A stretch of DNA of 64,000 nucleotides from Ignavibacteria bacterium (GTDB lineage: Bacteria; Bacteroidota; Ignavibacteria; Tepidaquicellales; Tepidaquicellaceae): positions 1 to 64,000 of the forward strand of contig JABAQZ010000020.1 in assembly GCA_019187405.1 (NCBI GenBank), written 5' to 3'. This document shows, piece after piece, positions 1 through 64,000 of the stretch; positions within the stretch are counted from its first letter, which is position 1; every line of letters begins with the position of its first letter. Under the pieces are notes generated by a model. That model saw only the letters and a list, made by a program, of their open reading frames with translations. It made no database searches and was not told the origin of the DNA. The position numbers and the translations under genes were made by a program.

Positions 1-55
1 TATTCGTTTTTAGATTTTTTGCTCATATTTCACCGGGTTTTTCTATTTAAAACAC

Positions 56-123
56 GGTTACATTTAATATGAGTAAACGACCTGGTTTCTTGTCATCTCA
101 TGGTTACATTTAATTTGATTAAA
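56..123. repeat. 46-bp spaced direct repeat in left-edge intergenic DNA
   Basis: The block ggttacatttaatatgagta (from 56) recurs from 102 as a near copy with a few substitutions. The two copies lie 46 bp apart, in otherwise AT-rich non-coding DNA upstream of the small DUF1737 gene. No coding potential is visible in 1-227. The repeat could be an operator pair or decay of a short duplication; nothing here decides. Confidence 0.5.
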
Positions 124-227
124 TGCGCTCAAATGAATATTATTTTAAAGAGATTTTATTTAAAATTTTTTTTTTTTAATTTGAAACCATTAATCAAAAT
201 TCCTCAAATAATTAATACCTCATTAAA

Positions 228-410
228 ATGGAATATACTGTTGTTACTGCAAAAGATTTAAAATCGCTGATTGACAATATTAATGATTTGTTAAATCAGG
301 GATGGGAAACAGAAGGCGGCGTTACGGTTTCTCCTGACGGTACTTACTGCCAGGCTATGCTGTTGTGGGATGAAGATGGCGACGAGTTTGAAACAGGTGA
401 GGAGATTTAA
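228..410 (+). CDS. DUF1737 domain-containing small protein
   Basis: This 60-residue protein matches the DUF1737 pattern: an N-terminal YxVVxA stretch, a leucine-rich helix with NDLLNQGW (about residues 19-26), then GGV and a QAML motif near residue 42. The whole family is about this size, so the gene looks complete. Its molecular function is unknown; members are small cytosolic alpha/beta proteins. It starts at ATG 228 with no clear Shine-Dalgarno sequence. It converges on radC, with 19 bp between the two stops. The acidic C-terminal tail (DEDGDEFETGEE) is distinctive. The family call is from pattern memory. Confidence 0.7.
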   Translation: MEYTVVTAKDLKSLIDNINDLLNQGWETEGGVTVSPDGTYCQAMLLWDEDGDEFETGEEI

Positions 411-429
411 TTCAGATCAGTAATTTTCT

Positions 430-1176
430 CTAAAGTAGATTTTTTTCTTTGAAACTCATGAAACTGCTTTTTGTGAATATTATGTGATCCAAAACATTTA
501 TTCCCATAATTTTTCCTGCTTCTACAAGTCTTTTGGTGATTTTTAAATCATCTTCGGAAGGATCAGTCTCCCCAGATGGATGATTGTGTGCCATAATTAT
601 ATGTGCGGCATGTCTTTTTATTGCTGATTCAAATGTTTCACGGGGATGTACCAGACTGGCAGTAAGTGTCCCGGTTGATATCTCATCCATGCCTATAAAA
701 TAGTTTCTTGTATCAAGAGATATTACATAAAAATGCTCTTTTGAATAACTTGATATTTTCTGATTCAAAATTCTGAAAATTTCTTCAGGTGAAGTGAGAG
801 AACTGAATTTTTTTCTCTCAAATTTCTTTTCCTCTTCGATCTCGGAAATTTCCCTTAATGCTCTCTTTACAATCTCAAATCCAGCAAGCAGCTTCGTTGC
901 TTTTGCTTCTCCAAGCCCTTTTACTTTTTTTAAATCCTCAAATGATGCTTCAAAAATGTTTTTAAGTGAACCAAAATGGAGTATGATCTTTTGTGAAAGC
1001 ATAAGGACGGATTCTCCTTTAATGCCTGTGTTTAGTATAAGCGACAATAGCTCTGCTGATGATAAATTACGAGCACCATGCGTTATTAATCTTTCTCTTG
1101 GCTGTTCGGACTTCGGCAGGTCGTTTACTGAATAAATTTGCTCAACACTGTCATTATAATTACTTATGATCTTCAT
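430..1176 (-). CDS. radC: RadC family JAMM-domain protein
   Basis: RadC-family protein of 248 residues. The N-terminal half has the helix-hairpin-helix-like region (KKVKGLGEAKA, about 84-94). The C-terminal half is a JAB1/MPN/Mov34 metalloprotease fold with the zinc motif HNHPSG (His197, His199) followed by Asp210, the correct HxH-x10-D spacing. Historically linked to DNA repair; the true role of RadC is unsettled and related proteins occur on mobile elements. Here it is a full-length chromosomal copy lying 25 bp downstream of tRNA-Pro on the same strand, so a shared primary transcript is possible. It starts at ATG 1176 and converges with the DUF1737 gene. Confidence 0.92.
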   Translation of the reverse strand: MKIISNYNDSVEQIYSVNDLPKSEQPRERLITHGARNLSSAELLSLILNTGIKGESVLMLSQKIILHFGSLKNIFEASFEDLKKVKGLGEAKATKLLAGFEIVKRALREISEIEEEKKFERKKFSSLTSPEEIFRILNQKISSYSKEHFYVISLDTRNYFIGMDEISTGTLTASLVHPRETFESAIKRHAAHIIMAHNHPSGETDPSEDDLKITKRLVEAGKIMGINVLDHIIFTKSSFMSFKEKNLL

Positions 1177-1201
1177 ACGTATCTGGTTTATCGGGAAAGT
1201 G

Positions 1202-1275
1202 TCGGGATGGGCAGACTCGAACTGCCGGCCTCACGCCCCCCAGACGTGCGATCTAACCAACTGATCTACATCCCG
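1202..1275 (-). tRNA. tRNA-Pro (anticodon GGG)
   Basis: On the minus strand the sequence folds as a standard cloverleaf. A 7-bp acceptor stem CGGGATG/CATCCCG is followed by a D arm GATC/GATC with the AGTTGGTTA loop. The anticodon stem CACGT/GCGTG carries loop CTGGGGG (anticodon GGG), and the T arm GGCAG/CTGCC carries loop TTCGAGT. The discriminator base is A and CCA is not encoded. GGG reads proline CCC (and CCU by wobble). It lies just upstream of radC on the same strand. Confidence 0.95.
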
Positions 1276-1366
1276 AAAGTCTTTATCCCTTAATTTAAAA
1301 TATTTTCGCATGCAATATGTCTAAATCAGGTTTATAATTCAAACCTTTTTTAAATGTAAGATAAAA

Positions 1367-1813
1367 TTATTGCTTGATATTTAATGCTTTGAATACTGCT
1401 GTGATATTCCCATTGCCGTCATAAAAATTCAACTCATTATTCTTAACTGAAATCCTTGAAACAACTTCAAACATTTTCATAAAATTTTTTTCTGTTTCCA
1501 TCCGGGATTCACAATACATTTCCGTTCCTGCAACCGGTCCAAATTTTATTTTATCCTTTATCAATGTATATGTCCCGAAAATATTGTTGCATCCGGCAAA
1601 CCCGCTGAATCTGTTTTGACCAGAATCAAATCTTATAAATATATCCTTTGATGCTTCGGGTGTAAAAATTTTCTCATTGTTAAGAGATTTTAAAACCCAG
1701 TCCCGGCCGTGAAGTGATACCTGATCGGATATTCCCGGTTTATCTCCCGCTGAACAGGAAAAAATTGTTAATTGAAAAAATAACAACAATGAAATGGTTA
1801 ATTTATTTTTCAT
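1367..1813 (-). CDS. META domain-containing putative lipoprotein (HslJ-like)
   Basis: A 148-residue exported protein. The N-terminus is a short basic start, a hydrophobic run and LTIFSC, so Cys20 could be a lipidated cysteine (weak lipobox). The rest matches a META domain (HslJ-like): RDWVLKSLN near the start, then FAGCNNIFGTY and a conserved second Cys in EMYCES, as in the usual META core. Such proteins sit in the envelope and are tied to heat or antibiotic stress in some species; the role here is unknown. ATG 1813 is preferred over a TTG two codons upstream because it gives a standard signal peptide. It is transcribed divergently from mgtE. Confidence 0.78.
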   Translation of the reverse strand: MKNKLTISLLLFFQLTIFSCSAGDKPGISDQVSLHGRDWVLKSLNNEKIFTPEASKDIFIRFDSGQNRFSGFAGCNNIFGTYTLIKDKIKFGPVAGTEMYCESRMETEKNFMKMFEVVSRISVKNNELNFYDGNGNITAVFKALNIKQ

Positions 1814-1967
1814 AAGCAAATTTATCTAAATTAAATTTAACATGTGAATTAAAAAGCAATTCCGAAAATAATTGAATGAACAGACTTGAATTCAATTGAA
1901 TTAACACATCATTATAATTAATTTGACACACTGAATTTTACAATCCGTATTTATTATCAATCTTAAT

Positions 1968-3368
1968 ATGTCAGAAGAGAAAAAATATAAATCTGTCTTA
2001 GAAGTAGATGATGAGCTCCTTGAAGATCTGAGTGAACTTATCAAAAATAAATCAGATGCCGCTTTAAAAAATATTCTGGCTGACCTTTATGACTTTGATA
2101 TAGCCGTAATCATTGATAATCTCGAGGAAGATGATTCGTTGTATTTATTCTCTCTGTTAAATGACGAAACTGCAGCCGAGGTTCTGCTCGAGATAAATGA
2201 AGACAAAAAAGAATACATTACTGAAAAACTCAGCGGTGAAAAAATTACCGACATTGTGAGCGAAATGTATTCAGATGACGCAACAGATTTTGTTGGCGAA
2301 CTTGACAAGGAAAGGAAAGATGAAATCCTCGAAAATCTCGATAAACTGGATAAAGAAGATTATCATGAAGTAAAGGAGCTTCTCAGCTATGATGAAAATA
2401 CCGCCGGCGGTATCATGGCTAAAGAGTTTATTTCGGTCTATGAAGATATGTCAATCGCCGAAGCAATTCGGGAAATACAAGAACAGGCCGATCGGGTTGA
2501 CCAGCTTTATAATGTGTGGGTCGTTAACTTGGAGAATAAATTGACGGGAATTATATCTCTGAAAAGAATCATTATCGCACTTAAAAATCCTGAAGAGCTT
2601 ATTAAAAATATAATGAATCCCGACGTGATATCTGTTGATGTCGGTACTGATCAGGAAGAAGTAGCAAAGATTTTCCAAAGCTATGATCTTGTTTCTGTTC
2701 CAGTAGTTGACTTTGAAAACAGAGTTATTGGAAAAATCAGCATTGATGATGTAGTGGATGTAATTGAAGAAGAGTATTCGGAAAACGTGGCAAGAATGAC
2801 GGGAACTGATGCAGAAGAACTTGAGAAAAAATCTCCATTTGAAATCGCAAAGCTGCGCCTGCCATGGCTGCTTATTACTTTACTAATAGAACTCATGGCT
2901 GTGTTTGTTGTAAAATTTTACGACGATACTATCGGAAAAATTTTACTGCTGGCCGCATTTATGCCGATTATTTCTGCTATCTCCGGCAATACCGGCTTGC
3001 AGTCTGCAGCAATTGTAGTTAGAGGTATCGATACCGGAAACGTAAATCTCAATAAATGGTGGGAACCTCTTTTAAGGCAGTTTAAAACTAATCTGCTGAT
3101 TGGAACAGCAATCGCTCTGGTAATTGGATTTATAGGTTTTATGATAAGTGATGTAAATAGATTTTTATTCGGTCTATCAGTTGGTCTTTCTATGTTTATT
3201 TCAATTAATATTGCCGGAATTATCGGCACAATTTCTCCAATGATTTCCAAAAAACTCGGCTTTGATCCTGCTCTGACTTCCGGACCTTTTGAAACCGCAT
3301 TTCAAGATGTTATAGGTATTACTATTTTTATGACTGTTGCTACATTTTTACTCACGCATACCTCCTAA
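1968..3368 (+). CDS. mgtE: Magnesium transporter MgtE
   Basis: Magnesium channel/transporter of 466 residues. An acidic N domain (about 35-135, helical repeats) is followed by two CBS domains (about 140-265, with GGIMAKEFISV and VDVGTDQEEVAKIF) and a C-terminal membrane domain with about five helices. The membrane domain carries the conserved PIISAISGNTGLQS segment that forms the ion path. In known MgtE the N and CBS domains sense cytosolic Mg2+ and close the pore. Length and domain order are typical. It starts at ATG 1968 and is followed 2 bp after its stop by a PAP2 gene, so the two are probably co-transcribed. Confidence 0.95.
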   Translation: MSEEKKYKSVLEVDDELLEDLSELIKNKSDAALKNILADLYDFDIAVIIDNLEEDDSLYLFSLLNDETAAEVLLEINEDKKEYITEKLSGEKITDIVSEMYSDDATDFVGELDKERKDEILENLDKLDKEDYHEVKELLSYDENTAGGIMAKEFISVYEDMSIAEAIREIQEQADRVDQLYNVWVVNLENKLTGIISLKRIIIALKNPEELIKNIMNPDVISVDVGTDQEEVAKIFQSYDLVSVPVVDFENRVIGKISIDDVVDVIEEEYSENVARMTGTDAEELEKKSPFEIAKLRLPWLLITLLIELMAVFVVKFYDDTIGKILLLAAFMPIISAISGNTGLQSAAIVVRGIDTGNVNLNKWWEPLLRQFKTNLLIGTAIALVIGFIGFMISDVNRFLFGLSVGLSMFISINIAGIIGTISPMISKKLGFDPALTSGPFETAFQDVIGITIFMTVATFLLTHTS

Positions 3369-3370
3369 GT

Positions 3371-4312
3371 TTGATAAATAAATTAAAAGGAAATCTTAAA
3401 TATCTCGATATTCCTGACGTTGCAAATCAGATTTTTCTGATTTTTCTTGCATTGCTGATTCTGTTTATTGTAAAAAATCCGGCAGCCAAATTTCTTGTAC
3501 CTTTATTAAATATTTTTCTCTGCTTTCTCATAGCTTATTTAGTTTCACATTATGAGAGTAAACAGGAATCTGAAAAATCTCAAAGATCCATTTCGAGGTT
3601 TTTGAGATTCTGGTATCCTGCATTCATGATTCTGTTCTGCTTTAAAGAAATTTATCTCATCATGATGAGTCTTAATCATCCGCTTTGCGATGACACTTTG
3701 ATTAAAATAGATACGTGGCTGTTCGGCTTTAATCCTACTCAATATTTTAGCATGCATTCAAATCCCGTCGCTGTTGAATTTTTTCAGATAATTTATGGGA
3801 TTTTTTATTTCATGCCCGTTATCTATTCGGCAGAACTTTATTTCTGGCATAGATATGACGAACTGAAGTATGCAATTTTTGTAATTTTAACCGGCTTCTA
3901 TCTTTCTTTTCTCGGTTATATTCTTTTTCCTGCAGTCGGTCCGAGATTTACTCTTCATGACTTTATCCACACAGATGCAGAACTTCAAGGTCTGTTTATT
4001 GCCGAAGCAATAAGGGATATTATTAACTTCGGCGAATCAATTCCTCTTAATGTGCCAAATCCTCAGGATTATGCACAGCGTGATGCCTTCCCCTCAGGGC
4101 ATACAATCATAATTATTCTTATAACATATTTATCACACAAAATACGTTCTAAATCATTTTATTTCTATCTCCCTTATTCTATACTTATGTTATTTTCAAC
4201 CATCTATTTGAGATATCATTATGTAATTGATTTGATCGGAGGAATTCCGTTTGTATTGGTTACGGTTTTTATTGCAAATAAAATTTATAAAGGGAAAATC
4301 AATACCCTCTAA
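3371..4312 (+). CDS. PAP2 superfamily membrane phosphatase
   Basis: A 313-residue polytopic membrane protein with about six hydrophobic helices. Two PAP2 motifs are visible: PSGH at 241-244 (catalytic His) and R281-Y-H283-xxx-D287, the third motif with the nucleophilic His. The VGPRF segment (189-193) resembles inositol-phosphotransferase/Aur1-type members. The likely reaction is dephosphorylation or transfer on a lipid phosphate (phosphatidic acid or undecaprenyl pyrophosphate) at the membrane; the substrate is unknown. It begins at TTG 3371, directly after the mgtE stop, since no ATG occurs before the conserved region. It converges on hemW with a 14-bp gap. Confidence 0.85.
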   Translation: MINKLKGNLKYLDIPDVANQIFLIFLALLILFIVKNPAAKFLVPLLNIFLCFLIAYLVSHYESKQESEKSQRSISRFLRFWYPAFMILFCFKEIYLIMMSLNHPLCDDTLIKIDTWLFGFNPTQYFSMHSNPVAVEFFQIIYGIFYFMPVIYSAELYFWHRYDELKYAIFVILTGFYLSFLGYILFPAVGPRFTLHDFIHTDAELQGLFIAEAIRDIINFGESIPLNVPNPQDYAQRDAFPSGHTIIIILITYLSHKIRSKSFYFYLPYSILMLFSTIYLRYHYVIDLIGGIPFVLVTVFIANKIYKGKINTL

Positions 4313-4326
4313 CAGTAATTCCTTTT

Positions 4327-5445
4327 TTAAAAATATCTTGCAATAATTTCATCCGCAATTGCATATCCATCTTCATTAAGACTGAATTTATATCCGTCAT
4401 TTATAGCATATTTATTTTTTGTAAGCGCTGAAACAGAGTTACTGTATTCTTGTATAAAGTTACATTTAAACTTTTCTTCGTATTTTTTAAAGTTAATGCC
4501 GCCGCTTCTTAATGAAAGCATTATAAATTCCAGCTTGCTCTGAATTATCGTCGGTTTATATTTTTCTTCGATAGGCAGAATATTTTTGTGCAGCGAGTTA
4601 ATGTATCCAGAAATGCTTTTTACATTATTCCATCTTTCATTTTCCATAAAAGAATGTGATGACGGACCTAAACCGAGATAGCAGTCAAAATTCCAGTATT
4701 TCAGGTTATGCCGGCATTCAAAACCATTTATGGCAAAATTTGAAACTTCATAATGTTTGAATCCCGATGAAATAAGTTTATCTGAAACAAAACGGTAAAA
4801 TCTGCCCTCAGTATCAGAAGAATTTCTCTTAACAATCTCATCCGTTAACATTTTAAATAATAATGTCTTCTCTTCGAAAGTAAGAGTATATGCCGATATG
4901 TGCTTTATTCCGAGGCTTAGTGCTGTATTCAATGAATACTCTAAGTCAAAAAACTTTTGTTCCGGAAGAGAATAAATTAAATCGAGATTAATGTTTTCAA
5001 AAAATTCGCCTGCCAGTTTAATTATTTTCACCGCCTGTGATGATGTGTGCTGTCTTGATAAAAACTTAAGCTCGCTGTCAATAAAAGACTGAACACCAAA
5101 ACTAATCCTGCTGATACCTGATGAATGATAATCTCTGAAATTAACTCCGGTAAAATCTTCAGGGTTAGCTTCAATGGAAATTTCAGAATCAGAGTCTATA
5201 TTAAAATTTTTGTGTAATTCATTTATGACCGAGTAAAAATCTTTTGCTGTTAATATCGATGGTGTGCCGCCTCCGAAATAAACCGAGTTAAATCTTTGAT
5301 TTCGGTGCTTGCCTGAATATATGCTCATTTCTTTTTTTAAAGAAATAAGATATTCTTCCAGAAGTTTTGTGTTTGTTATAAAATAAAAATCACAATAATT
5401 GCATCTCCTTCTGCAAAACGGGATGTGTACATATATACCGGACAT
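4327..5445 (-). CDS. hemW: Radical SAM heme chaperone HemW
   Basis: HemW-type radical SAM protein of 372 residues (often mis-named coproporphyrinogen III oxidase HemN). The iron-sulfur motif C11-xxx-C15-xx-C18 sits near the N-terminus, followed by GGGTPS and EANPED. The extra N-terminal cysteine region of true oxygen-independent HemN is missing, which favours the heme-chaperone assignment. The protein inserts or traffics heme using SAM and a 4Fe-4S cluster in the cytosol. It ends the lepA-lepB-hemW run on this strand, an arrangement found in many bacteria. It starts at ATG 5445. Confidence 0.9.
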   Translation of the reverse strand: MSGIYVHIPFCRRRCNYCDFYFITNTKLLEEYLISLKKEMSIYSGKHRNQRFNSVYFGGGTPSILTAKDFYSVINELHKNFNIDSDSEISIEANPEDFTGVNFRDYHSSGISRISFGVQSFIDSELKFLSRQHTSSQAVKIIKLAGEFFENINLDLIYSLPEQKFFDLEYSLNTALSLGIKHISAYTLTFEEKTLLFKMLTDEIVKRNSSDTEGRFYRFVSDKLISSGFKHYEVSNFAINGFECRHNLKYWNFDCYLGLGPSSHSFMENERWNNVKSISGYINSLHKNILPIEEKYKPTIIQSKLEFIMLSLRSGGINFKKYEEKFKCNFIQEYSNSVSALTKNKYAINDGYKFSLNEDGYAIADEIIARYF

Positions 5446-5512
5446 TTTGTCAAAAGATATTATATGGTTGTTTTATGCAATTTGGCAGTGTAATTATTTT
5501 GTCTGTTCTGTT

Positions 5513-6460
5513 TTATTTTATGAGTGATCCGATCCTGTCCCACCTTGTCGAACCTATCAGATCAAAAAGATTAGAAAAAGGTATGCTCGGGTCCCATGAC
5601 CAGTATATTGCAAATGCTTCTCCGACTACATTTTCAACCGGCATGAATCCCCAGAATCTGCTGTCAAGTGAATTGTTTCTGTTGTCGCCCATCATGAAAA
5701 GATAATCACGCTCGACGGTATATTCATTTGATGGAAGTTCTTTGTCGTCAACAAGCACAGTCTTGTCGCTGCGCATCTTAATATTATGCCCTTCTTTCAT
5801 TACAAACATTTTCCAGCCTTCGTAATTTGATGAGTCAATTTTAATTTTATCACCCTTCTTAGGAACGCGTATAGGTCCGTACCAGTCTTCATTCCACTTT
5901 GAACCTTTGGGAAACATTCTCGGATTTACAAATTTTTCTGGACGTGAAATATTATCAAACATGGAGTGTGGGGGATTCTCAAATTTCTCGCCGTTTACAT
6001 ACAGCTGCTTGTTCATAATATGTATCGTATCTCCCGGTATGCCGACACAACGCTTGATATAATTTACAACTTCTCTGGACTCCATTTCATCTCGGTCTCC
6101 GGGAAAATCAAATACTATTATGTCGCCTCTTTTAGGTTCTTTGAATCCAGGTAATTTAAAATAAGGTAGCCTGATGTCCGTAAAGGGAATGTTCCTCGGC
6201 GAAGTTGCTCCATAAGTGAATTTTGTAACCAATAGAAAATCTCCCACCCAGAGAGTTTTTTCCATCGAACCGGTTGGTATTCTGTATGCTTCAAACAAAA
6301 GAATTTTTATGATAAATGCAACGACACCTGCATATATCAATGCATCAATAAACTCACGAGGCTTTGATTTCTTTTTCTTTTCGTCTTTATCCTTTGCAAA
6401 TGACAGCTTAAGGTTTTTATTTTTTGTGTCTTGTGTATCTTTTATGTTTGCTTTTTCCAA
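5513..6460 (-). CDS. lepB: Signal peptidase I
   Basis: Type I signal peptidase of 315 residues, which cleaves Sec/Tat signal peptides on the outer face of the inner membrane. A lysine-rich cytosolic leader (1-36) precedes one membrane helix (about 38-57). The catalytic Ser65 lies in RIPTGSME and the general base Lys136 in YIKRCVG. The terminal box MGDNRNNSLDSR is intact. The protein is longer than minimal Gram-positive forms and close to Bacteroidota forms, with insertions between the Lys box and the GDNR box. It starts at TTG 6460. It lies between lepA and hemW and is probably co-transcribed with them. Confidence 0.94.
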   Translation of the reverse strand: MEKANIKDTQDTKNKNLKLSFAKDKDEKKKKSKPREFIDALIYAGVVAFIIKILLFEAYRIPTGSMEKTLWVGDFLLVTKFTYGATSPRNIPFTDIRLPYFKLPGFKEPKRGDIIVFDFPGDRDEMESREVVNYIKRCVGIPGDTIHIMNKQLYVNGEKFENPPHSMFDNISRPEKFVNPRMFPKGSKWNEDWYGPIRVPKKGDKIKIDSSNYEGWKMFVMKEGHNIKMRSDKTVLVDDKELPSNEYTVERDYLFMMGDNRNNSLDSRFWGFMPVENVVGEAFAIYWSWDPSIPFSNLFDLIGSTRWDRIGSLIK

Positions 6461-6580
6461 TGTGAATTTTATTAGTATCTGTTATGATATTTTTTTAGTA
6501 AATCTAACTATGATTAATTGTTCAATCTATTTATAAGCGTAATACTCGGAGGTATTTTTTAAAATTTGGGTATTGTAATC

Positions 6581-8377
6581 TTAATCTAGAGAAAGTACGG
6601 CATGAAATGCCTCCTGCGGTATTTCAACCGAACCTATCTGTTTCATTCGCTTTTTACCTTCTTTTTGCTTTTCCAGAAGCTTACGCTTTCTCGAAATGTC
6701 TCCTCCGTAACATTTTGCTATGACATTCTTTCTCATTGCGCTTATAGTCTCTCTTGCAACTATCTTTGAACCTATTGCAGCCTGTATTGCAACTTCATAC
6801 ATCTGCTTCGGAATCAACTGTCGTAATTTATTGCACAGCTTCTTACCCCATTCATAAGCTTTGTCTTTGTGAACAATCGTCGAAAGTGCATCTACAGGAT
6901 CTCCGTTTAAAAGTATGTCAAGCTTTACCAGCTTTGATTCCCTGAATTCTTTAAACTCATAATCAAAAGATGCATAACCTCTCGAGTATGATTTTAGCTT
7001 ATCGTAAAAATCAAAAACTATCTCGCTGAGCGGAAACTCGAATCTGATGTCAACTCTTTTTGCATCCACGTAATTGGTAGAAACATAAACGCCGCGCCTG
7101 TCATTTGCCAGTTTCATCAAACTCCCGATAAAATCTGTTGGAGTTATAATGCTCGAAGATATATAAGGCTCTTCTATGAAATTAATGTTTGCTGCATCAG
7201 GCATTAATGATGGATTATCTACAACAAGTATTTCTCCGTTTGTTTTATATACTTTGAATTCGACGTTAGGAACGGTGGTAATGATATTGATATTGTATTC
7301 TCTCTCAAGTCGTTCCTGCACAATTTCCATGTGCAGCATTCCCAGAAATCCGCATCTGAAACCGAATCCAAGAGCCGCCGAAGATTCAGGTTCGTAAGTA
7401 AGCGCCGCATCATTAAGCTTAAGCTTTGACAGAGAATCACGAAGCGTCTCAAAATCTTCAGTAGTGGATGGATAAATTCCGCTGAATACCATTGACTTTA
7501 CTTCCTTGTATCCGGGAAGAGGTTTATCTACAGGCTGAGAAATTTTAAATATTGTATCTCCGACTTTAGAATCATTTACATCCTTAATTCCCGCAATGAG
7601 ATATCCTACATCTCCTGATTTAAGCTCTTTTGTTTTGTTCCTTCCCATCTTGAGATGTCCGACTTCTTCTGCTGTGAATGATTTTCCAGTAAAGAAAAAT
7701 TTTATTTCATCACCTTCTTTTATGCTTCCTTCAAAAACCCTTATGTAAACAACTACGCCTCTGTATATGTCAAACTTTGAGTCAAAAATCAATGCTCGCA
7801 GAGGTTTATTCGTTTCCACTTTTGCAGGGGGAATACGGTTTACAATTGATTCAAGAATGTCTTCGGTTCCAATCCCGGTTTTTGCACTCGCAAGTATAAT
7901 ATCTTCCTTCTTGCAGCCAATCAGCTCGATGATTTGATCTGTTACTTCATCAATCATTGCATTCTGAAGATCTACTTTGTTTATTACAGGAATAATTTCA
8001 AGTCCGTTTTCGATGGCAAGATAAAGATTGCTGATTGTTTGTGCCTCTACACCCTGTGTCGCATCAATAACAAGTAATGCGCCTTCACATGCAGCAAGCG
8101 ACCTCGAAACCTCATAAGAAAAATCTACATGCCCCGGTGTGTCAATCAGATTGAGAATATAATTTCTTCCGTTTTTAGAATGATATTTCATCTGAATTGC
8201 ATGCAGCTTTATGGTAATTCCTCTTTCTTGTTCAAGATCCATGTCATCGAGAACCTGCTTTATCATGTTTCTCTTCTCAATTGTGCCGGTATGTTCAAGC
8301 AAACGGTCGGCTAAAGTGGATTTACCGTGGTCAATGTGTGCTATTATGCAAAAATTTCTTATTTCAGTCTGATTCAA
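6581..8377 (-). CDS. lepA: Elongation factor 4 (back-translocating GTPase LepA)
   Basis: Full-length LepA/EF4 of 598 residues. The GTPase domain has G1 AHIDHGKST, the switch region [10 protein letters not shown]3 DTPGHVD and G4 NKVD. Domain II and EF-G-like domains follow, and the lysine-rich LepA-specific C-terminal domain contains [20 protein letters not shown], diagnostic for this family. EF4 acts on ribosomes during initiation or stress. It starts at TTG 8377. It heads the lepA-lepB-hemW gene run. Confidence 0.96.
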
Positions 8378-8487
8378 TAATCGTAGTGTATAAAATAAAA
8401 GTGGATTCTAATAAAAGTTAATTCAATCTTAAAATGTTAAGAAAATAACTATTTTAGACTCCACTCAAAATTCTTAAGGAAATAAAA

Positions 8488-8679
8488 CTATTTTCCTTCA
8501 GCTTTCCTCTTGGCTCTTTCGTCCTGTATGTCTTTTCTTATTTCTGCAGCTTTTTTTCTTAAATCATTCAGGGATTTTCTTAATCTTGTTCCTGCTGCGT
8601 TTTGCCCTTTGTCATAAAATTTTTCGATATCGGTTTTCATGTTTTCCAATATCTCATGCAAATGGTTGAATTTCTCCAT
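8488..8679 (-). CDS. Histone H1-like small basic protein (Hc1 type)
   Basis: A 63-residue lysine-rich, probably all-helical protein. The segment KGQNAAGTRLRKSLNDLRK (24-42) matches the signature of the Hc1-like histone H1 proteins of Bacteroidota and Chlorobiota, which bind DNA non-specifically and help compact the nucleoid. A clear AAGGAG Shine-Dalgarno sequence lies about 8 bases upstream of ATG 8679, better than for most genes here, consistent with strong expression. It stands alone between sdhD and lepA on the same strand with sizeable gaps on both sides. The family call rests on the KGxxAAGTRxRK pattern. Confidence 0.72.
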   Translation of the reverse strand: MEKFNHLHEILENMKTDIEKFYDKGQNAAGTRLRKSLNDLRKKAAEIRKDIQDERAKRKAEGK

Positions 8680-8847
8680 GCTGCTCTCCTTAAAGTTTTG
8701 TTTAATTTTTAAAAAATTTTAACAAATGTAATAAAAATATATTATTTTAAAAGTTTATTTCTTTTACCTTAAAAAAATTTTTTTTTGATAGCGAAAACAC
8801 TATTTTCTATAGATTTTTAATTCTTAGCATCAAAAATTATAAAAAAA

Positions 8848-9210
8848 TCAATTTATATAAGGGATGGAGAATATTATAACATATCCCCATGCAGTAAATG
8901 CAAGTCCTGTTAGTATAAGTATTGAAATAATGGATATCTTTGCCCATGAATGCAGCTTGTAATCACGGAATATATTCCAGATTCCGTTTAAGCCGTGATA
9001 CATCCCCAAAGTTATGAATGAAATATCGATTATCCTGTACCATGAAAACTGCATTCTGCTTAATACTGCCTGATATGTATGTCCGGAATCCGGCTGATAA
9101 TGCATTAAAATGTAATGCCCTATCATTAAAACAAGCAGTGCAAGACCTGTTATTCTTTGTAAAACCCAACTCTTTGAACCTGTATCCTTTGAAGCTTTGT
9201 ATTTGTACAT
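8848..9210 (-). CDS. sdhD: Succinate dehydrogenase membrane anchor subunit (SdhD-like)
   Basis: A 120-residue protein with three predicted membrane helices. The first follows WVLQRITGLALL, the quinone-site region equivalent to HRxSG of SdhC, and is followed by a His in the helix (GHYILMH). YHGLNGIWNI is shared with succinate dehydrogenase and fumarate reductase cytochrome b anchors. The role is to hold the SdhAB catalytic dimer at the inner membrane, bind heme b and pass electrons to quinone. It starts at ATG 9210, 20 bp after sdhC. The flavoprotein and iron-sulfur genes (sdhA, sdhB), usually next in line, are absent. Confidence 0.8.
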   Translation of the reverse strand: MYKYKASKDTGSKSWVLQRITGLALLVLMIGHYILMHYQPDSGHTYQAVLSRMQFSWYRIIDISFITLGMYHGLNGIWNIFRDYKLHSWAKISIISILILTGLAFTAWGYVIIFSIPYIN

Positions 9211-9230
9211 TTAATTTTGAATTTACAGGA

Positions 9231-9665
9231 TTACTGAATAAATTTTTTCAATTCAAATGAAAACATTAATACACCCATTGCAATGAAAAGCAAAATCCCT
9301 ATAATCCATGACCATCTGTAAAGCTGTTTATGATAATTTGATCCGTCAGCCCAATCAACAATTACTATTCTTAATCCATTCAGCGAATGAAAAAGCACAA
9401 AAGCAAATAAAATCCATTCAACAACCATGAAAAACGGAGTCATATAGACTTGCATTTTATTGTTGAATGCGGTTTCACCTTGTGCCAGCGGACTCAAAGA
9501 ATAAACATGCAAAAATAAATAAGCTATCAAAGCAATTCCGCTGATTCTGTGAAATATCCAAGCCCAACTGCCGGTATCTTTTTTATAACTTAAATTCTGA
9601 CTGATCCAGTTCTTTTGATCAAAAGTCCTGATATTGTGGTAAGCGGGTTTTGTCTCAGTTTCCAA
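9231..9665 (-). CDS. sdhC: Succinate dehydrogenase cytochrome b556 subunit (SdhC-like)
   Basis: A 144-residue anchor subunit with three membrane helices. The N-terminal extramembrane part ends in WIFHRISGIAL, the conserved HRxSG quinone/heme region of SdhC, followed by a His in LFLHVYSL. A second conserved segment, FHSLNGLRIVIVDW, opens the third helix pair. With SdhD it forms the heme b and quinone-binding membrane part of complex II. It starts at TTG 9665 with an AAGGAG Shine-Dalgarno sequence upstream. sdhC and sdhD form a two-gene unit without sdhAB in this window. Confidence 0.85.
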   Translation of the reverse strand: METETKPAYHNIRTFDQKNWISQNLSYKKDTGSWAWIFHRISGIALIAYLFLHVYSLSPLAQGETAFNNKMQVYMTPFFMVVEWILFAFVLFHSLNGLRIVIVDWADGSNYHKQLYRWSWIIGILLFIAMGVLMFSFELKKFIQ

Positions 9666-9813
9666 ATATTAACTTCTCCTTAGGATTGAAATGATAATTA
9701 ATTTGTGTGTAAATTAATTATTTAAAAAAATATTTACAATTAAATTCAACCTGAAACAATATTTAATCTAATGAAAAATTCTTTAAATAATTATCCGTTC
9801 CATATAACTAAAA

Positions 9814-10806
9814 TTAACTGCCGAGCTCCTCAATTATCTTTAATACATTTACTCCGTCTGCCTCGGCATTGAAATTCGGAATCAGCCGGTGTCTCAATAC
9901 CGGCTGCAATACTTTTTTAACATCATCGATATCAGGCGAATAACGCCCGTTGAGTATGCAGTTTGTTTTTGCTCCCAGTATTAAATACTGTGATGCACGC
10001 GGACCGGCTCCCCAGCTTATATAATCTTTTACAATCTTCGGAGCTGAATTATTGCTTGGCCTGGTTTTTGAAACAAGCTCGACTGAATATTTTATTACTT
10101 CATCAGCTACCGGAACTTTTCTTACCAGATCCTGAAACTCGAGAATTTCACTGTGAGAAATAATAATGTTCAATTCGGGTGAATATAAACTTGTAGTATT
10201 TTTTATGATGTCTAGTTCCTGATTGAATTCAGGATAATCAAGCCAGAGGTTAAACATAAATCTGTCGAGCTGGGCTTCCGGAAGCGGATAAGTCCCTTCC
10301 TGTTCTATCGGATTCTGTGTAGCAAGAACAAAGAAAGGTTCTTCGAGGACATAAGACATTCCAGCAGCAGTTACCTTGTGTTCCTGCATTGCTTCAAGCA
10401 GAGCAGACTGTGTCTTCGGTGGTGTTCTGTTAATTTCATCAGCAAGTATAATGTTTGCAAACACCGGTCCTTTTATGAATTTAAATGTTTTTCTGCCTGA
10501 AGAATCCGAATCAAGGATTTCCGTTCCTGTAATGTCCGAAGGCATTAGATCTGGAGTAAACTGAATCCTGTTAAACTTAAGATCAAGAACTTCGGAAATT
10601 GTTTTTACAATAAGTGTCTTTGCAAGACCGGGAACACCAATCAATAGACAATGACCTTTTGCAAGAATTGAAATCAATATCTGCTCGATAATAATTTCCT
10701 GTCCTACAATTACTTTTGATATTTCATTTTTAAGTTCGCTGAATTTCCTGTTAAGTTTCTTTACTGATTCTACGTCCGAGCCGATTTTTTCTTCTACTAA
10801 TGTCAT
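9814..10806 (-). CDS. MoxR family AAA+ ATPase
   Basis: A 330-residue MoxR-type AAA+ ATPase. Walker A is GVPGLAKT (57-64), Walker B with the MoxR signature is IILADEINR (119-127), and NPIEQEGTYPLPEAQLDRF is the family hallmark downstream. MoxR proteins are chaperone-like ATPases that usually work with a DUF58 or von Willebrand A partner to mature metal enzymes or complexes. No such partner is adjacent. The gene starts 15 bp after the last of three M16 peptidase genes on the same strand and appears to be the last gene of that operon. It starts at ATG 10806. Confidence 0.92.
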   Translation of the reverse strand: MTLVEEKIGSDVESVKKLNRKFSELKNEISKVIVGQEIIIEQILISILAKGHCLLIGVPGLAKTLIVKTISEVLDLKFNRIQFTPDLMPSDITGTEILDSDSSGRKTFKFIKGPVFANIILADEINRTPPKTQSALLEAMQEHKVTAAGMSYVLEEPFFVLATQNPIEQEGTYPLPEAQLDRFMFNLWLDYPEFNQELDIIKNTTSLYSPELNIIISHSEILEFQDLVRKVPVADEVIKYSVELVSKTRPSNNSAPKIVKDYISWGAGPRASQYLILGAKTNCILNGRYSPDIDDVKKVLQPVLRHRLIPNFNAEADGVNVLKIIEELGS

Positions 10807-10821
10807 TTAATTTAAATTTAA

Positions 10822-12210
10822 TTAAATATTGTCTCCGGTAACTTCCGCATCCCCAAATTTTTTCAGACTTTTGCTTAATGCCTTTGTATCGCCGGCAATT
10901 GATATAAGCAGATTTCCGGGATGCAGATATTTTTCGGCAGCCTGTCTTATGTCCTCTTTGGTAAGCTGATTAACCTTATTCAGATATGTGCTGTAATAGT
11001 CATCATCAAGCTCATATAGTTTCAGACCAATTGCTTTGGTGGCAACTTCATTCGGTGTTTCAAGCTGCATCGGGAAATTTCCCGATATGTAATTCTTTAC
11101 GTCACGCAATTCCTCAGCGCTAACATTTTTATTTTTAATATCGTTTATTTCTTTAATTATTTCATCGAGAGTATCAGCGGTTATATCCGTCTTTACCTCG
11201 GTCATTACGGAAAAATCTCCTGAATGTTTGCAGCAGTGAAATTGAGATCTTGCACCGTAAGTAAATCCATTTACCTCACGGAGATTTTTATTAATCCTTG
11301 AAGTGAAAAACCCGCCGAGAAGCGTATTCATTACATTAACGGGGATATAATCTGGATGGCTTCTGTGAATTCCAAGATGTCCTGTTTTAATAGAAGACTG
11401 TACTGCGCCTTTTTTTTCTATTAAAAAAACTTTCTGAGACTTAATAGAAGGAGTTTCGGGAAATTCAGTTTTTTCTAATCCTGAATTTTCCCATCCGGCA
11501 AAATTTTCATTGAGCTTCGAGATAGCTTCGTCAGGAGTTATGTCGCCCACAAAAGCAACTATCAGATTTTCAGGATAAAAAATCTTTTTGTAATTCAACA
11601 AAATGTCTTTCCGAGAAATACTTTTTACAGATTCTTCATCACCGTCAATAGGAAGTTCATAAGGAAAATCCTTGTAAACTTCTCTGATAAAAACTTTCTC
11701 TGCAAGATAATCGCCGTCATCAGTCATGGCTAAAAGTGAATTTAATCTCTGTATCCTGACCCTTTCAATTTCTTCATCACTAAACGATGGATTCAGAATA
11801 ACATCGGAAATTATATCAAAAACTCTGCTGAAATATTTTTTCAGAGAATATGAGCTTACAAAAGTTGCATCATAATTACAGCCGCTGCCTATTGATGCGC
11901 CAAGATAATCAATTTCATTCGCAATCTCAGTCGCGCTTCTGTTTATTGTGCCTTTTGTTAAAAGTTCGGATGTTATTGAGCTTAATCCCGGCTTTTTGCT
12001 TTCACAGAAAAAATCTTCAGCAGCGCCTGATCTGAATACAAATCTTGATGTTACAAGAGGAAGTCTGTTGTCTTCAATTACCAATACAGTTATTCCGTTT
12101 GATGTCTTTGCTTCAAAGAAACCCGGAAATTTCATGTCCTTTGGTTTCCCGGATTTCGGAGGTTTTGTCCTGTCAAGATTTTCGGTTGATCTTAGCTTAA
12201 CTATTGCCAT
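10822..12210 (-). CDS. M16 family peptidase-like protein, non-catalytic subunit
   Basis: A 462-residue M16 (pitrilysin/insulinase) fold. At the place of the zinc motif it reads PGLSSITSELL, so the HxxEH signature is lost. The C-terminal half keeps REVNGFTYGARSQF, the Arg/Tyr pair that binds substrate in the inactive partner of M16B heterodimers. It is therefore inferred to pair with one of the two catalytic M16 proteins encoded just upstream, like the alpha/beta subunits of the mitochondrial processing peptidase. No signal peptide is visible. It starts at ATG 12210, 4 bp after the preceding gene stops. Confidence 0.88.
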   Translation of the reverse strand: MAIVKLRSTENLDRTKPPKSGKPKDMKFPGFFEAKTSNGITVLVIEDNRLPLVTSRFVFRSGAAEDFFCESKKPGLSSITSELLTKGTINRSATEIANEIDYLGASIGSGCNYDATFVSSYSLKKYFSRVFDIISDVILNPSFSDEEIERVRIQRLNSLLAMTDDGDYLAEKVFIREVYKDFPYELPIDGDEESVKSISRKDILLNYKKIFYPENLIVAFVGDITPDEAISKLNENFAGWENSGLEKTEFPETPSIKSQKVFLIEKKGAVQSSIKTGHLGIHRSHPDYIPVNVMNTLLGGFFTSRINKNLREVNGFTYGARSQFHCCKHSGDFSVMTEVKTDITADTLDEIIKEINDIKNKNVSAEELRDVKNYISGNFPMQLETPNEVATKAIGLKLYELDDDYYSTYLNKVNQLTKEDIRQAAEKYLHPGNLLISIAGDTKALSKSLKKFGDAEVTGDNI

Positions 12211-12214
12211 GAAT

Positions 12215-13510
12215 TTATTTTGGTATGTAATTTAATACGATTCTTTGATTTTGGTTTAGATATTTTCCCGCTGCATCTGAAATATCTTTTTTTGTCAATA
12301 CAAGATAATCATTTATCTCAAAATTAATTTTACTGCAGTCATTGTGTATTGTCTTTAAATAAGAAAACCTGTCTGAAAGTCCGACAATTGACTGTAATCT
12401 CGAGCTAAATCGGGTTTCCAATCTGTTTATTATTTTGTTAAATTCTCTGTCATTTATATTTCCTGAAATGATATCTTCGATTATGCCGTTTATTTTGTTT
12501 TCAATAATCTGCATGTCTTTGCCCTTTAAAGCAATTGCCGATATCATAAATACGCCCGATTTTTCATAGCTGAATGCAGAAGAATCTGCTTCATGAACAA
12601 GATTGTTTTTATACTCCAACTCCTGAAAAAATCTCGAGCTTTCTCCGGACGATAATATGCCGCTGAGTATTTTAAATGAATAAAATTCCTTTGTCCCTGC
12701 CGGAGGAATCTGATAAAATATAAACTTACCTTCAAGATGTATGTCATCCTTTATATATGCAGAAGTCTCTTTTGTAATTTTCTTTGGATAGATTTCAGTC
12801 TTTGTCTCATTCAACGAGCAGAAAATTTCTCCGTAATATTTTTCAATTAATTCTATCGTTCTCTCATATTCTATATCACCTGTTACAGAAATGACAGTAT
12901 TTGAAGGCGTATAATGCTTATTATAAAAATCTTCAACATCTTTTAAATTCATATTCCTTATATCATCCATCTTGCCAATTACAGGCCAGCTGTAGTTTGT
13001 TCCGTCATACAATCTTTTAGAAATTTCTTCATCGAGCGAACCATAAGGTGAATTATCATTATACATAAGTTTCTCTTCTATTATTACATCCTTTTGAATT
13101 TCTAAACTCTCGTTTGTTATGCCAAATCCGCTAAGCCTGTCAGAATCAAGCCAGAATGCCGTTTCAAGATGACTTGACGGAACAGAGATAAAATAACTTG
13201 TAAAATCTCTTGTCGTATATGCATTACTCTCGCCGCCGTTCTTTGCCAGTATTTCATCAAATTTTCCCCTGGGAATATTAGGAGAACCTTCAAACATAAG
13301 ATGCTCAATCAAATGAGCAAGTCCTGTCTTACCGACGATCTCGTCTCTTGAACCTGTATGATATGTAGTATTTACTGCAGCAATGGGAATGTTTCCAGTA
13401 TTACATAAAACAACTTTCAAACCGTTTTTTAAAATGTATTCCCTGTATTCAATAGCTGGAAAATCATTTGTTAAATTTTCTGAAACTTTTTTTAATCCTA
13501 AACTTTTCAA
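12215..13510 (-). CDS. M16 family zinc metallopeptidase, catalytic
   Basis: A 431-residue M16B-type peptidase with the inverted zinc motif HLIEH (His66, Glu69, His70) and the distal ligand Glu in VIIEEK (about 145-146). The second half has the usual inactive fold. Two such half-clams close around short peptides. It is the middle gene of a three-gene M16 run and starts 3 bp after the stop of the first, so translation is probably coupled. It starts at TTG 13510. There is no signal peptide, so the cytosol is expected, although many Bacteroidota homologues act in the envelope. Confidence 0.92.
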   Translation of the reverse strand: MKSLGLKKVSENLTNDFPAIEYREYILKNGLKVVLCNTGNIPIAAVNTTYHTGSRDEIVGKTGLAHLIEHLMFEGSPNIPRGKFDEILAKNGGESNAYTTRDFTSYFISVPSSHLETAFWLDSDRLSGFGITNESLEIQKDVIIEEKLMYNDNSPYGSLDEEISKRLYDGTNYSWPVIGKMDDIRNMNLKDVEDFYNKHYTPSNTVISVTGDIEYERTIELIEKYYGEIFCSLNETKTEIYPKKITKETSAYIKDDIHLEGKFIFYQIPPAGTKEFYSFKILSGILSSGESSRFFQELEYKNNLVHEADSSAFSYEKSGVFMISAIALKGKDMQIIENKINGIIEDIISGNINDREFNKIINRLETRFSSRLQSIVGLSDRFSYLKTIHNDCSKINFEINDYLVLTKKDISDAAGKYLNQNQRIVLNYIPK

Positions 13511-13513
13511 TTT

Positions 13514-14827
13514 TTATGAATTTTTTGGAAGATAAGTTACTGTTATATTTTTCCCTGAAATAATATATTTGTTTAAAGATTCAGCAATGTCATTTTTTGT
13601 GACTGATAAATAATTGTTTATTTCTTCATTAATACGGTTTACATTGCGGAAGTATAAATAATTCTGCGCTGCATCGAGAGAAATGTTTTTTATCTGCAGG
13701 TATCTGGATGTAAATTTCGATTCAAGCTTATTTTTTATTCTTTCAAATTCCTCATCGGTACAACCTTTATCGGCGAATTCCTGAAGCGCATTTAGAAATT
13801 CGTCCTTTATATTCTCAGGTGAAACTCCCGGATTCAAGAGTGCATTCAAAAAAAACAATCCGCTATCCTCAAGCATGTATTTTACTGCATTAACCGACTG
13901 TAAAAGTTTTTTCTTGTAAACAAGATTTTTATATAATCTGCTGCTTTTGTTGTTAGCCAGTATTTCCGTAATAAATTCAATTGTATATTCTTCCTTCGAT
14001 CCCGCTTTTGGAAGTTGGTAACAAAGATTAACTGCCGGAAGCTGAATGTTATCATAGTAAGTTCTGTCAATACTGTTTCTTAATTTCTTAATAATATTCT
14101 TTTTCCTGTTTAGTTGATTCTTTTTTCTTATACCGGAGAAATACTTAATCAATAACTCTTCTGTATTTTCAAAATTTATGTCACCTGAAATTACAATTAC
14201 ACAGTTACAAGGCGAATAATAATCATTGTGAAATTTTACGGCTTCGCTGACAGTGAAGGAGTTGATATCTTTAACATTTCCAATAATAGGAGATTCATAA
14301 CCTGACCCTTTGAAAATATATTTGAATATATTAAGGAGCATTGAACCGTATGGAGAATTGTCAACTCTTTGTTTCTTTTCTTCAATTACAACTTTTTTCT
14401 GATTTTCAAGATTTTTCTCATCTAGATTCAATGAATTCATTCTGTCAGATTCGAGCCATAAGGCAATTTCAATGTTATTTGACGGAATATTATCAAAATA
14501 GATTGTAGAATCCTGCATTGTAAAAGCATTACAGAATCCTCCGGATTTCATCAGATAACTGAAATGCTCGTTTTTCTTAACATTTTTTGAACCTTGAAAC
14601 ATCAAATGTTCAAATAAATGAGCAATTCCTTTTTTTCCGGGTAACTCGTCTTTTGAACCGACTTTATAACCAAGTGTTATATTTACAACAGGAAGCTGGT
14701 TATTTTTATATAGAATGCAATGCAAACCATTTGATAATGTGAACTCTTTAAATTCTATGGGGTGTTTTAAGACATTTTCTACGTCAATTTTAACAGCATT
14801 GTAAAAATAATCTTTGTTTTTTTTCAT
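13514..14827 (-). CDS. M16 family zinc metallopeptidase, catalytic (second copy)
   Basis: A 437-residue M16 peptidase with HLFEH (His70, Glu73, His74) and the distal Glu in VIEEKK (about 149-150). It is similar in layout to the gene that follows (HLIEH), which suggests tandem duplication, but the two have diverged clearly. It is the first gene of the run M16, M16, non-catalytic M16, MoxR, all on the minus strand with gaps of 3-15 bp. It starts at ATG 14827. No export signal is seen. The substrate is unknown. Confidence 0.92.
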   Translation of the reverse strand: MKKNKDYFYNAVKIDVENVLKHPIEFKEFTLSNGLHCILYKNNQLPVVNITLGYKVGSKDELPGKKGIAHLFEHLMFQGSKNVKKNEHFSYLMKSGGFCNAFTMQDSTIYFDNIPSNNIEIALWLESDRMNSLNLDEKNLENQKKVVIEEKKQRVDNSPYGSMLLNIFKYIFKGSGYESPIIGNVKDINSFTVSEAVKFHNDYYSPCNCVIVISGDINFENTEELLIKYFSGIRKKNQLNRKKNIIKKLRNSIDRTYYDNIQLPAVNLCYQLPKAGSKEEYTIEFITEILANNKSSRLYKNLVYKKKLLQSVNAVKYMLEDSGLFFLNALLNPGVSPENIKDEFLNALQEFADKGCTDEEFERIKNKLESKFTSRYLQIKNISLDAAQNYLYFRNVNRINEEINNYLSVTKNDIAESLNKYIISGKNITVTYLPKNS

Positions 14828-15157
14828 AGAATAATCTTTCTGTGCGGATTGAATTTTTAAGCAAATAAAGTAGCTTTTTAAAAAATAAAATGCAGTTCAA
14901 ATTTGATACTACAAGATTGTTCCAATACCTTAAATACAAATTCAAACCACATGCCAGGATTTTTTTTAAAACATATTATGAATTGTATATTAAATTTAGA
15001 TTTCGCAAATTGTTGCAAGTCAAAAAGTATTTTTACCCACAATCAATTCATAATCGGAATTCCACATAAACAACCCGATAATTTTCATTTTGGCATAGGT
15101 TAAAGAGTTTTTTAATTAAAAAAATTATTTAAAAACATTAACTAAATTAATCTAAAA
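14828..15157. other. Divergent intergenic region, no gene seen
   Basis: About 330 bp between the leftward M16 operon and the rightward secreted repeat protein, so it must hold both promoters. It is AT-rich, with long A and T runs and a ttttttaattaaaaaa palindrome near 15110-15125. A 66-codon open frame (14903-15103) has no recognisable protein character. I see no convincing sigma-70-type pair, riboswitch or tRNA. Confidence 0.6.
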
Positions 15158-17620
15158 ATGAAAAACAAAATTACATTAGGATTATTTATTTTCATTCTCG
15201 CTGCAGGACTTGGTTATTCTCAGGATAAGCAGGATTGGAAATTCATGCATCCAACGCCTCAGGTTAACAATCTGAGAAAAATTAAGATGATAGATTCAGA
15301 CAGCTGGGTAACAGTCGGCGCAAACGGTACTTACATGAAGACTTCAAATTCAGGTAATGACTGGTATTTTCACCATTTTGCCGGAGAAGTGGATGCTGCT
15401 TTAAAGACAACATACAATTACGATACCTGGTTTTTTAATGAAAATACCGGAATTGTAGTCGGAGATCAGGGATATATTGGCAGAACAACCGATGGTGGAG
15501 TAAGTTTTGATACAAGCGGTAACGGACAAATTGCGTCAAACTCGAGATGCTGGGCAATCTGGTTTGCTGATGCATCTACCGGTTATGTCGGAGCTGGAAG
15601 TCAGACGGGTTTTACAAGCAGAATTTTGAAAACAATAAATGGCGGAGTAACTTGGACAACTGTTTTCAGTTCCTCATCTAACTATGTAACAGCATTAGGC
15701 GGAATGGATGCTGACAATGTTATCGCATCTTATTCAAACGGAACAACTCTCAAAACTACAAATGGCGGGGCAAACTGGACTGAAACTGCAGGTCAGCTTT
15801 TTTCAATTCCCAATAATATAACTTTTCTTAATTCAACAACAGGATTTGCCTGCGGAAGCAGCGGACAAGCAAAAAGGACAACAAACTCCGGAGCTACTTG
15901 GGATATAATAAATACTCCGACATCCGATTGGTCAATGTTTCAGATTAAAATAGAATCAGCATCCAGCATTTACGCCGTCGGTGATCCCGGGTTTTTATAT
16001 AAGTCAACAGACCTTGGTACTACATGGAGTTCTTTACCCATTGCTGTATCGGGACCGGCTGTAACATTCATTTGGTATTCGCTTGATATAAACGGAAGCA
16101 CAATGGTAATGTCAGGAGATTATGGTATAGTTGCAGTTTCGACCAACGGAGGTGTTAACTGGACATCAAACAGTCAGGTAATTAAAACAGCTTTGAATTT
16201 TGATATAACCACAATTCCCGGAACGAGTAAATACTGGATTGCAGGAAGGCATTCTGCCGGAGGAAAGCAAATATTGTATTCTTCAAACAGCGGTACAAAT
16301 TGGACTTATTATGATTTGGGAATGAATGTAGATTTTCAGGCAATTTCTATGATTAATGAGAATACGGGATACATAACTGGAACAAATTCAACTGTAATGA
16401 AAACTACAAACGGAGGAGTAAACTGGTTTGCTAAAACTAGTCCAAGCGCAAGCAGTTACCAGCTATACAGCTGCGAGTTTGCGGATGAAAATACCGGCAT
16501 TGTTTTTGTAAATTTTGCAACTGTTCCCGGAGGGAATGTATTCAAAACAACAAACGGTGGAGATAATTGGTCTCAATATGCTGTTGGAGCAGCAAGTGAA
16601 AATATTTATTCGGCAGATATGGTTGATGCAGATATAGGTTATTGTACAATGAATCAATCTAACAGACCTGTTTACAAGACAACTAACGGAGGCGTCAACT
16701 GGTCGCCTTTGACAACCGGATTAACGGGAAGTATTAGAAGCGTATCTGCACCGGATGCAAATACGGTATATGTATGTCAGACCGGAGGCACAAGCAGAGT
16801 AGCAAAGTCAACTAACGGCGGAGCTAACTGGACTCTGATAACTTTACCGGTGGCAGCAGATTTTTCCAGTATAAAATTTAAAGATGCAAATACCGGTTAT
16901 GTTTCGGGTAACAACACCACTGTTGTTGCAAAAACTACAAACGGCGGAACTAACTGGACTTTCCAAAATACTCATGGAGTAACAAACGGGAAAATATATG
17001 TTTCGCAGGGAGACACTGCATGGTCATTAGGAGGAATCAGCGCTATCTCGAGATACACAAGCATTGCAAGTCCGTTAAAAGTAAATCTAACAATATTAAT
17101 GGAGGCAATGTATTCTCCCGTATCAAACACTTTAGCAAGAAAAGATAATGTAAAGTTGTATTTAAGAAATGCGTTTTCACCTTATGGGCTGATTGATTCG
17201 GCGACTGCGGTAATTGATTCGGTTTCACATTCAGGACTGTATGAATTTTACAATGCTCCTTCCGGAAAATATTATCTTGTGGCAAATCACTTTAATACCA
17301 TAACGACATGGAGTAAGTCGGGAGGTGAATTAATTCCAGAGGACGGATCTATTTTCAATTATAATTTTACAACGGGGCAGACTCAGGCATTTGGGAACAA
17401 TATGATTTTGGTTGGAAGCAAATATTGTATTTACAGCGGTGATGCTAACAAGGATAATGTAATTGACGGATCTGATATTGCATTAATTGACAATGATGCT
17501 TCAGTATTTGCATCTGGCTATTATGCTACAGATTTAGATGCAAACGGAATTGTTGATGGTTCGGATATATTAGTAAGCGGAAATAATGCGGCTAATTTTA
17601 TTGGTGTCATTAATCCTTAA
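15158..17620 (+). CDS. Secreted Ycf48/BNR-repeat protein with dockerin-like C-terminus
   Basis: An 820-residue exported protein. The signal peptide ends near residue 21 (LGYSQ). Residues about 30-640 carry roughly 13 repeats of the TNGGxNWT type (Ycf48/BNR Asp-box-like), which fold as beta-propeller blades. A beta-rich module follows (about 645-755). The last 65 residues have two EF-hand-like loops, DANKDNVIDGSD and DLDANGIVDGSD, as in type I dockerins. No T9SS sorting domain is seen. The likely role is cell-surface or extracellular binding; there is no evidence for enzymatic activity. It is a single-gene unit bounded by a strong terminator. Similar tails are common in Ignavibacteria secreted proteins (from memory). 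Confidence 0.85.
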   Translation: MKNKITLGLFIFILAAGLGYSQDKQDWKFMHPTPQVNNLRKIKMIDSDSWVTVGANGTYMKTSNSGNDWYFHHFAGEVDAALKTTYNYDTWFFNENTGIVVGDQGYIGRTTDGGVSFDTSGNGQIASNSRCWAIWFADASTGYVGAGSQTGFTSRILKTINGGVTWTTVFSSSSNYVTALGGMDADNVIASYSNGTTLKTTNGGANWTETAGQLFSIPNNITFLNSTTGFACGSSGQAKRTTNSGATWDIINTPTSDWSMFQIKIESASSIYAVGDPGFLYKSTDLGTTWSSLPIAVSGPAVTFIWYSLDINGSTMVMSGDYGIVAVSTNGGVNWTSNSQVIKTALNFDITTIPGTSKYWIAGRHSAGGKQILYSSNSGTNWTYYDLGMNVDFQAISMINENTGYITGTNSTVMKTTNGGVNWFAKTSPSASSYQLYSCEFADENTGIVFVNFATVPGGNVFKTTNGGDNWSQYAVGAASENIYSADMVDADIGYCTMNQSNRPVYKTTNGGVNWSPLTTGLTGSIRSVSAPDANTVYVCQTGGTSRVAKSTNGGANWTLITLPVAADFSSIKFKDANTGYVSGNNTTVVAKTTNGGTNWTFQNTHGVTNGKIYVSQGDTAWSLGGISAISRYTSIASPLKVNLTILMEAMYSPVSNTLARKDNVKLYLRNAFSPYGLIDSATAVIDSVSHSGLYEFYNAPSGKYYLVANHFNTITTWSKSGGELIPEDGSIFNYNFTTGQTQAFGNNMILVGSKYCIYSGDANKDNVIDGSDIALIDNDASVFASGYYATDLDANGIVDGSDILVSGNNAANFIGVINP

Positions 17621-17642
17621 GCTTTTAGCTTTATCAATTTCT

Positions 17643-17678
17643 ATGCCGGAGTTTTAATAAAGACTCCGGCATTTTTAT
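17643..17678 (+). terminator. Rho-independent terminator after secreted repeat protein
   Basis: A perfect 10-bp stem, atgccggagt (17643-17652) with actccggcat (17663-17672), has a 10-nt loop and is followed by tttttat. It lies 22 bp after the stop of the 820-residue protein and isolates it from the ribosomal operon. Confidence 0.92.
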
Positions 17679-17955
17679 TCTTTAAAAATTGGAAATAGAT
17701 TCAGCCGGAAATTAATATTATTACACAAAATAACATTATATTTTAAATCTTTCGGAACAGGAATTTGGTAAAGTAATATTAAATTTGTTTTTCATTTGCG
17801 AGTCTGTCACATGTTTTTAAAAACGCTCTAATATACTGATTCCTGTATTGACTTTTCTGCGCAATTTGAGTAATTTGAAGTTTTCCTAAAATCGTACCTA
17901 AAATATAAATATTAACAGCGTTTTTCACATAGAAATCAATACTAACAGATAGCAG
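17679..17955. other. Leader and promoter region of the ribosomal-protein operon
   Basis: This stretch follows the terminator and precedes rplB. With the terminator it makes a gene-free gap of about 335 bp. It holds a candidate promoter (17848-17876) and a small gtttttaaaaac palindrome near 17815. None of rpsJ, rplC, rplD or rplW is present, although they normally precede rplB. I could not identify a ribosomal-protein autoregulatory fold with confidence. Confidence 0.55.
17848..17876 (+). promoter_or_regulatory. Candidate sigma-70-type promoter for the rplB operon
   Basis: TTGACT (17848-17853) and TAATTT (17871-17876) are separated by 17 bp, about 80 bp ahead of rplB and downstream of the previous terminator. 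The -10 box is imperfect. It is the best pair seen in this gap, but remains a pattern match only. Confidence 0.45.
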
Positions 17956-18777
17956 ATGGCATTAAGAAAACTAAAACCTACGACACCGGCAACAAGATTT
18001 TATTCTATATCTTCATTTGATGAAATAACAAAGTCAAAACCGGAAAAATCCCTGCTTGCTCCGCTTAAAAAATCAGGCGGAAGAAACAATCTCGGCAGGG
18101 TAACTTCAAGATTCAGAGGAGGAGGACACAAAAGAAGATACAGAATCATTGATTTCAAAAGAACTTCAGAAGGAGAAGCAGAAGTAATCGCGATTGAATA
18201 TGATCCAAACAGAACAGCCAGAATTGCATTGATAAAATACGGTGACGGAAAAAAAGCATACATAATTGCTCCTGAAGGTCTGCAAGTAGGCGAAAAAATT
18301 GAATCAAACAATGAAGCCGATTTAAAATCCGGAAATACATTTACCCTTTCTGCAATTCCGGTTGGTACATTTATTCATAATATAGAATTAAAACCAGGTA
18401 AAGGCGCGCAGCTTGTAAGAAGCGCAGGAACATCTGCTCAGATAATTGCGAAAGATGAAAAGTATTCACAGGTAAAATTACCTTCGGGTGAAGTAAGAAT
18501 GATCAGCAATTCATGCAAGGCAACAATGGGTGTTGTAAGCAATATTGATCACGAAAATATAAGCTATGGTAAAGCCGGCAGAATGAGATGGCTTGGCAGA
18601 AGGCCGCATGTAAGAGGTGTCGCGATGAATCCCGTTGACCATCCGATGGGCGGCGGCGAAGGGAAAACATCAGGCGGAGGTCATCCTGTCAGTCCATGGG
18701 GATTGCCTGCAAAGGGTTATAAGACAAGAAAAAAGAAAAATATTTCTAATAAGTTTATCGTCAAGAAAAGGAAATAA
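17956..18777 (+). CDS. rplB: 50S ribosomal protein L2
   Basis: Complete 273-residue L2. This core 23S rRNA-binding protein near the peptidyl-transferase centre is recognised by [15 protein letters not shown], the RNA-binding domain and the C-terminal [20 protein letters not shown] loop with the conserved His. It starts at ATG 17956 (MALRKLKP, the normal N-terminus). It is the first gene of the array here; in most bacteria four S10-operon genes would come before it, so this operon is split. Confidence 0.98.
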
Positions 18778-18782
18778 AATTA

Positions 18783-19073
18783 ATGTCAAGATCACTTAAA
18801 AAAGGTCCTTATCTGGATTTCAAGTTAATAGAAAAGATAGAAAAACTGAATGCACAGAAGCAGAAGAAAGTCATAAAGACATGGTCGAGGTCTTGTACTA
18901 TCACGCCGGATTTCGTTGGTCATACATTTGCCGTTCACAACGGTAATAAATTTATACCTGTATATATTTCAGAAAACATGGTAGGTCACAAACTCGGTGA
19001 ATTTTCTCATACGAGAACTTTCAGAGCGCATTCAGGACAGAGAAAAGAAGAAAAAGCCGGAGGTAAATCCTGA
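18783..19073 (+). CDS. rpsS: 30S ribosomal protein S19
   Basis: S19 of 96 residues, binding the head of 16S rRNA with S13. [12 protein letters not shown] is the standard N-terminus and [13 protein letters not shown] the conserved core. Its TGA stop overlaps the ATG of rplV by one base (TGATG), so the two are translationally coupled. A short basic C-terminal tail follows the core. Confidence 0.98.
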
Positions 19074-19435
19074 TGGAAGCAAGAGCATTAAAAAGATATA
19101 TTGGTTCATCTCCCAGAAAAATGAGACTGGTTGTGGATCTTATAAGAAATAAAAGAGTCGATGAAGCGCTTGGCATACTTCGCTTCACAAACAAGAATGC
19201 TGCAAAGGTCGTTGAGAAAACACTTCTCTCAGCTTACAGCAACTTAATAAACAAGCTTGATTCGGGAAGACTTGATAAGAATGAAGTAATAATAAAAGAG
19301 GCTTATGTAAATGAAGGACCTTCAATGAAAAGAATACTTCCAGCACCGCAGGGTAGAGCTTTCAGAATCAAAAAAAGATCCTCTCATCTGACACTCATAG
19401 TAAAACAATTAACTGAAAATAATAAACAACAATAA
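19073..19435 (+). CDS. rplV: 50S ribosomal protein L22
   Basis: L22 of 120 residues, lining the peptide exit tunnel. The SSPRKMRLVVDLIR motif near the N-terminus and the long hairpin ending PAPQGRAFRIKKRSSHLT are intact. The hairpin is where macrolide-resistance changes occur in other bacteria. It starts within the rpsS stop codon. An aaaggag Shine-Dalgarno sequence for rpsC begins near its end. Confidence 0.97.
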   Translation: MEARALKRYIGSSPRKMRLVVDLIRNKRVDEALGILRFTNKNAAKVVEKTLLSAYSNLINKLDSGRLDKNEVIIKEAYVNEGPSMKRILPAPQGRAFRIKKRSSHLTLIVKQLTENNKQQ

Positions 19436-19444
19436 AGGAGAATT

Positions 19445-20077
19445 TTGGGACAAAAAACACATCCGATAGGATTCAGATTAGGTGTAATAAATACCTGGGA
19501 TTCAAACTGGTATGATGACAAAAGTTTTGCACAAAAACTCATGGAAGATGCCGAAATCAGAAATTATCTGAGAAAAAGACTTGAAAAAGCGGGTTTGGCT
19601 AATGTAACAATTGAAAGGACTTTAAAGAAAATTAATCTGACGATTCACACTTCAAAGCCGGGATTTGTAATTGGTAAAAGTGGTAAAGAGATTTCACAGC
19701 TTGAAAGTGAGATAAAAAAGATCACCAGTAAGGATGTTAAGATTAACGTATTTGAGATAAAAAGACCGGAGTTAAATGCAATGCTTGTTGCAGAAAATGT
19801 TGCTTCACAGTTGGCTCACAGGGTTTCATTTAGAAGAGCTATGAAATCAGCAATTACTTCTACCATGAGAATGGGAGCCGAAGGAATAAAGATAATGTGT
19901 TCAGGTAGACTTGGCGGAGCTGAAATTGCCCGAACCGAGCAGTATAAAGAGGGAAGGATACCGCTTCAGACGATAAGGGCTGATATAGATTATGCATCAG
20001 TAACTGCTCATACTGTTTACGGAGCAATCGGAGTAAAAGTCTGGATCTGCAGAGGCGAAAAACATTCAAGAAATTAG
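19445..20077 (+). CDS. rpsC: 30S ribosomal protein S3
   Basis: S3 of 210 residues, part of the mRNA entry channel. It contains the KH domain ([13 protein letters not shown]) and the C-terminal [20 protein letters not shown] region. It starts at TTG 19445, which encodes the universally conserved [13 protein letters not shown], with AAAGGAG 5 bases upstream. The TTG is certain because no other start would keep this N-terminus. Confidence 0.98.
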
Positions 20078-20103
20078 AAAATTTTTAACCGGAGTCATAG
20101 ATT

Positions 20104-20514
20104 ATGTTAATGCCCAAAAGGGTAAAATTCAGAAAAGCACAAAGAGGACATCTCAGAGGAAATGCAGGAAGGGGACACAGTGTATCTTTTGGATCATTTG
20201 GTCTTAAAGCAATGGAGCCGGCATGGATTACCGACAGACAGATAGAGGCGGCAAGAATTGCATTAACCAGGCACATGAAAAGAGATGGAAAGGTTTTTAT
20301 AAGAATATTCCCTGATAAACCAGTTTCAAAAAAGCCTGCTGAAACAAGAATGGGTAAGGGAAAAGGAGCGCCGGAATTTTGGGTAGCAGTGGTAAGACCT
20401 GGACGGGTAATGTTCGAAGTTTCGGGTGTTACGGAGAATATTGCGGAGGAAGCTTTGAAACTTGCAGCATATAAACTTCCCATTAAAACAAAGTTTGTTA
20501 AAAGAATAGATTAA
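20104..20514 (+). CDS. rplP: 50S ribosomal protein L16
   Basis: L16 of 136 residues, near the A site of the large subunit. [15 protein letters not shown] is the canonical start and the conserved [16 protein letters not shown] loop is present. Size and start are ordinary. It sits between rpsC and rpmC as in other bacteria. Confidence 0.98.
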
Positions 20515-20531
20515 TCTTAATTACAACGCAA

Positions 20532-20750
20532 ATGAAACCTCATCAGATTAGAGAAATGGAAGAAAATGAAATTAAAAATTCTCTTTCAGAAAGTTATGAA
20601 TCGCTTGAGAACTTCAGATTCAGACATGCAACCGGTCAGCTTGAAAATTATAAATCATTGACAAATACAAGAAAAGACATAGCAAGATTGAAGACGATAA
20701 TAAGAGAAAGAGAGTTAAAAATAAACGAAAAGCTGAATAAGAAAAAATAA
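20532..20750 (+). CDS. rpmC: 50S ribosomal protein L29
   Basis: L29 of 72 residues, a helical hairpin at the tunnel exit and part of the docking site for SRP and trigger factor. The pattern is an EMEENEIKN first helix, [12 protein letters not shown] in the turn (usually FxLRxQxATGQLEN) and [11 protein letters not shown] in the second helix. It starts at ATG 20532. Confidence 0.96.
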
Positions 20751-20764
20751 ATAAATATTAACAG

Positions 20765-21070
20765 ATGGCAGAAGAAACAAATGAAATAAACAAAACGGAA
20801 AAAGCATCAAAAACAACTCATTCAGGGATGAGAAAAACCAGAATTGGGAAAGTATTGAGCAACAAGATGGATAAGACAGTTATTGTCAGTGAAGAGAAAA
20901 GAATTATTCATCCTATATATAAAAAGTATTTTAAAAAGACGACCAAATTTTCCGTTCATGATCCGAAAAACGAATGCAGCATCGGTGATAAAGTAAAAAT
21001 CATGGAGACAAGACCTCTTAGCAAAACAAAGAGATGGAGACTTGTGGAAATAGTAGAAAAAGTAAAATAA
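20765..21070 (+). CDS. rpsQ: 30S ribosomal protein S17
   Basis: S17 of 101 residues. The usual core ([19 protein letters not shown], then [14 protein letters not shown] and [15 protein letters not shown]) is preceded by about 20 polar residues ([14 protein letters not shown]). The core would begin at Met22 (21st codon after 20765). The ATG at 20765 fits the gap after rpmC and is kept, but an internal start at Met22 cannot be excluded. Confidence 0.96.
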
Positions 21071-21103
21071 ATTATTCACTTAGTCATAATAACGAGATAA
21101 ACA

Positions 21104-21472
21104 ATGATTCAGGAAGAAACCAATTTAGTCGTTGCTGATAACTCCGGCGCTAAATCTGTAAGATGTATAAGAGTACTCGGCGGGTCTGACAGAAGATATG
21201 CGGGAGTAGGTGATGTCATAGTAGTGACTGTAAAATCCGCAATTCCCGGCGGAACCGTAAAAAAGGGTGAAGTTTCGAGGGCAGTAATTGTCAGAACGGC
21301 AAAGGAGACCCGGAGAAAAGACGGAACATATATTAAGTTTGATGAAAACGCTGCAGTACTTATTAATAATCAAAATGAACCCAAGGGGACAAGAATTTTT
21401 GGACCAGTGGCACGAGAGCTGAGAGACAGGCAGTTTATGAAAATTATTTCATTAGCTCCGGAAGTAATATAA
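21104..21472 (+). CDS. rplN: 50S ribosomal protein L14
   Basis: Complete 122-residue L14, at the subunit interface. It begins [17 protein letters not shown] and ends [11 protein letters not shown], both canonical, with the [17 protein letters not shown] core. It starts at ATG 21104. Confidence 0.98.
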
Positions 21473-21487
21473 ATTTATCTGAAAAAA

Positions 21488-21838
21488 ATGAGTAAAACAA
21501 ATTTTAAAACAAGACTCAAGAAAAACGATACCGTAAAAGTAATTTCGGGGAATTCCAGAGGAGCAATCGGCAAACTGCTGTTTGTTGACAGGGATAAAGG
21601 AAAGGTTATAGTCGAAGGTGTAAATATTATGCACAGGCACACAAAACCAAACCAGAAAAATCCTCAGGGCGGAATAATAAGGAGAGAAGCTCCGATCAAT
21701 ATATCAAACGTAATGCTGATGTGTCCAAAGACAAATCAGCCGACAAGGATAGGTATGAATGTAATTAAAGATGAGAATACGGGTAAAGTTACAAGAATGA
21801 GAACAAGTAAAAAATCAGGCGAAATAATTATCAGCTAA
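21488..21838 (+). CDS. rplX: 50S ribosomal protein L24
   Basis: L24 of 116 residues, an assembly initiator of the large subunit with a KOW domain ([20 protein letters not shown]). [21 protein letters not shown] is the conserved middle section. It starts at ATG 21488 and is followed 7 bp later by rplE. Confidence 0.97.
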
Positions 21839-21845
21839 TTCAAAG

Positions 21846-22505
21846 ATGGCAAAAACCAAACAAGAAAGACAAAAGGTAAAAGATACCTCCAAGCAGCAGA
21901 CTGGTAAACAAGAATCTAAAACAAAGGAAGTCTTTGTAGAGGAGAAAGTTCCCGTAAGACTTCTCATGCAGTACAGAGAAAAAATGGTACCGGAGCTGAT
22001 GAAAAAATTCAATTATAAAAACATAATGCAGACGCCTCAGCTTAAGAAAATAAATATTAATGTGGGTGTTGGAGCAGCAACGCAGGACGCAAAGCTTATC
22101 GATTCGACTGTAAAGGAAATTGAAGCAATAACCGGACAGAAGCCAACGGTAGTAAAAGCTAAAAAATCGGTTTCAAACTTCAAGCTGAGAGAAGGGATGA
22201 ATATTGGAGTTAGAGTTACTTTAAGGAATGCAAGGATGTATGAATTCCTCGACAGATTTATAAATGTTTCAATACCGCGGATCAGGGATTTCAGGGGATT
22301 GTCGGATAAGAGTTTTGACGGCAGGGGAAATTACTCGCTTGGAATTAAAGAGCATATAATTTTTCCAGAGGTTAATGTAGATAATGTGAGCAGGATATTC
22401 GGAATGGATATAACATTTGTTACATCTGCAAAAACAGATGAGGAGTCGCTGGAGTTGCTTAAGCAGTTTGGATTACCATTTATTACAAAACAGTCAAAAA
22501 ATTAA
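21846..22505 (+). CDS. rplE: 50S ribosomal protein L5 with N-terminal extension
   Basis: L5 of 219 residues, binding 5S rRNA. The core starts near residue 39 ([17 protein letters not shown]) and ends in the usual [15 protein letters not shown]. About 38 extra residues at the N-terminus are charged and low-complexity ([19 protein letters not shown]), making the protein about 40 residues longer than normal. An internal start at Met40 exists but lies inside the conserved helix, so the long form is preferred. The tail may contact rRNA. Confidence 0.95.
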
Positions 22506-22512
22506 AAACACC

Positions 22513-22782
22513 ATGGCAAGAAAAGCTTTAATTGCAAAGCAAAAAAGAAGAGAAAGAATTGTGCAGAAATATGCACAAAAAAGAAAAGAGCTTAAAGAAA
22601 AAGGTGATTACGAGGCATTGCAGAAACTGCCGAGAGACAGCAGCGCAACAAGACTGAATAACAGATGCAATTTAACAGGAAGAGTCAGGGGATATTACAG
22701 GAAGTTTGGAATGTCAAGATTAGCATTCAGAGAATTATCGCTGCAAGGGAAGATTCCCGGAGTAGTAAAATCAAGTTGGTAA
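22513..22782 (+). CDS. rpsN: 30S ribosomal protein S14 (zinc-independent form)
   Basis: S14 of 89 residues, starting at ATG 22513 as [16 protein letters not shown]. The open frame runs further upstream into rplE, but that part has no S14 similarity. The CxxC pairs of the 61-residue zinc form are missing. The conserved C-terminal [20 protein letters not shown] and the final KSSW are present. Confidence 0.97.
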
Positions 22783-22807
22783 ATAAAGAATCAGGAGAAA
22801 ATAAATA

Positions 22808-23206
22808 ATGTCAATGTCAGATCCGGTATCGGATTATCTTACAAGATTACGAAATGCAATCAAAGCTGAAAAGAAATCGGTAGATGTACCTTATTCGAAT
22901 TTCAAAGCAGCCATCAGCGAGATACTAAAAAAATCTTCGTTCATTGAAGATTATAAAGTAATAGAATCTGAGGATAAGTTTAAGCATTTATCCATAAAGC
23001 TCAGATACAACGACGGTGAGAGTGTGATTTTAGGATTAAAAAGAATTAGCAAGCCGGGAATAAGAAAATACGTTTCGAATGAAGATCTTCCTCGTGTAAG
23101 AAACGGAATGGGCATAGCAATAGTGTCAACTTCAAAAGGTTTGATGACAGACAAGGAAGCAAGAAATTTAAAAGTAGGCGGCGAAGTCGTCTGCGAAGTG
23201 TGGTAA
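22808..23206 (+). CDS. rpsH: 30S ribosomal protein S8
   Basis: S8 of 132 residues, a primary 16S rRNA binder and, in E. coli, the repressor of the spc operon. MSDPVSDYLTRLRNAI opens the protein and ISKPGIRKYV plus GMGIAIVSTSKGLMTDKEAR are diagnostic. A caggag Shine-Dalgarno sequence lies upstream of ATG 22808; a second Met two codons later is also possible. Confidence 0.98.
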   Translation: MSMSDPVSDYLTRLRNAIKAEKKSVDVPYSNFKAAISEILKKSSFIEDYKVIESEDKFKHLSIKLRYNDGESVILGLKRISKPGIRKYVSNEDLPRVRNGMGIAIVSTSKGLMTDKEARNLKVGGEVVCEVW

Positions 23207-23228
23207 TAAATTTTTAACAGAATAATTC

Positions 23229-23768
23229 ATGAGCAGAATTGGAAAAAAGCCGGTAATTATTACCGATAAAGTTAAGATAAACCAAAAAGACAGGAATCTT
23301 GAAGTATCAGGACCCAACGGTTCACTTAAGCTTGATTTGAAAGAAGGCATCAATGTAAATATCACAGGCAATGAAATATTGCTGACAAGAGAAAACGAAA
23401 CAAAAAAAGTAAGGGCTCTGCACGGATTATACAGATCACTGTTGCAGAACATGGTAACCGGAGTTAGCGAGGGATTTTCAAAAAAGCTGGAGCTTGTTGG
23501 TATAGGATACAGAGCCGAAATAAAAGACAAGAATTTAGTTCTGATGCTTGGATTTTCACATCCGACAATATTTTGTCCACCTGATGATATAAAGCTGGAA
23601 GTTCCAAACCCTAACACAATAATAATCAAAGGAGCAAATAAAGAGCTCGTAGGGCTTGTAGCTGCAAAAATTCGCTCGTTCAGACAGCCTGAACCTTATA
23701 AAGGAAAAGGCATAAAGTATGAGAATGAATACATTAGAAGAAAAGCCGGAAAGACGGCAGCAAAATAA
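23229..23768 (+). CDS. rplF: 50S ribosomal protein L6
   Basis: L6 of 179 residues, near the sarcin-ricin loop. It starts MSRIGKKPVI and has GVSEGFSKKLELVGIGYRAE and the C-terminal EPYKGKGIKYENEYIRRKAGK, all canonical. It is full length, with an ordinary start at ATG 23229. Confidence 0.98.
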   Translation: MSRIGKKPVIITDKVKINQKDRNLEVSGPNGSLKLDLKEGINVNITGNEILLTRENETKKVRALHGLYRSLLQNMVTGVSEGFSKKLELVGIGYRAEIKDKNLVLMLGFSHPTIFCPPDDIKLEVPNPNTIIIKGANKELVGLVAAKIRSFRQPEPYKGKGIKYENEYIRRKAGKTAAK

Positions 23769-23786
23769 TTTAAGTTTAGCAATAAA

Positions 23787-24158
23787 ATGAATTCAATAAA
23801 AAAAGGTAAAAAAAGAAGACAAAGAATAAAGTTTCAGATCAGGAAAAAGATTAACGGTACAACTGAGAGACCAAGACTCGTTGTTTTCAGAAGTCTGAAA
23901 AATATATATGCTCAGTTAGTGGATGATTCAAATTCAAAGACACTATTGACTGTTTCTACAAAGTCAAAAGATGTAGCCGAAAAGATAAGTGCTTTAAAAA
24001 GCAATATAGAGAAAAGCAAGCTGATAGGAAAAATTACAGCGGAAAGAGCAATATCCAGCAACATAAAAACAGTTGTATTTGACAGAAACGGATATTTATT
24101 TCACGGCAGAGTTAAAGCTCTTGCCGAAGGAGCCCGGGAAGGTGGTTTAAACTTCTGA
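23787..24158 (+). CDS. rplR: 50S ribosomal protein L18
   Basis: L18 of 123 residues, which binds 5S rRNA with L5. [20 protein letters not shown] is the key motif and [23 protein letters not shown] the conserved C-terminus (quoted in part). It starts at ATG 23787. The next protein gene, rpsE, is 144 bp away instead of the usual few bases because a tRNA gene lies between. Confidence 0.97.
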
Positions 24159-24204
24159 ATAATATGAGTATATTTCAATGTTTAAACAACAATTATACAA
24201 AAAT

Positions 24205-24275
24205 TCTCGGGTCGTCTAATGGCAGGACAGCGGCCTTTGGAGCCGTATGTGGAGGTTCGAATCCTCCCCTGAGAA
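24205..24275 (+). tRNA. tRNA-Gln (anticodon TTG) inside the spc ribosomal cluster
   Basis: Cloverleaf read directly from the sequence: acceptor TCTCGGG/CCTGAGA (one G-U), D stem GTC/GAC with loop TAATGGCAG, anticodon stem GCGGC/GCCGT, loop CTTTGGA with TTG at positions 34-36, and T arm GGAGG/CCTCC with TTCGAAT. The discriminator is A and CCA is not encoded. It is 46 bp after rplR and 27 bp before rpsE, same strand, so it is likely cut out of the ribosomal-protein mRNA. Confidence 0.95.
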
Positions 24276-24302
24276 CAATTTTATTTTAACGAAATTAAAT
24301 TA

Positions 24303-24815
24303 ATGCTGAAAAAAAAGAATTACAAAGCCGGAGATCTTGAGCTTAAGGAAAAAATGGTTCACATTGGCCGCGTTGCAAAAGTAGTAAAAGGAGGCCGAAG
24401 ATTCAGTTTTTCTGCAGTAACGGTTGTAGGTGACGGAAAAGGTCATGTAGGAATCGGATTAGGGAAAGCAAACGAAGTTACTGATTCGATCAGAAAGAGT
24501 GTGGAGGATGCAAAGAAAAATGTAATTTCCGTACCGATAACTAAAGGAACCATACCGCATGAAATAATCGGCAAATACGGAGCTGCGAAAGTAATGTTAA
24601 AGCCGGCATCACCGGGAACGGGAATCATTGCAGGCGGCGGAGTAAGAGCAGTACTTGAATCTGCGGGAGTTCAGGATGTTCTCACAAAACTTCTTGGTTC
24701 ATCAAACCCTCACAATGTAGTAAAAGCAACTATAAGAGCATTGCTTTCTTTAAGTGATGCGAAAGCCGCATCCGAAAGAAGAGGGCTTACATTGGCTGAA
24801 TTATTCTCGAATTAA
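24303..24815 (+). CDS. rpsE: 30S ribosomal protein S5
   Basis: S5 of 170 residues, important for decoding accuracy. [20 protein letters not shown] is the double-stranded RNA-binding motif and [19 protein letters not shown] the second conserved block. It starts at ATG 24303 and directly follows the embedded tRNA-Gln; the first bases of its mRNA could be produced by tRNA 3'-end processing. Confidence 0.98.
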
Positions 24816-24834
24816 TTTACAAAGAAGATAAAGT

Positions 24835-25020
24835 ATGATGATAAAAATTACACAAACAAGAAGCGTTATCGGGAGACTTAAAAAGCAGAAGCAGACCATA
24901 GAAGCACTTGGTCTTGGAAGACCAAATTACTTTACGGTTAAAAAAGATACTCCGCAGATAAGGGGCATGATTAATGTTGTGAAGCATCTTGTAAAAGTTG
25001 ATGAAAATTATAAGCAGTAA
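24835..25020 (+). CDS. rpmD: 50S ribosomal protein L30
   Basis: L30 of 61 residues: [20 protein letters not shown], the [16 protein letters not shown] loop and the terminal VKHLVKVDE are all canonical. The protein starts at ATG 24835, and a second ATG follows directly. It is followed by an unusual 120-bp gap holding a terminator-like hairpin before rplO. Confidence 0.95.
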
Positions 25021-25076
25021 TCGCAGTTGAAAAAAATTAATGTTCAAAAGACATTATATTAATTGAATATTGACGG

Positions 25077-25113
25077 TTCCTTTGCTTAAAATCAACAGCA
25101 AAGGAATTTTATT
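25077..25113 (+). terminator. Terminator-like hairpin between rpmD and rplO
   Basis: ttcctttgc (25077-25085) pairs perfectly with gcaaaggaa (25098-25106), with a 12-nt loop and two further G-U pairs at the base. The run ttttattt follows. It lies inside a ribosomal operon, between two genes that must both be made, so it would act as a partial terminator, an attenuator or an RNA-processing site. The gap around it (25021-25141) is the longest tRNA-free gap between neighbouring ribosomal-protein genes here. Confidence 0.65.
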
Positions 25114-25141
25114 TATTTGGAATTTAAAGAAAAATTATTTA

Positions 25142-25600
25142 ATGGATATCTTAAGCAATCTTAAACCTGCAGAGGGTTCACGAAGAAGGAAAAAACGAGT
25201 TGGAAGAGGTCAGGGATCTGGACATGGCGGAACTTCCACAAGAGGACATAAAGGCCAGCATTCGAGATCGGGCGCTAAATTCAGAGCATGGTTTGAAGGT
25301 GGTCAGATGCCATTGCAAAGGAGAGTTCCTAAATTCGGATTTAAAAACATTAACCGAATAGAATACAACATTTTGAATGTAAGTGATTTACAAGAACTAA
25401 TAGATAAAGGTAAACTCAGCGAAAAGAAAATCAATAAAGAATTTTTGATTAAGAATAAGATAATAAAAGGTAAAAAACTTATGCTAAAAATTTTGGGTAA
25501 TGGTGAGTTGAAAGCTTCTCTCGAGATTACGGCAGATGCATTCAGCAAATCAGCAGTTGAAAAAATTGAAAAAGCCGGAGGAAAAGCAGTTACTTTATGA
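25142..25600 (+). CDS. rplO: 50S ribosomal protein L15
   Basis: L15 of 152 residues. ATG 25142 gives MDILSNLKPAEGSRRRKKRV, the expected N-terminus. An in-frame TTG 72 bp upstream would add 24 residues without similarity and would lie in the hairpin, so it is rejected. GRGQGSGHGGTSTRGHKGQ is diagnostic. The stop overlaps the secY start (ATGA), so secY translation is probably coupled to it. Confidence 0.96.
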   Translation: MDILSNLKPAEGSRRRKKRVGRGQGSGHGGTSTRGHKGQHSRSGAKFRAWFEGGQMPLQRRVPKFGFKNINRIEYNILNVSDLQELIDKGKLSEKKINKEFLIKNKIIKGKKLMLKILGNGELKASLEITADAFSKSAVEKIEKAGGKAVTL

Positions 25601-26931
25601 GCGGATTTATTGACAGCATAAGAAACATATTCAAAATTGAGGAGCTGAGAAACAGACTTCTGTTTACGCTCGGATTGCTTGTTGTGGTAAGAATAGGAGC
25701 ACACATTACGCTTCCGGGAATAGATGCATCGCTGCTTGCCGAGGCGCAAAAAAACCAGGCAAGCAATACTTTGTTTGGACTTTATGATTTGTTTGTCGGA
25801 GGTGCATTTCAGAATGCGGCGATTTTTGCATTAGGTATCATGCCATACATCAGCGCTTCAATTATCATTCAGCTGCTTGGGGCTGTTTTCCCTTATTTTC
25901 AAAAGCTTCAGAAAGAAGGCGAGGATGGTAGAAAGAAAATTAATCAACTGACGAGAATCGGAACGATACCGGTTGCAGCGCTTCAGGCCTGGGGTGTCAG
26001 CGTACAGCTTGCAAGCAGAAACGTAGGAGGCATCAGCGTAATAAGTCCGGAAATTTCTTCCTGGATGTTTACATTTTCTACGGTCATCATACTTACTGCC
26101 GGAACCGTATTTATGATGTGGCTCGGCGAGCAGATAACCGAGCGCGGCATTGGCAACGGAATATCTTTGATTATTTTTATTGGTATCATTGACAGATTCC
26201 CGTATGCGATATTTGATGAATATCAGATAGTATCATCGGGAGCAAGGAATATATTAATTGAAATAATTTACATTGCTGCATTGCTATTTATAATTGCCGG
26301 AGTAATTGCAGTTACGGTGGCAACGAGAAAAATCCCGGTTCAATATGCAAAAAGAGTTATAGGCAGAAAAGTATTCGGAGGTGTTACGCAGTATATCCCG
26401 ATGAAAGTTAATTCAGCTGGTGTAATGCCGCTTATATTTGCACAGTCAATTATGTTTATACCGAGCACGTTTTTATCATTTTTCCCTAACAGCGAATTCA
26501 TGCAGGGTATTTCAAGATATTTTGATTATACGAGCTGGACATATTCGATTGTTTATGCACTATTGATTATATTCTTTACATATTTTTATACTGCGATTGC
26601 ATTTAATCCAAAGGATGTATCTGACAACATGAAAAAGCAGGGAGGATTTATTCCCGGAGTCAGACCAGGAAAACCAACATCCGATTACATTGATAATATT
26701 TTGACAAAGATTACATTGCCCGGAGCAATATTTCTGGCAATCATTGCAATACTTCCGACGTTTCTGATGAATCTCGGAGTAACAACAGGGCTTGCTTCAT
26801 TTTTTGGAGGCACGAGCCTTTTGATTATTGTCGGCGTAGCTCTTGATACACTTCAGCAGATAGAGTCGCATTTGCTAATGAGACATTATGACGGATTTAT
26901 GAAAAGCGGCAGGTTAAAAGCCAGAAGATAG
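25597..26931 (+). CDS. secY: Protein translocase subunit SecY
   Basis: SecY of 444 residues, the pore of the Sec translocon with ten membrane helices. Conserved points are GIMPYISASIIIQLL (plug-helix region), GEQITERGIGNGISLIIF, the cytosolic VATRKIPVQYAKR loop, and the C-terminal SGRLKARR that contacts SecA or the ribosome. It lies in the standard place after rplO, overlapping it by 4 bp. It exports the many signal-peptide proteins of this window. Confidence 0.98.
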   Translation: MSGFIDSIRNIFKIEELRNRLLFTLGLLVVVRIGAHITLPGIDASLLAEAQKNQASNTLFGLYDLFVGGAFQNAAIFALGIMPYISASIIIQLLGAVFPYFQKLQKEGEDGRKKINQLTRIGTIPVAALQAWGVSVQLASRNVGGISVISPEISSWMFTFSTVIILTAGTVFMMWLGEQITERGIGNGISLIIFIGIIDRFPYAIFDEYQIVSSGARNILIEIIYIAALLFIIAGVIAVTVATRKIPVQYAKRVIGRKVFGGVTQYIPMKVNSAGVMPLIFAQSIMFIPSTFLSFFPNSEFMQGISRYFDYTSWTYSIVYALLIIFFTYFYTAIAFNPKDVSDNMKKQGGFIPGVRPGKPTSDYIDNILTKITLPGAIFLAIIAILPTFLMNLGVTTGLASFFGGTSLLIIVGVALDTLQQIESHLLMRHYDGFMKSGRLKARR

Positions 26932-26936
26932 AGTGA

Positions 26937-27692
26937 ATGTCTTTAATCAAGACAAAAAAAGAAATAGAGTTAATAAGAGAAAGCTGTAAAATAGTTTCCG
27001 AAGTTCTTATTCATATAAAGGAATTTGTAAAAGAAGGAAAGACAACCAGCGAGCTTGATGAAATTATTGAAGAGTATATTTTATCAAAGGATGCATATCC
27101 TGCCTTCAAAGGTTATAGAGTTAAGAAAAGAAGTTTTCCTGCAAGCAGTTGTATTTCGGTTAACGAGGAAGTAGTTCACGGAATACCCGGGAAAAGAAAA
27201 TTAAAGAACGGCGACATAGTTTCAATTGATGTTGGAGTAAAGAAAAACGGGTATTACGGCGACGGAGCTTACACATTTTCTGTCGGTGAAATTTCAAGCA
27301 AGAAAGCAAAGCTGCTGAAGGTTACCGAAGAATCATTATATAAAGGAATAGAGCAGGCGGTAGAAGGGAATGTAATAAACGACATTTCTTGTGCGATACA
27401 GAATTTCGTGGAAGGTTCAGGATTTGGAATAGTAAGAGAGCTGGTAGGTCACGGTATCGGGAAAAATCTTCATGAAGAGCCGTCGGTACCGAATTTTTAC
27501 AGTCAGGCTTCAAATCAAAAATTATTTGAAGGCATGGTACTGGCAATAGAACCGATGGTAAATTATGGAGAATATTCAGTACAGCAGATGGAAGACGGCT
27601 GGACAATTTCCACAAGAGACGGAGAGCCGTCAGCTCATTTTGAGCATACTGTTGTTGTAGGGAAAAAAAAGGCTGAGATTTTAACTTTGTAA
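26937..27692 (+). CDS. map: Type I methionine aminopeptidase
   Basis: Methionine aminopeptidase of 251 residues, removing N-terminal Met from nascent proteins. The metal ligands are in DVGVKKNGYYGDGAYTF (two Asp), GHGIGKNLHEEP (His), IEPMV (Glu) and the final FEHTV (Glu). No N-terminal zinc-finger extension is present. It starts at ATG 26937, 5 bp after secY. Map next to secY and infA is a common arrangement. Confidence 0.97.
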   Translation: MSLIKTKKEIELIRESCKIVSEVLIHIKEFVKEGKTTSELDEIIEEYILSKDAYPAFKGYRVKKRSFPASSCISVNEEVVHGIPGKRKLKNGDIVSIDVGVKKNGYYGDGAYTFSVGEISSKKAKLLKVTEESLYKGIEQAVEGNVINDISCAIQNFVEGSGFGIVRELVGHGIGKNLHEEPSVPNFYSQASNQKLFEGMVLAIEPMVNYGEYSVQQMEDGWTISTRDGEPSAHFEHTVVVGKKKAEILTL

Positions 27693-27715
27693 ATTATACG
27701 GAATAAATTAACATT

Positions 27716-27934
27716 TTGGCAAAACAAGAAGCAATAAAAGTAGATGGTACAATTTCGGAAATACTGCCGAATACAAATTTCAAGGTTAAGCTTGAAAACG
27801 GTCATGAAGTGCTTGCGCATATTTCCGGAAAGATGAGAATGAATTATATCAGAATACTTCAAGGTGATAAAGTTACCGTGGAGTTATCGCCGTATGATTT
27901 GACAAAAGGCAGAATTATTTACAGATACAAATAA
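27716..27934 (+). CDS. infA: Translation initiation factor IF-1
   Basis: IF-1 of 72 residues, an OB-fold protein that blocks the A site during initiation. [19 protein letters not shown] is the classic N-terminus, encoded from TTG 27716, and [18 protein letters not shown] is the classic end. The TTG start is forced by this conservation. The gene is followed by rpmJ as in many genomes. Confidence 0.97.
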
Positions 27935-27976
27935 AAGTAAAAATCAGAAATTAAATAACAAATAATAATTACAGCA

Positions 27977-28090
27977 ATGAAAGTGCGAAGTTCGGTCAAA
28001 AAAATGTGTTCGAAGTGCAAAATTATAAAGAGAAGAGGAGTAGTAAGAGTAATTTGCTCAAATCCGAAACATAAGCAAAGACAGGGATAA
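27977..28090 (+). CDS. rpmJ: 50S ribosomal protein L36 (zinc-binding form)
   Basis: A 37-residue protein read from ATG 27977: [20 protein letters not shown] followed by the standard C-terminal half. Cys11, Cys14, Cys27 and His32 form the complete zinc site, so this is the C+ form. It sits in its usual place between infA and rpsM. Confidence 0.96.
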
Positions 28091-28120
28091 TTTTAAAAAT
28101 AATTTTTCAGGAGAAATAAA

Positions 28121-28504
28121 TTGGCAAGAATATCAGGAGTAGATTTACCGAAGAACAAGAGAGTGGTTATAGGGTTAACCTCAATATTCGGTATTGGAAA
28201 ATCGACAGCTCAAAAAATACTTGCAGATGCAGGCATCAGCGAAGATAAAAAAGTTTCACAGCTTTCTGACGAGGAAGTAAATCAGATCAGAGCGGCAATG
28301 GGTACTGAAATGAAAGTTGAGGGCTCGCTCAAGTCTGAAGTTGCGATGAACATAAAACGGCTTATGGACATCGGAACATACAGAGGAAAAAGGCACAGAA
28401 AGGGATTACCGTTGAGAGGTCAAAGGACACGAACAAATGCGCGGACAAGAAAAGGCAAGAAAAAGACAGTTGCCGGCAAAAAGAAAGCAGCTGCAAAGAA
28501 ATAA
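28121..28504 (+). CDS. rpsM: 30S ribosomal protein S13
   Basis: S13 of 127 residues, at the top of the 30S head contacting tRNA. It starts at TTG 28121 ([10 protein letters not shown], conserved) with a caggag Shine-Dalgarno sequence 8 bases upstream. [16 protein letters not shown] and the [19 protein letters not shown] segment are diagnostic. The C-terminus is a lysine/alanine-rich tail. Confidence 0.97.
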
Positions 28505-28547
28505 AAATAAGTTAAGGATTAAAAAAATAATTTAAACAAATTTCAAT

Positions 28548-28934
28548 TTGGCAAAAAATTTTAAAAAGACCAGAAAGAAGGTTCAGGCAGATGCAAACGG
28601 AGTTGCACATATTAAAGCGACTTTTAACAATGTAATAGTAACTCTAACGGATGTTTACGGAAACACGATATCATGGGCTTCTTCGGGTAAAATGGGATTC
28701 AAAGGTTCAAAAAAGAACACGCCATTTGCCGCTCAATTAACAGCTGAAGCTGCCGCCAAAGCTGCATTTGATCTTGGAATGAAAAAAGTCGAGGTTCTGG
28801 TTAAAGGAGTTGGTTCAGGCAGAGATGCTGCGATAAGATCACTAAACACGGCAGGGCTTGAAATCACATCCATAAAGGACATAACGCCGATGCCGCATAA
28901 CGGATGCAGGCCGCCTAAAAGAAGACGTCAATAA
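28548..28934 (+). CDS. rpsK: 30S ribosomal protein S11
   Basis: S11 of 128 residues, on the 30S platform near the E site. [19 protein letters not shown] and the terminal [18 protein letters not shown] are canonical. It begins at TTG 28548 ([11 protein letters not shown]). It lies between rpsM and rpsD as usual. Confidence 0.97.
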
Positions 28935-28971
28935 AGAATTATAAATTTATAAGTAAATAATAAAAAGCTAA

Positions 28972-29601
28972 ATGGCAAGATATACGGGAGCTAACTGCAA
29001 ACTTTGCAGAAGAGAAAAACAAAAATTGTTTCTTAAAGGGGCTAAATGTTTTACTGACAAATGTCCTATAGAAAACAGAAATTTTCCGCCCGGTCAGCAC
29101 GGATTGTCGAGAAGGACAAGAATGACTGATTATGCAGTTCAGCTCAGAGAAAAGCAGAAGGTTAGAAAGACTTACGGATTGCTTGAAAATCAATTCAGGA
29201 GATATTTTGAAGAAGCTTCAAAAAAATCAGGAATTACCGGTGAGAATCTGGTAAAATTTCTTGAGAAGAGACTCGATAATACTGTTTACAGGTTAGGATT
29301 AGCGCCTTCGAGAAAATCAGCGAGACAACTCATTCTGCACAAACATTTTTCAGTAAACGGGAAAGTAGTAAACATACCTTCTTATTTACTTAAATCCGGA
29401 GATGAAATTCAGGTTAGGGAAAAAAGTAAGAAGCTGGATATAATACATGATGCGATGAAAAGGATGAAAGGTGACATGATGCTTCCCTGGCTTAGTTTGG
29501 ACAAAGCTAATATGAAGGGAACTTTTCTAAAAGAGCCTGAAAGAAGTGATGTGCCTTTCCATGCAAATGAGCAGTTGATTGTCGAGTTGTATTCAAAATA
29601 A
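28972..29601 (+). CDS. rpsD: 30S ribosomal protein S4 (zinc-binding form)
   Basis: S4 of 209 residues, a 16S assembly nucleator. The N-terminal Cys9-xx-Cys12 with Cys26 and Cys31 is a zinc knuckle (C+ form). The S4 RNA-binding domain has KSARQLILHKHFSVNGKVV, and the C-terminus ENQL is as EQLIVELYSK. It starts at ATG 28972. Confidence 0.97.
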   Translation: MARYTGANCKLCRREKQKLFLKGAKCFTDKCPIENRNFPPGQHGLSRRTRMTDYAVQLREKQKVRKTYGLLENQFRRYFEEASKKSGITGENLVKFLEKRLDNTVYRLGLAPSRKSARQLILHKHFSVNGKVVNIPSYLLKSGDEIQVREKSKKLDIIHDAMKRMKGDMMLPWLSLDKANMKGTFLKEPERSDVPFHANEQLIVELYSK

Positions 29602-29634
29602 GAATTAATTAATAAATAAAATTAAAAGCATAAG

Positions 29635-30636
29635 ATGAAAATCAGTAATTTTCAAATGCCTGATTCAATTGTAAAAGACGAAGCAAGTTATACTGATACA
29701 TTTGGAAGATTTATCGTTCAGCCTCTTGAGAGGGGATACGGAGTTACTTTGGGAAATTCATTAAGAAGAATATTAATTTCTTCTTTACCGGGAACAGCCA
29801 TAATTGCCATTAAGATAAATGACGCTCCTCATGAATTTACTACATTAAAGGGAGTTGTCGAGGATTTATCCGAGATTATACTCAATTTAAAAGAAGTAAG
29901 GTTTAAAGATTTAACGGGAAAATCTTCAAAGATAGAATTGAGTATAAAAGGTCCGGGTAAGTTTACTGCAAAAGACCTGCAGGAACACACTTCGGATTTT
30001 CAGATATTAAATCCTGAAAAGTATATAGCTACTTTAAATAAGGACGCAAATTTAAATATAGAGTTAAGGATGGGAACGGGAATTGGTTATGTGCCATCGG
30101 AAGACAATAAGCAGGTAAATCTGCCGCTTGAATTTATCTATATGGATTCTGTTTTTTCACCTATCAGACTGGCAAATTATGTTATCGAGAATACGAGAGT
30201 AGGTAAAAAGACCGATTATGAAAAATTAGTACTTGAGATTAAAACAGACGGGTCAATTACGCCGGAAGATGCTCTTGTTTATTCAGCAAGACTTCTTCAG
30301 GATCACATTCAATTATTCCTGAATCTGAATCCGCTTCAGATTGAGAAAAAGGAAGAGCCGGTTAAAACGGAAAAAGACGAAGAGCATGAAATGATTAAGA
30401 AGATTCTTTTGATGCCCGTAGATGAGCTGGATCTTTCAGTGAGGTCGCAGAATTGTTTGAGATCGGCAAATATAAAAACTATCTCGGATCTTGTCAGCAA
30501 GAATGAAGGTGAAATGCTTCATTACAGAAATTTTGGGCGAAAATCACTTGCAGAGCTTGGAGAGCTTATAGAAAATTTCGGGCTGACATTCGGTATGGAC
30601 GTGGACAAGTATCTAAAAGAAGAATCAGCAAATTAA
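29635..30636 (+). CDS. rpoA: DNA-directed RNA polymerase subunit alpha
   Basis: RpoA of 333 residues. The N-terminal dimerisation and assembly domain runs to about 230 (ERGYGVTLGNSLRRILISSL is the signature). A charged linker is followed by the C-terminal domain (about 255-325) with LSVRSQNCLRSANIKTISDL and GRKSLAELGE, which bind UP-element DNA and activators. It starts at ATG 29635. It sits between rpsD and rplQ, the normal alpha-operon order. Confidence 0.98.
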   Translation: MKISNFQMPDSIVKDEASYTDTFGRFIVQPLERGYGVTLGNSLRRILISSLPGTAIIAIKINDAPHEFTTLKGVVEDLSEIILNLKEVRFKDLTGKSSKIELSIKGPGKFTAKDLQEHTSDFQILNPEKYIATLNKDANLNIELRMGTGIGYVPSEDNKQVNLPLEFIYMDSVFSPIRLANYVIENTRVGKKTDYEKLVLEIKTDGSITPEDALVYSARLLQDHIQLFLNLNPLQIEKKEEPVKTEKDEEHEMIKKILLMPVDELDLSVRSQNCLRSANIKTISDLVSKNEGEMLHYRNFGRKSLAELGELIENFGLTFGMDVDKYLKEESAN

Positions 30637-30672
30637 AAGTAAACATTTAAAAATCTGTAAAACCGGAAAATT

Positions 30673-31251
30673 ATGATTCACAGAAAAAAAGGCAGAAAAC
30701 TAAAAAGGACAGCAAGCCACAGAAAAGCTTTAATGTCAAATTTATCTGCTTCGTTAATATTAAATAAGAGAATTGAAACCACAGAGGCAAAGGCAAAGGA
30801 ATTGAGAAGGTATATTGAACCTCTGATTACAAAAGCGAGAACAGCTTTAAGATATAAGGATTCATCACCCGAGAAGAGCATACATCTTAGAAGGGAAGCC
30901 AGAAAATTTCTCCAAAACAAGGAAGCTCTAATAATTCTCTTTGATGAAATTAGCCATAAAGTAGGCGACAGACCCGGAGGATTTACGCGTGTGCTGAAAA
31001 AAGGATTCAGATTTGGCGACGGCGCTAAAACAGCAATAATTGAATTTGTAGATTACAATTATATAGAAAAGAAGGAAGCAGAATTAAAAGAGAAAGAAGA
31101 TAAAAAAGGCACGGGTAAAAAATCCGGCAAAGAAACCGGAAATGAAAAAGATTCAGAAAAAACAGAATCCAAATCAACAAAGACAAAATCTTCAAAAAGT
31201 AAAAAGACAGCTGCCGTAAAAACAAAAAAGAAAACAGAAGAAAGCAATTAA
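30673..31251 (+). CDS. rplQ: 50S ribosomal protein L17 with long charged C-terminal tail
   Basis: L17 of 192 residues. The core occupies about 1-130 (KLKRTASHRKALMSNLSASL at the start, then RPGGFTRVLKKGFRFGDGAK). It is followed by about 60 residues of Lys/Glu/Ser/Thr low-complexity sequence, making the protein much longer than the roughly 115-130 residues usual in bacteria. Extended L17 occurs in related phyla. It is the last gene of the operon, followed by a terminator. Confidence 0.95.
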   Translation: MIHRKKGRKLKRTASHRKALMSNLSASLILNKRIETTEAKAKELRRYIEPLITKARTALRYKDSSPEKSIHLRREARKFLQNKEALIILFDEISHKVGDRPGGFTRVLKKGFRFGDGAKTAIIEFVDYNYIEKKEAELKEKEDKKGTGKKSGKETGNEKDSEKTESKSTKTKSSKSKKTAAVKTKKKTEESN

Positions 31252-31262
31252 CGCAATTATAG

Positions 31263-31318
31263 AATCCTTATTATCCTGTATTAATTATGTTGTTTAATTA
31301 GGATTAAGGATTTTTTAA
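31263..31318 (+). terminator. Terminator at the end of the ribosomal-protein operon
   Basis: aatcctta (31263-31270) pairs with taaggatt (31305-31312), and an inner atcct/aggat pair extends the stem across a small bulge. A run of Ts follows from 31311. It lies 12 bp after rplQ and before engB. Confidence 0.75.
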
Positions 31319-31342
31319 TTTGTATATGTTAATTCAAAAAAT

Positions 31343-31933
31343 ATGAAAATATTATCCGCAGAATTCATAAAGAGCATTTTTGATTTAAGAGCGCTTCCAA
31401 ATTCAGTACTTGCCGAATTTGTTTTCGTCGGAAGGTCTAATGTAGGAAAATCCTCATTGATTAATACTATTTGTAATAAAAAGAAGCTGGCAAAGATAGG
31501 CTCGGTTCCGGGAAAAACAAGACAGTTAAATTATTTTCTGATTAATGAAAAGTTTTACTTAGTTGATCTTCCCGGTTACGGATATGCAAAAGTTCCAGAG
31601 CAGATCAGAGCTGGCTGGAGAAAACTCGTAGAAGATTATATCAGCGAGAGGCAGAATGTCAAGCTAGTATTTGTGTTAATTGATTCAAGGCATGAGCCTA
31701 CATATCTGGATGAATTGATGGTAAGCTGGCTTGAATATTATGAAATCCCGTTTTCGATCATACTCACCAAAGCCGATAAAATTTCGGCAAACAAAATGCA
31801 GAAGCAGATTTACCGGGCATCCAAGATCGTCAATAATGAAGATCTCTGCATTGACTACATACCTTTTTCCACAATCAGCGGAGAAGGGAAGAATGAAGTA
31901 TTAAAACTGATAAAGGAATACTTTGATAAATAA
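31343..31933 (+). CDS. engB: Ribosome biogenesis GTPase EngB (YsxC/YihA)
   Basis: A 196-residue TRAFAC-class GTPase for large-subunit assembly. G1 is GRSNVGKSSL, G2 region GKTRQLNYF, G3 DLPGYGYAK and G4 TKAD. EngB is short and single-domain, and the length here is typical. It starts at ATG 31343. Its own transcript is likely because a terminator precedes it. Confidence 0.96.
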   Translation: MKILSAEFIKSIFDLRALPNSVLAEFVFVGRSNVGKSSLINTICNKKKLAKIGSVPGKTRQLNYFLINEKFYLVDLPGYGYAKVPEQIRAGWRKLVEDYISERQNVKLVFVLIDSRHEPTYLDELMVSWLEYYEIPFSIILTKADKISANKMQKQIYRASKIVNNEDLCIDYIPFSTISGEGKNEVLKLIKEYFDK

Positions 31934-31948
31934 ACTTTTAAAAGTTTA
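31931..31948 (+). terminator. Weak AT-only palindrome after engB
   Basis: taaactttta followed by aaagttta forms an 18-nt perfect palindrome, starting at the engB stop and followed by tttaatattt. With only A-T pairs and no loop it is a poor terminator; it may be incidental. Confidence 0.3.
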
Positions 31949-31995
31949 TTTAATATTTGATCCCTGAAAATGCATTGCCTAAGATTAAATCCGTA

Positions 31996-32910
31996 ATGAA
32001 AAAAATACTCATTGCAGACGACATTGACTCCGCAGGTCTAAAACAACTTTCCCGGAAAAAATTTTATATAAAAAGAGCAATCGGAATTTCAAATGATGAA
32101 ATTCGTAAAAAATACGGAAGTTATGATGTACTTGTAATAAGGAGCATCAGGAAAATTGACAAAGAATTTTTAAACAGTGTATCATTTAAAATAATTGCTA
32201 CAGGTTCAAAGGGCACAGATCACATTGATATAAAATATGCAAAGACAAAATCCATTCAAATTCTGAATGCAGATGATTCAAACAATATATCAGCAGCAGA
32301 GCATACGCTTGCTTTGATATTGAATATATATAAGAACATCATGCTGTCTGACAAGCTCGTTAGAAGCGGTAAATTCGGATATTACAATTATAAAAGGAGT
32401 GAACTTTCCGGCAAGAGCATAGGAATAGTAGGCTTTGGTAAAGTAGGAAGTTATGTGGGGAAATTATGCAAAGCATTTGGAATGGAAATCTATGCAAACG
32501 ACATAGATAAGAAAGTTAGATTACAGAATCCTGAATTCATTTTTATAGGACTAAAAAGTTTATTGAGAAAATGTGATATCATAACAATTCACATTCCGTT
32601 AAATAGGCGTAATGAGAATTTCTTTTCCGAAGAAAAGCTGGAAATTGTAAAACCCCGCAGTGTAATAATAAACACATCTCGTGGAAACGTAATTGACGAG
32701 GATTACCTTTATGAGTTGTTAAAAAAGAAAAAAATTTATTTTGCAGGACTGGATGTAATGAGAAATGAACCAGACGCAGACAGGAGATTTTTTGAGCTCG
32801 ACAATGTATTACTGACAAATCACATTGCAGGTAAAACAGAAGAAAGCAGAAAGAGGGTTTCGGAAAATTTATTCAGAAGTATAAAAAATTATTTTTCAAA
32901 AGCAAACTGA
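31996..32910 (+). CDS. D-2-hydroxyacid dehydrogenase (phosphoglycerate-dehydrogenase-like)
   Basis: A 304-residue NAD-dependent D-isomer dehydrogenase. The nucleotide-binding motif is GIVGFGKVGSYVG. The catalytic residues are Arg in NTSRGNVID, Glu in NEPDAD and His in NHIAGKT. It lacks the regulatory ACT domain of long SerA, so it could act on 3-phosphoglycerate or another 2-hydroxyacid. The start is set at ATG 31996 (MKKILIADD, a normal family N-terminus); a TTG 39 bp upstream is less likely. Neighbouring genes give no pathway hint. Confidence 0.85.
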   Translation: MKKILIADDIDSAGLKQLSRKKFYIKRAIGISNDEIRKKYGSYDVLVIRSIRKIDKEFLNSVSFKIIATGSKGTDHIDIKYAKTKSIQILNADDSNNISAAEHTLALILNIYKNIMLSDKLVRSGKFGYYNYKRSELSGKSIGIVGFGKVGSYVGKLCKAFGMEIYANDIDKKVRLQNPEFIFIGLKSLLRKCDIITIHIPLNRRNENFFSEEKLEIVKPRSVIINTSRGNVIDEDYLYELLKKKKIYFAGLDVMRNEPDADRRFFELDNVLLTNHIAGKTEESRKRVSENLFRSIKNYFSKAN

Positions 32911-32925
32911 ATTAAAATTTTTTAG

Positions 32926-32955
32926 TTGACTTTTTATTTATTAAGGGAGTATATT
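32926..32955 (+). promoter_or_regulatory. Candidate promoter P1 upstream of the T9SS-sorted protein
   Basis: TTGACT (32926-32931) and TATATT (32950-32955) with an 18-bp spacer, close to the sigma-70 consensus. It lies 145 bp ahead of the ATG at 33100, just after the dehydrogenase stop. Confidence 0.55.
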
Positions 32956-32985
32956 TTAAATGATTTCTTAATACGAAAATCTATA

Positions 32986-33014
32986 TTGACAAGTTTCAAC
33001 TTTAGTAGTATATT
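32986..33014 (+). promoter_or_regulatory. Candidate promoter P2 upstream of the T9SS-sorted protein
   Basis: TTGACA (32986-32991, full consensus) and TATATT (33009-33014) with the optimal 17-bp spacer. It is the best housekeeping promoter match in the window. Start-site prediction is near 33021, giving a leader of about 80 nt that ends in AAGGAG. Confidence 0.7.
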
Positions 33015-33099
33015 GACAAAAAAAATTAACGTTTCAAAACATTTTAACAAAGAATTTTATTTTAAATTTATTTAAATAATTAAAATTAAGGAGAAAAAA

Positions 33100-34752
33100 A
33101 TGGTCAAAAAATTTTCTGTATTTTTATTAATCGCACTGATTTACAGCGGGATATTGAGCGCTCAGACGCCTCCACCTCCGACGCTTGGTACAAATGAACA
33201 TTACACAAATCTATGGTCAGTATCTTATGATTATCAGACAAACGGAAGTATAAGATATCTGGTACAGGACCCAACCAACCAATCCAAATGGTGTGCAATC
33301 TTAATGGCTCAGCAGGATTCAACGGCAGCCGCAGGTGTTGGTAGATATATCTATTTTGCCTATTCCGAGGATAACGGAAATACCTGGACAGCAGACGTAT
33401 TAAGCAACACTGCTGCTAACGGTTTCCCATGCTTAACATTATCAAACGGAATTCCTGTTATTTCCAGACATCAGTCTTCTGCAGTAGGATGTATTGTATC
33501 TAAAGATCTTTTCTTTGGTGCATTTGGATGGGCAGATGTTGGTTCAATTCCGCCGATTACAGGATCAGCACAGCCGATATGGCCGCATATTACCGGAACT
33601 GCAAATGGTAATTTGGTAAACGTTGCAGCTCCAAACGTAACAGATGCATTCGACGGACAATACACGACATACAATGGATCTTCATGGTCAAATTATACAT
33701 TGCTGCCGAATATCAGCGGACCTTCCGGAAATTTTGATGCAGCTGCAAACTCAAACGGAAGAGCTTGTATTCTCGGAGTTGAGTATAATCTATCTACATT
33801 AGCTATGTCATTGTTTACATCGAATGATAACGGAGGTACATTTTCAGGAAGTGTAATTTTCAACAATCTAATAATTGGAAACGACACTTTATACACAAAT
33901 CTATTCGGATATCAGGCAACATACATAGGTGACGAGCCGCATGTAGCAATGATTGTATATAATAACACAGCAACTGTTTTCCCGAATACATATACTACAG
34001 AATATATCAGACCAAGTATTTATCACTGGTCAGCTTCAACAGGTTTGGATTTAATCGCAAACGAATCAAACATTCCGAATCTTGCTGATACAATTACCAC
34101 TGTTAATATGAATCCTTTAACTCAACCTACGATTACAAGAACTCCCAGCGGCAAGCTTATGTGTGCTTACACTGCGTTCTTAAACGGAAATACACAGGTT
34201 GTTCTTAACGGAGATGTAGTTAATGCAGGTGAAATTTTAGTATCTGTATCAAACGATAACGGAAATACATGGTCCAATCCGACAAACATTACTAATACTC
34301 CAAACGTTGAAGAAAAACATCCTTCATTTGTACAAGTCTCCTCTACAGACAGTTTAAGAATTTATTACGTCAGAGATATGTATGCAGGCGCTTGGGTAAA
34401 CGTTGCAGATTGGGGAAAAGCACCGGTATATGGTATATTTTATAGAGGTCCGGCTCCGGTAGGAATAAAAGAAGATGTATCAATTGCAAAAACATACGAA
34501 TTATTCCAAAACTATCCGAATCCTTTCAATCCTACAACAACAATAAGTTACTTTGTTCAAAAAACAGGTCTAGTAACTTTAAAAGTATATGATGCGTTAG
34601 GAAGAGAAGTTGAAACTCTTGTGAATGAAATTCAGACACAAGGTCCGAGAGAAATCACATTCAATGGTGACAGACTCTCAAGTGGTATTTACTATTATTC
34701 AATTACAACAGGAGATTTTACAGATACCAAAAAAATGATGTTGATTAAATAA
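33100..34752 (+). CDS. T9SS-sorted secreted protein with sialidase-fold-like repeats
   Basis: A 550-residue secreted protein. The signal peptide ends near residue 22 (GILSAQ). The central part has Asp-box-like SxDNGxTW motifs (SEDNGNTWTADV, SNDNGGTF, SNDNGNTWSNP), suggesting a sialidase-like beta-propeller; no catalytic set was recognised. The last 85 residues are a type A type IX secretion sorting domain, starting FQNYPNPFNPTTTI and ending SSGIYYYSITTG then KKMMLIK. It should therefore cross the outer membrane by T9SS and be anchored or released. AAGGAG lies 7 bases before ATG 33100, and two promoters and a terminator make it a single-gene unit. Confidence 0.88.
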   Translation: MVKKFSVFLLIALIYSGILSAQTPPPPTLGTNEHYTNLWSVSYDYQTNGSIRYLVQDPTNQSKWCAILMAQQDSTAAAGVGRYIYFAYSEDNGNTWTADVLSNTAANGFPCLTLSNGIPVISRHQSSAVGCIVSKDLFFGAFGWADVGSIPPITGSAQPIWPHITGTANGNLVNVAAPNVTDAFDGQYTTYNGSSWSNYTLLPNISGPSGNFDAAANSNGRACILGVEYNLSTLAMSLFTSNDNGGTFSGSVIFNNLIIGNDTLYTNLFGYQATYIGDEPHVAMIVYNNTATVFPNTYTTEYIRPSIYHWSASTGLDLIANESNIPNLADTITTVNMNPLTQPTITRTPSGKLMCAYTAFLNGNTQVVLNGDVVNAGEILVSVSNDNGNTWSNPTNITNTPNVEEKHPSFVQVSSTDSLRIYYVRDMYAGAWVNVADWGKAPVYGIFYRGPAPVGIKEDVSIAKTYELFQNYPNPFNPTTTISYFVQKTGLVTLKVYDALGREVETLVNEIQTQGPREITFNGDRLSSGIYYYSITTGDFTDTKKMMLIK

Positions 34753-34782
34753 TTAGTATTTGTTTAATTTTAAATAAATAAC

Positions 34783-34829
34783 AACCCTCATAATTGGCAA
34801 GTAATTGTTTTATTATGAGGGTTTTTTTA
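34783..34829 (+). terminator. Strong terminator after T9SS-sorted protein
   Basis: aaccctcataat (34783-34794) pairs perfectly with attatgagggtt (34812-34823), with a 17-nt loop, followed by ttttt. It separates the secreted protein from the TonB-receptor gene. Confidence 0.93.
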
Positions 34830-34885
34830 AATAAGCTAATGATAATTTTCAAACTAAATTTAAAACCATTTAAAAAGGGGGAAAA

Positions 34886-37762
34886 ATGACAAATGTTATA
34901 AAGCTTACACTTTCCCTTCTCATTGTTTTCGGTTTGACTGTTGGCACAGGATACAGTCTCGATATAAACGGAACAACGGGAAAAATCACCGGTAAAGTCA
35001 TTGATTCAAAGGATAAAGCACCATTAATAGGCGCTACTATCAAAGTTGATGGTACAAACCTTGGTGCAATTTCTGATGACAACGGTGATTACACAATTCT
35101 GAATGTTGATGTCGGAGTTTATAAAGTTACGGCATCATATATCGGATACGACCCTCAAAGTATTTCCGATGTAAAAGTTTCTGCCGACCTAACAACTCAG
35201 GTTAATTTCTCACTAAAAGTTACAGGCAGCGGTATAGTTACAGATGAAATTGAGATTGTCGGAAAAAGAAATGCAATCTCACCTGATCAGAGCGGTAAAA
35301 TCATAGGTCAGGAATTTATTGATAACAGCGGTTTGAGAGGAATTGAAAACATTGCTTCGACTACGGCAGGTGTTGTCCAGGATGAAAGAGGAAATGACAT
35401 TAACGTAAGAGGCGGCAGAACGAATGAAACTGCAGTCATAATTGACGGTGTTTTAACGACTAATCCTCTCGATGGTACATCAACCTCATTTGTTTCTAAT
35501 TCGGTACTTGAAGAGCTCTCCGTATTAACAGGAGGATTCAGTGCAGAATATGGAAACGTATTAAGCGGTGTTATCAATGTTACAACAAAAGGTGGAACAG
35601 ATAAATATTCAGGTTCATTTGAGGTAATTACGGATGAATTCTTAAGTAATAATGTTTCACAAGGATATAATGTTTACAATATGTCGCTTGGAGGACCATT
35701 AATTCCTTCAAAGAAACTTTCCAGATTTATCAACTTCTATGCAGGATTTGAAAGAGACTGGTCTTTGGTAAATAATCCAAGTTGGATTTCAGATCAGCTT
35801 GAGCTATCGAACAATGTGCTTCCTAATTATAGGTTAGGCAGATGGTCCGGGAATGCAAAGCTAAATTTTGATCTTCAGGAAGTTAATAAAGACTTACCTG
35901 TTCAGCTTAAGTTTGGAACAAGTCATGCTTACACAGACAGGTTAGGCTGGATTCAATCATATATGCTGTTTAATTCATCAAGAAATCCTTTGATTGAGGA
36001 AGACAGTTACCAGTATTATGGAAAGATAAATCATCAGGTTAATTCAAAAATGTTTTATGAAGTTCAGTTCAATTATTTTGATGCTAAATATGAAGAAGGT
36101 GATCCAGAGTTCAGGGATGATTTTTATTCTTATGCAGATCCGAACAAAGTTACTGGTTTACCACCCGGAAATAATGCAATTGGATTTGATGAATATAATT
36201 TATTCGCAAAATACAACAGAGTTAGAAATTATTATGAAAACAGCAATACTTCTTATTGGAGTACAAATTTGAATCTGACAACTCAGGTAAAGAAAAATGA
36301 AATTAAATTCGGCGGTGAATATAAGTATCATACTATAAGATATATTGATGTTAGACCAAATGGACTTTATCAGGTCAGAAATGATTCATACGAGCAACAG
36401 CTGGCAGCATTTAACGGTGGAATTGGATTAGCAAATTATTTTGGTTACGGTCCGACAAATAAAGACGGTTTAGTAGGAGTAACCGAAGTTGACGATGGAG
36501 TTGACGGCGCCAAGCATCCGATCATTGCAGCTCTTTATCTGCAGGATAAAGTTGAGTTCAAAGATTTTACTCTTAATGCCGGTATCAGATGGGATTATCT
36601 TGATGCAAATTCATGGAGAGTTAAAGATCTTGCCAATATTGCCGGACCGGATGGAGTATTAGGACCTGAAGATTTTCTGGATGACAGCGATCCTACATCA
36701 TCATTTTCGCCGAGATTAGGACTTTCATTCCCGGTAACAAATAATACAGTTTTCCATGCACAGTATGGTAAATTCACACAGTTACCACAGCTTGAATATT
36801 TATATAACGGAAGAGAAAATCTTGAATATTGGGTAAACAGCGCCGGTTTCTCTGGTTCGTTTGGAAATCCGAATCTCGAGCCGGAAAAGACAACGTCCTA
36901 TGAAATCGGAGTTAAGCAGCAAATTGGAGATAGGATGTCAATGGATCTTACAGCTTATTACAAAGAGACAGAAGATCTTATTGGTATAAAAAAATATCCT
37001 CAGTTACCTAATCAGATTCAGGTTTATGAAAATCAGGATTACGGAACAATCAGAGGATTGGATCTTGCAATTGATTTAAGAAGGACTAACAGACTTGCAT
37101 TGAATATTGCACTTGGTATTGCATTTGCATCAGGTACAGGTTCAGATCCTAATTCAGCATCAACAGCAGCATGGCTTGGAGAAAGGCAACCGAAGTTAAC
37201 ATCGCCTCTTGATTTTGATCAGCGATACACTGGAGTTTTAAATGCTGATTACAGATTCGGAAAAGTCGGTTCAGATTTACCAAAAGGATTCTGGGGAGAT
37301 GTACTTTCACAATTCGGAGTAAATCTTCTTTATTCATTCAACAGCGGAAGACCTTATTCGCTGAAATCAAATGCAGTAGATCCGTTTGCATCTACCGGTT
37401 CTGGAGCAACATTATTATCTCCGATTAACGGAGTTTACGGACCTTGGGATAACAGACTTGATCTTAAGATTGACAAGACATTCAGCTTCTGGAAAGTTGA
37501 TCTGAATGCTTATTTCTACATTATCAATTTATTTGATTCAGAGTTAGTTAATGACGTATGGGCAAGCAGCGGATTACCTGGCAGCACGGGTTATCTGAAT
37601 TCTGAAGCAGGAAAAAATACCATTTTATCATTTAATAATCCAAGTGGCGCAGTTCCTACAACTTCAGAAGAATATGTGCGAAGATACAACTTAAGATCTA
37701 TGGACATTGGAAATTACGGTCCGCCAAGACAATACAGATTAGGATTAAGATTGAATTTCTAA
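34886..37762 (+). CDS. TonB-dependent receptor with carboxypeptidase-regulatory-like N domain
   Basis: A 958-residue outer-membrane receptor. A signal peptide (cleaved near residue 24) is followed by a CarboxypepD_reg-like beta-sandwich (about 30-115: GKITGKVIDSKDKAPLIGAT and the YKVTASYIGY end). Next comes a plug domain (about 130-235: DINVRGGRTNETAVIIDGV, then SVLTGGFSAEYGN) and a long beta-barrel ending RLGLRLNF with the terminal aromatic. The plug-barrel layout is typical of SusC-like uptake receptors, but no SusD gene is adjacent. The two genes downstream encode an exported protein and a PorV/PorQ-like protein, so secretion or assembly may be the real context. It starts at ATG 34886 after a GGGGG run. 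Confidence 0.9.
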   Translation: MTNVIKLTLSLLIVFGLTVGTGYSLDINGTTGKITGKVIDSKDKAPLIGATIKVDGTNLGAISDDNGDYTILNVDVGVYKVTASYIGYDPQSISDVKVSADLTTQVNFSLKVTGSGIVTDEIEIVGKRNAISPDQSGKIIGQEFIDNSGLRGIENIASTTAGVVQDERGNDINVRGGRTNETAVIIDGVLTTNPLDGTSTSFVSNSVLEELSVLTGGFSAEYGNVLSGVINVTTKGGTDKYSGSFEVITDEFLSNNVSQGYNVYNMSLGGPLIPSKKLSRFINFYAGFERDWSLVNNPSWISDQLELSNNVLPNYRLGRWSGNAKLNFDLQEVNKDLPVQLKFGTSHAYTDRLGWIQSYMLFNSSRNPLIEEDSYQYYGKINHQVNSKMFYEVQFNYFDAKYEEGDPEFRDDFYSYADPNKVTGLPPGNNAIGFDEYNLFAKYNRVRNYYENSNTSYWSTNLNLTTQVKKNEIKFGGEYKYHTIRYIDVRPNGLYQVRNDSYEQQLAAFNGGIGLANYFGYGPTNKDGLVGVTEVDDGVDGAKHPIIAALYLQDKVEFKDFTLNAGIRWDYLDANSWRVKDLANIAGPDGVLGPEDFLDDSDPTSSFSPRLGLSFPVTNNTVFHAQYGKFTQLPQLEYLYNGRENLEYWVNSAGFSGSFGNPNLEPEKTTSYEIGVKQQIGDRMSMDLTAYYKETEDLIGIKKYPQLPNQIQVYENQDYGTIRGLDLAIDLRRTNRLALNIALGIAFASGTGSDPNSASTAAWLGERQPKLTSPLDFDQRYTGVLNADYRFGKVGSDLPKGFWGDVLSQFGVNLLYSFNSGRPYSLKSNAVDPFASTGSGATLLSPINGVYGPWDNRLDLKIDKTFSFWKVDLNAYFYIINLFDSELVNDVWASSGLPGSTGYLNSEAGKNTILSFNNPSGAVPTTSEEYVRRYNLRSMDIGNYGPPRQYRLGLRLNF

Positions 37763-37777
37763 TTATAATATTTTCGG

Positions 37778-37801
37778 GGTTGTATCTTTTGAGATACAAC
37801 C
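37778..37801 (+). terminator. Hairpin after TonB-dependent receptor gene
   Basis: ggttgtatct and agatacaacc form a perfect 10-bp stem with a TTTG tetraloop, 15 bp past the receptor stop. Only a weak T-rich stretch follows, so it may end part of the transcripts or protect the receptor mRNA while allowing read-through to 37863. Confidence 0.55.
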
Positions 37802-37862
37802 TTGATATAATGAATGTTTGAAAAAGATTGAAAAAAATTTTATAACATTAAAGTAACTTAAA

Positions 37863-40800
37863 ATGATTAAAAAAATATTAATTTTCCTTATTCCTATTGT
37901 AATTGTATTTGCATACGGTTACAAACCTGCGGACAAGCCGAAAAATAATACTAACAGCAATAACGGGAATCCTTATCAGATCATATCAAATCCGAATCAT
38001 GTATTTGCAGTGGATTCAAAAAAACTTGAAGCAAATCAGATAAGTACTTGGTTCAGGACAAACGGTTCTTTTAACAGAGATCCGTCAACTGGGAATTCCG
38101 GATTTGAATGGCCTAAGGGATCTCTTAGATTTGCAAGATATGCCTCTGGTATTTGGATCGGCGCAGTAGTAGGAAATGATACTCTCATAGCAGTTGCCGA
38201 ATATGATTATGAGTACCTTCCCGGTTATATCGATGATCAAGGTAATCCTCAGGGAAAGGACGATGAGAATTACAGAATTTATACTTTAACTCCATCGGAT
38301 ACATCGGATTATACTGCATGGAGAACAATAGCTTCACATCAGGGAGCATATTTAGATTCAAACGGCAACCCATTTCTTATGGGATCTCAGACACAATTTT
38401 ATTCTTATACCGACGGTTATCCGGAAGCTCATGGTAACAGAGCCGGAAGCACAAGACCTTTGAAAGCACAGATACTTCAAACAAACTGGTCTTATGCGGT
38501 TAACGGACCTTTGAGCAGTATGGCTTTTTCTGAATTCCGAATAATTAACAGAAGTTCGGATGTTTGGACAAGATGTTATATTGCGTTATGGACTGATGAT
38601 GATTTAGGAGATGCAACCGATGATGCTGTTGCTGTCGATACTTTATTAAATCTTGGTTATACATATAATTTTGATAATAATGACGCAAGTTACGGTGTTT
38701 CGCCTCCGGCAGTAGGTTTTGATTACTTCAGAGGACCTATTTATCCGTCACCCGGAGATACTGTTAAATTTTACAGTCCTCCCGGAAGTAATAATTTAAT
38801 TGTTAAACCCAACTACAAAGAGTTAGGCGTATCAGCATTTAATATGTACACAAACGGAAATCCAAGCATTGGTGATCCGTCGAATTTCAGAGAAACATAT
38901 CTGAATTTACAGGGCTTAAGAAGAGACGGGACTCCTTGGGTAAATCCCGTAACAAGTCAGACAACGCCTTTTGCTTATTCCGGTGATCCGAATACAGGTA
39001 CCGGATGGATAATGGATGCTGGTGACGACAGAAGATTCATGCAGTGTTCCGGACCGTTAACTGTTCAGCCACACGACACGCAGTATATCGTTGTATCGCA
39101 GATCATTGCAAGAAGCACAGAAAACAATTTAAGAAGCGTGGGTTCTTTGAAGAGATTGTCTGAAGCTGCTCAAAGAATATTTGACAATAATTTTCAGATT
39201 CCTCCTTCACCTCCGTGTCCAACAGTAAAATCTTATGCACCAGGAAACGGAAGAATTTATTTATCATGGAATGATACTTGCGAAAAGATTTCGATTCCGA
39301 ATAAGCTTTCTCTCGGAACATATAAGTTCCAAGGATATAATATTTATGCCATAAGATCTGGAACTAACGGTTCAAACGCAACTGACAGGCAATTGATAAC
39401 TACTTTTGATATTAAGGATGGTATAGGCGATATTAAAGATAGTATTTTTTCAGAGCAATACGGGACTTATGTATATACTACAGTTCAGGCGGGAACAGAT
39501 AACGGAATATCGAGATATTTAGTATTAGATAAAGATTACATTACAAACGGTTTTATATCTTCAGGTACTCCTTATACTTTTGCCGTAACTGCTTACATGT
39601 ATGATTCACTTGCAAATCTTGAAAGAAACGTAACTGCAAAAGTAAATGAATCACCAATCACAAGTTGCTTAATGACGGTTACACCGCAGACATTAGCCCC
39701 GGGTGTTCAGGTTAATTACAATGTCGGAGATACATTATCTACAAACCAGCGAGATCTTGGTGTTATGCCGATTGTATTCCAGCCTCTTGATTTAAAAACT
39801 GCAACTTACGAGAGTGTTTACGGAGGTACACCGACGACACCGACATGGTCTTTATTTAAAACACAAAACGGCACTACTTCAACGCTTTACACTGATGTTG
39901 CTGATTTCACGGGAACACAGGATACTGCAAAAACAGTTGACGGATTCCTGTTGATTCATCAAAAAGTAACGGACTCAGGTGTAGTAAGAGATCCCGATCT
40001 TGCATTCCTTGATCCATCAGGAAAAAATTACTTCACAAAAGAAAAAGCATGGACATATACGCCATCAGGAGGTGAATGGTTTACTGCCCCAGATACAACA
40101 GCGATTAAAACGGCTAAAATAATTACAAACAGACAATTTGAGAGCAGATCTCTCGGAATGAGCTTCCCGACAACGGGTAATTTCAAAAATGCAAAATCGA
40201 AAGTATTTGCTAATGCCGGTTCATTTGTTCAAACAGGTACAAATCCGATATTGACAGGCGGACCGTTAAGACAAATTGAAATTGTATTCGGGCAAACTTC
40301 CAAAGCTTATAGATTTGTTCCGACAGATACAAATTATACAAGTACACCTTGCGCAACTGAGATGGTTGATATACCATTTAGTGTATTTATGGTTGAGCCG
40401 TTTGATTCAACTGGCGGCGCACCGAGACAATGTAATGTTGGCTTCATGGATGCGGATAATGACTCCACATGGAATCCGAATTCATCGGCATTAGGTGGAT
40501 ATCACTTTACATACATATTTGCATCTGTTTACAGTGCAGAAGCAAATTCAAATTATCTAAGCAAGAATCCCGGACTAAACAGTCCTGCAATCGGATTCCC
40601 ATCAATGGATATTATGTATGCGTGGCTGCCGAGAGTTAAAGAAGTTAACGGTGTTCCAATGTCATGGAGTAATGGAGATAAGCTAACCGTTACGCCATAT
40701 AGATTAACAAAATCATCTTTTGTTCCGGGTAATCCTATTAAATATTCATGGTCTGTAAACGGAACACAAACAAATAACAGTTCACTTGCTTCCGGAGAAT

Positions 40801-41123
40801 TAGACAAAGTTAAAGCTTTCCCGAACCCTTACTACGGCGGACAGAGTCTGGAGACAGATCCTTTTGACCGCTTCATTTACTTCAGTCATTTACCTGGGAA
40901 ATGTGATATATATATTTACACTTTAAATGGTGTCTTAGTCAGGAAGTTAAGCAGAAATACAACAGATCCGAATAATTCATTAATGCAATGGGATTTGCAG
41001 AATTCAAATCAGATTCCGATTGCAAGCGGGATGTATATAGTATATGTTGATGCATTTGAGTTAGGTTCAAAAACATTGAAAATAGCTATATTTACTCCTA
41101 CTGAAAGAATACAAACATTCTAA
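37863..41123 (+). CDS. Large exported protein with T9SS-like C-terminal domain
   Basis: A 1086-residue secreted protein, not assigned to a named family. It has a basic signal anchor (MIKKILIFLIPIVIVFAYGY), a long beta-rich middle with many Asn/Gly/Thr and WxxxGxPW-like turns, and a segment around 455-560 that resembles a fibronectin III-like fold (APGNGRIYLSWNDTCEKIS). The C-terminal roughly 95 residues (KAFPNPYYGGQSLE, then KCDIYIYTLNGVLVRKL and SGMYIVYVDA) match the FlgD/T9SS C-terminal target fold. In Ignavibacteria, such proteins commonly lie between a TonB receptor and a PorV/PorQ protein (from memory). It starts at ATG 37863. Function unknown. Confidence 0.75.
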   Translation: MIKKILIFLIPIVIVFAYGYKPADKPKNNTNSNNGNPYQIISNPNHVFAVDSKKLEANQISTWFRTNGSFNRDPSTGNSGFEWPKGSLRFARYASGIWIGAVVGNDTLIAVAEYDYEYLPGYIDDQGNPQGKDDENYRIYTLTPSDTSDYTAWRTIASHQGAYLDSNGNPFLMGSQTQFYSYTDGYPEAHGNRAGSTRPLKAQILQTNWSYAVNGPLSSMAFSEFRIINRSSDVWTRCYIALWTDDDLGDATDDAVAVDTLLNLGYTYNFDNNDASYGVSPPAVGFDYFRGPIYPSPGDTVKFYSPPGSNNLIVKPNYKELGVSAFNMYTNGNPSIGDPSNFRETYLNLQGLRRDGTPWVNPVTSQTTPFAYSGDPNTGTGWIMDAGDDRRFMQCSGPLTVQPHDTQYIVVSQIIARSTENNLRSVGSLKRLSEAAQRIFDNNFQIPPSPPCPTVKSYAPGNGRIYLSWNDTCEKISIPNKLSLGTYKFQGYNIYAIRSGTNGSNATDRQLITTFDIKDGIGDIKDSIFSEQYGTYVYTTVQAGTDNGISRYLVLDKDYITNGFISSGTPYTFAVTAYMYDSLANLERNVTAKVNESPITSCLMTVTPQTLAPGVQVNYNVGDTLSTNQRDLGVMPIVFQPLDLKTATYESVYGGTPTTPTWSLFKTQNGTTSTLYTDVADFTGTQDTAKTVDGFLLIHQKVTDSGVVRDPDLAFLDPSGKNYFTKEKAWTYTPSGGEWFTAPDTTAIKTAKIITNRQFESRSLGMSFPTTGNFKNAKSKVFANAGSFVQTGTNPILTGGPLRQIEIVFGQTSKAYRFVPTDTNYTSTPCATEMVDIPFSVFMVEPFDSTGGAPRQCNVGFMDADNDSTWNPNSSALGGYHFTYIFASVYSAEANSNYLSKNPGLNSPAIGFPSMDIMYAWLPRVKEVNGVPMSWSNGDKLTVTPYRLTKSSFVPGNPIKYSWSVNGTQTNNSSLASGELDKVKAFPNPYYGGQSLETDPFDRFIYFSHLPGKCDIYIYTLNGVLVRKLSRNTTDPNNSLMQWDLQNSNQIPIASGMYIVYVDAFELGSKTLKIAIFTPTERIQTF

Positions 41124-41133
41124 AATTATTTTA

Positions 41134-41158
41134 GTGTGCCTGTGAAAAGCAGGCACAC
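41134..41158 (+). promoter_or_regulatory. Intergenic stem-loop before PorV/PorQ-like gene
   Basis: gtgtgcctg (41134-41142) pairs perfectly with caggcacac (41150-41158), 7-nt loop. It is followed by A-rich rather than T-rich sequence, so it is not a rho-independent terminator on the plus strand. It may set differential stability of the upstream and downstream parts of the mRNA. Confidence 0.6.
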
Positions 41159-41198
41159 AAAATTAAAAATGAAAAATTTTAAACAAGGAGCAAATAAG

Positions 41199-42236
41199 AT
41201 GAAAATTAAATACATAAATATTACAATAGTATTAATACTGTTTGTAATAGTAAACAGTTTGTTTGCGGGACCTAAGAATAAATACGGATTGTCTGCTGCA
41301 CCTGAATTGTTGATTCCCGTTGGTTCTGCAAGCACTGCACTCGGGGGTTCTAACCTTGCAACTGCCCAAGGGCTCGATGCAATTTACTGGAATCCTTCCG
41401 GTCTGGCAACTATGACCGGGAAAACCGGTGAAGTAATGTTTTCAAATCAGGTTTACATAGCCGATATTGACGTAAATTATTTTGCCGGGGCTTATAAAAT
41501 TCCCTCAGTCGGAACTTTTGCATTAACGGTTAAATCATTATCATTTGGCGATATTGAGGTTACAACAATCAATAATCCCGAAGGAACTGGTGAAACATAT
41601 TCTCCGACTTATTTAACTACGGGAATATCCTATGCAAGAGCAATGACTGACAGAATTTCTTTCGGAACGACTGCTAAACTTATTTACAATAAAATTTCGA
41701 GAGAAACTGCAACGGGTTTTGCTTTTGATTTTGGACTAAACTATAATGTTATCGGAAGCGGATTACAGTTTGGCGTTGCATTAAAAAATCTCGGACCAAG
41801 CATGAAGTTTACAGGTCAGGATCTCGAACAATTCTTTCAGCCAAATGGTACTCCTTCAGGAACACAGCAAGAGCCTTTTGTGATCGAATTGCAGGACTTT
41901 GAACTTCCTACTGCTTTGTCACTCGGTATCAGCTATGATTTCAGACTTGATAAAAAGAATAATCTAATGGTTCATGGAACATTCCAGAATAATTCATTCG
42001 CAACCGATGATTATAATCTGGGGCTCGAGTATAACTATAATAAGTTAGTTTACTTAAGAGGCGGTTATCAGTTTACAAATGATAATGTCGACGACCAAGC
42101 ATTTACAGGTCCGAGCTTTGGAGCAGGTATTAACTATGCTGCAAGCAAGAGCTTTAATATTGCTTTTGATTATGCCTACAGATTTTCAGATAGATTCGAT
42201 GCTAACCAGTTTTTTACAATAATGCTTGGATTTTAA
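41199..42236 (+). CDS. PorV/PorQ family outer-membrane beta-barrel protein
   Basis: A 345-residue outer-membrane protein with signal peptide (MKIKYINITIVLILFVIVNS, cleaved after LFA). The first strand region PVGSASTALGGSNLATAQG and the following AIYWNPSGLA are the hallmark of the PorV/PorQ (UPF0164) group, which resembles FadL barrels. It ends FFTIMLGF with the terminal Phe. PorV shuttles T9SS substrates to the attachment complex in Bacteroidetes. The ATG at 41199 is chosen over upstream frames because AAGGAG lies 8 bases before it and a proper signal peptide follows. A terminator ends the gene. Confidence 0.87.
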   Translation: MKIKYINITIVLILFVIVNSLFAGPKNKYGLSAAPELLIPVGSASTALGGSNLATAQGLDAIYWNPSGLATMTGKTGEVMFSNQVYIADIDVNYFAGAYKIPSVGTFALTVKSLSFGDIEVTTINNPEGTGETYSPTYLTTGISYARAMTDRISFGTTAKLIYNKISRETATGFAFDFGLNYNVIGSGLQFGVALKNLGPSMKFTGQDLEQFFQPNGTPSGTQQEPFVIELQDFELPTALSLGISYDFRLDKKNNLMVHGTFQNNSFATDDYNLGLEYNYNKLVYLRGGYQFTNDNVDDQAFTGPSFGAGINYAASKSFNIAFDYAYRFSDRFDANQFFTIMLGF

Positions 42237-42260
42237 TCTGAAGTAATTTTATTTAACTTT

Positions 42261-42297
42261 AAAGGTAATCAATCTGAAAATTGATTACCTTTTTTTA
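42261..42297 (+). terminator. Terminator directly abutting the next start codon
   Basis: aaaggtaatcaat (42261-42273) and attgattaccttt (42280-42292) form a 13-bp perfect stem with a 6-nt loop, followed by a T run. The ATG of the GWxTD gene is only 3 bp beyond the T tract, so no ordinary Shine-Dalgarno site fits between. Confidence 0.9.
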
Positions 42298-42299
42298 TT

Positions 42300-43676
42300 A
42301 TGAATAAAATAAAATTATTTATTTTTATCGTATTACTTATTCTCACCGGAAGCAAAATATCCGCTCAGGAGAATATTTATTTCAATTTTGATTACTCCAT
42401 TTTCAAATCAGATGAAACTAACTCCGTATTGGAGGTATATTATTCGGTTAATCAAAAATCTCTTACGTATGTAAAATCCGGAGATAACTATGAAGGATTT
42501 GCGAAAATTCATATTTTACTGACAAACCGAACTGATAACTCCATCGTTATTGAAAAGTCATTTAAATCGTCTTCAATTGTAAAAGATACTTCAGGAAATG
42601 AACTTAGTCAGAACATTATCGGACAAATTAATTTTCTGATAGGCGACGGATATTACAAATTAAAATTAACCGGAAGTGATTTCAATAATGACAAGCGATT
42701 AGATGTATTTGAAGAAGATTTATCAATATTAAATGCTGCCGTCACAAGCGTAAGAATGAGCAGTATTGAATTATCTACTGACATCAAGAAATCAGCAAAT
42801 GAGAAAAGTATTTTTTATAAGAATACGCTTGATGTAATTCCGAATCCTTCCAATCTCTTCGGAATGAATTTGAAAGAGCTTTATTATTATTTCGAGATAT
42901 ACGGCTTAAATGAAAATAACGTATCAGATGAGATTACTATAAAATACTCTGTAGAAGATCTTAATAATAAAAATATTCTTTCTTTCGATAAAAAAATAAA
43001 AAGGAACAGCGATTCCAGAGTCGAATACGGTAAGATTAATATTGATTCGCTTCAAAGAGGATCATACTATTTTAGAATAAAAATTCTTGATCCGTCAAAG
43101 AATTTGTCTTTGTCGGGAGAAAAGAAATTTTTTGTTTTTAATATTTCAAATCAGGTAACCTCAAACAGTCAGCAGGATGATTATCTTATCAGCGAATATC
43201 CTGCAAAAGACGAAAAGGATCTGGATAAAGAATTTGCAGTTGCTGCTTATTTAATGACGGAAAAGGAAATTGACCGTTATGAAGATATGAAGAATCTTGA
43301 TTTGAAAAGAAAATTCATGTATGATTTTTGGAAATCAAGAGATTCTAATCCCGGTACACCTCAGAATGAATTTAAAATTGGCTATCTAAAAAGAGTTAAT
43401 GAAGCAAATAATAATTTTAAAGAAGCCTACAAAGAAGGATGGAAGACTGACAGAGGAAGAGTCTACCTTGTTTACGGAAAACCTGATGATATTGAAAGAT
43501 TTCCTTTTGAAACAACAAAGAAGAGTTATGAAATTTGGAAATATGATTCTGTAGAAGGAGGAGGTGAATGTGTATTTATCGAGAAGCAGTCAACTACCGG
43601 AGTTTATTGGCTGGTTCATAGTACATTTAAAAGCGAACTCAAAAATTACGAATGGGAAAAAGAATTAGCGCCTTAA
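42300..43676 (+). CDS. GWxTD domain-containing exported protein
   Basis: A 458-residue exported protein. The signal peptide MNKIKLFIFIVLLILTGSKI ends before SAQE. A beta-rich middle follows, and a C-terminal GWxTD domain begins at GWKTDRGRVYLVYGKPDD (about 380). The domain is named for this motif, is widespread in FCB-group bacteria and has no settled role. The start at ATG 42300 is set by the signal peptide; it directly follows a terminator hairpin. A YbbR-domain gene follows 6 bp after the stop. It is probably periplasmic or envelope-associated. Confidence 0.85.
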   Translation: MNKIKLFIFIVLLILTGSKISAQENIYFNFDYSIFKSDETNSVLEVYYSVNQKSLTYVKSGDNYEGFAKIHILLTNRTDNSIVIEKSFKSSSIVKDTSGNELSQNIIGQINFLIGDGYYKLKLTGSDFNNDKRLDVFEEDLSILNAAVTSVRMSSIELSTDIKKSANEKSIFYKNTLDVIPNPSNLFGMNLKELYYYFEIYGLNENNVSDEITIKYSVEDLNNKNILSFDKKIKRNSDSRVEYGKINIDSLQRGSYYFRIKILDPSKNLSLSGEKKFFVFNISNQVTSNSQQDDYLISEYPAKDEKDLDKEFAVAAYLMTEKEIDRYEDMKNLDLKRKFMYDFWKSRDSNPGTPQNEFKIGYLKRVNEANNNFKEAYKEGWKTDRGRVYLVYGKPDDIERFPFETTKKSYEIWKYDSVEGGGECVFIEKQSTTGVYWLVHSTFKSELKNYEWEKELAP

Positions 43677-43682
43677 TTCACC

Positions 43683-44600
43683 TTGGAAAAAAATCTTAAA
43701 ATTTATTTATTGTCGTTATTTTTTGCGACTGCTCTTTGGATTTACATAAGCCTGAATATGAGTTATTCAGTGGATTTATCAATTCCAGTCGAGATAAAGA
43801 CATCATCAACACAGGCTTTGACAGATGAATTGCCGAGTTCGATAGATGTTACCGTAAGAGGAAAAGGATGGGAACTAATCGGCATGCTTATATCAAAAAA
43901 TACAAAATATACGCTTGATATTTCAAAATACAAGAAGGATTCAAAAATACTGACTGAAAATTTTGTTAGTGACAAAATAAATCTCAATCCAAATGTATCA
44001 GTTTTAAACATTACTCCGGATACTATCAATATTAGTTTTGATAAAATTTCTGAGAAGCTGGTGCCTGTAAGAAATCGGATTACAGTTAAACCTAAAGACG
44101 GATACGGAATAGCGGGTAAGCCAGTTCTTAAGCCTGATTCCGTTAAAGTCAGAGGTTCTTCATATATTTTAAATAAAATAAAATTCATTTCAACCGAAGA
44201 CCTTGTATTTAATGACGTTAATTCTGAACTATCGGGCAAAGTAAGAATTATGGATACTTTGTCAAACATAATAAGCATTGAGCCAAAAATTCTTGATTTC
44301 TCATATTCCGTTCAGCTTACAGCGGAAAAATATTTCGAAGATGTTACTGTGGAGGTTTCCGGTTTACCTGAAGATAAAGAAGTTTTATTACTTCCTCCAA
44401 AAGTAAATCTTTCTATAAGAGGGGGTATTAATTTTATTACGGGATTAACACAGGCAGATATCAATGTTAAGGTAGAGTTTAATAAAATTGAAATTGATAC
44501 TCTCGGATTTTTAAAACCTGAAGTGAGCGTACCCGAAGGTCTCGAAGTACTCAGCATGAATCCCGAAAAACTTCAATACATTATTAAGAAAAAGCTTTGA
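43683..44600 (+). CDS. YbbR domain-containing protein (CdaR-like)
   Basis: A 305-residue protein with one N-terminal membrane helix (about 7-26, KIYLLSLFFATALWIYIS) and about three YbbR beta-repeats outside the membrane (for example IPVEIKTSST, VPVRNRITVKPK and the GLPEDKEVLLLPPKV segment). YbbR proteins include CdaR, which tunes the diadenylate cyclase CdaA, but no cdaA is nearby. It starts at TTG 43683, 6 bp after the GWxTD gene. The next gene begins 4 bp later. Confidence 0.83.
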   Translation: MEKNLKIYLLSLFFATALWIYISLNMSYSVDLSIPVEIKTSSTQALTDELPSSIDVTVRGKGWELIGMLISKNTKYTLDISKYKKDSKILTENFVSDKINLNPNVSVLNITPDTINISFDKISEKLVPVRNRITVKPKDGYGIAGKPVLKPDSVKVRGSSYILNKIKFISTEDLVFNDVNSELSGKVRIMDTLSNIISIEPKILDFSYSVQLTAEKYFEDVTVEVSGLPEDKEVLLLPPKVNLSIRGGINFITGLTQADINVKVEFNKIEIDTLGFLKPEVSVPEGLEVLSMNPEKLQYIIKKKL

Positions 44601-44604
44601 GGAT

Positions 44605-45366
44605 TTGAAAGATTATTTAATCAGCGAATACAGGGCTTTAATTCGTGAAGTAAAAGCGCTGGATTTTAAAGTAACATTTATTTTCTTATCTGTTGCAATA
44701 ATTACATTTCTTTCAATTGTTTTTGCATCTCCCAATTTTTATTATGAAATTGTAAGCAGGGATAAAATGTATTCCAGAATTTACTGGTTTCTGGCTGATG
44801 GGATGCTGATGTTTGCTATCCCCGCGCTTATCATTAAATTAATTTTTAAAGAAAAATTATCCGATTACGGCTTCAGATTAGGTGATGTTAAATTCGGCAT
44901 GATTACTTCCATATCTTTTTTCGCAGTAATGCTGATTACAGTCTGGATTGTCTCCGGATCTCAGAAATTTGCCGCCACTTATCCGCAGGGAGGTCAGAAA
45001 GTATCCGGAAGTTTGATTGTCTTTTTGCTTTATGAGCTTTGCGTATTAGTTTATATGCTGGGCTGGGAATTTTTCTGGAGAGGTTATGTGCTGTTTGGAT
45101 TGAAACCGAAATTCGGATACTATTCTATATTTATTCAAATGATTCCTTTCTTTATTTTGCACAAAGGCAAACCTGAAATTGAATTGTTTGCTTCGATCTT
45201 TGCGGGTCTAATACTCGGTATCCAAGCGCTCAGAAGTAATTCATTCATTTATTGCTGGCTTCTTCACTGGCTTGTTATGTTATCCATTGATGGAATTTCA
45301 GTCCTTAGACTAAGAGGAGATAATTATGAAATCGGCATTGAAGGTTTGCTTAAACTGTTTTTTTGA
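44605..45366 (+). CDS. CPBP family intramembrane metalloprotease-like protein
   Basis: A 253-residue integral membrane protein, about seven helices. It fits the CPBP (Abi/CAAX-protease-like) family: motif 1 WEFFWRGY with Glu155 and Arg159, motif 2 FFILHKGKPE with His186, and motif 3 HWLVMLSID with His221. The usual EExxxR is reduced to a single Glu here (WEFFWR), a feature seen in some subfamilies. Members process or bind prenylated or other membrane peptides. It starts at TTG 44605, 4 bp after the YbbR gene stops. Confidence 0.78.
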   Translation: MKDYLISEYRALIREVKALDFKVTFIFLSVAIITFLSIVFASPNFYYEIVSRDKMYSRIYWFLADGMLMFAIPALIIKLIFKEKLSDYGFRLGDVKFGMITSISFFAVMLITVWIVSGSQKFAATYPQGGQKVSGSLIVFLLYELCVLVYMLGWEFFWRGYVLFGLKPKFGYYSIFIQMIPFFILHKGKPEIELFASIFAGLILGIQALRSNSFIYCWLLHWLVMLSIDGISVLRLRGDNYEIGIEGLLKLFF

Positions 45367-45380
45367 ATTAATATTTTATC

Positions 45381-46094
45381 ATGAAACTCGCAGTAAACAT
45401 TGACCACATTGCAACTCTAAGAGAAGCAAGAGGGGAGAGAGAGCCGGAGCCGGTTGTTGCGGCAGGAATATGTGAATTAGCCGGGGTTGACGGAATTGTA
45501 TGTCATTTAAGAGAGGACAGGAGGCACATTAATGACAGGGATTTAAAACTCCTGAAAGAAGTTGTACGAACCAAACTTGATCTTGAAATGGCTGCAACTG
45601 ATGAAATGATAAAAATTGCCCTGCAAACTTCTCCGGATATTGTTACGCTTGTTCCCGAAAAGAGGCAAGAGCTGACAACCGAAGGCGGGCTCAATCTTAA
45701 AAGCGACAAATCAAAATATAAAAAAGCAATTGAAGAGCTGCATTCAAAAAATATTCCTGTCAGTTTATTCATAGATCCTGAACCGGCAAATGTTGATTTG
45801 GCAGTAGAACTTAATGCTGATATAATTGAAATACATACCGGTAAATTTGCTAATACAAATTCTGAAAAAGACAGCATCACCGAATTAACTAAAATTGCCG
45901 TAACTGCAAGAATGGCGGCGGAGCTTGGTTTAATAGTAACTGCGGGACACGGATTAAATTATAAAAATGTAGAAGCGATAAAATCCATTTCTGAAATCAG
46001 AGAGATAAGCATCGGTCACTCAATAATTTCCAGAGCAGTATTCACCGGACTTCACAAAGCAGTCAGAGACATGATTGAAATTCTCAATTCTTAA
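45381..46094 (+). CDS. pdxJ: Pyridoxine 5'-phosphate synthase
   Basis: PdxJ of 237 residues, condensing 1-deoxyxylulose-5-phosphate and 3-amino-2-oxopropyl phosphate to pyridoxine 5'-phosphate (DXP-dependent vitamin B6 route). The TIM-barrel motifs are VNIDHIATLREARG, HLREDRRHI, and GHGLNYKN, all intact. It starts at ATG 45381, 14 bp after the CPBP gene, in the same run. PdxA is not in the window. Confidence 0.97.
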   Translation: MKLAVNIDHIATLREARGEREPEPVVAAGICELAGVDGIVCHLREDRRHINDRDLKLLKEVVRTKLDLEMAATDEMIKIALQTSPDIVTLVPEKRQELTTEGGLNLKSDKSKYKKAIEELHSKNIPVSLFIDPEPANVDLAVELNADIIEIHTGKFANTNSEKDSITELTKIAVTARMAAELGLIVTAGHGLNYKNVEAIKSISEIREISIGHSIISRAVFTGLHKAVRDMIEILNS

Positions 46095-46106
46095 TAGTAC
46101 AAGTAT

Positions 46107-46853
46107 TTGAGTGAGCTAAAGACAAATAATCTTAAAAAGGAATACAAGAGGAGAATTGTAGTAAACAATGTTTCTCTGAGATTAAAACAAGGCGAGATAG
46201 TAGGATTGCTTGGACCAAACGGAGCCGGCAAGACAACAACTTTTTATATGATTTGCGGCATGATTAAACCTGATGATGGTGAGGTAGAACTTGATAAGGA
46301 TATAATCACTCTGCTTCCAATGTATAAAAGAGCAAGACTTGGAATTGGCTATCTGCCGCAGGAGGCTTCTGTATTCAGGAAAATGACGGTCAAAGATAAC
46401 ATCATAAGTATTTTACAATTTATATATACCGATAAGGAAGAGATTCAAGACAAATGTAATAAACTTCTGAAGGAATTTAATCTTACAAAGGTCCAGGATT
46501 CTATGGGATATGTTTTATCCGGAGGTGAAAGAAGGAGAACTGAAATTGCAAGATGCTTAGCAGCCGACCCCAAGTTTATTTTACTGGACGAACCATTTGC
46601 AGGAATTGATCCGATTGCTTCTGAAGAAATTATGAAGATGGTTTTTAAACTAAAGGAGAGGAATATCGGGATTTTGATAACAGACCACAATGTTCATGAA
46701 ACTCTTTCGATTGTTGACAGAGCCTACATTCTAATAGACGGGAAAATATTCCGTTCCGGTAATGCACTGGAGCTTGCAAACGACGAGATGGTGAAAAAGT
46801 ATTATCTTGGTGAAAACTTTAGTCTCGAAAGATACTTATACAGAGATACTTAA
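46107..46853 (+). CDS. lptB: LPS export ABC transporter ATP-binding protein
   Basis: LptB of 248 residues, the ATPase that drives lipopolysaccharide extraction from the inner membrane with LptFG. Walker A is GPNGAGKT (36-43), signature LSGGE (137-141), Walker B FILLDEP (157-163) and the His switch in TDHNVHETL. GIGYLPQEASVFRKM is typical of LptB. It starts at TTG 46107 (MSELK), 12 bp after pdxJ. LptA and LptC are not adjacent. It is convergent with the FmdB gene. Confidence 0.93.
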   Translation: MSELKTNNLKKEYKRRIVVNNVSLRLKQGEIVGLLGPNGAGKTTTFYMICGMIKPDDGEVELDKDIITLLPMYKRARLGIGYLPQEASVFRKMTVKDNIISILQFIYTDKEEIQDKCNKLLKEFNLTKVQDSMGYVLSGGERRRTEIARCLAADPKFILLDEPFAGIDPIASEEIMKMVFKLKERNIGILITDHNVHETLSIVDRAYILIDGKIFRSGNALELANDEMVKKYYLGENFSLERYLYRDT

Positions 46854-46865
46854 AGTCAGCTAAAT

Positions 46866-47222
46866 TCACTCGCCGGCTGGTTTGGAAGCCGCAGATGATT
46901 TTGACGATTCAGATTTGACAGCAGATGTTTTGGTATCCTGTGGCGATGAATTTTCGGTTGAAGTATTTTCAGTTTTTATTGATTTCGTTTCTGTTTTATT
47001 TTCTGCAGATGTTCCTGCATCGGATTTTTGGGAAGATGAATTTTTATAATCAGTTAAATAAAATCCGCTTCCTTTAAAAATCAATCCGCCTCCCGTTCCA
47101 ATAAGTCTGGCAAGAGATTCTTTTCCGCAATTTGGACAGGTTTTCAGCTTATCTTCTTTCATTGACTGGAATACTTCAAAATGATGACCGCAATCTGAGC
47201 ATTTATATTCGTATGTAGGCAT
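46866..47222 (-). CDS. FmdB family zinc-ribbon protein
   Basis: A 118-residue protein beginning MPTYEYKCSDCGHHFEVFQS. Residues 8-36 hold two CxxC pairs (CSDC and CPNC) forming an FmdB-type zinc ribbon, followed by GGGLIFKGSGFYLTDY, the family hallmark. About 50 Ser/Thr/Lys-rich residues form a disordered tail. The function is unknown; it is thought to act in regulation or protein binding. Its start lies 1 bp after the stop of the tubulin-like gene, so it is almost certainly co-translated with it. Confidence 0.88.
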   Translation of the reverse strand: MPTYEYKCSDCGHHFEVFQSMKEDKLKTCPNCGKESLARLIGTGGGLIFKGSGFYLTDYKNSSSQKSDAGTSAENKTETKSIKTENTSTENSSPQDTKTSAVKSESSKSSAASKPAGE

Positions 47223-47223
47223 T

Positions 47224-50200
47224 TTAAATATTTATTTTAAGAAATTCTTTTTTAGCTTTTTCATATTCTTCGGAAGTGATTAGCCCTTCATCAAGCGCTT
47301 GTTTAATTTCCTTAAGTTTAGTTCTGCTGATGTTTCCTGTTGAGGATTCATATTCTGACGTTTCGGTGTTTTGCATTTGCTGTTTTTCACTGAGTATCTG
47401 TTTTACTTTTAATGCACGCTTTGATTCATCTCCAACTTCATAAGAAAACTCTTCAGGATTATTCTTAAGGTGTATTACTCTTTCCGTAAACTGTTGTCTG
47501 TCTTTAAGAGTTATTTTATCTTCGATTTCTTTTGCCAGATCTTTCAGTATTTTAAACTGATAAGTTTCGATTTTTTTCTTTGCTTCGCCGGAAATTTCCA
47601 CTTCCATGGGTTTATATATCACATCGTAATAAAATTCATACATGGCAAGCATCTCGGCAAGTTTACCGTTTTTAAAAAACTGATTTTGAACGGTTTCTGC
47701 ATCTTTTAGAATTCTGTATCTCAACGCATCTTTACCCTGCTCTTCATATAATCTGTTTATAAGTCTGGACTCAATACCGAGTTGCTCGACTCTTTTTACA
47801 GTAATGCCTTCTTGTCTCGTATATTTATATATTGCCTTTGAGGAATCAGTTTCCGGAACAATGTCAAAAATTTCAAATATCAAACCGAGGAGATAAGTTT
47901 TGTATGCTTCGTCGAGTCTGGTTTTTTCCTCATCGTTTAGCGGAATAATGTCGTGATAAATAAAATAGTTTTTATTTATATGAAGATCTACATTGTGATT
48001 ATTTGAAAGATGTTTGTAATAAGGCTTCATTTCTTCTGCAATCGTGTACGAATAAAACAACGGAAATCCCGCCCATTCGGAATAAAAAGTTATCGTAGAA
48101 TTATCTGCAGAATCTTTAAACTCAACGTTGGAGCCTGCAATTGAATGTATGAGAGACTGAAATTTTTTAAACGAAGGCGTATTAGTTTTTGTACCTATAT
48201 AAATTTTCTTTGCCGAGTCATCAAGCTTAAAGCTGCCGGGTATCTCCCTGATTCTAAGCCATGGGAAAGCCTGATTAAACATACCTCTTATTTTTGATTC
48301 GCTTCTTATAGCATCTTTTTCAAAAAGCATTTCGGTAATATTAAAATCTTCTTTAATATTTTCAAATTGCTTTCTGGCAAATGAAATCATTCTGCTTTCA
48401 ATTATGGCAGCATCTCTTTCGTTGAGAATATTTACAATGTCGGTTACATCCGAAGCGCCAAGCTCTTTTAAAAGACTATTGGAAAGGTTTCGTATTTTTT
48501 CTGAAGATGCCTGACCTGTACCTATATATCTGACGTAATATATGTCTTTAACTTCGTCAGGCGTATAGATCAGATGATTAAAGCTGGTTTCATTTTTCTG
48601 AAGGAAGTAATTATATTTTCTCTGAAAATTGTTTTTCAGTACTCCGAGATTTCCAGTGAGTTTATTCAGGTCAGGAATTAAACCCGATGAAATGATCTTA
48701 TCCGATGCAGATTTTTCCTTTGTTTCTATCATTGCAAGTATTCTCAGACAAATTTCACGGGCATAATATCTTGACTTAAGTTTAATGATAGCATTATAAT
48801 ATTCTTCCATGTTTTCGAGAACCTTTTCCAGAGTTCCAGCCATAGCAGATTTTCTTAAAACATTAAGCTTTGATCTTGATTCGTCTTCTTTTAACTCTTG
48901 GAAAATTCTTTTAAACTCCGAATCAGTACGGGAGATAAACGACTGAAGATCTTTAATCTCTTTTTCATACTTTGGTATATAATCAAAATTCCCGTTAGTA
49001 AGAATAAACTGCAGTCTTTTTAAAAGATTAATTGCATAAAAAACGCCTCTTGTAGAATCATTAACAAGCGTATTAATTTTTCTTTCAAGACTTCCGATAA
49101 TATTTCTGTCTCTATCTCCTATTACCGTCTGAATAACTTTGTTTCTGTTAGAATAAATCTGAGACATATACATACCAAGCCTGCTTATGTCGTTATCATC
49201 TCTGAAGTTGGTATCGAACTTCATTTTCTCATTCAGCAGGTACGAGGACCAGCTGCTGCCGCGTTTTCCGCTTGTTAGGTCATTCTGAATTCCTGTGAGA
49301 AATGATTTTATGTTTGACTGAATAGATGATTTATCGCCGCTTTTGTAAAGTGAATCAAGTAGCTGAAATTTATTTTTTGATTCAAGCAGACCGAGTTCGG
49401 GAAGAAACTCAGCAATAAGGTAATTATCAATTTCACTTTGTGCGCCTTCGGCATAAGTAAGATAATAATTAATTATTTCTTCGCACAATTTGTATGCGCA
49501 TGAAGTGATAATTCTGTCAACCGGTATGGAAATAGATGACTGTCCAAGTGTTGAATACTTCCTTGAATAAGTATTATCAGAGACAGAATTATCGTCAGGC
49601 CAAAGACGCTGTTTGTACTGGACGAGATTCACTCTGACACCTCTTTTATAATTGGCAAAATCAGAATTTGAAAAATCATTAAATATGGTGTCGGCAAGCA
49701 TTTTATAAATATCTCTGTTATTTTGCTCGGACAATGACAGGTTCTTTGAATTTTCACCGTCGATAATGTAAGTATCATCATAAACACCGGGTTGAAATTC
49801 ATGCATCTCATTTTTTTTCCATGTAACTTTAAATGTGTTTATAAGATTGTAAAATTCAAATTCTTTTAAAGCTGCATATCCGTTTGCATAAACTCTTTCT
49901 TTGCCATAAGTCTGAAAAATTTTTGGAAGAACAATATAGCATGTAGATACTGCTTGATTTCTGAAAATATTTCTTATAAGAAAACCCATGTCGATGAACA
50001 TGCCTGAACCGGTTCCGCCGCTGACGGAAGTTATGACATAAACATTTATTTTATCTGTGTTAACATTTTTTATTTTATGAATTTCCTTAACTGAATTAAT
50101 CGATCTTGAATCCGTAATTCGGGATTTAGCGGATGTAAGTTTTGAGACAATTTCATCGTGGTTATGAAAAAAAGCCAGTCTAGCTGCCGGGCGGATCTGT

Positions 50201-50628
50201 CCTGCGCCGGTATTCATTGTTCCGAGCTTTCCTATTTCACCTGTAGTGCTTAACCATTCTTTAACATTTGGTACATCCTGAATTCTGTATATGTAATCAG
50301 AAGGGTTTACCGGCTGGAAAACTTTTTCGGAAGGCTGAAAATCAATATCATTAATGAGAAAATCTCGTTCACGCGCTATTCCGCTTTCTTCTGACGGGGC
50401 ATTATCGGTATCGATATATAGATATGAAATAATGGGGAATTCATTTATGGCTCCGTATTTTTCAACAAATTGTCTTCTGATCCTAAGTAACACTTCCTTT
50501 CCAGTCCCTCCAAGCCCGATAATAATTGTGGGCATTAATTCCTGCGTTTTCAGCTCGAGTTTTTCTTTTGCTGAAATATCAAGTATCAGGTCAGAATCGT
50601 TTATTTCTTTGCTTATATTTTCCTGCAT
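47224..50628 (-). CDS. Tubulin/FtsZ-like GTPase-domain protein with SHOCT-like tail
   Basis: A 1134-residue protein, cytosolic by sequence. The N-terminal third is a tubulin-like (Tubulin_2, PF13809-type) nucleotide-binding fold: GLGGTGKE at 38-45, YIDTD at 71-75, GAGQIRPAAR at 141-150 and SGGTGSGM at 203-210, the last corresponding to the GGGTGTG GTP signature of FtsZ and tubulin. A long, mostly helical and coiled region follows. The last roughly 31 residues (LKEIKQALDEGLITSEEYEK) match a SHOCT oligomerisation motif. It is far larger than FtsZ (about 400). Upstream lie a FabL-like reductase, a small membrane protein, accC, accB and efp; fmdB follows 1 bp later. Whether it polymerises is unknown. 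Confidence 0.85.
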   Translation of the reverse strand: MQENISKEINDSDLILDISAKEKLELKTQELMPTIIIGLGGTGKEVLLRIRRQFVEKYGAINEFPIISYLYIDTDNAPSEESGIARERDFLINDIDFQPSEKVFQPVNPSDYIYRIQDVPNVKEWLSTTGEIGKLGTMNTGAGQIRPAARLAFFHNHDEIVSKLTSAKSRITDSRSINSVKEIHKIKNVNTDKINVYVITSVSGGTGSGMFIDMGFLIRNIFRNQAVSTCYIVLPKIFQTYGKERVYANGYAALKEFEFYNLINTFKVTWKKNEMHEFQPGVYDDTYIIDGENSKNLSLSEQNNRDIYKMLADTIFNDFSNSDFANYKRGVRVNLVQYKQRLWPDDNSVSDNTYSRKYSTLGQSSISIPVDRIITSCAYKLCEEIINYYLTYAEGAQSEIDNYLIAEFLPELGLLESKNKFQLLDSLYKSGDKSSIQSNIKSFLTGIQNDLTSGKRGSSWSSYLLNEKMKFDTNFRDDNDISRLGMYMSQIYSNRNKVIQTVIGDRDRNIIGSLERKINTLVNDSTRGVFYAINLLKRLQFILTNGNFDYIPKYEKEIKDLQSFISRTDSEFKRIFQELKEDESRSKLNVLRKSAMAGTLEKVLENMEEYYNAIIKLKSRYYAREICLRILAMIETKEKSASDKIISSGLIPDLNKLTGNLGVLKNNFQRKYNYFLQKNETSFNHLIYTPDEVKDIYYVRYIGTGQASSEKIRNLSNSLLKELGASDVTDIVNILNERDAAIIESRMISFARKQFENIKEDFNITEMLFEKDAIRSESKIRGMFNQAFPWLRIREIPGSFKLDDSAKKIYIGTKTNTPSFKKFQSLIHSIAGSNVEFKDSADNSTITFYSEWAGFPLFYSYTIAEEMKPYYKHLSNNHNVDLHINKNYFIYHDIIPLNDEEKTRLDEAYKTYLLGLIFEIFDIVPETDSSKAIYKYTRQEGITVKRVEQLGIESRLINRLYEEQGKDALRYRILKDAETVQNQFFKNGKLAEMLAMYEFYYDVIYKPMEVEISGEAKKKIETYQFKILKDLAKEIEDKITLKDRQQFTERVIHLKNNPEEFSYEVGDESKRALKVKQILSEKQQMQNTETSEYESSTGNISRTKLKEIKQALDEGLITSEEYEKAKKEFLKINI

Positions 50629-50658
50629 TGCTGAACTTCATTTTCAAAATTATACATG

Positions 50659-51456
50659 TTATAGCTCTACTACGCTTTCACCGCCGTCTAAGTTTATTAC
50701 ATTGCCGGTAAACCAATGAGAATCCCGTTTATAATTATCCACAATAAAATCTGCGATATCTTCAGGTCTTGTCAATCTTTTTTCAGGATTTCTCTGCAGA
50801 GCATTTTCAATTATGTTTTTACTGTTTGGAATTTTAAGTAATGCCGGTGTTTCAGTTACACCCGCTCTCAGAGCATTGGCTGATATACCTTGGCTGCCGA
50901 GTTCCATAGCGAGCTGTCTTACATAAGATTCGAGGCAAGCTTTGGCAGCTGAAACTGCACCGTAATATTTTATTTGTCTTGAACCTCCGGACGATGTCAT
51001 CGCATAAATTTTACCGCCTTTTGTCATCAATTTTTTTGAAATGATATCCTGAGTCCAGTAAACAAGGCTGTTTGCCATTACATTTAAAGTCATTTCAATC
51101 TGTTTATCTGTAAGCGAATCTCCCGGATTATCCGAAATGAAATGTTTCAATGTACCGAATGCAAGAGAATGAACAAGAATTCGGATTGTGGGAGAATCTT
51201 TATCTTTTGAAAACAAATCTTCAATTGAATTAATCACTTCAATTCTTTTTGAAGAGTCAGCAGCATTTACATTGAAAAAGTTTGCGCTAACATTTTTAGA
51301 TTTTATGAATGAGACAAGATTATCGACATCTTCTTTTGTTGAAGCTCTGTCAAGGTGTACACCAATGATATTTACACCGTCTTCAGCAAGAGCTTTGGAG
51401 ATTGCTTTACCGAATCCGCTCGATGCACCGAGAATTAATGCATAAAACTTCGCCAT
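50659..51456 (-). CDS. fabL: FabL-like enoyl-[acyl-carrier-protein] reductase (SDR family)
   Basis: A 265-residue short-chain dehydrogenase. The cofactor loop is LGASSGFGKAI and the active site is Tyr-x6-Lys in YGAVSAAKACLESY, the spacing of enoyl-ACP reductases rather than the YxxxK of ordinary SDRs. The C-terminal GGxxV end (NLDGGESVVEL) and NALRAGVTETPAL resemble FabL of Bacillus. The likely reaction is the last reduction in fatty-acid elongation using NADPH. It follows accC and a small membrane gene and precedes the tubulin-like gene by 30 bp. The FabL versus other SDR call is moderate. Confidence 0.78.
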   Translation of the reverse strand: MAKFYALILGASSGFGKAISKALAEDGVNIIGVHLDRASTKEDVDNLVSFIKSKNVSANFFNVNAADSSKRIEVINSIEDLFSKDKDSPTIRILVHSLAFGTLKHFISDNPGDSLTDKQIEMTLNVMANSLVYWTQDIISKKLMTKGGKIYAMTSSGGSRQIKYYGAVSAAKACLESYVRQLAMELGSQGISANALRAGVTETPALLKIPNSKNIIENALQRNPEKRLTRPEDIADFIVDNYKRDSHWFTGNVINLDGGESVVEL

Positions 51457-51503
51457 TTTCCTTTACTGATTTTAAGTAGAATTCTTATAATTAATTGGTA
51501 AAA

Positions 51504-52067
51504 TTATTTCGATTTGATTGCTATTATAGTCATTATCAAGCTAATTATAAATAGAAAAATCATAATAATCATGAATGAAGATGCTGTCCAGAATCCCGCA
51601 AAGAGCCCCCATACAATAAATATCCAAATAACCGATACAACAAAAAACAAACTCCAGCATAATAGCAAAGATTGTCTTGTAGATCTTTTTTTGTGAAAAG
51701 TTTTAAACAGATTTATGATAAATATAAAGAAAAACAAACCCATACCGAGAACGGATAATAATATATAAACAAATAGCTTTGTGTTTGTCATTACATTCTC
51801 ATCGGATTTTTCTATTAAAGCTGAGTCTAACTTAGACGAAGTATCAACAGGAATGATGGTCTCGGCAGGTTTTGTGACTGAAGAAGTATCTATCATTAGC
51901 TGATTGCTTTCTTCATTAACGGCGGAATCGTCTGCGCTTAATTTTTTATTAGTATCCTGGCTTTGTTCTTTTATGGAAGTTACAGGCGATAATCCGGCTA
52001 CTGCATTAAGCTGAAAACTTGCCGTTAAAATGAAAAATATTATAAAAATTTTAATTTTATTATTCAT
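51504..52067 (-). CDS. Small membrane protein of unknown function
   Basis: A 187-residue protein with a cleavable-looking N-terminal signal ([20 protein letters not shown]), a Ser/Thr/Asp-rich spacer (about 30-90) and three hydrophobic helices toward the C-terminus ([58 protein letters not shown]). I recognise no family. Its ATG overlaps the end of accC by 8 bp, so it is translationally coupled to fatty-acid synthesis genes. FabL-like reductase begins 47 bp after it. Confidence 0.65.
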
Positions 52068-53415
52068 TCTGTCCGTTTACTTTTTTAAGGTTATCCAAAA
52101 AGCCAGTATCAAAATTGTTATTTATAAAATCATCATTCTGCATCAGCATTTGATGAAATGGGATTGTAGTTTTAATTCCTTCAATGATGAATTCATCCAG
52201 CGCTCTCGACATTTTTTTGATTGACTCTGTTCTGTCTGCCCCGAAAGTAATCAGTTTACCAATCATTGAGTCATAATAAGGTGGGATAGCATATCCTGTA
52301 TAGCAATGAGTATCGACCCTCACGCCAAGTCCGCCGGGTTGATTAAATGCAGTAATAACACCGGGAGATGGTCTGAAGTTATTAGCGGGATCTTCTGCAT
52401 TGATCCGGCATTCAATCGCATGACCGGACATTTTGATTTTTCTTTTTTTATTTAATTTCATACCTGCAGCAATGTTGATCTGCTCTTTAATAAGATCAAT
52501 GCCGGTTATTTGCTCGGTAACAGGATGCTCAACCTGTATTCTCGTATTCATTTCCATGAAATAAAAATTCAAATTTTTATCAACAAGGAATTCAATTGTA
52601 CCTGCACCAAGATAATTTACTGATTTTGCTCCCAGTACCGCCGCTTTTGACATTTTATCTCTGACTTCATCGGTAATAAATGGAGACGGAGATTCTTCTA
52701 TCAGTTTTTGATGTCTTCTTTGAATAGAGCAATCTCTTTCCCCCAAAGAAATAACATTCCCGTATTTATCGCCGAGGATCTGAATTTCGATATGTCTCGG
52801 TTTTTCTATAAACTTCTCCATATAAACATCATCATTGCCAAACGCACTTGCTGCTTCTGTTTTTGCCATCATGAATGAATTCTCAAGTTCATTTATCTCT
52901 CTGACGATTCTCATTCCTTTGCCTCCTCCACCGGCGGAAGCTTTTATCATTACAGGGAGTCCTATGCTTTTTGCGAGCTTTAAAGCTTCATCTGTATTAC
53001 TTACCACTCCGTCACTTCCGTTAACAACGGGAACTCCTGCGGATTTCATTGTGTCTTTTGCATAAGATTTATTTCCCATTGCGTTAATCATTTCGGGTAA
53101 TGGTCCGATGAAATTTAATTTAGAATCAATGCAAATTTGAGCAAATTCAGCATTTTCAGCAAGAAATCCGTAACCCGGATGGATAGAATCAGCATTTGTT
53201 ATTTCAGCTGCGGATACAATTCTCGGAATATTCAAATAACTTTCCTTTGACAATGAATTTCCAATGCATACGGCTTCATCAGCAAACTTAACATGGAGTG
53301 AGTCTTTATCCGCATCAGAATAAACTGCTACAGTTTTTATACCCAATTCTTTACATGTCCTGATAATTCTTAACGCAATTTCACCGCGGTTCGCTATAAG
53401 TAATTTTTTAATCAT
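52060..53415 (-). CDS. accC: Acetyl-CoA carboxylase biotin carboxylase subunit
   Basis: AccC of 451 residues, the ATP-grasp enzyme that carboxylates biotin on AccB. It starts [20 protein letters not shown] at ATG 53415; a TTG one codon earlier is also open. The ATP lid is [14 protein letters not shown] and the C-terminal core has [20 protein letters not shown] with the [12 protein letters not shown] motif. Full length. It follows accB by 41 bp and overlaps the next gene by 8 bp. Confidence 0.97.
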
Positions 53416-53456
53416 CAATGATAAAGGTTTGAAATTAATATTCCTGCAGCGGAGGA

Positions 53457-53945
53457 CTAAGATTTTTCTATTAAAAAAAGAGGCTGATTATATTCAACCG
53501 GCTGAGCATTTTCCACCAATATCTTAATAATTTTACCGGACACTTCCGATTCGATTTCATTCATCAGCTTCATGGCTTCGATAATACATAAAATGCTGCC
53601 CGGAGATACTATACTGCCGACATTCACATAAGCATCAGCTTCAGGAGCCGGAGCTCTATAAAATGTTCCCACCATGGGTGATTTTACCTCCGCAATATTT
53701 TCTTTCGTGAAAGGAATTATAATTTCTTCTGACGGTTTCTCCTCAGCCGGTTTTCTCAAAGCTGATGCTTCTTCATTAACTGCTGTAGCTGCGCTTAACG
53801 GGACATTCAGCGGTGATACGTTTGCAAGGACTTTAGGTCTTGGTTTTGACAGTTTTATTCTTTTTCCTTCTTCTTCAATTTCAATTTCGGAAATACTGCT
53901 TGTATCAATAATCTTTATTAACTTTTTTAAGTAATTCAGGTCCAT
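53457..53945 (-). CDS. accB: Acetyl-CoA carboxylase biotin carboxyl carrier protein
   Basis: AccB of 162 residues. The N-terminal helix binds AccC, an Ala/Pro/Glu-rich linker (about 45-85) follows, and the biotinyl domain carries [10 protein letters not shown] with Lys126 as the attachment site. [16 protein letters not shown] is the thumb region. It starts at ATG 53945, 36 bp after efp ends, and precedes accC in the usual order. Confidence 0.97.
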
Positions 53946-53981
53946 AAATTTTGTAATTAATTGAAATTATTCTGATTGAAT

Positions 53982-54545
53982 TTACATTTTTACTCTTTCA
54001 ATGTAGTCTCCTGTCCTAGTATCTACTCTGATTGTATCACCTTCATTTATAAACAAAGGCGAATTAACTGTAGCTCCGGTTTCAACTTTTACCTGCTTTG
54101 TTGCACCGGTAGCAGTGTCTCCCTTAACACCGGGAGGAGCTTCGATAACCTTGAGGTTTACATGAGGAGGAATTTCGACAGACATTGGTTTCGAATTATG
54201 AAAATATATTTGTATGATTTCACCTTCCTTCAGATAATTACCGCTTTTCCCAATTAGAGATTCTGAAACATTAATTTGTTCGTATGTTTCATTATCCATA
54301 AAGACAAAATCATTTGTTTCTTTATATAAATACTGATAATTGCCGGATTCAAGTCTTTCTATCTGAATTTCTTCACCTGATCGGAATCTGTTTTCGATGA
54401 TTTTACCGTTTTTTAAATTTCTCAGCTTTACCTGATAAAATGCTCTTAAATTTCCTGGTGTCCTGTGCTCTACTGATACAACAGAGTGTAAATCATTGTT
54501 ATAATTGATGATGAGACCGTTTCTTAAATCAGAGGTTGTTGCCAT
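53982..54545 (-). CDS. efp: Elongation factor P
   Basis: EF-P of 187 residues, which relieves ribosome stalling at consecutive prolines. It starts at ATG 54545 (MATTSDLRNG); a longer upstream frame adds a non-homologous leader. The loop that reaches the peptidyl-transferase centre reads HRTPGNLRAF, with Asn32 at the position that is Lys in E. coli or Arg in Pseudomonas. No EpmA or EarP gene is seen. It is the first gene of an efp-accB-accC run. Confidence 0.95.
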   Translation of the reverse strand: MATTSDLRNGLIINYNNDLHSVVSVEHRTPGNLRAFYQVKLRNLKNGKIIENRFRSGEEIQIERLESGNYQYLYKETNDFVFMDNETYEQINVSESLIGKSGNYLKEGEIIQIYFHNSKPMSVEIPPHVNLKVIEAPPGVKGDTATGATKQVKVETGATVNSPLFINEGDTIRVDTRTGDYIERVKM

Positions 54546-54840
54546 TAAATTTTTTCCTGATAAATAGATTAATTTATAAATTTTAAACAAAAATACCTAA
54601 TTGCTTACAGAAAATCAATTTGATAAAAATCCTTCAATTTTAATAGATTTTTACAAAAAACAGCCGAATTTAATAAATAATTAGCAAAAAACTGCTGATT
54701 TCTGTATAATTTTTAAAATCAGTAATACAGGCAATTAAAATTGTTGCATCACAATAATAATGGAATTTTTTTAATGTTATGTGGCGGCAATTAATTTTTC
54801 TTACAGGAATAATTGAAAAAATCGCAGTTGAATCTCAGGA
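54546..54840. other. Intergenic region upstream of efp
   Basis: About 295 bp of AT-rich sequence between the efp start and the end of the small membrane gene on the same strand. It must contain the efp promoter. I see no convincing -10/-35 pair, structured RNA or repeat. Confidence 0.5.
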
Positions 54841-55236
54841 TTATAAATTGAAAAGTGAAAATATTTTAAATGAATAAAAGAAAATCAATAAGAGTATATA
54901 AACTATAACGGATATAAAGAGTAATAATCTTAGGTATGAATATTTTTCCATGCCGTTTTCATCAATCATTAGAGCTATTAATTTAATTTCCGATTTCAAA
55001 AAGAATAATCCTGCAATAGGCGTGCTTATAAATAGAATCAAGTATTCAATTAAACTAAAAGTATCTTTATTTAGGACAGAGTTTATAACAACATTGCTTA
55101 CAAGCAATCCTGTCATCAGGCAATACACTACAATAAGTATTGCAGTAATCTTGCTGACAATACGTCTTAGTTTATCTTCGTAATCAAAGTATTCTTTGAG
55201 ATTTCCAGGAAAAAAATTCAAGCGTAAATTTACCAA
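54841..55236 (-). CDS. Small membrane protein of unknown function
   Basis: A 131-residue protein with about three to four hydrophobic segments (ITAILIVVYCLMTGLLVSNV; LIEYLILFISTPIAGLFFLK; LLLFISVIVYILLLIFFYSF). No family recognised. It begins at TTG 55236 and has no clear ribosome-binding site. The frame on the other strand in the same place (54950-55183) has less protein-like composition. Preceded on this strand by a strong terminator, so it needs its own promoter. Confidence 0.55.
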   Translation of the reverse strand: MVNLRLNFFPGNLKEYFDYEDKLRRIVSKITAILIVVYCLMTGLLVSNVVINSVLNKDTFSLIEYLILFISTPIAGLFFLKSEIKLIALMIDENGMEKYSYLRLLLFISVIVYILLLIFFYSFKIFSLFNL

Positions 55237-55252
55237 TATAAGTTTTATAAAT

Positions 55253-55290
55253 AAAAAAACTGAAAAGAAAAGTTCTTTTCAGTTTTTAAG
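55253..55290 (-). terminator. Terminator after the outer-membrane protein gene
   Basis: aaaaactgaaaagaa (55255-55269) and ttcttttcagttttt (55273-55287) form a 15-bp stem with a 3-nt loop. Read on the minus strand it ends in a T run, just after the stop of the 211-residue barrel protein. Because it is symmetric it may work in both directions. Confidence 0.9.
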
Positions 55291-55310
55291 CGTAATTCTA
55301 ATTAAAAAGT

Positions 55311-55946
55311 TTATCTTATATAAGACAATCCAAGGTTAAAATTAAGGAATGAGTATGAGTTGTCATCACCAGTGCCAAGAGGTTCACCTGAAGAAAAAGC
55401 ATAATTGTATTTGGCATTAAATGTAATTCCAACCCCATTTCCTGTTTTGTAAATAAATCCCGCTTCCGGTCCAAGTGCAAAGTGCCAGTTATCATTATCT
55501 ACTTCGTTAGCACCTATTTGAAGTCTTTGCCAAACATAGGAAGTACCAACATTTGCCTGAATATATGGAATGAATTTCTCTCTTTTACTTTTATTAAAAT
55601 AGTATCCTAAGTTTGCATAAATAGGAGCGTAATTTAGATATCTTGCTTGTGGTCCTGAGACAGTACCATTTTGAAGTTCAGTAACTCCGTCGAGATCTTC
55701 CTTTGAAATGATATTATAATTGAAGTTTAATCCAACTGCTACATTATTTTGAACAAACTTTTTGAATGTAAGAGCGCCGCCGGACCAGCCGAATTCGCTA
55801 ATATAATCTGAAGCTCTGCCGACATTTAAAGCTGTGCTCCATTCAATTGAAGCAATATAATCACCCTGCCTCGTTTGAGAATTTGCCGAGCTTAAGAATA
55901 ATGAAGACAGAATAAAGATTCCTAGTATTAATTTAATTTTATTCAT
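55311..55946 (-). CDS. Outer-membrane beta-barrel protein
   Basis: A 211-residue protein with a signal peptide (cut after SSANSQ) and about eight amphipathic strands, resembling the small outer-membrane barrel (OmpA/OprF beta-brl) type: VAVGLNFNYNI, YAPIYANLGYYF, KFIPYIQANVGTSYV, and the last strand LNFNLGLSYIR. It starts at ATG 55946, 33 bp after the DUF4136 lipoprotein gene, and is followed by a strong terminator. Role unknown. Confidence 0.8.
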   Translation of the reverse strand: MNKIKLILGIFILSSLFLSSANSQTRQGDYIASIEWSTALNVGRASDYISEFGWSGGALTFKKFVQNNVAVGLNFNYNIISKEDLDGVTELQNGTVSGPQARYLNYAPIYANLGYYFNKSKREKFIPYIQANVGTSYVWQRLQIGANEVDNDNWHFALGPEAGFIYKTGNGVGITFNAKYNYAFSSGEPLGTGDDNSYSFLNFNLGLSYIR

Positions 55947-55979
55947 AATCGTGTTTAATGTTTAAATTTTAAATTCAAT

Positions 55980-56576
55980 TTAGCGCAAATAAGGCGACTG
56001 AGCAAAAGCTTTATTAATTGCAGTGGTAATTCTGCTGCCGGCATTTCCCGTTCCGGTCAATCCATTTAGCAGAGCATTCCATTGCGCAGGCAAAGAACCT
56101 CCTGTTGTAACATCAGGATCAGTCATAAGTATTGCAATTGTACCTGTGGTGTATGTGTATGAATATCCGTAATCCGGATAGCACCATGAATATCCCCAGT
56201 AATCCCAGTAACAGCCGCTTCCGCCGTCATAAACAACATAAGTGCTTGTTGTTACGCCTGATCTTACATTCACATCGGCAGCCAATCTGTCGTAGGTCCT
56301 TGTCCATCCGAGATTATTTAAATTAGTTTCAAGATTTTGTATAATCTGGTTGTCATACTGCGAGGTTATGCTCTGATCACCGATTTTAACAACGGAATCA
56401 CTTAGATAATAAGTGTGTACATTCTGGAAATTATAGTCTTTATCATAGAATGTAGCCACTACATCATAGTTATCTGTATCAAGACCATAGTCATAATAAC
56501 ATGATGAAATAACTATGGGAAATGCTGCAATATATATCAGCATTGTGCCAATAAGAAATTTTTTCAGTTTTTTCAT
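55980..56576 (-). CDS. DUF4136-like lipoprotein
   Basis: A 198-residue protein. The signal region ends VISSC, so Cys26 is a probable lipidation site. The body has the DUF4136 pattern: YDVVATFYDKDYNFQNVHTY near the start and a Tyr/Gly/Trp-rich stretch (GSGCYWDYWGYSWCYPDYGY, about 120-140) before TGTIAILMTDP. It is exported and probably periplasmic-facing. It is co-directional with the barrel protein, and the two probably form an envelope pair. Confidence 0.78.
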   Translation of the reverse strand: MKKLKKFLIGTMLIYIAAFPIVISSCYYDYGLDTDNYDVVATFYDKDYNFQNVHTYYLSDSVVKIGDQSITSQYDNQIIQNLETNLNNLGWTRTYDRLAADVNVRSGVTTSTYVVYDGGSGCYWDYWGYSWCYPDYGYSYTYTTGTIAILMTDPDVTTGGSLPAQWNALLNGLTGTGNAGSRITTAINKAFAQSPYLR

Positions 56577-56776
56577 TTTTTTAATTTGTAGTTTAGGTTT
56601 AAATTAAATTTATTTACTAATATTCTTCTGTATTTGTATCAAAATTAAGAGTTTTCTTTTTAATAATCACATCAATTTAATAAATATGTGTTTAGAAACA
56701 GCTTGGATTTGAAATTTTTATTTAAAATTTGTCTGAATATAAATTCTATAAATTATGATTTAATTATTGTATTTTA

Positions 56777-57667
56777 TTACAATTGTTTCTTCAGTTCATT
56801 AAGTTTTTTCAGTATTTCTTCCGAAACTTTAGGATAAGACATTTTCAGCATATCCATATAATTAATAATGATAGTAGAAATTGCAAGTCTTGTAAACCAT
56901 TTTGTATCAGCCGGTACAATAAACCATGGAGCATATTCTGTTGATGTTTTACTCAAAGCATCTTCGTAAGCTTTTTGATAATCCTTCCAGAATTTTCTTT
57001 CTTCAATGTCTGCCGGAGAAAACTTCCAGTTCTTTTTTGGATTTTCAATTCTCTCTTCAAATCTTTTTTTCTGTTCTTTTGAAGATAAGTGAAGAAAAAA
57101 CTTTAAAATCAGAGTTCCGTTTTCAAATAAAATTCTTTCATAATCATTTATCTGCCTGTATCTTTTTTCCCAAAATTTATCTGTTACATCATCGAGAGAT
57201 TTTATATCATGAAGATTTTCTTTAAGAAGGAATTCCGGGTGGACTTTTGTTACAAGGACATTTTCATAATGAGAGCGGTTAAAAATTCCAATCTCTCCAC
57301 GCTGAGGAAGCACGATAGAATGACGCCAGAAGTAATTTCTCTCAAGTTCATTTGCCGAAGGAGCTTTGAAGCTGTGGACTTTAACTCCGGCAGGATTCAG
57401 ACCGGATAACACATGTTTAACTGCACTGTCTTTACCTGCGGCATCCATAGCTTGAAATACTATCAGGACGCTGTATTTATTATAAGCATAAAGTTCATCC
57501 TGAATTATTGCCATCTTCTCTTTTGTTTCTTCAAGATACTCTGCTGCAAGATCCTTATTAAGGTTTTTGCCATCATAATCAGTTTCAAAGTCTTTTAAGG
57601 AAACATTAGTATCAGGATTTACTTTGTATTTACTTATCTTAATGAAGTAATTGTTTTTATCAGTCAC
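56777..57667 (-). CDS. PPK2-family polyphosphate kinase
   Basis: PPK2-type kinase of 296 residues, transferring phosphate between polyphosphate and nucleotides (direction and nucleotide cannot be told here). Walker A is FQAMDAAGKDSAVKH, Walker B-like segment IFNRSHYENVL and the lid has RQINDYERIL with KKNWKFSPADIEERKFW. The single domain suggests class I or III. It starts at GTG 57667. It stands alone between large gaps. Confidence 0.9.
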   Translation of the reverse strand: MTDKNNYFIKISKYKVNPDTNVSLKDFETDYDGKNLNKDLAAEYLEETKEKMAIIQDELYAYNKYSVLIVFQAMDAAGKDSAVKHVLSGLNPAGVKVHSFKAPSANELERNYFWRHSIVLPQRGEIGIFNRSHYENVLVTKVHPEFLLKENLHDIKSLDDVTDKFWEKRYRQINDYERILFENGTLILKFFLHLSSKEQKKRFEERIENPKKNWKFSPADIEERKFWKDYQKAYEDALSKTSTEYAPWFIVPADTKWFTRLAISTIIINYMDMLKMSYPKVSEEILKKLNELKKQL

Positions 57668-58023
57668 TTTAAATAATGAATGTAATTAAGTTTATGAAAT
57701 TTAGATTTGAATAACTAATAAATCAAAATTTAATTAAGATTAAGTTATCCAATTCTATTTAGTATGTGGGAATATATTACGTATATACTGTTAACAAGTT
57801 ATTAATTTAATTTATAAATTAATACACTTAAATTGAAACATAACTTTTTGTTAATTGACCAAATGCAAATAAACAAAAAGATAAAACAATCTATTTTACT
57901 TTAATGGAAATTCCTTTCCTTGAAAGAGAGATTGAATAAAGTTATTTTTGTACATCTTAATCAATCCTGCCTCTGACTATTCTCAAACTGGTCATAAAAT
58001 TAATCACAGGATTTTATAAAAAA
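57668..58023. other. Divergent intergenic region between PPK2 and typA
   Basis: About 356 bp holding the promoters of both genes. It contains a perfect 16-bp palindrome ttaatttataaattaa (57807-57822) and a TTGACC near 57858 with only a weak downstream box. No ORF or structured RNA was recognised. Confidence 0.5.
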
Positions 58024-59883
58024 ATGAAAAAATACAATTATAATAAAAAAATAAGAAATATTGCAATTATCGCTCATGTAGATCACGGTAAAACCACACT
58101 AGTAGATCATATGTTCAGACAAAGCGGATTGTTCAGAAAAAATCAGGATATAGCAGAAAGGATCATGGATAACATGGATTTAGAAAGGGAAAGAGGAATA
58201 ACTATAGCTGCTAAAAACTGTTCTATAAAATGGGGAGATGTTAAGATAAACATATTGGATACGCCCGGGCATGCTGATTTCGGAGGAGAAGTTGAAAGAG
58301 CTTTGATGATGGTTGACGGTGTAATACTTCTGGTTGATGCATCTGAAGGACCATTGCCTCAGACAAGATTTGTACTAAAAAAAGCTCTCGAGTCAAAGTT
58401 AAAAATCATTGTTGTAATAAATAAGATTGACAGAAAAGATGCCCGCCCGAAGGAAGTTTTAGATGAAGTATATGAATTGTTCATTGACCTCGATGCAGAT
58501 GAAGAGCAGATTGAATTTCCTGTGCTTTATGCAATTGGTAAAGAGGGGATTGCAATAAAAAGTATAGAAGATGAAAATACAAATCTGGAAGTTCTCTTTG
58601 ATACAATTATCCGCGAGATCAATCCTCCGAGATATGATCCCATAGAGCCTTTTCAAATGCTTGTAGCGGATCTTGATTATTCGGATTACCTTGGCAGGCT
58701 TGCCATTGGGAAAATTTCAAACGGATCAATCAGTAAGAAAGATGAACTCGTTTGCATTAATAAGGAAGCTGAAGTTATGCCAATGAAAATAACCAAGATA
58801 CAGGTATATGAAGGAATTAATTTAAGTGAAACGGAGATGGCTGAAGCAGGGGACATTGTAATCCTTTCGGGAATTGATGAGGTACATATTGGAGATACAA
58901 TCTGCAATAAAGAAAATCCAAAACCTTTAAAAAGAATCATAGTGGATGAACCGACGATATCAATGATGTTTTCAATTAACACGTCGCCTTTTTCCGGAAG
59001 AGAAGGTAAATTAGTTCAGTCAAATAAAATCAGGGAGAGGTTATACAGAGAAACGTTAAGCAATGTTGCGCTGCAAGTAGAAGATTCTCCTGACGGGGAC
59101 AGTTTTGTTGTAAAAGGAAGGGGAGAATTTCAAATGGTGATTTTAATTGAAACATTGAGAAGGGAAGGATATGAATTAAGTGTCGGAAGACCAAAAGTTA
59201 TTTACAGATTAATTGAAGGCAGGAAATATGAACCGATAGAACATTTGTTTATTGATTGTGATGAAAATTTTACAGGCATAATTTCCGAAAAACTTTCCAA
59301 AAGAAAAGGGAGAATGATTAATTTGATTAATCACGGAACCGGAAGAGTAAGGATTGAATATTCAATACCATCCAGGTCATTAATTGGTTACAGGAATGAG
59401 TTTCTTACTGATACCAGAGGGACAGGAATAATGAATTCATATTTGCATGGTTATGAAGAGTTCAGGGGAGAATTTCCTTTGAGGCTTACAGGTTCGCTGG
59501 TTTCCGACAGAGAAGGTACGGCATTGTCTTATTCAATATACAATCTTGAACCAAGAGGAACATTGTTTATAGTTCCTAATGATCAGGTATATGAAGGCAT
59601 GATTGTCGGAGAACATAACCGCGACAATGATCTTGATGTAAATCCTACCAAAGGAAAAAAGCTGACTAACATGAGAGCATCGGGAAAAGATGAGGGAATA
59701 ATACTGACGCCGGTAATTCCATTAACACTCGAGAGGGCAATCGAATTTATCAAGGAAGATGAATTAGTCGAAGTAACTCCGAAGAGCATAAGATTAAGGA
59801 AGGCGATACTATCCTCTCAGACCAGGCATACATTAAGAGGCAAAACTTTTCAGAAAAGTTTTGAAAAAGCAGAATTAAATTAA
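58024..59883 (+). CDS. typA: GTP-binding protein TypA/BipA
   Basis: TypA/BipA of 619 residues, a ribosome-associated translational GTPase important in stress and cold. G1 is AHVDHGKTTL, the switch region RGITIAAKN, G3 DTPGHADFGGEVERA and G4 NKIDRKDARP. The C-terminal domain has RKGRMINLINHGTGRVRIEY and QVYEGMIVGEHNRDNDLDVN. It starts at ATG 58024. A ferredoxin-like gene follows after 28 bp. Confidence 0.97.
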   Translation: MKKYNYNKKIRNIAIIAHVDHGKTTLVDHMFRQSGLFRKNQDIAERIMDNMDLERERGITIAAKNCSIKWGDVKINILDTPGHADFGGEVERALMMVDGVILLVDASEGPLPQTRFVLKKALESKLKIIVVINKIDRKDARPKEVLDEVYELFIDLDADEEQIEFPVLYAIGKEGIAIKSIEDENTNLEVLFDTIIREINPPRYDPIEPFQMLVADLDYSDYLGRLAIGKISNGSISKKDELVCINKEAEVMPMKITKIQVYEGINLSETEMAEAGDIVILSGIDEVHIGDTICNKENPKPLKRIIVDEPTISMMFSINTSPFSGREGKLVQSNKIRERLYRETLSNVALQVEDSPDGDSFVVKGRGEFQMVILIETLRREGYELSVGRPKVIYRLIEGRKYEPIEHLFIDCDENFTGIISEKLSKRKGRMINLINHGTGRVRIEYSIPSRSLIGYRNEFLTDTRGTGIMNSYLHGYEEFRGEFPLRLTGSLVSDREGTALSYSIYNLEPRGTLFIVPNDQVYEGMIVGEHNRDNDLDVNPTKGKKLTNMRASGKDEGIILTPVIPLTLERAIEFIKEDELVEVTPKSIRLRKAILSSQTRHTLRGKTFQKSFEKAELN

Positions 59884-59911
59884 TTCAAGAAAATTTTAAA
59901 AGTGTAATTGA

Positions 59912-60289
59912 ATGTCAAAAATTGCGGATGAAAAGTTGAAAGATAAACTGAAGGAACTGAAACTCGATAAGATAAGACATCACATTTTTCTATGCTGTGA
60001 TCAGACAAAACCGAAGTGCTGCGAGAAATCAGAAGGGCTAAAATCATGGGAATATTTAAAAGAAAGATTGAAAGAACTTGAGCTAACTCAAAACGGAATT
60101 ATAAACAGAACAAAAGCAAATTGCCTAAGGATTTGCGTTAAAGGACCAATAGCTGTCGTTTATCCTGAAGGTATTTGGTATCATTCATGTTCGCCTGATG
60201 TAATTGAAAGAATAATCAGCGAGCATTTAATTGGCGGCGTTCCTGTCAAGGAAAACATTATTGATATTAATTCAGAAAATAAACAATAA
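59912..60289 (+). CDS. Thioredoxin-like [2Fe-2S] ferredoxin
   Basis: A 125-residue protein of the thioredoxin-like 2Fe-2S ferredoxin type: cysteines in [12 protein letters not shown] (28, 29, 36, 37) and [11 protein letters not shown] (71, 75), in keeping with the usual four cluster ligands, plus [12 protein letters not shown], a family motif. It is probably an electron carrier. It starts at ATG 59912 and lies between typA and the M3 peptidase gene, the latter starting 2 bp after the stop. Confidence 0.87.
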
Positions 60290-60291
60290 TA

Positions 60292-61998
60292 ATGCAGACA
60301 ACTACTACAGTTACTTTCAGTGATTTCGAATACACGAGACCGGATTTAGAATCCTTTAAGATAAAATTCACGGAGTTGCTTAAAAGGTTTTCGGAATCTG
60401 AAAGCGCAGGCGAACAATTGAAATACATCAAAGAGATAAATTCCATGAGGATGGAATTTGATTCGATGCAACGTTTAGCTAACATCAGATATACGATAAA
60501 TACAAAGGATGATTTTTATAATCAGGAGCATGATTATTTTGATAATATTTCCCCTGAATACAAAAGATATATAAAAGAGTATTACGAATCTTTAATTAAA
60601 TCAAACTACAGAAACATAATCGAGGCTAAAACCGGCAGTCAACTATTTAATCTTGCAGAATTTGGGTTAAAGACATTCAGCTCTGAGATAATGGAAGATC
60701 TGAAAAAAGAAATTCAGCTTGTTACAAGATATGTTAAGATAATATCGTCAGCTAAAATAAATTTTGACGGGAAAGTTTACAATCTTGCTGGCATGGATCC
60801 TTTCATTCAGTCTATTGACAGAGAAACGAGAAAAAAAGCATCAGAAGCCATGTGGGGATTCTTTGCCGATAATGAAAATGAGATTGGAGACATATTTGAT
60901 GAGATGGTTAAAGTAAGAACCGTAATTTCAAGAAAACTGGGTTATGAAAATTTTGTTCAGCTTGGTTATGACAGGCTGCATAGGTCCGGATATGGAGTTT
61001 CAGATGTAGAAAAATTCAGGAAGCATGTACACGAATTGTTTATACCGGTAAATCAAGAATTAATGGAAAGGAAGAAGAGACTTCTGGGATATGATAAATT
61101 ATTTAATTATGATTCAGGAATAAATTTTAAATCAGGGAATCCAACACCAAAAGGTTCGCCTGAATGGATAGTTAGCCAGGCGAAGAGAATGTATGAAGAA
61201 CTATCTGCCGAGACAGGTGAGTTTATAAACTTTATGATAGATCATGAAACGCTAGATCTTTATAACAGAGAAAATAAATCACCGGGAGGATACTGCTCTT
61301 CAATTTACAAATACAAAACTCCGTTTATTTTTGCAAACTTAAACGGTACTGATCACGATGTAAAAGTATTCACGCATGAAGCAGGGCATGCATTTCAGTT
61401 TTATCAAAGTATGAATAACGAATATCCTGAATACATGCATGCAACATTTGATGCGGCTGAAATTCATTCAATGGCAATGGAATTTATTACACATCCATGG
61501 ATGAATTTATTTTTTAAAGAAGACACCGATAAATTTTTGTATTCTCATGTAAAGAGAGCTTTATCTTTTATACCTTACGGAACATCCGTGGATGAATTCC
61601 AGCACTTTGTTTACAGTAATCCTGATATAAGTCATAAAGAAAGGTGCAGGCAATGGAGGATAATTGAAAAAAAGTACAATCCTGGACTAGATTATGATGG
61701 ATTTGAGTTTCTTGAGAGCGGTGGAGCATGGATGCAAAAACCTCATATTTTCAGGACACCATTTTATTACATTGATTATTGTCTTGCACAGGTTTGCGCG
61801 CTTCAGTTTTGGAAAAAATTCAACGAAGATCGTGATGCTGCGTGGAATGATTATTTGAAATTATGCAAAGCAGGCGGCAGTAAACCGTTTTGTGAATTAG
61901 TTGCCGAAGCAAATTTAGAGTCGCCATTTGAAAAAGCTACAGTAGAATCGGTTGTATCTTATGCTAAAAAGTATCTCAATGAAAATCCTGTTGAGTAA
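60292..61998 (+). CDS. M3 family oligoendopeptidase
   Basis: A 568-residue PepF/M3-type zinc peptidase that cleaves short peptides in the cytosol. The zinc motif is HEAGH (362-366) with Glu390 in FDAAEIHSMAME as third ligand. The N-terminal helical part is typical of thimet-like enzymes. It starts at ATG 60292, 2 bp after the ferredoxin gene, suggesting coupling. It is convergent with the SRPBCC-like gene. Confidence 0.93.
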   Translation: MQTTTTVTFSDFEYTRPDLESFKIKFTELLKRFSESESAGEQLKYIKEINSMRMEFDSMQRLANIRYTINTKDDFYNQEHDYFDNISPEYKRYIKEYYESLIKSNYRNIIEAKTGSQLFNLAEFGLKTFSSEIMEDLKKEIQLVTRYVKIISSAKINFDGKVYNLAGMDPFIQSIDRETRKKASEAMWGFFADNENEIGDIFDEMVKVRTVISRKLGYENFVQLGYDRLHRSGYGVSDVEKFRKHVHELFIPVNQELMERKKRLLGYDKLFNYDSGINFKSGNPTPKGSPEWIVSQAKRMYEELSAETGEFINFMIDHETLDLYNRENKSPGGYCSSIYKYKTPFIFANLNGTDHDVKVFTHEAGHAFQFYQSMNNEYPEYMHATFDAAEIHSMAMEFITHPWMNLFFKEDTDKFLYSHVKRALSFIPYGTSVDEFQHFVYSNPDISHKERCRQWRIIEKKYNPGLDYDGFEFLESGGAWMQKPHIFRTPFYYIDYCLAQVCALQFWKKFNEDRDAAWNDYLKLCKAGGSKPFCELVAEANLESPFEKATVESVVSYAKKYLNENPVE

Positions 61999-62003
61999 AC
62001 CGG

Positions 62004-62459
62004 TTAATCTTTGTTATTAATTTTTTCAAGCATATACAGTTTTTTTGCGCATAATTTTTTCTTTGAAACTGCTTGAGCAGAGTCTTTTAGTTTAAGATGC
62101 CGGACGACTGCTCTGGATTTTTTATTTCCGACTGAATAAAAATTTACCGAGATTCTTGTAAATCCGTGGTTCCATTTTGCCCGGAAAGATTTATCGATAC
62201 TTTTAGTTGTGACTTCAATATCTTCAACCAGCCAATTTTTTCTTAATTTGATGTTTACAAAATAATTATACAGGTTTTTCAATGGAATTCCGAAGGTTTT
62301 GCTTACACTTATTTCAAAACCTTTTGGTTTTTGATAAAGCTTTCGGAGGTCTTTTTCTTTTTCATATTCCACTGTAAGCATCTGGCTCCACCATCCGCCA
62401 ACGGGATAATTATCATAAATCCATTGGGCAATTTCTTTGTGAGGTTTTTCTGCAGACAT
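62004..62459 (-). CDS. SRPBCC/START-like protein with an unusual start
   Basis: A protein of 151 residues if read from ATG 62459. KPHKEIAQWIYDNYPVGGWW and MLTVEYEKEKDL resemble the family in which a short N-terminal segment precedes an SRPBCC-like (AHSA1/START) domain, here FEISVSKTFGIPLKNLYNYF to the end. Upstream, the frame stays open to 62585 and encodes SNDAVKKTTGKSWKDWFRIL, conserved in this family. The true N-terminus is therefore very likely further up, but no ATG, GTG or TTG occurs in 62460-62585. The gene may use ATT/ATA or may have lost its start. Family recalled from memory. Confidence 0.6.
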   Translation of the reverse strand: MSAEKPHKEIAQWIYDNYPVGGWWSQMLTVEYEKEKDLRKLYQKPKGFEISVSKTFGIPLKNLYNYFVNIKLRKNWLVEDIEVTTKSIDKSFRAKWNHGFTRISVNFYSVGNKKSRAVVRHLKLKDSAQAVSKKKLCAKKLYMLEKINNKD

Positions 62460-62640
62460 TTCTAAATCGAGAATTCTGAACCAGTCTTTCCACGATTTAC
62501 CGGTTGTTTTTTTAACAGCGTCGTTGCTGACCCGTTTTAAAGTTATTTGTTTTTTTGCAAAATGATTTATTGAAATATAAAAGATTTAAACGCAGGGTAA
62601 ATTAATTAAAATGGTAATAACTTTTGAAAATATTTTTTGC

Positions 62641-62823
62641 GTTGGGTGGGGGGGGGGGTGGGGAAACCGTTTAAACGGTTTCCCCCCCCACCCAACCAAT
62701 ATGCTGCTCAAGGGGAAGGATGAGAAAACCGTTTAAACGGTTTTCCCACCCGCTCCCCCAATATGCCGCTCAAAGGGAAGGATGAGAAAACCGTTTAAAC
62801 GGTTTTCCCACCCGCTCCCCCAT
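62641..62823. repeat. GC-rich array of three palindromes at 62-bp spacing
   Basis: Cores AAACCGTTTAAACGGTTT start at 62664, 62726 and 62788, exactly 62 bp apart. Units 2 (62697-62758) and 3 (62759-62820) differ at 2 of 62 positions; unit 1 shares the core and part of the right flank but has G runs (up to 11 G) on the left. Core 1 is a 26-nt perfect palindrome (62660-62685), cores 2 and 3 are 20 nt. The block is much richer in G and C than its surroundings and lies between a sulfotransferase gene and the SRPBCC-like gene. No CRISPR-like unique spacers: the sequence between cores is itself repeated. Confidence 0.95.
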
Positions 62824-62867
62824 CTCACTCTCCTCCTTTTTCACATACTTTCTCTACTGAAATAAAA

Positions 62868-63551
62868 TCATAAATTCAGTCTGCATGCAAATTCATAGAC
62901 TTTGTATTCCAGTGAACATTTATCCTTAAAAATTCTTATGGAAGATTCAGAAGGCCTTCGCTCTCTTTCCGAATAATTTAATTTATATAAATCTATTGTT
63001 GGCTTATTTAATTTTTCTGCGAGTATGTTTAGTGACTTTTGATAATCTTCCAGCACACCTATATGAATGTAATTATTATTAATTACCGATTCAAAATTCT
63101 CTTCATTCATTTCTTCTGGGAAAAAAACATGAGAATATGGTTTGCTTGTTTCAAGATATTCATCAATATCATAATTAATGGTTCTCTTCTTGCCGTTTAC
63201 ATAAAGTTTATCTTTCTGGGATAAATTATATTCATACCAGAAAGTTGAAACCTGCATTTCAAGCGGTTCTCTTACAAATGTAAAATACTGCTTAATTTCG
63301 GGATAATACTGTCTTGCTCCTACTCCTGCTGTATTTTCAAAATGTCCGTGAATGCAAATCCCTCGTTTAAATTTTCCCGTTAAGAAATTTTTAACTTTTA
63401 CTTTTATGGGAAACTCTCCCTTTTTGTGATGATAGTAGTGTAAAAAAAATTTGTCCCCGAACCAGTGTTTAAGTACTGACTGCAAGCTTATCCCTCCGCA
63501 TTTCGGAATATGTATAGATATTACCGGTTCTTTATGATTATATTCCAGCAA
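62868..63551 (-). CDS. Sulfotransferase family 2-like protein
   Basis: A 227-residue protein with the PAPS-binding loop HIPKCGGIS (14-22, matching the IPKTGGTS type) and the 3'-phosphate motif FTFVREPLEMQVSTFW (91-105). These mark the Sulfotransfer_2 group, which sulfates carbohydrates. It starts at TTG 63551. It lies next to a membrane glycosyltransferase gene on the same strand, so surface glycan modification is likely; the substrate is not known. Confidence 0.8.
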   Translation of the reverse strand: MLEYNHKEPVISIHIPKCGGISLQSVLKHWFGDKFFLHYYHHKKGEFPIKVKVKNFLTGKFKRGICIHGHFENTAGVGARQYYPEIKQYFTFVREPLEMQVSTFWYEYNLSQKDKLYVNGKKRTINYDIDEYLETSKPYSHVFFPEEMNEENFESVINNNYIHIGVLEDYQKSLNILAEKLNKPTIDLYKLNYSERERRPSESSIRIFKDKCSLEYKVYEFACRLNL

Positions 63552-63566
63552 TTAATTATAATTTAT

Positions 63567-64000
63567 TTATTGATAAGTTTTAATTTCATTCCATACTTCA
63601 CTCAAAGGCATTTTTGCATTCCTGGCAATATAAATTGGAATGTTGTTCTCATAAGGCATTGAATATTCTGCTTCATGAATCATTGCCTGCTCTACATTTT
63701 CAAATATCCTTAAATGGTCAGTCGAATCTCCTCCTATTATTATTAATATCGGATCTTCATTGCCGCCATAACCCCACAGCCAATATGAATTATGAGGGCT
63801 TATCGTCCGAGGAATAGGATATTTATTTTTAAAATATTCCATTGCAGCAGCTTCGCCATAATTTCTTCCGAATATTAATGTGTTAAGTCTATCATCTCTG
63901 GGAAGCGATTGATATACGTTTGATACGTCTTCTGCTAACTTCTCCCAGCCGTGCATGTCAGAGTAAAACTGCGGTAATTCAGTTAACTCATGACCTTCAG
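63567..64000 (-). CDS. Glycosyltransferase family 39-like membrane protein, C-terminal part (cut by window edge)
   Basis: The C-terminal portion of a larger protein: the frame is open to the right edge (62 bases... encoded segment begins EGHELTELPQFYSDMHGWEK). The soluble tail LPQFYSDMHGWEKLAEDV, then NYGEAAAMEYF and ISPHNSYWLWGYGG, is typical of the ArnT/PMT-like family 39 lipid-linked sugar transferases. Membrane helices would lie beyond 64000. The internal ATG at 63956 is not the start. It is 15 bp from the sulfotransferase gene. Confidence 0.72.
   Translation of the reverse strand, partial: EGHELTELPQFYSDMHGWEKLAEDVSNVYQSLPRDDRLNTLIFGRNYGEAAAMEYFKNKYPIPRTISPHNSYWLWGYGGNEDPILIIIGGDSTDHLRIFENVEQAMIHEAEYSMPYENNIPIYIARNAKMPLSEVWNEIKTYQ

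Follow-up and report, generated by a model that had tools for sequence, protein, structure and literature searches.

REP/RAYT systems are well known, and a palindrome of the class described here has been seen before in Caldithrix abyssi, where it was left unexplained (PMC5317091): it is 18 nt long (aAACCGTTgaAACGGTTt), occurs in 38 exact copies, and was called REP-like by its authors, who reported no conservation outside the 18 nt and named no transposase. The TnpA_REP enzymes that have been studied need a GTAG tag beside the hairpin; in REPINs, paired inverted REPs about 100 nt apart act as a unit. Subclass 1.2 of the TnpA_Y1 transposases is listed as being without REP (Quentin et al., 2018, PMC6006769).

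The window (the whole stretch analysed, 64,000 nt of an Ignavibacteria genome) contains at 62641-62823 a cluster that is very probably a short array of REP-like palindromes that forms part of a REP/RAYT-type system and is cognate to a single-copy clade of IS200-like HuH/Y1 transposases. Its 18-bp core (AAACCGTT-NN-AACGGTTT, a predicted hairpin when single-stranded) is present as three exact matches to AAACCGTTTAAACGGTTT, at 62664-62681, 62726-62743 and 62788-62805, in steps of 62 and 62 bp; the chance expectation with up to 3 mismatches is 0.04, and 0 of 100 shuffles reach three. An earlier note on this DNA had reported three perfect palindromes at exact 62-bp spacing, two full units differing by 2 bases, and a GC-rich island amid AT-rich DNA. 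Coordinates and shuffles bear out the palindromes and their spacing, the island is real, and the two differences (T/C and G/A) both fall in the spacer. The “diverged half-unit” described at the left end does have a long G-run at copy 1, but makes more sense as the cluster's outer left arm (62641-62663, the G-rich half of a long stem, GTTGGGTGGGGGGGG...), because 62641-62655 pairs perfectly, over 15 bp, with 62682-62696. The longest local hairpin (62641-62696) is this 15-bp G/C arm pair enclosing core copy 1, with 100% complementary 15-nt arms and 26 nt between them. Folded as single-stranded DNA, 3/3 window copies beat shuffled sequence, with a z of -3.8 for the outer-left-arm stem. By arm comparison, spacer 1 (62682-62725) includes the C-rich right arm of copy 1, and spacer 2 (62744-62787) that of copy 2; outside the latter hairpin arm is a CGCT tag (62751-62754, plus strand) which recurs among this genome's copies. 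The outer right arm (62806-62822, TCCCACCCGCTCCCCCA) is C-rich as well, with CGCT at 62813-62816.

The ORFs flanking the array have no Pfam match, and the neighbouring-gene context plays no role in the explanation. A minus-strand ORF at 62868-63551, given for context only, has its stop 63 bp from the cluster, which would thus form part of its 3′ UTR. In the other direction, 205 bp separate the array from the ATG of minus-strand ORF 62004-62459, and about 60 bp from the upstream end of the open frame. The “abnormal start” ascribed to this SRPBCC-like gene is genuine: the frame stays open to about 62585 without ATG, GTG or TTG. A plausible N-terminus (VSNDAVKKTTGKSWKDWFRILD) is encoded upstream of the first ATG (62459) of this ORF (62004-62585, minus strand), where a start would have to be a rare one such as ATT, unless it has been lost.

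The 62-bp unit as a whole was found only at the window locus; elsewhere it is mostly the core plus an arm that recurs, and core-plus-arm pieces of about 33-37 nt from the window cluster are found at other loci (contigs C4, C2, and C8). In the host genome (3.78 Mb, 38 contigs) there are 65 exact cores, against 0 for the exact reversed control pattern, and only 2 more copies within 1-2 mismatches; 63 of the 65 were located, in 24 clusters of 1-5 cores, the window array being one. Together with the copies in relatives and other phyla described below, this supports the “dispersed palindromic element” among the earlier note's candidates. The repeat is extremely homogeneous: the 187 kb fetched round the clusters hold 63 exact cores and 0 at 1-3 mismatches, and the centre is TA in 65 of 66 copies, making the core fully symmetric in practically all of them. 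Spacers of neighbouring units diverge by 1-18% while the cores stay unchanged; the probability of all cores being identical at the spacer rate is about 3e-7, by a test that is approximate because the clusters were located via exact cores. Spacings inside clusters give no sign of skipped decayed cores.

All 24 located clusters fall between confident ORFs, with genes called by a simple longest-ORF rule. For 18 clusters both neighbours are known: 8 lie between plus-strand genes, 6 between minus-strand genes, 3 between convergent genes, and 1 between divergent genes, whose ORFs are far away. The distance to the stop codon of the adjacent gene is usually 9-80 bp, and nearly all clusters are within about 80 bp 3′ of a gene.

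Each locus has its own spacer and its own unit length, 62 bp in the window and up to 217 bp at other clusters. Within one cluster the spacers closely resemble one another, so that the earlier exclusion of a CRISPR array was right. Most clusters have n cores and n-1 spacers between unrelated outer flanks, which points to duplication between cores. Simple tandem duplication was rejected as the sole source of the arrays: it fits only L007 and L010, in which the outer extensions plus a core make one period. A core-to-core unit of about 65 bp is common to seven clusters (L008, L012, L016, L020, L156, L158, and L160), several of which precede paralogous genes for secreted proteins (MRNIKIQIYIL...) by about 210 bp; since several such clusters also share paralogous neighbour genes, this shared doublet is no evidence of mobility. 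In L160, two spacer types alternate. At least 7 of the 24 clusters are within about 600 bp of a contig end (C7, C8, C9, C16, C21, C22, and C27), indicating that the assembly breaks at them and that copy numbers per cluster are uncertain.

The decisive element is invisible within the window, because the transposase lies on another contig. A Pfam Y1_Tnp search of the genome gave seven places, only one of which, on contig C6, adjoins a located cluster. The protein encoded there (P0001, 141 aa; Y1_Tnp, E 2e-21) matches IS200/IS605 transposases and aligns with ISHp608 TnpA through HxH and Tyr, so that its predicted fold, by homology, is that of the IS608 enzyme. The catalytic HxH and Tyr are thus present. 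WQ and Y---Q--HH motifs are found in most rows of the transposase alignment, and P0001 itself has WQ and YISNQSVYH (the second His only); judging from these motifs, it fits TnpA subclass 1.2. A core cluster begins 27 bp upstream of its gene, cores being on the upstream side only in this genome. Three genera have the transposase gene at one and the same position, upstream of a shared aminotransferase gene, with one close homologue per genome; each of the 4 syntenic orthologues in sister genera g2 and g12, placed likewise with respect to that gene (75-80% identical), has a core on either side. The P0001 gene is single-copy, at a fixed site, and vertically inherited in this lineage. In four loci (L030-L032, L104) the last codons and the stop of the transposase gene (AAA ACC GTT TAA, K-T-V-stop) come from the downstream core, which overlaps it, and in L035 the reading frame likewise enters the downstream core. 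An IS200/IS605 insertion sequence (subclass 1.1) was considered and rejected: the gene is in one copy, and the repeats are dispersed without it.

The family-wide protein search for P0001 homologues was run without knowledge of the core. Its 12 best-scoring homologues (at least 110 bits) have the core at one or both sides (12/12), while none of the lower-scoring intact homologues examined is core-flanked; the core thus flanks the P0001 clade and not its sister clades. Inner palindrome type clusters when mapped on a tree of 52 proteins: 7 changes account for the label “core”, compared with a shuffled mean of 16.1 (0/500), although 4 of the 20 core rows (L061, L080, L096, and L104) are not independent, having been found via the core search. 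Many of the lower-scoring homologues have other flanking palindromes, e.g., of GGCTNNAGCC or ATCCC..GGGAT types. In the sister clades these take the form of GGCTTTAGCC with outer CCCCACCG..CGGTGGGG types, as well as ATCCC..GGGAT (loci L039, L041, L051, L052, L197, L199; L042, L045, L047, L048, L055-L057), which suggests that subclass 1.2 as a whole may be REP-associated.

Copy number correlates with the intact gene. At least 6 relaxed cores (6-66) are present in each of the 10 family genomes whose transposase is core-flanked; the 19 others divide into 13 with none, 3 with 1-3, and 3 with at least 6 (10/10 versus 3/19, Fisher 1.4e-5, a value that ignores kinship). Within genus g12, G011 combines an intact gene with 18 cores, while in G021 the gene at the same site is interrupted by three stops and only 1 core is present. 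In another family genome, G014, 20 relaxed cores were counted but no P0001 homologue was found; copies can thus persist without the transposase, or another factor may maintain them.

Of the two arms beside the core, one is often rich in G and the opposite one in C, with letters that differ between loci. Pairing of arms within a locus exceeds that of arms shuffled among loci: cluster ends form 4.2 of 6 pairs versus 2.9 (0/2000 shuffles). CGCT, read outwards, is found in 17 of 48 cluster-end arms versus 2.3 expected and 2 in control flanks, the number of independent cases being below 17 because some of these clusters are paralogous; in genus g2, the letters at this position seem more like CCGG. 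GTAG occurs within 12 nt of 7 of the 63 copies, chiefly in the paralogous clusters with the 65-bp unit. With no constant GTAG at the hairpin foot, the repeat is not filed as a GTAG REP.

The arms can also be followed between species. In genus g2, species with flanks about 80-89% identical share the core at two sites; in one species the copy has decayed. At one of these (site B), the arms in three species are GTCTCAG/CTGAGAC, GTCTCCGG/CCGGAGAC, and ACCGGATAATCAGA/TCTGATTATCCGGT. Hairpins therefore persist while their letters turn over, via selection on structure or template-switch correction of imperfect palindromes. Among three between-species site comparisons, none revealed a fresh insertion with clean borders: two are old shared copies, and the third differs by about 130 nt with indistinct ends.

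Among the matches listed in GTDB genomes, exact cores are also found in Bacteroidota, Acidobacteriota, Verrucomicrobiota, Marinimicrobia, and others. The 30 such genomes that were counted have 1-8 exact cores each, which makes the 65 found here exceptional. Some of the listed matches look like chance (Enterococcus L072, Marinobacter L087, and Bacilli L131, without an outer palindrome), and the Marinobacter and Bacilli genomes (G074 and G086) have no transposase homologue either. In other phyla the core often has a 20-bp outer palindrome to its left and another to its right, each at 22 ± 2 nt, so that it occupies the midpoint; strict outer-core-outer triads with inverted outer palindromes were found at 22 of 96 loci, versus 1 of 1772 control positions. 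Such outer palindromes were not seen round the cores of the present genome. Transposase genes in triad genomes and in Ignavibacteria relatives show the order outer-core-gene-core-outer, complete or partial, and recombination between the two cores of this gene-bearing form could have given rise to the triad that lacks a gene.

A broader reading can be offered only tentatively, and we think it rather less probable than its negation. On this reading, AAACCGTTNNAACGGTTT would be a shared REP core for TnpA subclass 1.2 in several phyla, forming in many hosts the exact centre of an outer-core-outer triad of about 102 bp (with outer-core-gene-core-outer as the autonomous form); in some Ignavibacteria the system would have shrunk to core plus transposase, the symmetric hairpin being recognised without a guide tetranucleotide and its arms rebuilt at each locus.

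Other explanations of the clusters have to be set against a transposase-cognate REP-like repeat. The preservation of the 18-bp core letter for letter amid diverging spacers is what might be expected if it were primarily the duplex binding site of a chromosomal protein (a nucleoid or segregation factor), the transposase merely carrying copies, and its identity across several phyla in which the outer palindromes differ could be read in the same way. A duplex-binding site, however, has no need of arms that co-vary to keep pairing; the copies lie 3′ of genes, with just 1 of the 18 classified clusters between divergent genes; and the core is absent from many relatives in the same family and replaced by other palindromes beside related transposases. 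We regard such a site as unlikely. A further possibility, less likely again, is that the clusters are RNA 3′-end hairpins for transcription stop or exonuclease protection, multiplied by selection and not by a transposase. They are within tens of bases of stop codons, different arms keep pairing at orthologous sites, and the predicted RNA folds on both array strands are very stable (-121 and -105 kcal/mol, z -8.8 and -7.2); but selection for a hairpin explains neither the invariant letters of the core nor its flanking of the transposase gene across genera and phyla. Nor is there a convincing T-tailed terminator (1 terminator-like site versus 1.0 expected), or an Rfam family above gathering score, the sub-threshold matches being largely to hairpin families, which any long hairpin would be expected to resemble. 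The “transcript-end structure” suggested in the earlier note survives to the extent that the position 3′ of genes fits a possible secondary role, which is compatible with the REP/RAYT explanation.

That the window locus is an ordinary tandem repeat (minisatellite), or an artefact of assembly, is very improbable. It is a true tandem array, and given the clusters near contig ends the copy number per cluster may be misassembled, but the same core occurs in unrelated units, at orthologous sites elsewhere, and in other phyla. The search for further copies that the earlier note had proposed thus yields 24 loci here and orthologous sites in other species, and these independent copies exclude an assembly artefact. 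As main explanations, its “minisatellite” and “iteron array” are both unsupported: units are locus-specific, and only the palindrome and its pairing arms are shared.

We therefore return to a REP-like repeat with a cognate transposase, and to how it might operate. Counting against it are the lack of a constant GTAG, with CGCT in that place at only about a third of cluster-end arms, the cores on just one side of the P0001 gene, the 20 relaxed cores of G014, and the lack of a fresh insertion with clean borders among the sites compared. Transposition and activity are inferred. P0001 would bind the folded single-stranded core and nick beside it, and copies would spread through DNA left single-stranded during lagging-strand synthesis or repair, following the proposal made for TnpA_REP (PMC8266576). 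The locus-specific tandem arrays would arise later, by slippage or recombination between cores; hairpins that had come to lie 3′ of genes may be tolerated, or may be useful as mRNA 3′-end structures. The intact and broken genes in sister species offer a natural test of whether the transposase maintains the repeat, and the three self-pairing arm sets at orthologous sites are a case of structure kept through sequence turnover.

The system corresponds to a REPtron in the wide sense, with many extragenic copies of a palindrome, a palindrome-flanked HuH/Y1 gene, and single-copy inheritance of that gene at a fixed site. It resembles the GTAG REP/RAYT systems (REPtrons, BIMEs, REPINs; PMC2817692, PMC3733652, PMC3116915, PMC8266576) in its clustered short extragenic palindrome 3′ of genes and in its low-copy HuH/Y1 transposase flanked by the repeat. 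It differs in having no GTAG guide, a symmetric core without orientation, arms that vary freely yet pair, and a third palindrome placed centrally between two outer ones in other phyla. As they are described in the text of Di Nocera (2013, PMC3733652), which makes no mention of Ignavibacteria, TIRYT elements with self-complementary TIRs are similar too, with related transposases flanked by non-GTAG palindromes, some of them dispersed. The WQ and Y---Q--HH motifs, low copy number, and Bacteroidetes-type hosts are shared with TnpA_Y1 subclass 1.2 (PMC6006769); in contrast to that listing, subclass 1.2 members in this family are flanked by dispersed palindromes, and a transposase subclass described as without REP thereby gains a cognate dispersed repeat. 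The Caldithrix abyssi palindrome has the same 7+7 invariant positions, is likewise 18 nt long and intergenic, lies between convergent genes, and avoids upstream regions; but its centre is mostly GA/TC, giving a strand direction, where the present one is a symmetric TA, and the repeat here is in locus-specific arrays and tied to a transposase. That orphan palindrome thus gains a likely maker. Not found in the open-access literature, and new relative to it, are the link between the palindrome and a subclass 1.2 transposase, a symmetric form that lacks a tag and has variable yet pairing arms, the locus-specific arrays, and the triad of other phyla. Against the rule of an asymmetric GTAG-tagged hairpin for TnpA_REP, the symmetric tag-free hairpin stands as a testable exception.
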